Shown: one piece after another, positions 1 through 36,292 of the stretch
Numbering within the stretch: the stretch's first letter is position 1
Layout of the letters: every line of letters begins with the position of its first letter
From: Cnuella takakiae
Lineage (GTDB): Bacteria; Bacteroidota; Bacteroidia; Chitinophagales; Chitinophagaceae
Length of the DNA stretch: 36,292 nucleotides
Assembly (NCBI RefSeq): GCF_001953305.1
Contig: NZ_MTFE01000010.1
Coordinates: forward strand, 356,337-392,628
Direction of reading: 5' to 3'
Program-made: the position numbers and the translations under genes
Notes under the pieces: model-generated
What the model saw: the letters and a program-made list of their open reading frames with translations, nothing else
What the model was told of the DNA's origin: nothing
Database searches by the model: none

Positions 1-811
1 CCTGCTTCACCCCATTGGGCCATTCAATAACCTGCTCGTAGTTATTGGTACCCTGAAACTTTATTTGTACCGTAACAGGAACACCCATCAGGTCGGTACG
101 GAAGGTAGTGTTGGTATTTGTTTCCACCAGCTGGTTCTTCCCCTTCATATCAAATGTGCCATACCCAAAAACAGTAACAGGTTTTTGCGTAGCGGAGTCG
201 GTACCCGTGGAAGCCCATGCAAAATGCCCTGCCTAATAGACTTTATACTGGGTAGCCGGGGTAGCGGGTGTGCGCATGCCCTCATTGCTTATTTCATACC
301 GTGCCACCTGCTTCCAGGCACCATCCATGGGGCTGCTTTTTTTTGCCACCGGCTCTTTTATATTCTTCAAACAAGGTCCAAGGACCGCTCTGGTCGTCCT
401 TGAACATCAGGGCCTGTACAAAACCATCCTGCCGCCCGCTGATTTTTACTTCAAAGCTGTCGTTTACTGCACCTGAACTGCCCCTGAAAAATACATACTC
501 AACGATTTTGTCGGGCATGACCTTGTAAGTGCCGATACCAAACTCACCCAAAGAATCGCCCGTAAGCGGGTGCACATACATCATATACCTGTCGGTAAAT
601 ATTTTCATCTGCTGCTGTTCAATAACCGAATCTTTTCCCATGCTCCTTACCACCATCCGCGACATGTTGTATGCGCCCTGCAATTGTTTGGCGGTAAGCA
701 TTTTTCCTTTGCCCAGCATATCCTTGTCATCGGCACTTGCAAAATCCTGGGCATGCAGCACCATTGAAACCATTGCCAGGCAAGCATGCCTGCTTTGATT
801 GAACGTTTCAT
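1..811 (-). pseudogene. Broken secreted lipocalin-like protein gene, cut at window edge
   Basis: Read from an ATG at 811 the product starts MKRSIKAGMLA, a signal-peptide beginning, but the frame is lost near 776-783. One added base would restore MVSMVLHAQ and the mature protein, which then runs open to about 345. There a run of eight T (337-344; A8 on the coding strand) shifts the frame again; with seven A the reading continues as SSPMDGAWKQVARYEI. A TAG at 233-235 then interrupts YKVY/AGHFAWAST, and CAG in its place would be a natural Gln. The frame is open from there to base 1. The repeated 'GAY...' and 'GAWKQ' openings suggest a duplicated lipocalin-like fold found in secreted Bacteroidota proteins; this family call is from memory. 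Three lesions fit a true pseudogene, but low sequence quality at a contig end could also explain them. Confidence 0.6.
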
Positions 812-1034
812 TATGTAAGATTTAAAAGTGAAGAAATCGGGGCCAGGGGGCAAAAGCTACATGGGGTTGGATGGGTTTCCAGCGCGGGCAGGAATGAAAC
901 TACTACCTGTTACAAACAATTCATAACCCAGGAAGACAAACAGCCGTGGGTGCATCCAGTGTTATGGGATTTAGGTATGCGATGCCTTGACTTTTGATGC
1001 GCACATGCAGCAGGCACAATGGCGCAGACACATA

Positions 1035-1064
1035 AAAGCCCCGGAGTTTTTACGCCAGGGCTTT
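1035..1064 (-). terminator. Weak terminator hairpin after the alcohol dehydrogenase
   Basis: A 7-bp stem AAAGCCC/GGGCTTT with a 16-nt loop lies 23 bases past the stop codon of the minus-strand dehydrogenase. The stem ends in TTTT on that strand. The long loop makes it a modest candidate. Confidence 0.4.
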
Positions 1065-1086
1065 ATTGGTAAAACGATAAGAAAAT

Positions 1087-2175
1087 TCAGATACTTGCCA
1101 TATCAATCACAAACCGGTATTTCACATCACTCCGCTCCATCCGGGTAAAGGCTTCATTGATCTCACTCATCCGGATCAACTCGATATCGGCAGTGATATT
1201 ATGCTCGGCACAAAAGTCCAGCATTTCCTGAGTTTCAGGAATGCCGCCAACAAGTGAGCCTGCCACTTGCCGGCCCTGGAAGATCAGCGGGAACATGGGT
1301 ATTACCACAGGCTCGGGAGCTATGCCCACGCAAATAAGGGTGCCTTTGGTTTTGAGCATGCCCATATAAGCGCCATGGTCGTGGTCAACAGCTACAGTGT
1401 CGAGAATAAAGTCAAAATAGTTGGCAAGTTTTTGTACCTGTTCAGCATCGGTAGTTAGGGCAAAGCGGTGAGCCCCCAGTTTGCGTGCATCTTCCTGCTT
1501 TTGCGGCGAGCGGCTTAAGACGGTTACTTCGGCACCAAAGGCTGCGGCAAACTTAACGGCCATATGCCCCAGGCCACCCAGACCAACAATACCGATGCGA
1601 TGACCTTTACCCACCTTCCACCGACGCAGCGGCGAATAGGTAGTGATGCCTGCACAAAGCAATGGGGCAACACCCGGCAGCGACAATGTATCCGAAACCC
1701 GCAACACGAAATCCTCGTTCACCACGATCTGTGCAGCGTAGCCACCATAGGTCATCCTGCCGGTTTCTTTTTCAACACTGTTATAAGTGAGGGTGTTGCC
1801 GTTGAGGCAATACTGCTGTTCGCCTTCGTTACAACTATCGCATACCCGGCAGGAGTCAACCCAGCAACCAACACCCACCAGGTCGCCGGCCTTATAGCGT
1901 TGTACGTGGTCACCAACTTTTGATACAACACCCACTATTTCATGTCCTGGCACAAGGGGATAAACAGAAATCCCAAGGTCGTTGCGTACAAAGTGGATAT
2001 CGGTATGACACACGCCGCAGTACCGGATGTCTATTTGTACATCGTGCGGCCCGGGGTTGCGCCGCTCCAGGTTCCATGGCTGCAAAGCAGCACCGGCATC
2101 CTGGGCGGCATAGGCTTTCGTCTGGAAAAAGCTTACCGGCGTAGCAGTTCCCTGTTGGGCTTTTGTCTCCTGCAT
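1087..2175 (-). CDS. Zinc-dependent NAD(P) alcohol dehydrogenase (YahK/CAD-like)
   Basis: A 362-aa cytosolic medium-chain dehydrogenase, expected to interconvert aldehydes and primary alcohols with NAD(P)H. The start is ATG 2175 (MQETKAQQG); an upstream in-frame extension to 2361 is Cys-rich and unlike the family. The catalytic zinc site is visible as C53 and H57 of CGVCHTD, GHE at 78-80 and C174. The structural zinc site is C109, C112, C115 and C123. The nucleotide-binding fold carries GLGGLG near 199-204. Length and order match the YahK/cinnamyl alcohol dehydrogenase subgroup (about 350 aa). It is transcribed alone, 372 bases downstream of the GH2 gene, and followed by a small hairpin. The substrate cannot be read from sequence. 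Confidence 0.93.
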   Translation of the reverse strand: MQETKAQQGTATPVSFFQTKAYAAQDAGAALQPWNLERRNPGPHDVQIDIRYCGVCHTDIHFVRNDLGISVYPLVPGHEIVGVVSKVGDHVQRYKAGDLVGVGCWVDSCRVCDSCNEGEQQYCLNGNTLTYNSVEKETGRMTYGGYAAQIVVNEDFVLRVSDTLSLPGVAPLLCAGITTYSPLRRWKVGKGHRIGIVGLGGLGHMAVKFAAAFGAEVTVLSRSPQKQEDARKLGAHRFALTTDAEQVQKLANYFDFILDTVAVDHDHGAYMGMLKTKGTLICVGIAPEPVVIPMFPLIFQGRQVAGSLVGGIPETQEMLDFCAEHNITADIELIRMSEINEAFTRMERSDVKYRFVIDMASI

Positions 2176-2341
2176 GATATATGTTTTGAGGTGAGGAAAT
2201 ACAAAACACAGGGGCAACAGGAATCGATAGGGAAAGGAAGGGTGAATAAGATAGCAATAGTGCCGGAGGAATACAATACACCTGTTAAGACCGGTAGCAA
2301 AGCAGGTTGACCCAGTACTACAATGGTACACATAGAAACAA

Positions 2342-2397
2342 CAAAGCTCCTGAGCAGTCAACCATTTGGTTATACTTTCAGGAGCTTTGCTTTTTTT
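2342..2397. terminator. 12-bp hairpin with T-run in the dehydrogenase-GH2 gap
   Basis: The arms 2342-2353 and 2378-2389 pair perfectly over 12 bp (core AAGCTCCTGA/TCAGGAGCTT), with a small inner hairpin AACC-ATTT-GGTT. On the plus strand the stem is followed by CTTTTTTTAG, a classic intrinsic terminator, although no plus-strand gene precedes it. On the minus strand it lies about 160 bases past the GH2 stop and could end that transcript. The rest of this 372-base gap (2176-2547) holds only the palindrome at 2473 and no gene I can support. Confidence 0.5.
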
Positions 2398-2472
2398 AGA
2401 TAATCTTACTTGCGCTTAGCGTATTGCAACACGCGTGTTCTGCTTAGCAGTAAGCTTTTGCAACTGCGCATA

Positions 2473-2502
2473 CTGTCATGCTGAAACAAGTTCCGCATGA
2501 CA
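2473..2502. repeat. Lone palindrome of the CTGTCATGC repeat family
   Basis: TGTCATGC and GCATGACA face each other around TGAAACAAGTTCC. The same words build the five paired-hairpin elements at 14815-15100 and 20799-20986. This copy is a single hairpin without the second half. Confidence 0.7.
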
Positions 2503-2547
2503 AGCCTCCGGAAGACCAAAAGCCATTCCTTCTCCAGGAAGACTTTT

Positions 2548-4401
2548 TTATTTCCTTAAGGTCAGCTGCACCGGGCTCTTGTATAATACCTGGTGCAACT
2601 GGTTCAATCTTTCCACTGGCATTTTGATCACCTTGCGGTCGTAGGTCATCAGGCCGTTGGTTTCTATTTCCACATCGGTGGTTTGGGTGTACACGGCAGC
2701 AGAAAGACCACTTTCTATAAGTGCAGGTATGCGGCCGATAAATTCGGCATAACGCTTATACAGGTCTTCGCTGTTTTTATAGCTCTGGTAACCCCAGTTG
2801 TTTTTATCCTGCCAGGTATGTCCCTCCTGCGGCAGGCCCAGGCCGCCGTATTCGCCCAGCACCAGGATTTGCTTCGATCCAAATAGCTTTGGATCGGGCA
2901 TGGCCGGATCGGGGTAATTGTGCAGGTCCATGATATGGCCCACGGGCTCGAAGTTGCCGCCGCTGGCGCTGTTCACCAGCCTTGAGGGATCCTGCTTCAT
3001 GGTCCACTCCGTGATGTCCCTGGTTTTGAACTGGCCCCATGCCTCGTTGAAGGGCACCCATACTACAATGGAGGGAAAGTTGTGGAGGTCCTGCATGATT
3101 TCGGCCCATTCCTTACGATAGATGGATTCCGATGCTGCCGTCCTGTCTTTATCAGAAGCACGGCCATACACACCCGGTCGTGCCTCCCAGCGGTTGCCCA
3201 GGTCGCCGCTGGGCATATCCTGCCATACCAGCATACCCATTTTATCGCAGTACCAGTACCAGCGGGCGGGCTCCACCTTCACGTGTTTGCGGATCATGTT
3301 GAAACCCATCTCCTTTGTTTTCTCGATATCAAACTTCAGGGCAGCATCGGTAGGCGCGGTGTACAAGCCGTCGGGCCACCAGCCCTGGTCGAGGGGACCG
3401 TATTGAAACACAAACCGGTCGTTGAGCAGCATGCGCTGGATGCCGGCGGCATCGGGGTTCATCTTTATTTTACGCATGGCAAAATAGCTGTCCACTTCAT
3501 CCACCACCTTGCCTTTGCGCAGCAGCGCTATTTTCAAATCGTAGAGGAACGGCGTTTCGGGCGACCACAAGCGGGGATTGTCTATTGCCAGGCTAAGGTT
3601 GCCACCGGCAGCACCGGTTTGGCTGGCTACCTGCTTGCCTTCGGCAAAGGCCGTTACCCGCAGTTCATCGCCGGGCTGGGCGCCTGCAACATCGGCTGCC
3701 AGGGCCAGCTGCCCCGCATCCACATCGGGCGTTTGTTTTGTTGCGGCGATATAGGTGTCGGGCACAGCCTCCAGCCATACCGTTTGCCAGATGCCTGTAA
3801 CAGGCGTGTACCAGATGGACTCCGGTTTTTTCACCTGCTTGCCCCGGGGCTGGGGCCCATCATCGGAAGGATCCCACACCCTGATGGCGATATTCTGAGC
3901 GGCACCTTTGTTCAGCGCATTGCTGATATCGAAACTAAAAGGATCATAACCACCCTGGTGGCTGCCTACTTCCTTTCCGTTCACCCATACCGTGCATTGC
4001 CAGTCGACGGCACCAAAATGCAACAGCGTACGACCCTTGCGGGCCGAGGCGGGCAGGTTGATGCTGCGCTGGTACCACAACACGCTGTCTTTACCTACCG
4101 TTTTGCCCACACCCGACAGGGCGGACTCCACGGCAAAAGGAACCAGGATCCTGCCAGCATATGCGGCCGGTGCTGCTTCCTGGCTTTTAGGCGTAACGGC
4201 ATATTGCCAAAGCCCGTTGAGGTTGGTCCAGGCTTTCCGCACCATCTGTGGCCTGGGGTATTCGGGTAAGGGGCTGGCGGGATTGACCGCGCTGGCCCAT
4301 TCGGTTTTGATTTTGGTGCCTGCCGGCGCCCAGTTGTTTTGCGCATCCGCAGGTAGCCCCAGGTACAACAGGGCGGCGGCAATCGTAAGTTGTTTGATCA
4401 T
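2548..4401 (-). CDS. Secreted glycoside hydrolase family 2 enzyme
   Basis: A 617-aa GH2 protein, expected to remove a terminal beta-linked sugar (galactose, glucuronate or mannose) in the periplasm or at the surface. The start MIKQLTIAAALLYLGLPADA gives a signal peptide ending near A20. The jelly-roll sugar-binding domain (about 45-215) includes the GH2 signature around WVNGKEVGSHQGGYDPFSFDI. An immunoglobulin-like domain follows (about 220-310), then a TIM barrel (about 315-600). The acid/base is probably E453 in FNEAWGQ and the nucleophile E517 in LGEYGG, by position in the family. It lacks the extra C-terminal domains of large beta-galactosidases. No SusC/SusD genes or sugar regulator lie next to it, so it is not part of a visible polysaccharide-utilisation locus. 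Confidence 0.93.
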   Translation of the reverse strand: MIKQLTIAAALLYLGLPADAQNNWAPAGTKIKTEWASAVNPASPLPEYPRPQMVRKAWTNLNGLWQYAVTPKSQEAAPAAYAGRILVPFAVESALSGVGKTVGKDSVLWYQRSINLPASARKGRTLLHFGAVDWQCTVWVNGKEVGSHQGGYDPFSFDISNALNKGAAQNIAIRVWDPSDDGPQPRGKQVKKPESIWYTPVTGIWQTVWLEAVPDTYIAATKQTPDVDAGQLALAADVAGAQPGDELRVTAFAEGKQVASQTGAAGGNLSLAIDNPRLWSPETPFLYDLKIALLRKGKVVDEVDSYFAMRKIKMNPDAAGIQRMLLNDRFVFQYGPLDQGWWPDGLYTAPTDAALKFDIEKTKEMGFNMIRKHVKVEPARWYWYCDKMGMLVWQDMPSGDLGNRWEARPGVYGRASDKDRTAASESIYRKEWAEIMQDLHNFPSIVVWVPFNEAWGQFKTRDITEWTMKQDPSRLVNSASGGNFEPVGHIMDLHNYPDPAMPDPKLFGSKQILVLGEYGGLGLPQEGHTWQDKNNWGYQSYKNSEDLYKRYAEFIGRIPALIESGLSAAVYTQTTDVEIETNGLMTYDRKVIKMPVERLNQLHQVLYKSPVQLTLRK

Positions 4402-5020
4402 GTTGGTAGATTGGAAAGATGCTTTGATATAGAGACAAGCAAAATGGGAAACAATACCAATGTATCACGGAAAGGAGCAGGAAGAAAATTTTTCTGGGGA
4501 AAAGAGGAAGCCGGGGAGCTAAGGGTCTGGGGCAGTTGGCCGGTTGCAGCACCCCACCAGGTGCACCAGCAAGAGGCCCAAGGACCTGTTGGAGGATAAG
4601 TACAAAAAAATGGCGCCTGTTGTTTCCCTGCGCCGCTAAATGCAGGAAACGCCAGACGCCCAGGACTGCCAGACCGATGGCAGCCTTTTGATAAACCAAA
4701 TCATCACAGCAGTTTTGATTACGACCCCTATTACGTTGGTGGTTTTGGAAAGTTGCCTGCGCCGTGCAGTGAGTGGAGCCGGTTAGCAAAGGCCTCACTC
4801 CTGCCCGGCACAGGCTATTTTACCGATTGCCTTGATACAAAGATGGCGCAGCGCCAAAGGGGAAACAACGGGTAATTAGCCCAAGATGATACCGTGAAAA
4901 AACGGGTACCCTTTGTTTAATCCACCCATTGCCAGCAGCAGCCAGGCAGCCTAGTTTTAATTGCGGGCACAAACCAACCCGTACAGTTAAGGCTGTATTC
5001 TTCTCCTCCAACACTCTATT
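4402..5020. other. 619-base intergenic region, no supported gene
   Basis: This gap separates the minus-strand GH2 gene from the plus-strand cluster at 5021, so it should hold both promoters. The open frames here are either extensions of the GH2 region or short with unconvincing composition. A stretch near 4570-4637 reads KRPKDLLEDKYKKM in one plus frame, which looks protein-like, but a stop lies close upstream and there is no start. It may be a gene remnant. I see no repeat element or RNA gene. Confidence 0.4.
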
Positions 5021-5440
5021 ATGGCAAAAGCTACTGCAAAAAACACCGCCTCCAATGGCCTGCTGACCCAGGCAACCCAACACTGCAAAGCCTACCGCGA
5101 GTATATGCACAAGCAGTATGGCGCAACGGCACAAACGGCTTACAACTCTTACCTTTTTACCCGTGAGGATCTGATGCGGATACTGTATGATGCAAGCGGG
5201 GAAAAGGACGGCATACGCATCTACATCGGGTTTGAAGATGCGGGCAAGGGGCCACTGGTAAGGCTTTATGCCGTACCCTGCCGGCAGCAGGGAGCGCAAT
5301 ACCATGATGCGATAGAACCGATCGACGCCCGGCAGGGAACAGGTGCCCAAAGAACTTCGGCTGTTGCCAGCACCGACACCGTGCGCAGCGGCAGGCCCTG
5401 CCCCAGCCAGTGCGGGGGCGCCAACATGCTAAACTCCTGA
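5021..5440 (+). CDS. Hypothetical protein, first gene of a sensor cluster
   Basis: A 139-aa protein I cannot assign to a named family. It starts MAKATAKNTASNG and has no signal peptide or membrane segment. The central part (about 40-90) alternates hydrophobic and charged residues (EDLMRILYDASGEKDGIRIY) and looks like a small folded domain. The tail from about 95 is Gly/Ser/Gln-rich and ends CPSQCGGANMLNS, with two Cys close to the C-terminus. Its stop is one base from the start of the next gene, so translation is probably coupled with the membrane protein, kinase and regulator that follow. A role in that signalling unit is inference from position only. Confidence 0.75.
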   Translation: MAKATAKNTASNGLLTQATQHCKAYREYMHKQYGATAQTAYNSYLFTREDLMRILYDASGEKDGIRIYIGFEDAGKGPLVRLYAVPCRQQGAQYHDAIEPIDARQGTGAQRTSAVASTDTVRSGRPCPSQCGGANMLNS

Positions 5441-5441
5441 T

Positions 5442-6092
5442 ATGCTGGCCACCCTCTGGGACTACTCCGACACGCTGTTTCCACTGGCGGTACTGCTGCT
5501 GCTCCTGCCCTGCAAACAAATGCCCGGCAGGCAGCTTTTGTCGGCTTACCTGGTGTTTACCATACTGGTGATGGGCTATACCAATTACCTGGCCGACAAG
5601 CAAACCAACAACCTGCCCTATTACCACCTGTACTCATTGGGCGAACTGTTGCTGCTGGGCCCCCTGCTGTATGGTTTTGGCGCAGCCAACCGGAGGCTGC
5701 GCCTTTCCCTGTTAACAGGCTATGTACTTTTCTGGCTGGTGAATATCATCTGGCTGGAGCCACCCAAGGTGTTCAACAGTTATTCCGCCACCCTCCTGTC
5801 CTTTGTGTTTTCTTTTTTGTGCTTCCGGTATTTCCTGCACCTGGTACAATCCGACCAGATCCTGAGTTTTCAGAAGCAACCCGGTTTTTACCTGGCAAGC
5901 GGGGTATTGTTTTATGCCATTGTAACCATCCTGGTGATCAGCAGTTATAAACACAAGTCCTGGTTCAGCACCGACGACCTGTATATGATCTGGTCCATTC
6001 AGCAGGTGGCCAATATCATCAAATACTTATTCTTTTCAACCGCCATCTTATGCTGCTATTGGCAATCAAGGCCAGCTGGTTCATCATCATAG
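5442..6092 (+). CDS. Multi-pass membrane protein upstream of histidine kinase
   Basis: A 216-aa integral membrane protein with about six or seven hydrophobic segments (roughly 13-23, 33-49, 66-78, 88-102, 113-134, 149-167 and 180-206). There is no enzyme motif. It begins one base after the previous stop, and its last 43 bases overlap the kinase gene in another frame, so the two are almost certainly co-translated. The kinase has only one N-terminal membrane segment and no sensory domain. A plausible reading is that this protein is the sensing partner in the inner membrane, but nothing in the sequence proves it. The function is otherwise unknown. Confidence 0.8.
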   Translation: MLATLWDYSDTLFPLAVLLLLLPCKQMPGRQLLSAYLVFTILVMGYTNYLADKQTNNLPYYHLYSLGELLLLGPLLYGFGAANRRLRLSLLTGYVLFWLVNIIWLEPPKVFNSYSATLLSFVFSFLCFRYFLHLVQSDQILSFQKQPGFYLASGVLFYAIVTILVISSYKHKSWFSTDDLYMIWSIQQVANIIKYLFFSTAILCCYWQSRPAGSSS

Positions 6093-6826
6093 GATCGGCA
6101 TCCTTGCTCCTGGTCCTGATCTTTTTTTTCCTGTTGCTGTACCAATACTACCGCCGCAGGCTGTCGCATGTGCAGGAGCTATATGCATTGCGGCGCAACT
6201 ACGATGCGGCGCTGCTGCAATCGCAACTGGAAATACAGGAGCAAACCTACTCGCAGATCAGCGAGGAGATACACGATAATATCGGCCAGGTGCTCAGCCT
6301 GGTAAAGCTCAATATCAATACCCTCGACCGCGACAGCAACCCCGAAAAGATCAGCACCACCAATGCCCTGCTGGCACAGGCCATTGCCGACCTCCGCAAC
6401 CTGAGCCACCTGCTCAACACCAACTATATCAGGGAAGCGGGCTTTTCCGAAAGCATCCAGCAGCTGCTGTTGCACCTGCAAAAGTCGGGGCAGTACCGCA
6501 CCCGTCTGGTAGAACCCGAAGGACGCTTTTCTGTTGACGGGCAACAAGCCATCATCCTTTTCCGGATGGTGCAGGAAATTGTGAGCAACGCACTACGTCA
6601 TGCAGGTGCCAATGAGTTTTGTGTTACCTTAGAACAGAGCAACGGCCGCCGCAGGATTGTGCTGTCCGATAATGGCCGTGGCTTTGACACCAGCATCCTT
6701 AACCAGCCGGGCGGCGGACTGGGCATCCGTAATATGAAACAAAGAGCAGCCTCCGTGGGTGCGGCCGTCGATATTGAAAGCCAACCCAACCAGGGTACCA
6801 CTATTACCATTTGCCTGAACGCCTAA
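6050..6826 (+). CDS. NarL-type sensor histidine kinase (HisKA_3-like)
   Basis: A 258-aa inner-membrane kinase. One strong membrane helix (about 9-31) is followed by a basic stop, YYRRR, and a short coiled linker. The phospho-acceptor is H75 in EEIHDNIGQ, the form used by DegS/NarX-type kinases. The ATPase domain has the N box QEIVSNALRHA (175-185), DNGRGFD near 207-213 and GGGLGIRNM near 221-229. No periplasmic or PAS domain is present. It overlaps the upstream membrane-protein gene by 43 bases and lies 13 bases before the response regulator at 6840, its evident partner. The signal is unknown. Confidence 0.92.
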   Translation: MLLLAIKASWFIIIGSASLLLVLIFFFLLLYQYYRRRLSHVQELYALRRNYDAALLQSQLEIQEQTYSQISEEIHDNIGQVLSLVKLNINTLDRDSNPEKISTTNALLAQAIADLRNLSHLLNTNYIREAGFSESIQQLLLHLQKSGQYRTRLVEPEGRFSVDGQQAIILFRMVQEIVSNALRHAGANEFCVTLEQSNGRRRIVLSDNGRGFDTSILNQPGGGLGIRNMKQRAASVGAAVDIESQPNQGTTITICLNA

Positions 6827-6839
6827 AGCCTGCACAACC

Positions 6840-7502
6840 ATGCACCACACCAGCATTGCCCTAGTAGACGACCATGTCCTGTTGCGACAAGGTCTCGCTT
6901 CTTTTATCCGAAGCTTTCCCCAATACGAGATTGTACTGGAAGCCGACAACGGCGCCGACTTTATCGGCAAGGCCCCGGCCAATCCGCCCGATATTGTTTT
7001 GCTGGATGTAAACATGCCCCGCATGAATGGGTATGAAACTGCAACCTGGATCAGGGAACACCTGCCCCAAACCAGGGTGCTGGTACTGAGTATGGTGGAA
7101 CACGACGCGGCCATCATCCGCATGCTGCGCCTGGGAGCCAGGGGCTATCTCCTGAAGGACAGCAATCCCAACATCCTGCTGCATGCACTGGACGCGGTAA
7201 GGGATCATGGCTTTTTTATCAACGAACTGGTGAGCAACCGCATGATCCACTACCTCAACGAAGCCGGCAACAGCAACGGACATAGCCACCAGGCTACCAT
7301 GGCAATTAACCTCTCCGAACGTGAACTGCGCTTCTTACAGCTTGCCTGTACGGAAAAAACATACAAGGAAATTGCAGACGAAATGTATGTGAGCCCCCGC
7401 ACCATCGACAGCTACCGCGATGGGCTTTTTGAAAAGCTACAGATCAAGAGCCGCGTGGGACTGGTACTGTATGCCATCAAAAACGGCATTGTGAGCGTAT
7501 AA
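6840..7502 (+). CDS. LuxR/NarL-family response regulator
   Basis: A 220-aa two-component regulator. The receiver domain (1-120) has acidic residues D10 and D11, the phosphorylation site D56 in LLDVNMPRMNG, S84 and K106. The C-terminal LuxR-type helix-turn-helix is at about 152-215 (LSERELRFLQLA, then YKEIADEMYVSPRTI as the recognition region). It should bind DNA when phosphorylated by the kinase encoded just upstream. It is the last gene of the cluster and converges with the next gene. Target genes are not visible. Confidence 0.94.
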   Translation: MHHTSIALVDDHVLLRQGLASFIRSFPQYEIVLEADNGADFIGKAPANPPDIVLLDVNMPRMNGYETATWIREHLPQTRVLVLSMVEHDAAIIRMLRLGARGYLLKDSNPNILLHALDAVRDHGFFINELVSNRMIHYLNEAGNSNGHSHQATMAINLSERELRFLQLACTEKTYKEIADEMYVSPRTIDSYRDGLFEKLQIKSRVGLVLYAIKNGIVSV

Positions 7503-7687
7503 AGATTTTGGGTTGCTGCCTGCAGTTTCTAGAACCACAATGAAAGGAAGACAGGGAGGAGCACAAAGGAATAAGCATGTGCGCTGTTGCGGAACATTGC
7601 GGGTTAACCTTTGGTAACATTGTGATTGAAAGGCAAAGGTCGTAAGGCGGTGACTTGAATGGCCACCGGAGCAATAGCAACCATTTA

Positions 7688-7710
7688 TACAAGAGCCCTT
7701 GGCTTTTGTA
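7688..7710. terminator. Hairpin between convergent genes
   Basis: A 10-bp stem (TACAAGAGCC/GGCTTTTGTA, one G-T pair) with a 3-nt loop sits 11 bases from the stop of the minus-strand gene and between two convergent genes. It lacks a strong T-run, so its use as a terminator is a moderate inference. Confidence 0.4.
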
Positions 7711-7721
7711 CAGTGCGGTGA

Positions 7722-7964
7722 TCAGGCCTGCTCTTCCGAATCTTTATTTAAGGTTTGGTCTGCTTCCTGCCAGTCCTGGTCATCAGGCATGTCTTCAATG
7801 CTGGCACTTTCGCGCAGGTACTTTTCGGCCCTTGCTCCCAGCAACTGGTTTTCGCCCGATGCGGCATCGTTGTCCTGTGCCGATGGGTTGCTGGCATTAC
7901 CTGTTGGCGCAGGGGGCATTTTATCGCCCGGATCCGGTGTCTGGCGTGGGTCTTTGTCTGTCAT
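7722..7964 (-). CDS. Small acidic hypothetical protein (80 aa)
   Basis: Starts MTDKDPRQTPDPGDK. The frame is open further upstream to 8078, but that part is Cys- and His-rich and reads as untranslated leader. The N-terminal half is Pro/Asn/Ser/Asp-rich and likely disordered. The C-terminal half (GARAEKYLRESASIEDMP and after) could form a helix. There is no signal peptide, membrane segment or known motif. It lies downstream of, and on the same strand as, another small acidic protein (8079-8258), and the two may be co-transcribed. Function unknown. Confidence 0.6.
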   Translation of the reverse strand: MTDKDPRQTPDPGDKMPPAPTGNASNPSAQDNDAASGENQLLGARAEKYLRESASIEDMPDDQDWQEADQTLNKDSEEQA

Positions 7965-8078
7965 GATGCGGTATTGAACATGTGGTATATGTATACAAAA
8001 ACTTTGCACCCTTTGGCGTTCACCTACGCATACACAAATCCTCAATGCCGCAGGATGCAAAGCAAAAATATCAGGCAT

Positions 8079-8258
8079 TTATTCCGGTTCTTCCCATTCA
8101 ATATTATCAGCCTCCTCTTCGCTAAGGCCGGTCTCTTCCAGGTCCTGCTCATCCAGCACCGGCGTACCATCCTCTTCAACGGCGTCCTGCTCCAGGCTTG
8201 CGTCCTGCCGGTTGTCCAATGCTTCGCTTCCGGCGCTTTGGCTTCTGTTTGGTTCCAT
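8079..8258 (-). CDS. Very acidic 59-aa hypothetical protein
   Basis: Reading from ATG 8258 to TAA 8079 gives a 59-residue product starting MEPNRSQSAGSEALDNR and ending DNIEWEEPE. The C-terminal 35 residues are dominated by Glu and Asp. A longer frame overlapping the same bases (to 8296) has Trp/Arg/Cys-rich composition unlike a real protein, whereas this one resembles its small acidic neighbour at 7722-7964 in character. There is no membrane segment or known motif. Function unknown; it could be a disordered regulator or an interaction partner of a basic protein. Confidence 0.5.
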   Translation of the reverse strand: MEPNRSQSAGSEALDNRQDASLEQDAVEEDGTPVLDEQDLEETGLSEEEADNIEWEEPE

Positions 8259-8314
8259 GATCCCTGATTCCCTTTAACGTACAAGGATTGCGCCACTTGA
8301 AGCGCAGGGTTGCC

Positions 8315-8764
8315 TTATTTAGGGTAGTGCGCAAGTCCCCTGTTGTTGCGCAGGTAATCGGCTACCTGTTTTAGCCTGCGCACTGCATACTTGCGGTTGC
8401 TTTTGGCCGCAATATGCAGCGGGGTGGAAAAGGACGGGCTACTCACCCGTATCACCAGCGTAAGCCCCTGGTTGGCAGCTTCCGACTGGTGCCAGAGCAG
8501 CACGGAACAATGCGGACTGATACTGGTTTCCATAGCATCGGGCAGGGCCGCCCCGTTTCCAATATGGCGGGCAAGGGAATCAAGGGTTATCACCAATGGA
8601 TCAACATCCTGCGCATACACCGGGAAGGCGCCCCCGGCAAGATCGTCCAGGCTCAGGCTTTCGTGGATGCGTATGGGCTCGGCCAATTGGCGGTCCATCA
8701 TTACATAGGGCTGGGCATTACTGCATAGGGGCAAGAGGCACCAAAATAGCATGGTAGTTTTCAT
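8315..8764 (-). CDS. Secreted hypothetical protein (149 aa)
   Basis: The product starts MKTTMLFWCLLPLCSNAQ, a short Bacteroidota-style signal peptide cleaved after SNA, so it is probably periplasmic. The mature part has no motif I recognise. It contains a mixed alpha/beta-looking core (GLTLVIRVSSPSFSTPLHI) and a basic C-terminal helix (KYAVRRLKQVADYLRNN). It is divergent from the J-domain-like gene at 9013; the 248-base gap between them must hold both promoters. Function unknown. Confidence 0.7.
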   Translation of the reverse strand: MKTTMLFWCLLPLCSNAQPYVMMDRQLAEPIRIHESLSLDDLAGGAFPVYAQDVDPLVITLDSLARHIGNGAALPDAMETSISPHCSVLLWHQSEAANQGLTLVIRVSSPSFSTPLHIAAKSNRKYAVRRLKQVADYLRNNRGLAHYPK

Positions 8765-9012
8765 CTGCGTTGGTTTGGGTGGAAAGGTTCAGGGAAGTTA
8801 ACCGGGCTTTATGGCAAGCAGGATTGAATTGGATAAACGGCACAAGTACGAAGCTTGCCGTATCACCAAACTTTATAAATGGCAGCAGCAGGCCAACGGG
8901 TACAGAATCTAACAAAGCATTAATTAAAGAACAGGGCGCACAAACGGCAAACAACCGCAATTTTGCAGCACGGCAAAACGGCGTGGGGCTATACCCTGGC
9001 TGGCATCCAACT

Positions 9013-9993
9013 ATGAAGCATTCACTACCACAAACAAGTAAGCAAAAGGACAAAAAGCCAAAGCTATCGCCGCTGGAAAAAGCCCAGAACCGGTTTAATA
9101 AACTGGTGCAGGAAATTAGCGAGCAGGAAGACCGGAACAAGACAGAAGCTGCACAGGCCGACCGCTACCACCAACTTTACCAGGAAAAAATACTGCCCCT
9201 GCTGCGGCAATATGCACAGGAAAAGATGCTGCTGGTGCGCCAGCTGGATGATATATTTTACAACAACAGGTTCAGCAAGTCGCAAACAAGACAGTACCTC
9301 GAGTGGATCATCCAAACCCTGATGGAGATCAGTGCATTTAATGAAGCCGCAGAAACCCTGCTCCAGCAAAAACAGCAGGAGTTGTACGATAGCCTGCCAA
9401 GACGCTCGAAAGACAAGTTGAACCAGGTGCACGAGGAGCTTGAAAACACTGATCCATCGTCGTGGATGGAGGAAGACTGGGCAGATGATTACCGGGAGGA
9501 AAGCGCTTTTGATGTCAACGCTACCTACCAACAGGCGCCCACACCCGAAGTAGATGATATAGGTCCGTTGTATAAAGAACTGGCGAAAAAAATACACCCC
9601 GACCTGGAGCAGGACGAGGCCAAAAAAGAATGGAAACACCAGTTGATGCAACAGCTTACCGAAGCACGCAAAAACAAAGACCTGTACACGCTTTTACGCA
9701 TCAAGGCACAACTGGAGGAAAGCGCCGCTGAAACCAACTGGCCCCTGCAGCAACTACAACGGTTCAATAAGCTGTTGCAGCAAAAACTCGATGCGCTGAA
9801 GCGTTCGCAACTGCACACCCTTGCAGGAAGAATGATGCGCCAGGGACTGGACGGATTTGCTGGTGGCGATGCGGAAAAAGACATCCACCGCGAGATGCGC
9901 GAACTCAAGAAAACCATACGCACCATCAGGGAAGAACGCACCCAGTTTCAAACAAAAGAACACCTGGAATACCTGCTGAACCTGGTAGGATAA
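9013..9993 (+). CDS. J-domain-like protein with internal HPD motif
   Basis: A 326-aa cytosolic protein. I place the start at ATG 9013 (MKHSLPQTSKQKDKK), because the 81 residues before it have no family-like character. Residues 20-150 are long charged helices, probably coiled coil. The key feature is YKELAKKIHPDLEQDEAKK near 187-205, with the HPD tripeptide at 195-197, which in J-proteins stimulates Hsp70 ATPase. Flanking helices (LYTLLRIKAQLEE) fit a degenerate J domain. A second coiled region follows (245-326). Unlike classic DnaJ the motif is in the middle, with no Gly/Phe or zinc region. No dnaK lies nearby. A co-chaperone role is inferred from the motif. Confidence 0.75.
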   Translation: MKHSLPQTSKQKDKKPKLSPLEKAQNRFNKLVQEISEQEDRNKTEAAQADRYHQLYQEKILPLLRQYAQEKMLLVRQLDDIFYNNRFSKSQTRQYLEWIIQTLMEISAFNEAAETLLQQKQQELYDSLPRRSKDKLNQVHEELENTDPSSWMEEDWADDYREESAFDVNATYQQAPTPEVDDIGPLYKELAKKIHPDLEQDEAKKEWKHQLMQQLTEARKNKDLYTLLRIKAQLEESAAETNWPLQQLQRFNKLLQQKLDALKRSQLHTLAGRMMRQGLDGFAGGDAEKDIHREMRELKKTIRTIREERTQFQTKEHLEYLLNLVG

Positions 9994-10264
9994 AACTGCT
10001 TGTAAATACCAGGCAAAGCGGGCTGGAAAATGGTTGAACAGGCCCATTATTAGCAGCCAACAAAAAGGTCCGGAACACTAATGGCAAGCTGCAAACCCTA
10101 TAAATTGTAGAAAGGTTTCCCACATAATTTGCACCCGGCCAAGGCAAAACCTGGTAGTGGCTGGCTAACGGCATGGCATGTGTGGTAAAGCAGCGAAAGC
10201 AAAGGTCTTCGTTTTAGTACAAGCTGACTTTTTCTTTCAAAAAGACGAATGCATAAAAACAAAA
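9994..10264. other. Intergenic region, nothing recognised
   Basis: With the terminator that follows it, this makes a gap of 318 bases between convergent genes. It contains no open frame of interest. A TAATTTGCACC string near 10123 resembles a relaxed Bacteroidota -7 box, but no plus-strand gene follows it. Confidence 0.35.
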
Positions 10265-10284
10265 ACCCCGGATCACTCCGGGGT
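10250..10284 (-). terminator. Strong intrinsic terminator of the DUF1328 gene
   Basis: A perfect 8-bp stem ACCCCGGA/TCCGGGGT with a 4-nt loop (10265-10284) is followed on the minus strand by TTTTTGTTTTT. It lies 28 bases past the stop of the DUF1328 gene. Confidence 0.85.
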
Positions 10285-10311
10285 CAAGGTTTAACTATAT
10301 AACCGTCAGGT

Positions 10312-10488
10312 TTACAAAGGATCGCGTACACCACGGCCTCGACCAGCAATCAAGCTGATTACAAACAGCACGAGGAAGATGTAGAAAAGAATCTTAGCAA
10401 TACCAGCTGCACCTGCAGCAATGCCGCCAAAGCCAAAAATGGCTGCTATGATGGCGACTACCAGAAAAATGATTGTCCAGCGTAACAT
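10312..10488 (-). CDS. DUF1328 small membrane protein (YtjA-like)
   Basis: A 58-aa protein from ATG 10488 ([19 protein letters not shown]). It is almost wholly two hydrophobic segments (about 4-22 and 30-48) joined by a Gly/Ala-rich turn, ending in a basic tail RGRGVRDP. Size, order and the opening MLRW are typical of DUF1328. Members are inner-membrane peptides often linked with envelope or general stress; the molecular role is unknown. It has its own strong terminator and stands alone. The in-frame extension to 10575 lacks family similarity. Confidence 0.9.
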
Positions 10489-10687
10489 AGTCGTAGGTTT
10501 TGAGTGAATAATTTTGATAAAGTAGAGGCATAAAGTATGCCAGCCGGCAATTGTGTGGAATTTGCCAATACCCAATCCTTATTACCATTAAACTTTTTGA
10601 AAAGGAAGTAAACCCCAAAACGCCGACTTTTATATGCCTGTAGGTTACTGCCTTGTTGCCTGCAACATTTATCACCATCCTGAAACA

Positions 10688-10789
10688 ATGCTGATGCAAA
10701 CCAAAGATGCCCGCCGAATCGCTTTATTTGGTGCTGCTGTTTTCCTGACCCTGGCAACTGCCATTGGCACATTTATCCGCAAACTGTAA
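10688..10789 (+). CDS. Putative 33-aa single-pass membrane peptide
   Basis: From ATG 10688 to TAA 10789 the frame reads MLMQTKDARRIALFGAA and continues with one hydrophobic helix (about 11-28), ending FIRKL. The basic residues DARR before the helix and RK after it make a believable membrane peptide. It is divergent from the DUF1328 gene, another tiny membrane protein. The evidence is composition only, and I see no clear promoter. Confidence 0.35.
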   Translation: MLMQTKDARRIALFGAAVFLTLATAIGTFIRKL

Positions 10790-10902
10790 AAGCCCTGCAG
10801 CCCCTCATTTGCCTTTAACAGAACCTTACCGATGGCCTTTTAATCCTGCAGGCCCGCCGGCTTTCAGAGGTACAGAACGCACAAACAACCGTTCTGCTTA
10901 CC

Positions 10903-11568
10903 ATGAAACAACCAATTTTACTTGCAGCCCTTAGCCTTATGTCTTTAGGCGCTTTTGCACAATCCAGTGCTTCATTTGGTATCAAGGCCGGTGTGGTCAA
11001 TGCCACCATCAGCGGCGATGCTGCCAACAGCCTTTCCAGTGCCATCGACTTTACCAATGGCGCCATCAAACAAAGTGGCCGTACGGGCTTTTACAGTGGC
11101 GTTTATGCCTCGCTGCCCCTGAGCAATACCGTTTCTATTGAACCCGGTATTTACTATGCCCAAAAAGGCTACGAGCTGAAAGGCGAACTGGGCATCAAAG
11201 GCGCCGACTTTATTGGTGCCAATGCCAAGGCAAGGCTCACTACACACTATATTGACATCCCTGTATTGGTAAAAGCAAACTTCGGCGGACTGGAGGTTTT
11301 TGCAGGACCACAGGTATCTTACCTTGCCAATGCTGACCTGCGCACCACTGCGGGCCTGCTGGGCTTCAACCTGCTCAACAGAAATACCAATGTTAGTGAG
11401 CAATTCAACAAGCTGGATGCAGGTCTTACTGGTGGCATAGGCTATCGTTTTGGCAAGGGTGTCAGCATCAATGCCAGCTACGATCATGGCCTGTCGCGGA
11501 TAGATGCCAACAAGAGCATGAACGCTTATAACAGGGCAGTGAAAGTGGGGATTGGGTATTCGTTTTAA
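10903..11568 (+). CDS. Outer-membrane beta-barrel (porin-family) protein
   Basis: A 221-aa protein with signal peptide MKQPILLAALSLMSLGAFAQ. The mature part alternates in the manner of an eight-stranded barrel: FGIKAGVVNATISG opens it, FYSGVYASLPLSNTVSIEPG and IDIPVLVKANF follow, and KVGIGYSF ends it with a C-terminal Phe. This layout is typical of the 'outer membrane protein beta-barrel' family common in Bacteroidota. It is probably an outer-membrane structural or small-solute protein; the specific role is unknown. It is a single gene with a strong shared terminator downstream. Confidence 0.88.
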   Translation: MKQPILLAALSLMSLGAFAQSSASFGIKAGVVNATISGDAANSLSSAIDFTNGAIKQSGRTGFYSGVYASLPLSNTVSIEPGIYYAQKGYELKGELGIKGADFIGANAKARLTTHYIDIPVLVKANFGGLEVFAGPQVSYLANADLRTTAGLLGFNLLNRNTNVSEQFNKLDAGLTGGIGYRFGKGVSINASYDHGLSRIDANKSMNAYNRAVKVGIGYSF

Positions 11569-11578
11569 AGGCATTGTA

Positions 11579-11610
11579 GACCATGGACCATGGTCCATCG
11601 TCCATCGTCT
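11579..11610. repeat. Word repeat of GGTCCAT/CGTCCAT units
   Basis: Just after the barrel gene, the words CCATGGA, CCATGGTCCAT, CGTCCAT and CGTC run on with a period of about seven bases. The left part is palindromic. Confidence 0.6.
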
Positions 11611-11647
11611 ATAACACACCACCTATCTAAAGCCCACTTCTAAAACC

Positions 11648-11690
11648 AAAAAGGCTGCAGCAAACCCTAACGGTTTACTGCAGCCTTTTT
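11648..11690. terminator. Bidirectional terminator between convergent genes
   Basis: An 18-bp stem with one mismatch (AAAAAGGCTGCAG...CTGCAGCCTTTTT, inner AAACC/GGTTT) and a 5-nt loop. The A-run and T-run at its two ends let it work in both directions, for the barrel gene (plus) and DinB gene (minus). Confidence 0.85.
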
Positions 11691-11711
11691 ATGTTGCTGG
11701 CTTTATATCAT

Positions 11712-12188
11712 TTACCCTGCAACCAAAGCAGGTTTTACAATACGCTTTAGTGCCATGATATAACCGGCATGCATGCCTTCGTGGTACAACAGGAAGTTCA
11801 GTGCATCTTCTATTGATTTCAGCTCCACGCCATAGCGGGTGGTCCATGCTGTATATTGTTGCCAGATGCTTGCTGCATAGTCTTGCTCCAGTTGATCGAT
11901 GGTGCTGAGCAAGGCTTGCTTTATTACGGCAATGGCAGGTTCATCTATCAAACCTTCGGGCTTGGTACCCGAACGGAATGGTGTCAGCAAAGAAGCATCA
12001 ACCTTTGGCTCCATTCCGGCACGCAGGTAACAGATGCCCTGCTGTGCCCAAACCAGGTGGCCCAGGTTCCAGATAATATTGTTATTGAAACCCTCGGGTA
12101 CTTCATTCAGCTCTGCTACCGTCAGGTCTTTAACCAGGTCCAGCAAAAAGATTCTGGTTCTTTTTACGTTTTCGATTTGCGATTGCAT
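11712..12188 (-). CDS. DinB-family protein
   Basis: A 158-aa four-helix-bundle protein. The helices are at about 2-24, 35-55, 84-115 and 122-150. The metal site expected in DinB/YfiT proteins is visible as H44 (NLGHLVWAQ) and the pair H136 and H140 in YHEGMHAGYI. Such proteins bind a divalent metal; many act as thiol-dependent transferases (bacillithiol or related), but the exact reaction varies and is not given by sequence. It is cytosolic, with no signal peptide. It ends against the shared terminator and lies 48 bases downstream of the sugar dehydrogenase start; the two genes may not be linked in function. Confidence 0.85.
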   Translation of the reverse strand: MQSQIENVKRTRIFLLDLVKDLTVAELNEVPEGFNNNIIWNLGHLVWAQQGICYLRAGMEPKVDASLLTPFRSGTKPEGLIDEPAIAVIKQALLSTIDQLEQDYAASIWQQYTAWTTRYGVELKSIEDALNFLLYHEGMHAGYIMALKRIVKPALVAG

Positions 12189-12236
12189 GGCATCAGGTTT
12201 TGCGGGTTTGGGTTAATATAAGCTAGCCAGAAAGGA

Positions 12237-13367
12237 TCAGGGCACCAGTTTGATCAGCTGCCCGGGGCCTTCGGTAAGTACATAAATAAACCCATCGGGG
12301 CTTTGTGCCACATGACGTACGCGGCCAATGTCCTGCAACAGTTTTTCTTCACCCACATATTTGGTTCCATCCAGCTGCACACGGGCCACATGGCGGAAAG
12401 CCAGTGCACCTACCAGCAGGTTGCCTTTCCAGCCGGCATATTTATCGGTGGTTACCTGCATCATGCCGCAGGGCCCGATAGAGGGCACCCAATACCGCAC
12501 GGCATTGGTGATGCCGGGCAGTTCCTTGTTGGGTGTGAGCACGGTGCCGTCGTAGTTGATGCCATGAGAAGTTTTGGGCCAGCCATAATTTTTACCCGGC
12601 TCAATCAGGTTCAGCTCATCGCCGCCTTTGGGACCATGTTCCACCGCCCAGATGCGGTCGGCGGCAGCGTCGTATACCATACCCTGCGGGTTGCGATGTC
12701 CCAGGGTCCAGATGCTTTTAGAAGCACCGGCTTCCTTTACAAATGGGTTGTCGGTAGGAATGCGGCCATCATCAAAAATGCGGTGGATCTTGCCGTGGTC
12801 GTTGGTCAGCTCCTGCACCTTGGGCTGGGTGCCACGTTCACCAACGCTTACAAAGAGGTAGCCGTTCTTATCAAATACAATGCGGCTGCCAAAATGGAAG
12901 TCGGCAGGGATGGCAGGTTTTGCAATAAAGATGTCCTGCTTGTCGGTAAGCTGGTTGCCCTTCAGCTTAAAACGGGTAACGGCAGTAGATGCACCTCCGG
13001 TTTGCGGCTTGCTGTAGGTGATATAGATCCAGCCGTTCTGCTTGTAATTGGGATGCAGTTGGATATCGAGCAGGCCACCCTGTCCTTCGGCAAATACCGA
13101 AGGCACGCCCTGCAGCTTTTGCCCCGTGTATTTATCGTTTTTAAACACCAGTATCTCTCCCGAACGCTCGGTTACCAGCATGCGGCCATCGGGCAGGAAG
13201 GCCATGCCCCAGGGGTTGCTGAGCTCTTCGTACAGTTTAACGGTTTTGAATCCGGTAGTGTCGGCCTGGGTAGTGGAACGAGGCTCCAGGGTCGTTTGAT
13301 TATCGGAGGCATCGCAGGCAATGGCCGCGGCACCCATGGAAACAAGTAAGGCAATCTGATAGAACAT
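12237..13367 (-). CDS. PQQ-dependent aldose sugar dehydrogenase-like lipoprotein
   Basis: A 376-aa protein of the glucose/sorbosone dehydrogenase family. The start MFYQIALLVSMGAAAIAC gives a lipoprotein signal with Cys18 as the lipidated residue, so it should be anchored in an envelope membrane. The rest is a six-bladed propeller. Family motifs include NPWGMAFLPDGRMLVTER (about 51-68), DFHFGSRIVFD (H158), GHRNPQGMVYD (H224/R225) and EHGPKGGDELN (243-253). It should oxidise aldoses with PQQ, passing electrons to the respiratory chain; PQQ synthesis genes are not in view, so the cofactor may come from elsewhere. Confidence 0.92.
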   Translation of the reverse strand: MFYQIALLVSMGAAAIACDASDNQTTLEPRSTTQADTTGFKTVKLYEELSNPWGMAFLPDGRMLVTERSGEILVFKNDKYTGQKLQGVPSVFAEGQGGLLDIQLHPNYKQNGWIYITYSKPQTGGASTAVTRFKLKGNQLTDKQDIFIAKPAIPADFHFGSRIVFDKNGYLFVSVGERGTQPKVQELTNDHGKIHRIFDDGRIPTDNPFVKEAGASKSIWTLGHRNPQGMVYDAAADRIWAVEHGPKGGDELNLIEPGKNYGWPKTSHGINYDGTVLTPNKELPGITNAVRYWVPSIGPCGMMQVTTDKYAGWKGNLLVGALAFRHVARVQLDGTKYVGEEKLLQDIGRVRHVAQSPDGFIYVLTEGPGQLIKLVP

Positions 13368-13488
13368 ATTGTTGCTTTAGCTTAATGATTTAAGGGGTTG
13401 TGAATGTAGCAAAAAACAATTTGCGGCAGCCCACTTTGAACTTTGACTGGTTTATCAAAGACAGGCAGCAAGTATGCCGCAAAGGAAC

Positions 13489-14673
13489 CTACACGATCAC
13501 TTTGTGCGGCGTGTGCCGCCAGGTAAGCGCATAAATGGCAAAGGCGCCGGCAAGGAAGAGCAGGCCAGTGATGCATACACCTGTCCAGCCGCTTTTTTCC
13601 CATACCCACAAGCCAATGGCCGAACCCAGCGCGGTGCCGATAAAGCTCACCGTCATGTACACCGTATTGAGGCGGTTGCGGGCTTCGGGCAGCAGGGCAT
13701 ATACCCTTGTTTGGTTGCTTACATGCACCGACTGCTGGCCCAGGTCGAGCAGGATGATACCGATGACCATACCCACCACGGAGGCACCAAAGAAGTAAAA
13801 CAGGATATAGGAAATTACCACCGTGGAAAGGCCATAGCCAATCGCAACACGTGGATTGCCTTTGTCGGCCTTGCCGCCAATGACCGGCGCAATAAGCGCA
13901 CCCAGTACGGCGGCCAGTCCAAACAACCCTATTGTACCTGCCGAATAGCCAAAGGGCGGCTGCGAAAGGTGCAGCACCATGGTGGTCCAGAACAGGCCAA
14001 AGGAAGAAAAGGTGAGCGCATTTATAGCCGCTGCTTCGCGCAAAACAGGTTGTTCCTTCACCAGGGTTACCAACGAGCGCATCAAAGTGCCGTAATGGCC
14101 CTTAAAATGCGAAGGCGTGCGGGGAAAAAGGCGGGCCATCAATACCATTAGTACCGCTGAAATGGCTGCGGCTATCCAAAACATGCTGCGCCAGCCCAGC
14201 CAGTTGCCCACCAGGCCGCTGATGGTGCGGGAAAGCAGGATACCGATGAGCAGGCCACTCATTACAATACCGATCACCTTGCCCCTGTTGTGGGCAGGCG
14301 CCCAATGTGCTGCCAGCGGCAGGATCAATTGCGGTACGATGGAGGTAGCGCCAATGAGCAGGCTGGCGGCACACAGCATGGGCAGCGATACCGACATGGC
14401 TGCCATCACCAGGAAGCAAACTGCCAGCGCCGTGGTGACCACGATATGTTTGCGCTTTTCGAGCATATCGCCTAGCGGTACAAAAAATAAAAGACCGAGC
14501 GCATAACCCAGCTGGGTGAAAAAGGTGATGATACCGGCCTTGCTTTCGGCTACGCCAAACTCCCGGCTGATGAGCACTACCAGGGGTTGGCAATAGTAAA
14601 TATTGGCAACGATAAGACCCGTGCAAAAGGCCATGAAGAGCACCTGTGCAGGCTTAAGGGTGAGTTGTTCCAT
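13489..14673 (-). CDS. MFS transporter
   Basis: A 394-aa inner-membrane carrier with about 12 hydrophobic helices. It starts MEQLTLKPAQVLFMAFC. The loop between helices 2 and 3 carries GDMLEKRKH, the MFS motif A in modified form, and NIYYCQPLVVLISREFG marks a drug/proton or sugar-efflux subgroup. No substrate motif can be named. Its start lies beside a word repeat and three paired-hairpin elements (14702-15100), so its promoter must be embedded in or near repeats. Confidence 0.9.
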   Translation of the reverse strand: MEQLTLKPAQVLFMAFCTGLIVANIYYCQPLVVLISREFGVAESKAGIITFFTQLGYALGLLFFVPLGDMLEKRKHIVVTTALAVCFLVMAAMSVSLPMLCAASLLIGATSIVPQLILPLAAHWAPAHNRGKVIGIVMSGLLIGILLSRTISGLVGNWLGWRSMFWIAAAISAVLMVLMARLFPRTPSHFKGHYGTLMRSLVTLVKEQPVLREAAAINALTFSSFGLFWTTMVLHLSQPPFGYSAGTIGLFGLAAVLGALIAPVIGGKADKGNPRVAIGYGLSTVVISYILFYFFGASVVGMVIGIILLDLGQQSVHVSNQTRVYALLPEARNRLNTVYMTVSFIGTALGSAIGLWVWEKSGWTGVCITGLLFLAGAFAIYALTWRHTPHKVIV

Positions 14674-14701
14674 ATAGGAGCGCTAAGGTAAAGCAGGGAG
14701 G

Positions 14702-14757
14702 GGGATTGGTGATTAGGTATTGGGAATTGGGTATTGGGTATTGGGAATGAGAGATTA
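14702..14757. repeat. Word repeat built on TATTGGGAATTGGG
   Basis: Directly upstream of the MFS gene, words such as GATTGGTGATTAGG, TATTGGGAATTGGG and TATTGGGTATTGGG follow each other with a period of about seven bases and slow drift. No open frame of interest runs through it. Confidence 0.7.
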
Positions 14758-14814
14758 GAATATGGGGGATTATCCTTTCGCGACGCATAAAATGAAATGT
14801 TGGGTTCATGGTTT

Positions 14815-14901
14815 CTGTCATGCTGACGCATGCCAGCATCTCCTTACACTTGTAGGGACTCCGTATACAAAAGGGATGCTGAAACGAGTTCAGCATGACA
14901 G
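14815..14901. repeat. Paired-hairpin element, copy 1 (87 bp)
   Basis: The left hairpin (CTGTCATGCTGAC...CCAGCATCTCC), a unique middle of about 30 bases and the right hairpin (GGGATGCTGAAACGAG...CAGCATGACAG) make one unit. The outer ends CTGTCATGC and GCATGACAG are also inverted to each other. Confidence 0.85.
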
Positions 14902-14913
14902 TTTACTTAGGTG

Positions 14914-15001
14914 CTGTCATCCCGAAGTATGTTGGGATCTTCTGCCCTCATCAAAGTACCTACGTAATGCGGGGGATGCCGAAACAAGTTCGGCATGACA
15001 G
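14914..15001. repeat. Paired-hairpin element, copy 2 (88 bp)
   Basis: The same plan as copy 1, beginning 12 bases after it. The left hairpin uses CATCCCGA...TTGGGATC and the right one GATGCCGAAACAAG...TTCGGCATGACAG. The stem changes are compensated within each hairpin. Confidence 0.85.
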
Positions 15002-15013
15002 AACCTAAAGGCA

Positions 15014-15100
15014 CTGTCATGCTGACGAAAGTCAGCATCTCCAGCAGTTATTAGATATCCTGCTTCAAAAGGGATACTGAACGCATCAAGTCCAGTACAG
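15014..15100. repeat. Paired-hairpin element, copy 3, decayed right arm
   Basis: The left hairpin is intact (CTGTCATGCTGACGAAAGTC and after). The right arm has drifted (GGGATACTGAACGCATC...CCAGTACAG). Its last 15 bases form the 3' end and stop codon of the SplB-like gene. Confidence 0.75.
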
Positions 15101-16165
15101 GATCTGCGCATGCGGCAAACGGCTTTTAATACCCTCGTGGAAGAAGCTTTTCAACTGCTGCATAATCCCTTTCTCAAACACATACTTGGTACCGCCAAAC
15201 TTGTTGAACTTCTTTGTTCTGTTTGCCTCACTCATATCCAGCGAGGTGTTGGGATACCACTGCTGCAAGAGGTCGCGGCTGCCTTCGGTAAAGCGGTGCG
15301 TGATGAGCTCAAAGGTAATATCGGGCGCAAAGGCCAGCGCATCTGCCAGCTGGTCGAGCAGGGCGGTGTAATGCAGCTCCCAATCAGGAATGGGCATGAT
15401 GGGTGCCAGCACTACACCAATGGGGTAAGCACCACCACCTTCGCTGCGGGGCAGGGCCAATTTGCGGAGTGCTGCAATACGGGCTTCTACCTTGGGGACA
15501 CCGCCTTCCAGCCTGCGGGCAACCTCGGGTGCATTGATGGAAATTCGGCTGCGCGTATGCCCGTTGTGCGGCACCTGCAACAGTTGGTCAACAGCAGTGA
15601 ACTTGGTTACGAAACGCAGCTGTGCATCGGGCAGGGTGCCAAAGAATTCAATGGTCTTTTGCAGGCCACCGGTAAGGTGCTCGATGCTGAGTGGATCGGT
15701 ATAGCAAGAGGCTTCAAATGTGGTAAGCTTACCGGGCTGAATGTAGTTGGGCAGGTTCTCCAGTATCTCGGGCAGGTTGGCATAGGCACGAATCACAGGA
15801 GGACCTGAAAGCGAGCCCGCCAGGTAGCAGTAATGACAGTGTGCAGGACAACCCTGCGCCAGGTGAAACTGCCAGTCGGCAGAGGGTGGGATGGGTTGCA
15901 GTTTTAATTGCGAAGGGGGTGCCTTTATAATGGCCAGGGTTGTTTTTGCTAAACGATAAGTTTCGCGTTCATCAGCACCGCGCAGGCCGGTGATACGATT
16001 GCTGGTCATTATTTCAACAGGAATGTTCAGGCGTTCTGCCCGCTCGAGTATCTCACGGCCATAGCCTTCTTCCAGTGCATCGGGGGTAAACAATACCCTG
16101 CGGGGCATCCAGGGCTTTTGTTGTTTTTCGCTCCGTTCGAGGCCAATCAGGGGTTGGGTTTCCAT
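15086..16165 (-). CDS. splB: Radical SAM spore photoproduct lyase-like protein
   Basis: A 359-aa protein closely resembling Bacillus SplB along its length. The start is ATG 16165 (METQPLIGLERS); ten more residues in frame to 16195 lack family support. The radical SAM cluster is C106, C110 and C113 in CPAHCHYCYL, the C-x3-C-x2-C spacing of SplB. C154 in FEASCYTD matches the Cys known to supply a hydrogen atom in SplB catalysis. Further matches are LRFVTKF, HNGHTRSRISINA and ITFELITHRFT. SplB repairs the spore photoproduct (a 5-thyminyl-5,6-dihydrothymine dimer) in spore DNA. Bacteroidota are not known to form spores, so the natural lesion here is uncertain. The last codons and the stop lie inside a decayed repeat. 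Confidence 0.88.
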   Translation of the reverse strand: METQPLIGLERSEKQQKPWMPRRVLFTPDALEEGYGREILERAERLNIPVEIMTSNRITGLRGADERETYRLAKTTLAIIKAPPSQLKLQPIPPSADWQFHLAQGCPAHCHYCYLAGSLSGPPVIRAYANLPEILENLPNYIQPGKLTTFEASCYTDPLSIEHLTGGLQKTIEFFGTLPDAQLRFVTKFTAVDQLLQVPHNGHTRSRISINAPEVARRLEGGVPKVEARIAALRKLALPRSEGGGAYPIGVVLAPIMPIPDWELHYTALLDQLADALAFAPDITFELITHRFTEGSRDLLQQWYPNTSLDMSEANRTKKFNKFGGTKYVFEKGIMQQLKSFFHEGIKSRLPHAQILYWT

Positions 16166-16330
16166 GTGTCTTACAGGGCAAGCATCAGGCCCCAAATTGT
16201 TACGGAAGGCCTAATAAAACAGGCTCATTTTGGTCTTTATTTTAAGCGAGCTATATCAATGATAAACAAGCTTTTATGAGTCGTTTATATGTGTTTGGAT
16301 ATGACTAAAATAAACGGCAAAATCAAACTT

Positions 16331-16357
16331 AAACGGGCACTGTGGTAAAGCCCGTTT
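16331..16357 (-). terminator. Terminator after the DUF5916 gene
   Basis: An 8-bp stem AAACGGGC/GCCCGTTT with an 11-nt loop lies about 50 bases past the stop of the DUF5916 gene. On that strand it is followed by the T-rich AAGTTTGATTTTG. Confidence 0.6.
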
Positions 16358-16408
16358 TGTAAAACATAAACATCCTTATTTGTACAAACTGGCAACCTGC
16401 AAGTGCCA

Positions 16409-18865
16409 TTAAGACACCTGCTTTTTTCTGCCTTTCTTAAAATCCAAATAATCGAGGAAGTACAGCACTTTGATCGACAGGTTGTTGTTTTGCGGCGCTT
16501 CGATGGTGCGGCCAAAATTGCGGAAGTATTTATCGCGAACGGCCTCGTCGGCGTGGTAAATAGCATTTTTCCAAACCACGTTGATAAAACTGCCCGGCGC
16601 AAACTGCACCGTGTAAATAGCATCGATATTGAAGTAGTTGATGTTGCGGTTTTCTATGGTCACGCCATTGGGAGCATAAGCCATCAGCTTGCCATCATTT
16701 GCCAGTGAAAAGAGCTCCTGCGGCGACACTTTGCTCCAGTAATGCCGTGCACGAAAGGTAATACCCGACTTGTTGTTGAAGCTGTATTTTACCCGCATGA
16801 TGTTTTCCATGGTTAAGCGGTTGCGGCGCGAAAACAGGATGGCATCGTCCTTCAATCGGTAAAAGCCCGCTTCGTTTTTTACAGGTCCTGCGGTCATGTC
16901 GTGGCTGAGTGAAAAGCGGTCGCTGAAGCGGTACCGGTGCTGCACCGAAAGCTCGTGGATGCGGCCTTTAAACAACTCCGGCTTAGCAAAGAAATAACCG
17001 GCACTTGCATAGTACTTCTTGGCACTGTTGCTTTCAAACCAAACATTGTAGCGCCACGATCCCGGCGTACGGAAATACCTGCCAGCAGTGCGGGGTTCAT
17101 AGAAGTCGTTGCCGCTTGCATTGCGGCCCACAAATACACCTGCCCACCACAGGTTCTTGAATTGTATGTTGGCGTTTACGTTGGTATAAAAAATCTGGTA
17201 GTCGCCGGGCTGAAACCTGCGGCTATAGGTAGCGTTGTAGTTAAGCTGTATGCGGTTGTAAAATTTCTTGGGTTTCAACCAACGGTAACCGGTCCAAAAG
17301 TAGTGGTCCATGTAGTTGTTGTTGAACAGGATGCCCATGTCGTTGATGTCGTATTTGGCATCGGCAATCTCCTGCTGCAAATTGAACAGGAGGTTGCCCG
17401 ATGTTTTGCGGAAGCCCACCTGGTGCGAGTAGCCTGTAGAGGGCTTGCCACCCACATCGCTGAGGCGGCTCACCGCAAATTTGCCATTCCAGTTGTAGCG
17501 GTTCTTCTTGTTGTTGATGTCGAAGAGTGCCGCACTTACATTGGCATCGTAGTCGCTGCCATCACGCAATACATTGGTGTTGATAAAGGAGACCGAAGAG
17601 TTGTTCTTCATGGTCTGGTCCAGCACCAGTATGTTGTAGTTCACCAGCGGGTTGGTCGTGAGTTTGCGCACCTGCTTATTGCCGTCTTCAACAGTGGCTT
17701 CCATTTCCTTGGTGATGGCATTGAAAAAGCCGATGCCCAAACCTTTCTTTGTACGCCCCGAAATCTTGGTAGCATTGATCAATTTGCTTTCCTGCGGGTT
17801 TTTTAAAATGCGTTCACCCGGTGCCAAACGATTGCTTACATCACCATAGTGCAGGGGCTGCCCGCCAATCCGCCGGGAGTAAAAAAGGTTGCCCTTGCTG
17901 AACAACTCGGTGCCTTCGGTAAAGAAGGGCCTGTTCTCATTGTAGCGTACTTCAAATGGCGACAGATTGAGCACCTGGTTATCGCTTTGCACCTGCCCGA
18001 AATCGGGTACCAGGGTCATGTCTAAAGTAAACGCATCGGAGATGCCGTACTTGAGGTCCATGCCACCGTTTACCGAGCCGGTAGTGCTTTTTTGATCGGT
18101 GCCTTTTGAAGGGAAATGATTGGCATAAGCAGAGAAGTAGGGCGAGAACTGCAGGCGCACCGGCGCCTTTACATCCAGTATACCCGTCCAGGTACCCGAT
18201 TGTGCCATAAAGTTGGTATTCTTTAAATCCACCGGGCTCCACATGTACTGGCGACCGCTTTTGTTGCGGCGGCGGGTGATGTTCAGTCCCCAGGTTTGCA
18301 GTTGCGAACTGCTGAAGCGCAGTGCCGAGTAGGGAATGCGCATTTCAAAACTCCAGCCATTTTTGTGCAATTTGGTTTCGCTGTGCCACACGGCGTTCCA
18401 GCTGGGGTCTTCTTCCAGCGTGCTGGAGTATTTGGCATCAAACTGTTCGCCCAGCGGGGTTACGTAAAATCCAAAGCCGTTGATCTTATCGTTGTAGGTA
18501 TCGAAGATGATGCCTACGTAATCGTTTACGCCAATAACATCGCGGCCCACCAGCTCGGTGGAAATGGTGTCGCGTGCCTTCTCGTAACAAAAGCCGCCAA
18601 CATACACTGAAGTGTTATCGTACAGCAGGTAAATTTCCGTGCGGTGGGTGCTGTCTTCGGGCTGGCCTGCATTGGGCCGCCACTCCACAAAGCGGTCGGC
18701 AGCTGGTGCTGTTTTCCAGGCTGCTTCATCGAGGTCACCATCAATTTTGAGTGTGGCGGCAGTACGGGTGGCCGCCAGCTGGCGGGCTGCACCACGGGGC
18801 TGCTGTGCCCTGCTTTGCAGGCAAAAAAAGCTAAGGGGCAACAGCAGGGATAGCAAGCGCATCAT
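16409..18865 (-). CDS. DUF5916 outer-membrane protein with CBM9-like domain
   Basis: An 818-aa envelope protein. The signal peptide is MMRLLSLLLPLSFFCLQSRAQ. Residues about 35-215 form a carbohydrate-binding family-9-like domain (LKIDGDLDEAAWKTAP, then IYLLYDNTSVYVGGFCYE and WSFEMRIPYSALRF). From about 230 to the end it is rich in alternating aromatic strands, as in an outer-membrane barrel, with the DUF5916 signature VRYNENRPFFTEGTELFSKG. Length is as usual for the family. Members are very common in Bacteroidota; their function is unknown, though glycan or ligand binding at the outer membrane is likely. It is a single gene, divergent from the TIM-barrel gene at 19072. Confidence 0.92.
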   Translation of the reverse strand: MMRLLSLLLPLSFFCLQSRAQQPRGAARQLAATRTAATLKIDGDLDEAAWKTAPAADRFVEWRPNAGQPEDSTHRTEIYLLYDNTSVYVGGFCYEKARDTISTELVGRDVIGVNDYVGIIFDTYNDKINGFGFYVTPLGEQFDAKYSSTLEEDPSWNAVWHSETKLHKNGWSFEMRIPYSALRFSSSQLQTWGLNITRRRNKSGRQYMWSPVDLKNTNFMAQSGTWTGILDVKAPVRLQFSPYFSAYANHFPSKGTDQKSTTGSVNGGMDLKYGISDAFTLDMTLVPDFGQVQSDNQVLNLSPFEVRYNENRPFFTEGTELFSKGNLFYSRRIGGQPLHYGDVSNRLAPGERILKNPQESKLINATKISGRTKKGLGIGFFNAITKEMEATVEDGNKQVRKLTTNPLVNYNILVLDQTMKNNSSVSFINTNVLRDGSDYDANVSAALFDINNKKNRYNWNGKFAVSRLSDVGGKPSTGYSHQVGFRKTSGNLLFNLQQEIADAKYDINDMGILFNNNYMDHYFWTGYRWLKPKKFYNRIQLNYNATYSRRFQPGDYQIFYTNVNANIQFKNLWWAGVFVGRNASGNDFYEPRTAGRYFRTPGSWRYNVWFESNSAKKYYASAGYFFAKPELFKGRIHELSVQHRYRFSDRFSLSHDMTAGPVKNEAGFYRLKDDAILFSRRNRLTMENIMRVKYSFNNKSGITFRARHYWSKVSPQELFSLANDGKLMAYAPNGVTIENRNINYFNIDAIYTVQFAPGSFINVVWKNAIYHADEAVRDKYFRNFGRTIEAPQNNNLSIKVLYFLDYLDFKKGRKKQVS

Positions 18866-19071
18866 CAGGGTTAAGGTTGGTTTTGTGTTTTTTGGAACGA
18901 TGAAGCTCTTATAATAGTTACTTGCAGGGTTGCCGCTTTTGCCTTTTTATGCACCAATGGCTGTTATACCGGATAAGTGGTAAATGATCCGCCGCCATCA
19001 TTGCCCAACGGCCCATGTGTGCTGGTGGCTTTGCCTTATCTTCAGCCCACTCGACTTACAAAACCGCCATT

Positions 19072-19998
19072 ATGAACCGCCGCCATTTGCTTGCCCTTGT
19101 GGGCATTGCCTCTGCCACCGCCTTCCTGCCCAAAGTGGTTGCAGCCGCACCTGCACCCGTTAAAACCAAAAGCTTTATACCCAGCCTCAACATGTCTACC
19201 ATCATGGGGCATAAGCTGAGTTTCCGCAAAGAGTTGGAAACCGCTTCCAAGGCGGGCTACCGCCATGTGGAGATCTGGATGAACAGCCTCCAGCAGTTTT
19301 TGCAGGAAGGCAATAAGATCGCCGATGCCCGCAGCATCCTGAAGGATACCGGTATTGAAGTGGTAAACTGTATCGGCTTTGCCGAATGGATCGTGGATGA
19401 TGAAGCGCGCCGTAAAAAAGGATTGGCGCAACTGGCACAGGAAATGGAACTGCTGGCAGCCATCGGCTGCAAGCGCACCGCCGCTCCGCCCATGGGTGCC
19501 GTGCAGGAGCCGGGCCTGTCGCTGAAAAGGGCCGCCGAGCGCTACCGCACCATTTTGGAGCTGGGTGATAAAACCGGCGTGGTGCCACAGTTGGAGTTGT
19601 GGGGTTTTGCCCAAAACCTCAACCGGCTGGCCGATGTATCGTATGTAAGTATCGAAAGCGGGCACCCTTCGGCGCGTATGCTGCTCGATGTGTACCACCT
19701 GTACAAGGGGCAAAGCGCCATGCAAACCCTGCCGATGATAAACCCCAATGGCGTGGAGATCTTTCACCTGAACGATTATACCGCCAGTACCAAGCCTGCG
19801 GAGATCACCGATGCCGACCGCATCTATCCAGGTAGGGGGGTGGCGCCCATCCGCGAACAACTGCAACTGCTGCGGCATCCCAGCCGCCCGCTGATCATCT
19901 CGGTAGAATTGTTCAATAAAGAATACTATAAACAAGAGCCGCTGGCGGTGGCGCAAACGGCACTGAAGCAAACCCAAAGGCTGATTGCGGATTTATGA
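19072..19998 (+). CDS. Tat-exported sugar isomerase/epimerase-like TIM barrel
   Basis: A 308-aa protein of the xylose isomerase-like TIM-barrel family. From ATG 19072 it starts MNRRHLLALVGIASATAFLP, a twin-arginine (Tat) type signal. The metal-binding set expected in the family is present: E175 (PQLELWGF), D206 (LLDVYHLYKG), H232 (IFHLNDY) and E279 (IISVELFN). It should isomerise or epimerise a sugar in the periplasm after folding with its metal in the cytosol. The substrate is unknown. It is followed by an inverted word repeat and then an acyltransferase gene on the same strand. Confidence 0.87.
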   Translation: MNRRHLLALVGIASATAFLPKVVAAAPAPVKTKSFIPSLNMSTIMGHKLSFRKELETASKAGYRHVEIWMNSLQQFLQEGNKIADARSILKDTGIEVVNCIGFAEWIVDDEARRKKGLAQLAQEMELLAAIGCKRTAAPPMGAVQEPGLSLKRAAERYRTILELGDKTGVVPQLELWGFAQNLNRLADVSYVSIESGHPSARMLLDVYHLYKGQSAMQTLPMINPNGVEIFHLNDYTASTKPAEITDADRIYPGRGVAPIREQLQLLRHPSRPLIISVELFNKEYYKQEPLAVAQTALKQTQRLIADL

Positions 19999-20102
19999 TC
20001 GCTGATCTTTGATCTCGGATTTCGGACCTCATAGCCAGTGATAGAATTACTGTTGACGATAACTGCCGAAATTCAAAATTCCACATCCAAAATCAGCGAT
20101 CC
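19997..20102. repeat. Inverted pair of word repeats without a gene inside
   Basis: The left arm 19997-20025 (GATCGCTGATCTTTGAT then CTCGGATTTCGG) faces the right arm 20066-20102, whose complement reads GATCGCTGATTTTGGAT and ends ATTTCGG. The outer 17 bases match at 15 positions. The 40-base centre has no open frame. The left arm begins inside the stop codon of the preceding gene. It could also work as a terminator. Confidence 0.6.
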
Positions 20103-20140
20103 GAGATGCTTACGTTTTTTGTACCCCAAAAACTTCCCCC

Positions 20141-20707
20141 ATGTTCCTGTTCCGCCTTTTTGCCTGGTGGTTCCGGCTGAAAGGCTGGCGTACTGCCGAA
20201 GCCATCCCGGCTTCGGTGAAGCAGTGCGTGGTGATAGCCGCGCCGCATACTTCCAACTGGGACTTTGTGTATTCGCTGGCCTGCGCACACATATTGGGTG
20301 TGCGCCTGCGCTACCTGGCCAAGCAGGAGTTGTTCCGATTTCCACTGGGTGGCATCATGCGGGCCACGGGCGGCATACCTGTTACCCGCAGCCGCAACAC
20401 CAAACTGGTAGATACTATCATACAACTCTTTCAAAACAGCGATGAGCTCCGCCTGATGATACCCGCCGAAGGCACCCGCAAAAAGGTGGACCGGTGGAAG
20501 ACCGGCTTTTACCATGTGGCCCTTGGCACCGGCGTACCCGTGTACCTCGCCTACCTCGATTATAACCAAAAGATTGCGGGCTTTGGCAAAGCCGTTTACC
20601 TGACCGGAGACAAGGAAAAAGATGCCGCTGTTATCCGTGATTTTTACAAAGACAAAGTGGGTAAGTACCCGGAGTTGTTTAACCTGGAGGCGATTAGGTT
20701 TGAGTAG
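20141..20707 (+). CDS. Lysophospholipid acyltransferase-family protein
   Basis: A 188-aa PlsC-like acyltransferase, shorter than typical PlsC (about 240 aa). The catalytic H-x4-D motif is H36 to D41 (APHTSNWDF). The glycerol-phosphate-binding motif is E110-G-T-R113 (IPAEGTRKK), followed by WKTGFYHVALGTGVPVYLAY. The N-terminus MFLFRLFAWWFRLKGW is amphipathic and may sit on the membrane face. It should move an acyl group from acyl-ACP or acyl-CoA to a lysophospholipid or related acceptor at the inner membrane. The gene starts 35 bases after a word repeat. The acceptor is not determined. Confidence 0.87.
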   Translation: MFLFRLFAWWFRLKGWRTAEAIPASVKQCVVIAAPHTSNWDFVYSLACAHILGVRLRYLAKQELFRFPLGGIMRATGGIPVTRSRNTKLVDTIIQLFQNSDELRLMIPAEGTRKKVDRWKTGFYHVALGTGVPVYLAYLDYNQKIAGFGKAVYLTGDKEKDAAVIRDFYKDKVGKYPELFNLEAIRFE

Positions 20708-20728
20708 GTTTTTTGTTTTTGGTTTCTT

Positions 20729-20757
20729 GTTTGGAGTTTGGAGTTTGGAGTTTGGAG
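20729..20757. repeat. Four exact tandem TTTGGAG heptamers
   Basis: TTTGGAG occurs four times head to tail at 20730, 20737, 20744 and 20751, just after the acyltransferase gene. Confidence 0.85.
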
Positions 20758-20798
20758 CAAACTTTATAAGGTACGCAGGAAACCCGCTTCATAGTTCA

Positions 20799-20887
20799 CT
20801 GTCATGCCGAACTTGTTTCGGCATCTCTTCAACCTTCCGTAGTGTACAACAGCAGGAGGAGATCCCGAAACAAGTTCGGGATGACAG
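20799..20887. repeat. Paired-hairpin element, copy 4 (89 bp)
   Basis: CTGTCATGCCGAACTTG...CGGCATCTC, a middle of about 30 bases, then GATCCCGAAACAAG...CGGGATGACAG. It has the same design as copies 1-3. Confidence 0.85.
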
Positions 20888-20900
20888 TGAACAAGGGTTT

Positions 20901-20986
20901 CGTCATGCCGAGCTCGTCTCGGCACCCCCTTCTGCTTTAAGACACTCCGATGTCATAGGAGATGCCGACATGCGTCGGCATGACAG
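20901..20986. repeat. Paired-hairpin element, copy 5 (86 bp)
   Basis: CGTCATGCCGAGCTCG...CGGCACCCC, a unique middle, then GATGCCGACATGCG...CGGCATGACAG, 13 bases after copy 4. With copy 4, the word repeats and the terminator it fills the 446-base gap 20708-21153; no gene is visible there. Confidence 0.85.
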
Positions 20987-21029
20987 AAACTAACAGCGCT
21001 ACATGCATCCCAATGGAAACTGTTTCATA

Positions 21030-21075
21030 CAAGAACGAAGAAGCCGCTCCTTCCAGAGCGGCTTCTTCGTTCTTG
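21030..21075. terminator. Perfect 20-bp hairpin near the end of the TonB-plug gene
   Basis: The arms 21030-21049 and 21056-21075 (CAAGAACGAAGAAGCCGCTC and its complement) pair without mismatch around a 6-nt loop. It lies about 80 bases past the stop of the minus-strand gene at 21154. There is no clean T-run, but strength and place favour a terminator. Confidence 0.65.
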
Positions 21076-21110
21076 ATCTTTGAAAAGTTTTACACTACTG
21101 CTTATTGCAT

Positions 21111-21151
21111 ATAAGCTAACAGCCAAAAGCTAAAGGCCAATAGCCAATAAC
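21111..21151. repeat. Word repeat of AGCTAA/AGCC units
   Basis: AAGCTAACAGCC, AAAAGCTAAAGGCC and AATAGCCAATAACC follow each other just past the stop codon of the gene at 21154. The period is about seven bases. Confidence 0.5.
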
Positions 21152-21153
21152 CA

Positions 21154-23559
21154 CTACTTCCCAATCCGGTTCGCTTCTTCCTGCGCACTGCCATTGCGGC
21201 GGCTTTGCTGCACATTCTCGCCCTTGCTGAAGCGATAGGTAAAGGTGAGTCCCACACGGCGGTTGTCCCAACGGTTGTTCACTAGTACATCGATGTCACC
21301 GTGTACGGCAGTTACCCTTGCTTTCTGCCACAGGAAAGGATCGACGATGCTAAGCTTGAGACTACCCTTGGTCTTCATGATCTGCTTGCTGGCGCCAAAA
21401 GACATCATGTACATATGATCGAGCAGGAACATGCTGGTCATGAGGCTGCGACTATTGTAAAAGCCACTTACTTCGGCACCCCATGTTTTTGCAAAGCGAA
21501 ACTGCTGGTTCATGTTGAAAGAATACGCCGTTACATCCTGCTGCAGCATTTCGTTGTTCACCAAACCCTTGTAGCGGTTGTTGTATATGTTGCCATACAG
21601 GCTGGTAGTCCACCATTTGGTAATGGGTGCGTTATAACTCAGTGCAAGGCCAAGGTTGCGCAGGGTTGCTATATTTTCCTTGGTTTGATAGGTCACCTTG
21701 GTATCATTGTTCTGCTTCAGTATTTCATTGATGATATCCGTGGTGCGGGTATAGTTCAGCGTTGTGGTGAGCTTGCTTTTCCAGGTATGAGTTAACTCCA
21801 TGTTGTGGGTAAACTGTGGCGTGAGGTAAGGGTTCCCCTGGTTAAAGGTATACAGATCGAGGAACTGCTGGAAGGGGTTCATATCCTGGTAGTTGGGACG
21901 CTCGATGCGGCGACCATAGTTCAACCCAAACTGGTTTTTGTCGTTCATGCTGTACGATACATAAGCAGTGGGAAACAGCTGGAAATAATCGCGGCTGATG
22001 CTTTTCTTGATCAATACCTGCGTGCCTTTACTGTAGGTATGTTCGCCACGCAGTCCTGCCTGGAAACCCCATTTTTTTACCTGTGTACTGAAGTTGACAT
22101 ATCCGGCACTGATACGCTCATCGTAAGCGAAATGATCTTTCCGTACATCATCAATCCATTTACCACTGGCATCATCATACTTTTCGTAGGGTGCATTGTT
22201 ATCGGTTTGTACCAGGCTTGATTTTACACCTGCTTCCAGTTTTGTCTGCTTGCTGAGCGGGTGCACGTAATCAACCTTGCCACTGTAGATGGAAATATCG
22301 GAAGGCAGTGCTGCACGCAGCAGGTAAATGTTTTCGGGCTTGGCTGCATACAGCGAACGGTTGTCGGTATACAGGTTCATGGTAGAGGCATAACGGATAT
22401 AATCCAGGTCGGCACTCAGCTCGCGACCGCTGCTGTTTAAAGTGCGGCGGAAGTTGACATTCACGGTTCCATTCTTCCAGGTATTGCTTTGGCTGTTGCG
22501 AGCACTGATGCTGCTGTCTACCACACCGGTGGCTTCAGAATACAGGTTGCCAAAGCTGCTGTTGAAACTCTTGTCTTTATTGAGCCTGCCACCAGCCGAA
22601 ACACCAATAGTAGTTTTGCTGTCCACCGAATAGTCTATACCAACACGCGCATTGTAATTGTGGCTGGTAAACTTATCACCACCCGACTGGTCAAAAACAT
22701 ATGCACCACCAGCCAGAGGAAACTTACGCAGGATAGATTGGTTGTTGTTGCCCTGCCATAAATTATAACCGGCATTGGTATAAATATTAAACTTGCCTTT
22801 GCGGTAGTTGAAGTTTACGCTGTTGGGGCTCTTGGGATAATTGCCTTGTACATAAGACAACGATATGTTGCCATTGAAGCCCATCTGCTTGCTCTTCTTG
22901 GTGCGCAGGTTGATAATACCTGCATTACCCGCTGCATCGTATTTAGCGGAAGGCTGTGTCATGATCTCTACCTGGTCGAGCTGGGTGGCAGGCATGCTGC
23001 GTAATAGGTTGGCCAACTCCTGCCCGCTCAGGTAAGTTTGCTTGCCATCCATCAGCACAATCACACCCTGCTTGCCTTTGAGGCTGATGTTGCCATCACG
23101 GTCAACAGATATGCCTGGAGATTTTTCCAACAACTCCAATGCAGTAGCGCCGGTATTAGATGGTGATGCATCCACGTTCACCACCATCTTATCCATGCGG
23201 GCTTCCACCAGTGGCCTGCGCGATTGTACGGTTACGCCATCGATGGCTTTTGATACAGGCTGCAATGCAAGTTCCACAGGCTGACCGTCAACAGCATTTG
23301 CATAGGCTTTTTCGTAGCCAACCATGGTTGCCATGTAGAGGTACTTGCCTTGTTGTACGCCGGCAAATTCATAGCGGCCATCTTTATCGGTAACCGCCAG
23401 TTTCACCAATGATGAATCGGCTTGTTTGAGCAGGGAAACCGTTGCTGATGCAAGTGGTGCTTTATTTGCCTGCACGTTGCCACTGTACAAAACAGCATCC
23501 TGTGCAAACAGGCCATGAGCAGATAAGAGTATGGCTAGGGGTGTAAAAAACTTTTTCAT
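21154..23559 (-). CDS. TonB-plug outer-membrane beta-barrel protein
   Basis: An 801-aa outer-membrane protein. The signal peptide is MKKFFTPLAILLSAHGLFAQ. Residues about 22-105 form a carboxypeptidase-regulatory-like domain (ASATVSLLKQADSSLVKLAV). The plug is at about 120-215 (ALELLEKSPGISVDRDGNIS, then IMTQPSAKYDAAGNAGIINL). The remaining 580 residues are barrel strands, ending near FTYRFSKGENVQQS. The architecture fits the 'outer membrane beta-barrel family' group related to SusC/TonB-dependent receptors; no SusD partner is adjacent, so the ligand is open. The bases just before the start codon form a small inverted repeat GCTGCAA/TTGCAGC (23560-23577) that might affect translation. Confidence 0.9.
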   Translation of the reverse strand: MKKFFTPLAILLSAHGLFAQDAVLYSGNVQANKAPLASATVSLLKQADSSLVKLAVTDKDGRYEFAGVQQGKYLYMATMVGYEKAYANAVDGQPVELALQPVSKAIDGVTVQSRRPLVEARMDKMVVNVDASPSNTGATALELLEKSPGISVDRDGNISLKGKQGVIVLMDGKQTYLSGQELANLLRSMPATQLDQVEIMTQPSAKYDAAGNAGIINLRTKKSKQMGFNGNISLSYVQGNYPKSPNSVNFNYRKGKFNIYTNAGYNLWQGNNNQSILRKFPLAGGAYVFDQSGGDKFTSHNYNARVGIDYSVDSKTTIGVSAGGRLNKDKSFNSSFGNLYSEATGVVDSSISARNSQSNTWKNGTVNVNFRRTLNSSGRELSADLDYIRYASTMNLYTDNRSLYAAKPENIYLLRAALPSDISIYSGKVDYVHPLSKQTKLEAGVKSSLVQTDNNAPYEKYDDASGKWIDDVRKDHFAYDERISAGYVNFSTQVKKWGFQAGLRGEHTYSKGTQVLIKKSISRDYFQLFPTAYVSYSMNDKNQFGLNYGRRIERPNYQDMNPFQQFLDLYTFNQGNPYLTPQFTHNMELTHTWKSKLTTTLNYTRTTDIINEILKQNNDTKVTYQTKENIATLRNLGLALSYNAPITKWWTTSLYGNIYNNRYKGLVNNEMLQQDVTAYSFNMNQQFRFAKTWGAEVSGFYNSRSLMTSMFLLDHMYMMSFGASKQIMKTKGSLKLSIVDPFLWQKARVTAVHGDIDVLVNNRWDNRRVGLTFTYRFSKGENVQQSRRNGSAQEEANRIGK

Positions 23560-23665
23560 GCTGCAAAGATTTGCAGCGATTGATGGCTTTGGTTTGCTTT
23601 TGTGATGAAACGGTTGATTGCGGTGTTGAGCGGAAGGTATAAACGAGACCAGCCATCCCTTAAAT

Positions 23666-23700
23666 CAGATCAGCCATCTCTTAGAGAGATGGCTGATCTG
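23666..23700 (-). terminator. Second of two tandem hairpins after the desaturase
   Basis: A perfect 16-bp stem CAGATCAGCCATCTCT with its complement around a 3-nt loop. It shares the core GCCATCTC with the hairpin at 23707. A third, partial copy (AGACCAGCCATCCCTTA) lies at about 23646. Confidence 0.6.
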
Positions 23701-23706
23701 AAAACA

Positions 23707-23737
23707 AAGATGCCATCTCCAAAAGAGATGGCATCTT
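23707..23737 (-). terminator. First hairpin directly after the desaturase stop
   Basis: A perfect 13-bp stem AAGATGCCATCTC/GAGATGGCATCTT with a 5-nt loop. It begins one base after the stop codon, and TTTGTTTTC follows on the minus strand. Confidence 0.75.
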
Positions 23738-23738
23738 A

Positions 23739-24713
23739 TTAACCTGCAATCCAGCTGAACTTGTATTCGTGGGGTTGCGGTTTCATGCGTTCGGCAATGC
23801 GGCGCAAACGTGCGGGCAGTGCCATGATATAGTCGCGGCCTTTTTCAGCAGCATCCGACAAGCCGCTTACGGCATCGATCTGCCAGTCTGCAATCAGGCC
23901 TTCCAAAATGTTTACATAGTCAACAGCAGTGTACACACCGAGGCGTTGTGCGGCATCGGCAAAATGTTCGAAAGCATCGCCCTGTGCCTGCCCTTCTTCA
24001 CGGAGGAAGTGTGCGGGCATTACGATCTTTTTGCGCATCATGTCTTCAAACGCGATCATCATACCGCTGGGATCCACTTCGAGGATGCGGCTTACAAATG
24101 ATTTGTAGGCATTGGCATGGCGCATTTCGTCGGAAGCCACGTGACCACAAATTTTTGCCAGGCCGTCCTCACCGGCCTTCTTGGCGTATTGGGCCACACG
24201 GCGGTGCGATACGTTGGTAGCCAATTCCTGGAAAGATGTATATACAAAGTTGCGGTAAGGATCGTGCGAAGTGCCGATATCGAAACCGTCGTTGATGAGG
24301 TGCTGTGTGGATATTTCCATCTGGCGCATGTTGATGCGGCCGGAGAGGTAGAGATAACGGTTGAGGATGTCGCCGTGGCGGTTTTCCTCGGCCGTCCAGG
24401 CACGCACCCATTTGTTCCAGCCGCCGTCGCGGTCGTCGCGCATTCCCTGCACCAGCATCAGCCAGCTTTCGTAGGTAGGCAGGGCTTCTTCGGTGATGGT
24501 ATCGCCGATGAGCACGGCCATCAGGTCGTAGGAAAGACCGGCAGCCTTTTCCCGCAGTTCTTTTACCTGGTCAAAAAAGTCATCGCGGGTGCTGTCCGGC
24601 AACAGGTCGCCGGGCTGCCACATTTCCTCAATGGGTTTGAGGTATTTAGGCATAGCATCTTCAATATCCTGCTCCAGGTAAAGGAGTACTTCCGAACGTG
24701 CGATTTTTTCCAT
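23739..24713 (-). CDS. Acyl-ACP desaturase (stearoyl-ACP desaturase type)
   Basis: A 324-aa soluble di-iron enzyme that puts a double bond into fatty acyl-ACP, giving unsaturated membrane lipids. The start is ATG 24713 (MEKIARSEVLLYLEQD). The iron ligands are seen as TEEALPTYES (near 74-83), E110 and H113 in EENRHG, E163 in SFQELAT, and E196 and H199 in SDEMRHA. The stretches RYLYLSGRINMRQMEIS and MMRKKIVMPAHF are very close to plant stearoyl-ACP desaturase. It needs a ferredoxin-type donor, not encoded nearby. Two related hairpins follow the stop. The bond position made is not determined. Confidence 0.93.
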   Translation of the reverse strand: MEKIARSEVLLYLEQDIEDAMPKYLKPIEEMWQPGDLLPDSTRDDFFDQVKELREKAAGLSYDLMAVLIGDTITEEALPTYESWLMLVQGMRDDRDGGWNKWVRAWTAEENRHGDILNRYLYLSGRINMRQMEISTQHLINDGFDIGTSHDPYRNFVYTSFQELATNVSHRRVAQYAKKAGEDGLAKICGHVASDEMRHANAYKSFVSRILEVDPSGMMIAFEDMMRKKIVMPAHFLREEGQAQGDAFEHFADAAQRLGVYTAVDYVNILEGLIADWQIDAVSGLSDAAEKGRDYIMALPARLRRIAERMKPQPHEYKFSWIAG

Positions 24714-24737
24714 AATACTATTAGCGCAAAAGCCATG

Positions 24738-24745
24738 CAAATGTA
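24738..24745 (-). promoter_or_regulatory. Candidate -7 box of the desaturase gene
   Basis: TACATTTG on the minus strand fits the Bacteroidota TAnnTTTG box exactly and lies 25 bases before the start codon. No clear TTTG -33 box is seen at the right distance. Confidence 0.4.
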
Positions 24746-24920
24746 AGCTCCAAAGCGGGATTCCGGTTTACGATTTTGGATTTAACAGGGCACGCGGTGC
24801 GGCGCAAAAGGCTAAAACTGCCAGTACGATGTACTTTGCTGCAGGGCTTGATGGCAGGTAAAACCTTGCCCACGGCCCAAATGAGGATTTATTGCAAGTG
24901 GTTTTCAACCAGCTGCGGTG

Positions 24921-24983
24921 AAACCGTTAAAACGGTTTTGTTCGCTCATACACAAACGTTAAACCCACGGTTGAAACCGTGGG
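24921..24983. repeat. Two palindromes of a second REP-like family
   Basis: AAACCGTTAAAACGGTTT (24921-24938) and CCCACGGTTGAAACCGTGGG (24964-24983) share the AACCG/CGGTT core and lie 25 bases apart. The gap 24714-25150 (437 bases) holds these, a word repeat near 25063 and no supported gene. Confidence 0.6.
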
Positions 24984-25062
24984 CTAATTATTTGCTAGCA
25001 CAAATTCAAGATGATAGGAACCTGTATCAGCACCAGGTTAATAAAACCCTGTTACATATACA

Positions 25063-25090
25063 TGAAGCTTGAAGCTTGCGGCTTGAAGCT
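25063..25090. repeat. Word repeat of GAAGCTT units
   Basis: TGAAGCTTGAAGCTTGCGGC and TTGAAGCT run in tandem, with related words (GGCGGCTCACAGC) after. It lies in the gap downstream of rmuC. Confidence 0.6.
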
Positions 25091-25150
25091 AAAAACTGGC
25101 GGCTCACAGCATGCAGCTATCCATAGCTATAACGACAACCGCTATACAAC

Positions 25151-26743
25151 TTACTCTTCCTCCAACATCATATCATTATCTGCGTCGGGCAACACTTCCA
25201 CACCGCGGAGCTTGCGCTGGATGGCGCGGGTGCGTACGCCCACCACACCCTCAAGGTCGTTGAGACCGCGCTGGATATTGGTTTGTGCTTTTTCCAGCAA
25301 GCCACCGAACTGCTCGAACTCTTTTTTCACGGCGCCCAGCACCTGCCACACTTCGCCGCTACGTTTCTGGATGGCCAGGGTGCGGAAGCCCATCTGCAGT
25401 GAGTTGAGGATAACAGCCAGCGTGGTAGGGCCGGTGATCACCACGTTGCAGGTGCGCTGAATATCTTCGAGCAGGGCGGCCTTGCGGGTTACTTCGGCAA
25501 ACAAACCTTCGAAAGGCAGGAAGAGGATACCGAAGTTGGTGGTGTTGGGCGGATCGAGGTATTTTTCACAAATGTCTTTCGCCATCTTCTTGATCACCAC
25601 TTCCAGGTTCTTCTGCGCTGCTTCAATAAGCGCAGGATCGCCATGGTCGTATGCTTCCTGCAGGTGTTCGTAGGCGTCTTTGGGAAACTTGGCATCGATG
25701 GGCAGCCATACATAGTTGCGGTCGCCTTCACGGTTGGGAAAACGAACGGCAAATTCCACCCGTTCCTGGCTGCCAGCCCTGGTAGCAATGTTGGCGCCGT
25801 ACTGCTCGGGTGCCAGGATGTTTTCGAGCAGCATCTGCAACTGTACTTCGCCAAAGCCGCCGCGCATTTTTACATTGCTCAGCACTTTTTTCAATCCGCC
25901 TACATCCTGCGCAAGGGTCTGCATTTCACCCAGTCCTTTCTGTACGCTTTCCAGTTGGCGGCCCACCTGTTCGAAGGAATGACCCAGGCGTTCGTGCAGG
26001 GTTTTCTGGAGTTTTTCTTCTACAGTCTCGCGGATGTTTTCGAGTTTCTTTTCGGTATGCTGCACCAGTACCTGCTGCTCTTTTTCCAAAGCTTCAAACT
26101 TCTCGCGTTGTACGCTGTTGAGGCGGTCCACGCCGTCGGTAAAGGTTTGGTTGAATCCTTTGAACGAAGCCTCCAGGGTTTGCCGCATAAGGTGGCTATC
26201 GGCCTTGGCCTGTTCGTTCACCGCAGCCAGCTTTTCTTCCATGCGGGTGTTCATCCGCTCCAGCTGCATGATGTTGCGGTCGGAGGCATCCTGCTGTACT
26301 TTTTTGAGGGCTTCCAGCCTGGTGCTTTGCTCGGTGGTAAACTCTTTCAGGCTTTGGGAAAGTGCCTGCCTGTTCTCGCGGCTGTTTTCGGCTACCCGCT
26401 CCATCAGGGCATTCATCTTTTCCTCCAGCGTGTTGTTGATGCCAGCCATAGCAGTGCGGTTACCTTCGGTGATGAGCCCGAGGGTTTGGGTAAGCTCAGT
26501 ACGCAATTGCTGGATGGAGCCTGCTATTTCGTGGCGGGTTTCCCGCGAGGCAGTGGCGAGTTCCGTACGGTTATCGCGCAGGTCGGTGCGGAGCGACTCG
26601 GTAAGGATATCGAGTCGTTGCGTTAGGGCTTCAAAGCGTGCGGAGAGTGCTTCCACACTGGCATTGGGTTTGGGCCGAAAGGCTATGATGAGGATAATAG
26701 CAAGGGCAACCAGGATACAGAGCAGGATCAGCAGGGGGTCCAT
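25151..26743 (-). CDS. rmuC: DNA recombination protein RmuC
   Basis: A 530-aa protein from ATG 26743. The N-terminal membrane helix is MDPLLILLCILVALAIILII. Residues about 30-290 are a long coiled coil (repeated EALxxRF and EKxxAVNEQAK patterns). The RmuC domain follows (about 300-490): LSNVKMRGGFGEVQLQMLLE, FAVRFPNR, VWLPIDAKFPKDAYE and FGILFLPFEGLFAEV. RmuC limits inversion between short repeats and is proposed to act with nuclease-like activity in DNA rearrangement. The tail is acidic (DADNDMMLEEE). The 506-bp GxxExxY cassette begins only 45 bases upstream of its start, so the cassette sits in or beside the rmuC promoter. The upstream in-frame extension to 26812 runs through the repeat and is not coding. 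Confidence 0.93.
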   Translation of the reverse strand: MDPLLILLCILVALAIILIIAFRPKPNASVEALSARFEALTQRLDILTESLRTDLRDNRTELATASRETRHEIAGSIQQLRTELTQTLGLITEGNRTAMAGINNTLEEKMNALMERVAENSRENRQALSQSLKEFTTEQSTRLEALKKVQQDASDRNIMQLERMNTRMEEKLAAVNEQAKADSHLMRQTLEASFKGFNQTFTDGVDRLNSVQREKFEALEKEQQVLVQHTEKKLENIRETVEEKLQKTLHERLGHSFEQVGRQLESVQKGLGEMQTLAQDVGGLKKVLSNVKMRGGFGEVQLQMLLENILAPEQYGANIATRAGSQERVEFAVRFPNREGDRNYVWLPIDAKFPKDAYEHLQEAYDHGDPALIEAAQKNLEVVIKKMAKDICEKYLDPPNTTNFGILFLPFEGLFAEVTRKAALLEDIQRTCNVVITGPTTLAVILNSLQMGFRTLAIQKRSGEVWQVLGAVKKEFEQFGGLLEKAQTNIQRGLNDLEGVVGVRTRAIQRKLRGVEVLPDADNDMMLEEE

Positions 26744-26788
26744 GGGCGGGGTGTTTTTGCTAAAAATATTCGCAAAGTAAGGGCATTT

Positions 26789-26822
26789 CACGCAACGGCG
26801 CAACGAAGCCACGGCGCAACGG
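26789..26822 (+). repeat. Left terminal inverted repeat (34 bp)
   Basis: CACGCAACGGCGCAACG followed by AAGCCACGGCGCAACGG. It matches the complement of 27261-27294 at 30 of 34 positions. It is built of CGCAACG words with a period of about eight bases. Confidence 0.85.
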
Positions 26823-26878
26823 ATACATTGATTAAACCAATGTTAGGTTTTATGTTTAGGAAACCAACGCTGCTTACA

Positions 26879-27259
26879 ATGATTCAGGAAAATGAAATAG
26901 CCAGGAGAGTATTGGATATCTGCTTTGCTATGCATCGAACCTATGGGCCTGGACTGTTTGAGCATGTGTACGAAGAAATACTATGTTATGAACTTCAGGT
27001 AGAAGGATTTCATTTCCGCAGACAACACGCCATACCCGTTGTACATAAATCCATTAAGCTAGAAGCAGGGTTTAAAGCAGACGTAATTGTTGAAGACTTT
27101 GTTATTTTAGAATTGAAGAGTGTAGAACAGCTAAAAGATATTCACTTTAAACAGCTGCAAACCTACCTGAAGCTTTCCGGCATCAAACTGGGGCTATTAA
27201 TCAACTTCAATGTTTCGCTCCTTAAAAATGGTATTCACCGCATCGCCAATAATTTGTAA
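26879..27259 (+). CDS. GxxExxY-family PD-(D/E)XK nuclease-like protein
   Basis: A 126-aa protein when started at ATG 26879 (MIQENEIARR), the start that fits the family length; ATG 26840 and TTG 26828 are in-frame alternatives with no family support. The name-giving motif is G25-L-F-E28-H-V-Y31. The nuclease-like core is D68 (FKADVIVED) and E78-L-K80 (ILELKSVE), with KQLQTYLKLSG and LGLLINFNVSLLKNGI after. All catalytic-type residues are kept, so it may cut or bind DNA or RNA, but the family's function is not established. Its A+T-rich base use differs from the window average, and the 34-bp inverted repeats around it suggest transfer as a unit. Confidence 0.88.
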   Translation: MIQENEIARRVLDICFAMHRTYGPGLFEHVYEEILCYELQVEGFHFRRQHAIPVVHKSIKLEAGFKADVIVEDFVILELKSVEQLKDIHFKQLQTYLKLSGIKLGLLINFNVSLLKNGIHRIANNL

Positions 27260-27260
27260 C

Positions 27261-27294
27261 CCGTTGCGCCGCCGCTCCGTTGCGTCGTTGCGTG
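27261..27294 (-). repeat. Right terminal inverted repeat (34 bp)
   Basis: CCGTTGCGCCGCCGCTCC followed by GTTGCGTCGTTGCGTG. The complement differs from the left repeat at four positions (10, 18, 22 and 23). It starts one base past the GxxExxY stop. Confidence 0.85.
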
Positions 27295-27303
27295 CAACAA
27301 TAC

Positions 27304-27332
27304 AAAAAGCCCCCGCAGCAACTGCGAGGGCT
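27304..27332 (-). terminator. Intrinsic terminator of the RRM gene
   Basis: On the minus strand, AGCCCTCGCAG and CTGCGGGGGCT pair around TTG with one mismatch and are followed by TTTTTG. It lies 24 bases past the stop. Confidence 0.85.
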
Positions 27333-27355
27333 CAATGCTATAAAGCAAAAGCTGA

Positions 27356-27661
27356 TTAGTAGCGCTTGTTGTAACCGCCACCGCCGCCGAAGTTGCCACC
27401 ACCACGTGCAGGGCGATCTTCTTTAGGCTTAGCTTCCATAACCTTGATGTTGCGACCTTCTACGGTTGCGCCATCCAGTTCGGAAATTGCAGTTTGAGCG
27501 GCAGCGTTGTCGGGCATCTCTACGAAGCCGAAACCACGGCTGCGGCCGGTTTCGCGGTCCAAGATAACTTTGGCAGAAGATACTTCACCGTACTCGGCAA
27601 AGAAACCGCGGAGGTCTTCGTCCTGAACGTTGAAGCTCAGGTTTGAAACGTAAATGTTCAT
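27356..27661 (-). CDS. Small RRM RNA-binding protein
   Basis: A 101-aa RNA-binding protein with a single RNA recognition motif (1-78). RNP2 is IYVSNL (3-8) and RNP1 is RGFGFVEM (about 42-49), with the aromatic residues needed for stacking on RNA. The tail RGGGNFGGGGGYNKRY is Gly-rich like that of cold-inducible RNA-binding proteins in cyanobacteria and Bacteroidota. It probably binds single-stranded RNA as a chaperone or regulator of translation. It is transcribed alone from a well-formed promoter at 27702-27731 and ends at a strong terminator. Confidence 0.93.
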   Translation of the reverse strand: MNIYVSNLSFNVQDEDLRGFFAEYGEVSSAKVILDRETGRSRGFGFVEMPDNAAAQTAISELDGATVEGRNIKVMEAKPKEDRPARGGGNFGGGGGYNKRY

Positions 27662-27701
27662 TGTTGTTGGTTAAAAAAATAAATAATGGTCTGAGGCGAA
27701 G

Positions 27702-27731
27702 CAAACGTAGAGGCAATGAAGGACTAGCAAA
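27702..27731 (-). promoter_or_regulatory. Bacteroidota-type promoter of the RRM gene
   Basis: On the minus strand, TTTG (27728-27731) and TACGTTTG (27702-27709) are separated by 18 bases, an exact fit to the TTTG/TAnnTTTG consensus. The -7 box is about 40 bases before the start codon. Confidence 0.75.
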
Positions 27732-28011
27732 GACTAACCAACAATTGAACTAGATGCAAAGCTCAAATAACCGGACGAAGGTAGTGGTTAATAATTGCCC
27801 GCAAGTTTTTTTGTTTTATGGTAATGTTAATACCGGAACCGCAGATTTCTATGATTAAGAAATGATTTGTATGCTTTTTCCAAGCAGCCGCATACTCATC
27901 ATTGTTTCCAAAAAAGGTTTTGGTTTAACAAAGGCTTTCAAGAGGCCGGCACCTCAATCAGAATGCTCCAATCAAATTCCTGCACCTGCCAGATCATACA
28001 AATCAGCCGTT
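27732..28011. other. Rest of the RRM/GGT intergenic gap, nothing clear
   Basis: Together with the promoter, the gap is 350 bases. The part 27780-27870 is A+T-rich and holds no hairpin or repeat I can support. Short frames crossing it run into the GGT-like gene in shadow frames and are not convincing. Confidence 0.35.
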
Positions 28012-29913
28012 CTACCAGCCGATTCCATAATCTTCCCCATGGTTGCTGCTGCCACCCCACAGCGAGCCATGCTTCCAGTCGAACCAGATAGCATTGATCG
28101 GCCCGCTGGTGCGGCTTTGTACCGTAGTGCGGTACCCCATTTTGCGGAGCTCTGCAAGCACCCAGGGTGGCGTTTGGTCGTTGACGATGATGCTGCCGGG
28201 TACCGGCTTGCGGTCGGCTTCCTTTTCGCCGCCCAGCGATAACCATAGCTGGTTGCTATTGATATTGGCGGCTTCCGTTGCCTGTTGCACGGTCATACCA
28301 AACTCCACCATATTCAGGAAAAACTGGAGCAGGTTCTGGTCTTGCGTATCGCCACCCTGCACGGCAAAGGACAGGAAGGGCTTGCCATCTTTCAAAGCCA
28401 GCGAAGGTGTGAGGGTTACTCTAGGCCGCTTGCCAGGAGCAACAACATTGAAAGGGTTAAGTGCCGAATCAAGCACAAAGCTTTGCATCCGCTGGCTCAT
28501 ACCCACACCGGTATTGCCGGCAATGGTGGCGGGCAGCCAGCCACCGCTGGGCGTGATGCTCACTACCCAACCGGCACTGTCGGCAGCTTCCACGCTGGTA
28601 GTGCCGCGCAACAAACGGTCCATGTACTCGGGAGTAAGCACAGCCGATGTGGCATCATGTGCAGGCACCACGCTGCGCATCCGTTGGGGTGTAGTGTCCA
28701 TGCTAAAACCGCGGCTACGCATCAGGTTTAGATAAGGGTTGGTACGCCCTTCAAAAGGATAGGGATCACCGGGGCCAATATTGGGATCGTTGCGGTCGGG
28801 GTTGATGAGGGCTGCACGTTGTTTGGCATACCGTTTATCGAGCAAACCCCTGATGGGCTCCTGTGGTGCGAAGTAAGGATCGCCATAATAAAAATCGCGG
28901 TCGGCAAAGGCCAGGTTCATGGCCTGGTAAAGGGTATGGATATAGCGCGCCGAATTATAGCCCATGCTTTTCAGGTCGAACTGCTCGAGGATGTTGAGTG
29001 CCTGTAGCAACATGGGTCCCTGGGTCCACTCACGAAGTTTATATACCTCGATGCCTTTATAGGTTGTTTTCAAGGGCTCCTCTTCTATAGGCTTCCAGTT
29101 GGCGAGGTCCTGCAGCGTAAAAAGGCCGCCCTGCTCCTGTGCACCCCGTACCAGTTCCTGGGCGATATCCCCTTTATAAAACCGGTCGAAAGCGGCATAG
29201 ATGGCTTGCTTGCGGGTTTTCTTTTGTTTTAAAGCTTGCTGCTCGGCTTCCACCATTTTGGTGAGGGTAGCCAACAGGTCTTTTTGCACGAAGATCTCCC
29301 CGGCCTCGGGTGCTTCCCGCTTTTGGCCGGCATGGGGCAGGAACACCTTTTTACTATAGGGCCATTGCTTGATGCGGTCCTTATTGGACTCCATCTGGTT
29401 GGCCGTCTGCGCCTCGATGGGGTAGCCTGCAGCCAGCTGCATGGCAGGTGCCAGCACTTCCTTCAAACTCAACGTACCATACTCGGCCAGCATGTGGCAG
29501 ATGCCGCCTGGCGTACCCGGTGTAGTGGCTGCTAATGGGCCGTACTCCGGCGGAAAATTGAAGCCCTTGCTTTTGAAGAACTCGGGTGTAGCTCCGGTGG
29601 GTGCCACGCCCATGGCATTGATGGCAATCACCTTTTTTGTTTTGGGATTGTAGATGAGGGCCTGTGTTTCACCACCCCAGCTGAGTACATCCCACATGGT
29701 ACAGGTGGCAGCCAGCATGGCACAGGCGGCATCTACGGCATTGCCGCCTTTACCAAAAACAGCAGCGCCGGCCTGTGCGGCTAAGGGCTTACCGGTAATG
29801 GCCATCCAGTGTTTGCCGTGGAGGGGTGGCTTTTGGGTTTGCTGGGCTAGGAGCGGGCTACCGGCAAGCAGCGCAAGCAGTGCCGCGCCAAATCGGAGTG
29901 TTGATATACGCAT
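28012..29913 (-). CDS. Gamma-glutamyltransferase-family Ntn-hydrolase
   Basis: A 633-aa secreted precursor from ATG 29913 (MRISTLRFGAALLALLAGSP, signal peptide ending near LLAQ). The N-terminal large part (about 40-430) has family stretches such as GGNAVDAACAMLAA, GVAPTGATPEFF and TPGTPGGICHMLAEYG. The self-cleavage site should be at G437/T438 in GTTSVEAAD, making T438 the nucleophile. The usual TTHxSVVD reads TTSVEAAD here, and the later SGG/SS region is also divergent (VSITPSGGWLP). It may therefore be an acylase or hydrolase rather than a standard glutathione-cleaving enzyme. It is probably periplasmic. A word repeat lies directly upstream of its start. Confidence 0.88.
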   Translation of the reverse strand: MRISTLRFGAALLALLAGSPLLAQQTQKPPLHGKHWMAITGKPLAAQAGAAVFGKGGNAVDAACAMLAATCTMWDVLSWGGETQALIYNPKTKKVIAINAMGVAPTGATPEFFKSKGFNFPPEYGPLAATTPGTPGGICHMLAEYGTLSLKEVLAPAMQLAAGYPIEAQTANQMESNKDRIKQWPYSKKVFLPHAGQKREAPEAGEIFVQKDLLATLTKMVEAEQQALKQKKTRKQAIYAAFDRFYKGDIAQELVRGAQEQGGLFTLQDLANWKPIEEEPLKTTYKGIEVYKLREWTQGPMLLQALNILEQFDLKSMGYNSARYIHTLYQAMNLAFADRDFYYGDPYFAPQEPIRGLLDKRYAKQRAALINPDRNDPNIGPGDPYPFEGRTNPYLNLMRSRGFSMDTTPQRMRSVVPAHDATSAVLTPEYMDRLLRGTTSVEAADSAGWVVSITPSGGWLPATIAGNTGVGMSQRMQSFVLDSALNPFNVVAPGKRPRVTLTPSLALKDGKPFLSFAVQGGDTQDQNLLQFFLNMVEFGMTVQQATEAANINSNQLWLSLGGEKEADRKPVPGSIIVNDQTPPWVLAELRKMGYRTTVQSRTSGPINAIWFDWKHGSLWGGSSNHGEDYGIGW

Positions 29914-29925
29914 ATTAAATGGGAA

Positions 29926-29960
29926 CGCGGATTGAACGGATAAAACAGATTGAAACAGAT
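29926..29960. repeat. Word repeat of GATTGAACG/AGATTGAAAC units
   Basis: CGCGGATTGAACGG, ATAAAACAG and ATTGAAACAGAT follow each other between the start of the GGT-like gene and the stop codon of the next minus-strand gene, which it touches at 29960. Confidence 0.65.
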
Positions 29961-30160
29961 CAGGAGCCGATGCGGAAACCAAGGCCGGTGCCTACATTGG
30001 CCATTTCATAGAACAGGGTGATGGTGAGCAGCACCTGCCCATTGCTGTCGGTACTTTGCGATTGCAGCACATGGCTGATGCGGTGACGGTGTTCCTGCAT
30101 CCAGGCAGTCAACTCGTTTTGCAGTTGTTCGGGGTTGCCGGTAAATATTTTCAGTTGCAT
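29960..30160 (-). CDS. Small conserved hypothetical protein (66 aa)
   Basis: Starts MQLKIFTGNPEQLQNELTAW. It has the look of a compact alpha/beta fold: a first strand (MQLKIF), a helix (about 10-24), then strands RISHVLQSQSTDS and GQVLLTITLFYEM. Similar short proteins occur in many bacteria with no assigned role; this is from memory. There is no signal peptide. It is the gene upstream of the GGT-like gene on the same strand, but a word repeat separates them, so an operon is not certain. Confidence 0.65.
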   Translation of the reverse strand: MQLKIFTGNPEQLQNELTAWMQEHRHRISHVLQSQSTDSNGQVLLTITLFYEMANVGTGLGFRIGS

Positions 30161-30258
30161 AGCGTAGTATTTAGCCCAAGGTACGGAAGGCCAAAGTTTT
30201 AACAGCCGATTTCCATACCCCAAAAATGAAGAGCATGTAAGGGCCTTACCTTCGCGCC

Positions 30259-30552
30259 ATGAAGCTGCATCCTACCGTAAAACGCCTCCGCTTGTTGGGT
30301 TATCTTGAAGCTATTTCCTGGCTTGCACTCCTCTTTATTGCCATGCCCCTGAAGTATATGTGGGACATGCCCACTATGGTGCGCTATGTAGGCTGGGCAC
30401 ACGGCATTTTGTTTATCCTTTATTGCCTGCACTTGTTGTTGGTTAAGCAGGTGCTTAAATGGAGTTTTGGAAAAATGCTGACCGGCGGCATTGCAGCTTT
30501 CCTGCCTTTTGGCACTTTGTGGTTTGATAAAAGGATTGAGGCGGGGAGATAG
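30259..30552 (+). CDS. DUF3817 integral membrane protein
   Basis: A 97-aa membrane protein with about three helices (about 12-30, 40-62 and 72-88). The family marks are LRLLGYLEAISWLALLF, YMWDMPTMVRYVGWAHG and GIAAFLPFGTLWFDKRI, typical of DUF3817. The role is unknown. A TACCTTCG string (30247-30254), one base from the TAnnTTTG box, lies only four bases before the ATG, so the transcript would have almost no leader if that box is used. Confidence 0.9.
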   Translation: MKLHPTVKRLRLLGYLEAISWLALLFIAMPLKYMWDMPTMVRYVGWAHGILFILYCLHLLLVKQVLKWSFGKMLTGGIAAFLPFGTLWFDKRIEAGR

Positions 30553-30612
30553 AGGCGGTGCAACGTAAATGGGGAATGGTGAATATTGAATGAGACCATG
30601 GTGCACGAAATC

Positions 30613-30654
30613 CCTTTCCTGTCTTTCCCGTCTCTTCTGTCTTTCATGTCTTCC
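30613..30654. repeat. Word repeat of CCTGTCTTTC units
   Basis: CCTTTCCTGTCTTTCCCGTC and TCTTCTGTCTTTCATGTC follow each other with a period of about nine to ten bases, ending two bases before the stop codon of the gene at 30657. Confidence 0.65.
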
Positions 30655-30656
30655 AA

Positions 30657-31037
30657 CTATTCTTTCACCTCCAGGCTATACACATCGCTGCTGTTGCGCT
30701 GGAGGGGGCCGGAGCGGAAACCGCCTGGTTCGGGAATATCTTCCACCAATTCGAAAACGGTACACCCCTTATCCAGCCCTTCAAACACCAGGGTAAAGCG
30801 GTGGCCAGCAGGCACCAGCTTCCAGTTGGGGTAGGATACAATGTTGAAAGCCTGTATCATGGGTTTGCGCACGCCATCGTCCTGCACCAGGTAGGTAGTG
30901 GGCCATATGCGGATAAAGGAATCTTCCAGCAGGATGCAGTGTACAATAGTGGTACGTTCCTCCAACACATCACTGCTCACTTCAAAAGTTACCTCGGGGG
31001 CAAAACGCGGTTTGATCTCTGTTGTACTGGCTGCCAT
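30657..31037 (-). CDS. Hypothetical cytosolic protein (126 aa)
   Basis: Starts MAASTTEIKPRFAPEVTFEV and has no signal peptide or membrane segment. The sequence alternates beta-strand-like stretches (TTIVHCILLEDSFIRIWPTT, NWKLVPAGHRFTLVFEG, SDVYSLEVKE) and probably forms a small beta domain. I recall similar proteins in other Bacteroidota without a named function. TAATTTGC lies a few bases upstream of the ATG and may be its -7 box in a relaxed form. Function unknown. Confidence 0.7.
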   Translation of the reverse strand: MAASTTEIKPRFAPEVTFEVSSDVLEERTTIVHCILLEDSFIRIWPTTYLVQDDGVRKPMIQAFNIVSYPNWKLVPAGHRFTLVFEGLDKGCTVFELVEDIPEPGGFRSGPLQRNSSDVYSLEVKE

Positions 31038-31192
31038 AACCCGTGCAAATTACACCCCATCAGGATATTGGACAAGCCGCGTGGTATTGGTATTGCAATT
31101 ATCCTGGTGGCAACCCGGCCGGCATACAAAACAGGTAGTTCTCCATTGGCTTTTTGTGCAGCGATTGGGATTTGCGTAACTTATTACCGGTC

Positions 31193-31975
31193 GTGTTCCG
31201 GCTTCTATGCATACTACTCCTGGCGGGCATCATGCCTGCGCAAGCCCAAAACCTGAGTGGTTTCTGGAAAGGCACCCTCACAATGACAGGCGGCTGTTTT
31301 CCTACCAACCATATAGAACTTCAGATCACGGTGAGTGATGGGCGGGTAACGGGGAGTTCTTACCACTATCTGGACATACACAATTATGTAAAGAAAAGTT
31401 TTACCGGCGCCTACACAGCCTCCGACAAAAAGATCACGGTGCTGGAAGATATCGTCACCACGTTCAAGATTCCGCCCCATTGTATTGTTTGTATCAAAAA
31501 CTACGCATTGGTGTACAGCCGCAATGGCAACGACGAAACCCTTACCGGTGTGTGGGACGGCAAGATCATGAACAGCGAATCGCCCTGCCAGCCTGGTACC
31601 ATTGTGCTCCACCGCATTGCCGAATCGGCTTTTAAAGACATCCCCGAAATAGCTGTTGATACCGGCAAGGTGCGCCTCGACTTTTACGACAATGGTGAAA
31701 TTGACGGCGACTCCATTACCGTTAAGGTAAACAAGCAGGTAGTATTGCAACACCAGAAGCTTACCGCCAACGCCATTACTACCTACCTGAATGTAGAAGC
31801 CAACACCGCCTTGTACGAAGTGGAAATGGTGGCCGAAAACCTGGGCTCCATTCCACCCAACACTGCCGTTCTGGTCATTACCGCCGGCACCCGGCGCTAC
31901 CAACTCTTCCTGGCCTCGCAGCCCGACCGCAGCGCTTTTGTACGCTTTGTATACAATCGAAAGGCGCCCCTTTAG
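31193..31975 (+). CDS. Secreted hypothetical protein with non-ATG start
   Basis: A 260-aa protein if started at GTG 31193, which gives the signal peptide MFRLLCILLLAGIMPAQAQ. No ATG lies in frame before the signal; the first ATG (31232) would destroy it, and TTG codons further up are alternatives. The N-terminal half (about 20-150) looks like a lipocalin-like beta domain (LSGFWKGTLTMTGGCFPTNH, PHCIVCIKNY). Five Cys in the mature part may form disulphides. The C-terminal part (about 165-260) has FYDNGEIDGDSITVKVN and MVAENLGSIPPNTAVLVIT, a beta module I recognise from other secreted Bacteroidota proteins. Function unknown. Confidence 0.72.
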   Translation: MFRLLCILLLAGIMPAQAQNLSGFWKGTLTMTGGCFPTNHIELQITVSDGRVTGSSYHYLDIHNYVKKSFTGAYTASDKKITVLEDIVTTFKIPPHCIVCIKNYALVYSRNGNDETLTGVWDGKIMNSESPCQPGTIVLHRIAESAFKDIPEIAVDTGKVRLDFYDNGEIDGDSITVKVNKQVVLQHQKLTANAITTYLNVEANTALYEVEMVAENLGSIPPNTAVLVITAGTRRYQLFLASQPDRSAFVRFVYNRKAPL

Positions 31976-32108
31976 GTCATTGGGCCATTCTCCCATTATT
32001 GCTGTTATCGTAAATACACGTGGTGAAATCCGCGGCTTTTACCATTGCAATCGCCATATTATGATTGTACCTTAATCATCCCACCAGCAAGCACCAAAAC
32101 ACCACCGT

Positions 32109-32552
32109 ATGCAACCACCTTATCCCCTGCTTATTGTAGACGATGATCCTGAAGAGCGCTACCTTTTGCAGCTGGCGCTCAACGATATTGGGTGGCCGGA
32201 TGCCGCCCTGTACTTCCATTCGGCAGAGGCCGCGCTGCGCCACCTCGCCCTGCTGCCCCCCGGGCAATATCCTTCGGTGCTGCTGCTCGATTACCACATG
32301 CCCGGCATCAACGGCCAGCAGATGCTGGAACTGCTGAAGGAAAGCCAGAGTTTTCAGCACCTGCCGGTGATCATTTATTCTACACACCTTACCGCAGTAC
32401 TAAAGGAAAAATTACTGCGTAGCGGCGTACTGCACTGCAGGTCCAAAGTGCAACGCTATGCGGAAGCAATTGAGTTTGCCCAATGGCTGCGTCAACTGCA
32501 CTACCGCACGGCAACGCAACCCAGCGGGGCAACGCCTGGAACAGCTATTTAG
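32109..32552 (+). CDS. Stand-alone CheY-like response regulator
   Basis: A 147-aa receiver-only protein. D11-D13 form the acidic pocket (LLIVDDDPEERYLL), D61 is the phosphorylation site (LLLDYHMPGING), and S90/T91 and the Lys of CRSKVQ are the switch residues. There is no output domain; the last 20 residues are loose and Pro/Gly-rich. Such proteins pass phosphate within relays to a partner kinase or enzyme. No kinase is adjacent, so the partner is unknown. Confidence 0.92.
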   Translation: MQPPYPLLIVDDDPEERYLLQLALNDIGWPDAALYFHSAEAALRHLALLPPGQYPSVLLLDYHMPGINGQQMLELLKESQSFQHLPVIIYSTHLTAVLKEKLLRSGVLHCRSKVQRYAEAIEFAQWLRQLHYRTATQPSGATPGTAI

Positions 32553-32768
32553 TATAAGAAGTTATACTTACGGGCAGGAATACTTAAATTGCAACAGGTG
32601 ATAGAAATAAAGATGAGCTAGTTGAGGCTCTTTTTCTACACCCGTTTTTGCCCGTACCCCACTTGTAACTGGTCCCGATGTATAATAATTGGTGATTGTA
32701 ACCTGGCTTGCAGCACTTTTTTTACGGCACCCTCTTTGTGCTACTGCAAACCTCTAAACCAAATAGGT

Positions 32769-33029
32769 ATGACCCGCGAAACTTTTAACCAACTTCCGAG
32801 AAACGAACAACGTTTGCTGTTGCTGACGCAGGGCTGTTTTCTGGAAGAACGCCAAACTTCCCGTCACGATGTGATGCTATACCAAATCAACCAGTTTTAT
32901 GCGGAAGCCTATTTTGTAAAAAATACCAACAAGCTTTCCTTCTTCAAGTCTTTTAGCGGCACGGAAGGTTTGGAGCCCTACCTAGCACAAATTGATATTA
33001 CCGACCTGCTGCAACAGACACACCACTAA
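32769..33029 (+). CDS. Small conserved hypothetical protein (86 aa)
   Basis: Starts MTRETFNQLPRNEQRLLLLT from ATG 32769; the frame is open further up to 32622 but that part is Cys-rich and reads as noncoding. It predicts a helix (about 3-18), then strands HDVMLYQINQFYAEAYFVKN and KLSFFKSFSGTEGLEPYL, ending in a short helix. The TRETFNQL...FYxEAYF pattern recurs in short Chitinophagaceae proteins of unknown function (from memory). It is cytosolic, a single gene with its own terminator. Confidence 0.72.
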   Translation: MTRETFNQLPRNEQRLLLLTQGCFLEERQTSRHDVMLYQINQFYAEAYFVKNTNKLSFFKSFSGTEGLEPYLAQIDITDLLQQTHH

Positions 33030-33049
33030 CAAAGCATTTTAAACGATAC

Positions 33050-33079
33050 AAAGCAACGCCGCAATGCGTTGCTTTTTTT
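33050..33079 (+). terminator. Intrinsic terminator of the 86-aa gene
   Basis: A perfect 10-bp stem AAAGCAACGC/GCGTTGCTTT with a 6-nt loop, followed by TTTTA, 20 bases past the stop. Confidence 0.9.
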
Positions 33080-33375
33080 ATGCCCCAGGCTTTCACCTGG
33101 CTACCGGCATCATACCAAGAACTACGACACCAACCGCCTTACCGCTTATCCCGTAAAACCATGATTGTTAAGCAGTTTTAACAATAGAAGCCTTGTCTCT
33201 CATCAAGGCCTTCTGCCGCTACTACCGAAATTATACCGCTTGCACCCGCATTGCCAACCGATGCATTGCAAAAGTCATTTTATGCCCCGCCGCTGGTGCA
33301 CATAGCCCTAGAAACCAGGGTGCACCCACACTAGTTTAGCAGTACAAACAAACCTCACCTAAAACCTTTTGGATC
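33080..33375. other. Intergenic region before the PepSY-like gene
   Basis: This 296-base stretch has no open frame or repeat I can support. The promoter of the following gene should be here, but no exact TAnnTTTG box is seen. Confidence 0.35.
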
Positions 33376-33807
33376 ATGAAAAAGCTATTTATCGCCGCAG
33401 CCATGCTTGTTTCACTCAGTTCATTTGCCGGCCCCGGCGTTGATGAAGAACTGGAGCGCCATTTCCGCGAAACATTCCCCGCAGCCAATGCCATTAAATG
33501 GTACGACAGCAAAGAAGGATATGAAGTTTTCTTCACCCTCAACAATATCCAGTGCCGCATTCAGTACGATGCAGATGGCACCATGAAGACCATGCGCCGC
33601 GATTATACAAAGGAGTCGTTGCCCATGTTTATAACTGGTGCGGTTAATAAAAAATACCCCGGCAAGAAGATTTTTGGTGTAACCGAACTCACCACACCTT
33701 CCGGCCTCCAATACCACATTGTGCTGCAGGACGAAAAGAGCTGGTATTTTGTTGACGGCACCAGTGGCGGCGATCTTTCGCTGAACCATAAGCTGCACAA
33801 GAACTGA
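33376..33807 (+). CDS. Secreted PepSY-like/BLIP-like small protein
   Basis: A 143-aa periplasmic protein. The signal peptide MKKLFIAAAMLVSLSSFAG is followed by a mature part with a repeated helix-plus-sheet plan: ELERHFRETFPAANAIKWYD, then YEVFFTLNNIQCRIQYDADG, then the second round FITGAVNKKYPGKKIFGVTE with YHIVLQDEKSWYFVDGTSGG. This two-repeat layout is that of the PepSY-like/BLIP group abundant in Bacteroidota. No enzyme motif is seen. Such proteins may inhibit peptidases or bind ligands; the role here is not known. Confidence 0.82.
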   Translation: MKKLFIAAAMLVSLSSFAGPGVDEELERHFRETFPAANAIKWYDSKEGYEVFFTLNNIQCRIQYDADGTMKTMRRDYTKESLPMFITGAVNKKYPGKKIFGVTELTTPSGLQYHIVLQDEKSWYFVDGTSGGDLSLNHKLHKN

Positions 33808-33942
33808 ATAGTTTTCATCCAGTATACCCCACTATATATACAGGCCTTTGTGTACCGACATGCTGCAGGCAGCAGCGGGCACAGGGGCTTTTTCGTGTAG
33901 TGCGGGCAATAGCTGCGCACTGGTTTTGTAGTATTGTATCAA

Positions 33943-34623
33943 ATGGAGCATATGGCTGAAAGCTGGGCGCAGTTCCTGATGCGGTATTACCTACAACTGA
34001 AACCGGGCAGGCTGCCTAAAGGATTTAGCTGGCTGCACCCACAACAGGAGCCGGCAGTGCAGCAAACCATGGCCTTGTTCTTCGATAAATATTTCAACGA
34101 CACGCAACCGCGCCTGCTGATGCTGGGCATCAATCCGGGCCGCTTTGGCGCAGGTGTTACCGGTGTAAATTTTACGGCACCCAAACAGCTCACCCATCCA
34201 TGCAACATCCCGCATCCGTTTGGCAGCCAAACAGAGCTGAGCGCCGAATTTATTTACGACATGATTGCGGCTTATGGTGAGCCTGAGCTTTTTTACAACC
34301 AGGTATTTATTGGTTCGGTTTGCCCGCTGGGTTTTGTAAAAGGGGGCAAAAACATCAACTACTATGATGATAAAACTTTGCTGGCAGCAGTAAGCCCTTT
34401 TATCATCAACAGCATGCAACAGCTTGCAAACTGCAACATCGACCGGCGCAGATGCGTGTGTATTGGCGGCGAAAAAAATTACAAACACCTGAACCAATGG
34501 AACGAACAGCACCAATGGTTCGACACCATTATACCGGTGCCACACCCACGATTTATAATGCAGTACCGGCGCAAAGAAAAGCACCAGTTCATAGATGCCT
34601 ACCTACATGCGTTAATCCTTTAA
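33943..34623 (+). CDS. Uracil-DNA glycosylase-family protein (SMUG2-like)
   Basis: A 226-aa DNA-repair enzyme. The start is ATG 33943 (MEHMAESWAQFLMRYY); a TTG three codons earlier is less likely. Motif 1 is LMLGINPGRFGAGVTGVNFT, close to the GINPGRFGAGVTG form of SMUG2/DUF4918 proteins. Motif 2 is VPHPRFIMQYRR near the C-terminus, the DNA-intercalation loop. It should cut uracil, and perhaps oxidised pyrimidines, from DNA in the base-excision pathway. It is cytosolic, a single gene with no repair partner nearby. Confidence 0.88.
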   Translation: MEHMAESWAQFLMRYYLQLKPGRLPKGFSWLHPQQEPAVQQTMALFFDKYFNDTQPRLLMLGINPGRFGAGVTGVNFTAPKQLTHPCNIPHPFGSQTELSAEFIYDMIAAYGEPELFYNQVFIGSVCPLGFVKGGKNINYYDDKTLLAAVSPFIINSMQQLANCNIDRRRCVCIGGEKNYKHLNQWNEQHQWFDTIIPVPHPRFIMQYRRKEKHQFIDAYLHALIL

Positions 34624-34692
34624 GTGCTGCTTACTTAATTCGTGCTGCTGCAGGAAGCAGGCAGGCAAACGAAAAATCTTTTTCCGGTACAG

Positions 34693-34723
34693 CTTGCAAA
34701 CGAAAACAATAATGATACTTTTG
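34693..34723 (+). promoter_or_regulatory. Promoter of the MATE gene
   Basis: TACTTTTG at 34716-34723 is an exact TAnnTTTG box. CTTG at 34693-34696, 19 bases upstream, is a near fit to the -33 TTTG. It leaves a leader of about 110 bases before the MATE start. Confidence 0.65.
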
Positions 34724-34743
34724 CTTCCTCAACGCTCCCCGTT

Positions 34744-34823
34744 ATGAAGCTCACTGCCAGGTCTTAATTAAAGACCATCCTTTCTCCAGATCAGTACCGG
34801 TGCCAGCGGCACCCCTCTTTTTC
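34744..34823 (+). promoter_or_regulatory. Possible attenuator leader of the MATE gene
   Basis: In the leader, ATG 34744 opens a seven-residue frame (MKLTARS, stop at 34767). A GGTCTT/AAGACC hairpin overlaps its end, and a GGTGCC-AGC-GGCACC stem (34799-34813) is followed by CCTCTTTTTC, a terminator-like tail just before the gene. The order small frame, hairpin, terminator resembles translation-coupled attenuation, but the stems are short and there is no clear alternative pairing. Confidence 0.3.
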
Positions 34824-34842
34824 ATTCAGATAATTTTACTGC

Positions 34843-36243
34843 ATGTCGCAAACTATTGTGCGCAAGCCCAGAGCTGCGTATTGGGCAGGCCTTATCAGGC
34901 AGGCACTTAAGGGCGAGGAGCATGACTATACATCGGGCAGCATGCGCCTTGCCATCTTTCTCCTTGCCGTACCCATGATCCTTGAAATGATGATGGAGTC
35001 GGTATTTGCCGTAGTGGATATTTATTTCGTGGGCAAACTGGGCAAGGAGGCCGTTGCCACGGTGATCCTTACCGAATCCATTCTTACACTGTTGTATTCG
35101 GCAGCCATTGCATTCAGCATTGGCGCCACGGCACTTGTTGCCCGCAGGGTGGGCGAAAAAAACTTTGACGCCGCCGCGCACACCGGGGCGCAGGCCATCA
35201 ACCTGGGCATCATGGTAGCCATCGGGGTAAGTATTGCCGGTATGGTGGGCGCCCGCCAGATACTGGAACTGATGGGCGCGTCGGAACAGGTGCTGGCTAC
35301 AGGCATCATGTATACCCGTATTGTGTTTGGCAGCAGCATTGCCATCCTGTTGCTTTTCCTCATCAACGGTGTGTTCAGGGGTGCCGGCAACGCAGCTATT
35401 GCCATGCGGTCGCTGTGGCTGGCCAATGGCTGCAATATTGTACTCTGCCCCATCCTCATCCATTTCTTCGGGCTTACCGGGGCAGCCATGGCTACGGCCA
35501 CCGGCAGGGGCATCGGGGTTTGCTACCAGTTGTACTACCTGTTCAAAGGCAATAACCAGTTTCGCCTGAAACCAAAACATTTTGCCATCGACTGGCCCGT
35601 TTTGCGGGCTCTGTTCAGCATTTCCTGGGTAGGCTTTGTGCAGTTCTTCATTGCCTCGGCAAGCTGGATCGTACTGGCCCGCATCATGACCTCTTTTCAC
35701 AACGATGCCGCCGTGGCCGGATATGGTGTTGCCATCCGCATCATCATGTTTTTCCTGCTGCCTGCATGGGGTATGAGCAATGCTGCGGCAACCCTGGTGG
35801 GGCAAAACCTGGGTGCCAAAAACCCGGAACGTGCCGAGACATCGGTATGGAAAACGGCACAATACAATGCCCTGTTTATGGGCACGGTGATGCTTTTGTT
35901 CCTGTTGTTTCCACAAGCCATTGTTGGTTTTATGAATAAGGATCCGCAAGTGGAACAGTATGCCGTTCAGGCACTGCGGGTGATCAGCACCGGCTACATC
36001 TTCTATGGTGTGGGCATGGTGATGGCCAATGCATTTAACGGTGCCGGTGATACCAAAACGCCCACCATTATCAACCTGTTTGGTTTCTGGTTGTTTCAGA
36101 TCCCGCTTGCCTATTTCCTGGCAAAACAAATGGGACTTGGACCGCTGGGTGTGTTCCTTGCCATACCCATTGCCGAAACGGCCATTGCCATTGCTGCATT
36201 TATACTGTTCCGTAAAGGCAGGTGGAAGCGGGTTTCCATTTAA
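34843..36243 (+). CDS. MATE-family efflux transporter
   Basis: A 466-aa inner-membrane carrier with 12 predicted helices. The N-terminal tail is cytosolic (MSQTIVRKPRAAYWAGLIRQ). Family stretches are LAVPMILEMMMESVFAVVDI, FVGKLGKEAVATV, FRGAGNAAIAM and, in the second half, AAATLVGQNLGAKNPERAE and FNGAGDTKTPTIINLFGFW. MATE pumps export organic cations, drugs or metabolites using a proton or sodium gradient; the substrate and ion cannot be told here. It has its own promoter and a long leader, and is the last gene of the window. Confidence 0.94.
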   Translation: MSQTIVRKPRAAYWAGLIRQALKGEEHDYTSGSMRLAIFLLAVPMILEMMMESVFAVVDIYFVGKLGKEAVATVILTESILTLLYSAAIAFSIGATALVARRVGEKNFDAAAHTGAQAINLGIMVAIGVSIAGMVGARQILELMGASEQVLATGIMYTRIVFGSSIAILLLFLINGVFRGAGNAAIAMRSLWLANGCNIVLCPILIHFFGLTGAAMATATGRGIGVCYQLYYLFKGNNQFRLKPKHFAIDWPVLRALFSISWVGFVQFFIASASWIVLARIMTSFHNDAAVAGYGVAIRIIMFFLLPAWGMSNAAATLVGQNLGAKNPERAETSVWKTAQYNALFMGTVMLLFLLFPQAIVGFMNKDPQVEQYAVQALRVISTGYIFYGVGMVMANAFNGAGDTKTPTIINLFGFWLFQIPLAYFLAKQMGLGPLGVFLAIPIAETAIAIAAFILFRKGRWKRVSI

Positions 36244-36292
36244 CCAGAGATGGGCAGGATTTTAAAAGGAGTGACAGGAAGCCGGGGGGGGC

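Follow-up and report, generated by a model that had tools for sequence, protein, structure and literature searches.

A GxxExxY gene between inverted word arrays in Cnuella takakiae, apparently one member of a widespread class of bacterial repeat units

The cassette between rmuC and an RNA-recognition-motif gene

The window, by which we mean the whole analysed stretch of 36,292 nucleotides from Cnuella takakiae, contains a small cassette that sits between two genes of the reverse strand, rmuC (25154 to 26743; PF02646 RmuC, E 1.9e-70) and a gene for an RNA-recognition-motif (RRM) protein (27356 to 27661; PF00076 RRM_1, E 8.5e-23), and not within an rRNA gene. A repeat search placed its left inverted arm at 26786 to 26822 of the forward strand, built of four words of about 8 nt (CACGCAACGG CGCAACGA AGCCACGG CGCAACGG), and its right arm at 27261 to 27297, where the words of the left arm are found on the opposite strand; each arm is thus a tandem word array. 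The arms are 37 nt each, 86% complementary and 438 nt apart, and the 34-nt arms with 30 matches around one gene, which an earlier sequence-only reading had described, lie inside them. The gene (26879 to 27259, forward strand) encodes 126 amino acids from an ATG at 26879, although a longer version from a TTG at 26828 is possible, and its TAA stop (27257 to 27259) leaves, as had been stated, a single base before the right arm starts at 27261. The G+C content of the gene is 38.6% compared to 51.2% for the whole window, which agrees with its description as richer in A+T than its surroundings.

Aligned with each other, the two arms reach a score of 49. The highest score among 815 N-free control windows was 39, and block shuffling of the window's flanks (2000 rounds) gave 33 at most. 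No Rfam RNA family was detected in 26500-27700, the sole match (15.7 bits with a gathering score of 91.3) being located outside the cassette. A terminator-like hairpin was read by eye at about 27306-27333, between the 3' end of the RRM gene and the right arm.

A putative PD-(D/E)XK nuclease

In profile searches the window protein matched PF13366 (E 2e-37, 128.5 bits with a cut-off of 22) and TIGR04256 (E 2.8e-38, 130.9 bits with a cut-off of 35), both above the curated cut-offs, and PDDEXK_3 and GxxExxY were its sole Pfam and NCBIfam matches. The residues D68, E78 and K80, to which the sequence-only reading had drawn attention, are invariant in an alignment of 36 sequences together with G23, G25, E28, Y31 and F110, and probably form a PD-(D/E)XK active site. 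The AlphaFold2 model of the protein is confident (pLDDT 95.7, pTM 0.88). Foldseek with this model returned no solved fold at E <= 0.001 (best E 1.8e-3, TM 0.45); its top rows were LHK-Exo, SSO0001 and lambda exonuclease, which we take to be PD-(D/E)XK nucleases, and a tRNA-intron endonuclease was also among them. Searching the solved structures by sequence gave a best E of 0.91, which is chance level.

Inverted arms around GxxExxY and S23 genes

The parent genome (G000) carries seven GxxExxY genes, two of them with internal stops, and eight S23 four-helix genes, one with an internal stop. Reading of the flanks indicated that most of these genes are enclosed by inverted short-word arms, the words differing between units. 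We scored arms by local alignment of the 300 nt upstream of a gene against the reverse complement of the 300 nt downstream, calling them at a score of at least 24 and using as controls the N-free windows from the same loci; by this test 6/7 GxxExxY and 7/8 S23 genes of the parent genome have arms. Across 30 genomes the same holds for 77 of 92 GxxExxY units and 42 of 51 S23 units compared to 38 of the 815 control windows, leaving 15 and 9 units, respectively, below the threshold, and at a score of at least 40 arms remained for 29 GxxExxY and 19 S23 units and for none of the control windows. The GxxExxY sample came from 38 genomes searched, of which 28 gave units, most listed gene fragments being left out, and the S23 sample from 29 genomes (parent and relatives), of which 24 gave units; the S23 loci comprised the eight of the parent, 29 listed ones (one of which, L146, was below the score limit) and 20 chosen by hand from more than 150 listed. 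Removal of repeats left 150 units, of which five were dropped for short flanks, and two further duplicate S23 loci were removed.

We found the same arrangement among the closest named GxxExxY loci. Among the best 80 of 569 relatives, with 49-68% identity, two were dropped for too little flank and 62 of the 78 tested had arms, compared to 3.7% of 438 control windows. In both samples arms flank most of the GxxExxY genes tested, which supports the sequence-only reading. These loci belong to Bacteroidota, Ignavibacteria, Cloacimonadota, Lentisphaerae, Acidobacteria, Marinimicrobia and others, and by reading their arms are mostly, like those of the window, of the CGCAAAG/CGCAACG type across several phyla. 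Since the named loci share words of this type, 37% of mismatched pairs of their flanks pass the arm test too, and the windows are the fair control. The window cassette is therefore apparently one member of a widespread and undescribed class of bacterial repeat units, and the class is not confined to GxxExxY but also includes S23 four-helix genes.

Some arm units nest one inside another. T-runs in terminator orientation adjoin 45 of 238 outer arm edges and A-runs 16 (two duplicate loci being counted twice), as if the units favoured the 3' side of terminators.

Word type and protein

The arms are 30-35 nt long on average and differ in period between the two gene families: S23 arms repeat with period 7 (identity 0.58 and 0.57 at lags 7 and 14, respectively, compared to about 0.3 after shuffling), and GxxExxY arms with period 8-9 (identity 0.36/0.37, shuffled 0.28). 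When each unit was assigned to a family by its nearest arm in other genomes, 106 of 117 units were assigned correctly (65 on average and 83 at most after shuffling); the corresponding test within the same genome was weak (70/111, shuffled mean 60, maximum 81). Within the GxxExxY family, protein identity and arm similarity were correlated across 75 relatives and 56 named loci (Mantel rho 0.52, permutation maximum 0.146), and in the relatives alone it persisted among protein pairs below 55% identity (rho 0.295 compared to a permutation maximum of 0.082). The 56 named loci are those that remained after exclusion of duplicates, of arms that were weak or very long and of loci with short flanks, and the gene end was put at 375 nt where it was unlisted. 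By reading, the arm clusters lean to CGCAAAG/CGCAACG/CGCAGAG, GAACCACRGAG, GAACCATGATTTGG-GGATTT, AACGGAT/GCAGATT or ACACGAATT types, the largest cluster being a mixture of word types, and words differ among paralogs within the parent genome. Part of the correlation between protein and arm could reflect joint inheritance of arms and gene. Overall, the tie between the nuclease-like protein and its repeats is well supported.

Gene-less arms in the parent genome

The sequence-only reading had proposed a search for further arm copies in the parent genome, and such copies exist: the 15-mer CGCAACGGCGCAACG, allowing at most one mismatch, gave 21 matches, two of which are the window's own arms, compared to one for the reversed control. 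A 400-kb sample of the parent genome without any GxxExxY or S23 gene contained 36 N-free inverted pairs at a score of at least 34, of which 20 were word-like by autocorrelation, two of these overlapping and some, such as TTTGTTTATTTTGTTTACT, perhaps being chance products of low complexity. Extrapolated from these 20 pairs, there are perhaps many word-array copies per genome, in the order of hundreds. Arms of resident units found more matches in this sample than arms from foreign genomes, both for GxxExxY (mean 2.8 for own arms, n=5, vs 0.31 for foreign arms, n=55, p 1e-5) and for S23 (4.3, n=7, vs 0.20, n=25, p 5e-4); the window's own arm had one match and two of the seven S23 arms had none. 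The gene-less arms of the parent genome thus match its resident units and not foreign ones. A heptamer pattern gave a comparable picture, since all 19 matches in G000 were TTAGC words, as in its own S23 unit, and 6 of 10 matches in G006 had TGAGC in both words, as in its own unit, while the 24 matches in G014 had mixed words.

The related arm types A (CGCAAAG) and B (CGCAACG) form interlocked units of the order B>A>...B<A<, which is not a palindrome-like nesting, in 6 of 19 clusters and in one more read from the other strand, among loci that were mostly picked by the B pattern. Gene-less interlocked loci of this kind in G000 are L013, L009, L015, L017, L019, L027 and L020. The interiors of 14 units with A/B arms, the window included, are unrelated and share only short matches that we read as nested repeats, and gene-less A/B arms differ little within and across units (B 23.8 vs 23.4, A 21.75 vs 19.9). 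In the G000 sample we also noted REP-like families without word structure, CCCCCTGTCCCCCTAAAGGGGG and GGGGATGCCGAAACAAGTTCGGCATGAC, at L221, L234, L233, L235 and L238, the second of which also occurs inside a word unit at L010.

Inheritance, concerted change of arms and site occupancy

In 64 cases, units from two different genomes have both flanks in common, and 59 of these pairs are of one gene family. The syntenic partner was the best protein match in its genome in 52 of the 59, and the genes are therefore largely inherited vertically. The other five pairs, from three sites, combine a GxxExxY unit in one species with an S23 unit in its partner. dN/dS was 0.05 in the three GxxExxY pairs with the least saturation (the 30 most similar of the 59 pairs were measured and dS was mostly saturated), and orthologous units thus persist under purifying selection where this is measurable. 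In one case, G006 compared to G000 and G001, the orientation of the gene with respect to its flanks is reversed.

Arms within a unit agree more with each other than with those of the ortholog in 37 of 45 syntenic pairs with clear arms, which are not independent pairs, the mean similarity being 39.8 within units and 26.2 between orthologs. At one site the word has changed in both arms (GGCAATCG in G012 vs GTGAATCG in G016), and a second shared site has TTTCAGA vs TGTCTGA. Such concerted change is what quasi-palindrome correction would give, and the arms might accordingly belong to a repeat family of the host, or a neutral one, whose pairing is maintained by template switching and slippage and whose arm-rich intergenic spots are used by the genes as harbours. 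The nesting of some units and the T-runs at their outer edges would also fit passive repeats of this kind. However, arms that predict the gene family in other genomes and follow the relatedness of GxxExxY proteins are not expected from them, nor is the retention of CGCAAAG/CGCAACG-type arms by the closest homologs in several phyla or the match of gene-less arms in G000 to resident units, and we consider this explanation rather unlikely.

The sequence-only reading had asked whether relatives lack the cassette upstream of rmuC, and no GxxExxY gene was indeed present within 1.5 kb upstream of rmuC in seven relatives of the same genus. Since the gene beside rmuC differs among the relatives read, no exact empty site could be defined, and the metH1/metH2 junction was used instead. 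Thirty-three genomes were matched and 30 loci read there, with arms judged by reading: four have a GxxExxY unit, one has an S23 unit, one has both arms without a gene, three have a single arm, one has a Y1_Tnp gene, and nine have a short junction without recognisable arms; of the rest, four failed the motif search, three had no metH1 within reach and four had no separate metH1 stop. The Y1_Tnp gene (IS200-like, RAYT-like; L194 in G001, 2234-2752) is accompanied by TAGGAGTC repeats. Upstream of rmuC, L118 (G016) and L119 (G012) have gene-less inverted units at the same spot with, by reading, quite different words.

This presence and absence at the metH1/metH2 junction (four GxxExxY, one S23, four arms only and nine neither), together with inverted ends and gene-less derivatives, would suit an ordinary small transposon with GxxExxY as its transposase-like nuclease and the arms as terminal inverted repeats. 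Yet no near-identical GxxExxY gene copies were found at different sites, the 52 of 59 pairs argue for vertical inheritance, the interiors of gene-less units are unshared, unlike those of MITEs, and paralogs in the parent genome carry different words, so that an ordinary transposon appears highly improbable. Among the units compared no transposition event, fresh insertion or excision was seen, and no target-site duplication was recognised by eye in genomes that included no close strain pair. The sequence-only reading had likened the cassette to a mobile or selfish element; the link of the nuclease to its repeats, the words following protein relatedness, speaks for the partnership that this implies, but not for recent jumping, since the vertical inheritance together with the dN/dS of 0.05 is a poor fit to a freshly jumping selfish element.

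A candidate for recent transposition in G010 was rejected because its four near-identical gene copies, on four contigs (L059, L067, L068 and L069), share long flanks and were read as one locus repeated in the assembly. Two of the G010 versions are without about 740 bp that is found between 44-nt repeats in a third, which is either an arm-mediated deletion or an assembly artefact.

Units on plasmids

GxxExxY matched 7 of 72,556 plasmid records and had no match on phages. We analysed 14 of 40 plasmid S23 records and 5 of the 7 GxxExxY records with 300 shuffles per locus. All 14 S23 loci (13 cyanobacterial and one from Azospirillum, with the Nostoc loci L320 and L321 being one locus in two strains) lie between inverted repeats that score above their own shuffles (31-82, shuffles at most 33), and the best period of the arms was 7 in 12 and 8 in two, the arms of Stanieria being weakly periodic. 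For GxxExxY, the arm scores of Bernardetia (36), Sphingomonas (41) and Gemmatirosa (113) were above the 300 shuffles and those of the Treponema and Fusobacteria copies (22 and 24) were not; the Sphingomonas copy sits between fabD and fabG. In two cyanobacterial genera an S23 unit with heptamer arms separates cas6 from cas4 in a CRISPR-Cas locus (L322, Anabaena sp. 90, pANA02; L325, Pseudanabaena galeata, pPg_01).

A possible role of the proteins

Since S23 units share, in the excerpts available, the build of the rRNA intervening sequences (IVS) that are excised by RNase III (PMC4990558), we considered that the units may be RNA elements of the same kind, in which the arms pair in the transcript, the unit is cut out by RNase III so that insertions are tolerated, and the protein is either carried along passively or binds RNA. 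Arm mismatches that would give G-U pairs showed no excess in the sense over the antisense transcript (62 vs 84 for GxxExxY, 38 vs 43 for S23). This argues against selection of the arms for forming an RNA hairpin, and the hairpin was set aside. Moreover, the window unit is located outside rRNA genes, and an IVS-like RNA leaves both the word types that follow the protein and the dispersed gene-less arms unexplained. We regard it as improbable.

Instead, we propose that the protein acts on its own word arrays in DNA, in a partnership like that of REPIN-RAYT but run by a nuclease in place of a Y1 transposase, and would give this an even chance of being correct. A GxxExxY or S23 protein would recognise in DNA the array of its own words, probably by binding as an oligomer along the tandem repeats, and would cleave or process the array when its inverted arms become exposed. 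With other array copies as templates, repair could then carry arm pairs to new intergenic sites, and the same repair would homogenise the words, acting in cis on the two arms of a unit and in trans throughout the genome. Such cut-and-copy repair among arrays might produce dispersal, homogenisation, gain and loss of genes inside arms, and flips. That the window protein itself cuts or copies its arms stands at about even odds. We know of no catalytic site in S23, yet the units of both families behave alike, and catalysis by the encoded protein may therefore not be needed; quasi-palindrome template switching together with slippage could homogenise arms without a protein.

In its broader form, the proposal is that GxxExxY and S23, as two unrelated small protein families, each drive a word-array class of their own by recognising, cutting and rewriting inverted arrays, both in place and in trans, and that the copies thereby share the current word of the resident gene, that the heptamers of cyanobacteria, Xanthomonas and Beggiatoaceae would be footprints of S23, and that the rRNA IVS would be one S23 insertion. 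We find this plausible but somewhat short of an even chance. In the portion of the literature found, the intergenic tandem heptamer and octamer repeats of bacteria have no agreed origin, and the class described here supplies a partner gene for them and a cause that can be tested. It also provides two protein families of unknown role with a probable substrate, and REPIN-RAYT would no longer be the only kind of long-lived partnership between repeat and gene. Since the words of one unit change together and those of sister species differ, the units form a natural series in which the joint change of a protein and its repeated DNA site can be followed.

Comparison with known systems

The cyanobacterial heptamers, which we take to be the short tandemly repeated repeats (STRR), are like the S23 arms tandem 7-nt repeats, the window unit itself having 8-nt words. 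According to excerpts of the respective reports, tandem heptamers form 70 and 75 convergent pairs in two Xanthomonas genomes and are in general unlinked to mobile elements (PMC4692102), and intergenic tandem heptamers occur also in Beggiatoaceae, cyanobacteria and Bacteroidetes (PMC4679880). These excerpts make no link to a gene, whereas the heptamers look here like arms of S23 units, and the class adds GxxExxY units as a second type. MITEs are likewise gene-less inverted-repeat units, but the class of the window has neither a classical transposase partner nor a shared interior.

The rRNA intervening sequences have, according to excerpts of the report, complementary sequences at their borders and are cut out by RNase III, with a small S23 four-helix ORF between the borders as in the sister S23 units (PMC4990558). 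The structure of the S23 protein of Xanthomonas campestris is reported to be solved (PMC4990558), and we would expect its gene to be located in GGGAATC arrays. The sequence-only reading knew of no described element of the build of the cassette, but one of similar build thus exists. In contrast to these sequences, the window unit is intergenic and its ORF is GxxExxY rather than S23, and the class has word-array arms, a parallel GxxExxY branch and dispersed gene-less copies.

The closest analogy is with REPIN-RAYT, in which, according to excerpts of the report, inverted repeat doublets are dispersed in extragenic space with a distinct repeat flavour for each protein gene, lateral transfer of the gene is limited at the species level, and repeats and gene are thought to co-evolve (PMC3116915). 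In the parent genome, inverted doublets outside genes with a flavour matched to the partner gene were found here too, and the genes of our class are largely vertical, as the RAYT gene is little transferred. However, the partner in REPIN-RAYT is a Y1 tyrosine transposase, compared to a PD-(D/E)XK or four-helix protein here; the profile library that recognised the Y1_Tnp gene found elsewhere gave no Y1 match for the window protein. The REP is a palindrome tagged by GTAG/CGTC in the excerpts of PMC3733652, whereas the arms of the present class are tandem arrays of 7-9-nt words and those of the window, as read from their sequence, contain no GTAG. Furthermore, the gene lies inside the doublet here, and a single genome carries seven GxxExxY and eight S23 genes of the class. 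In the portion of the open-licence PubMed Central literature retrieved, GxxExxY is mentioned in passing only, and we found no report linking GxxExxY or S23 to word arms. Since each known kind fails a defining feature, we rate the class as new, with a clear analogy to REPIN-RAYT.
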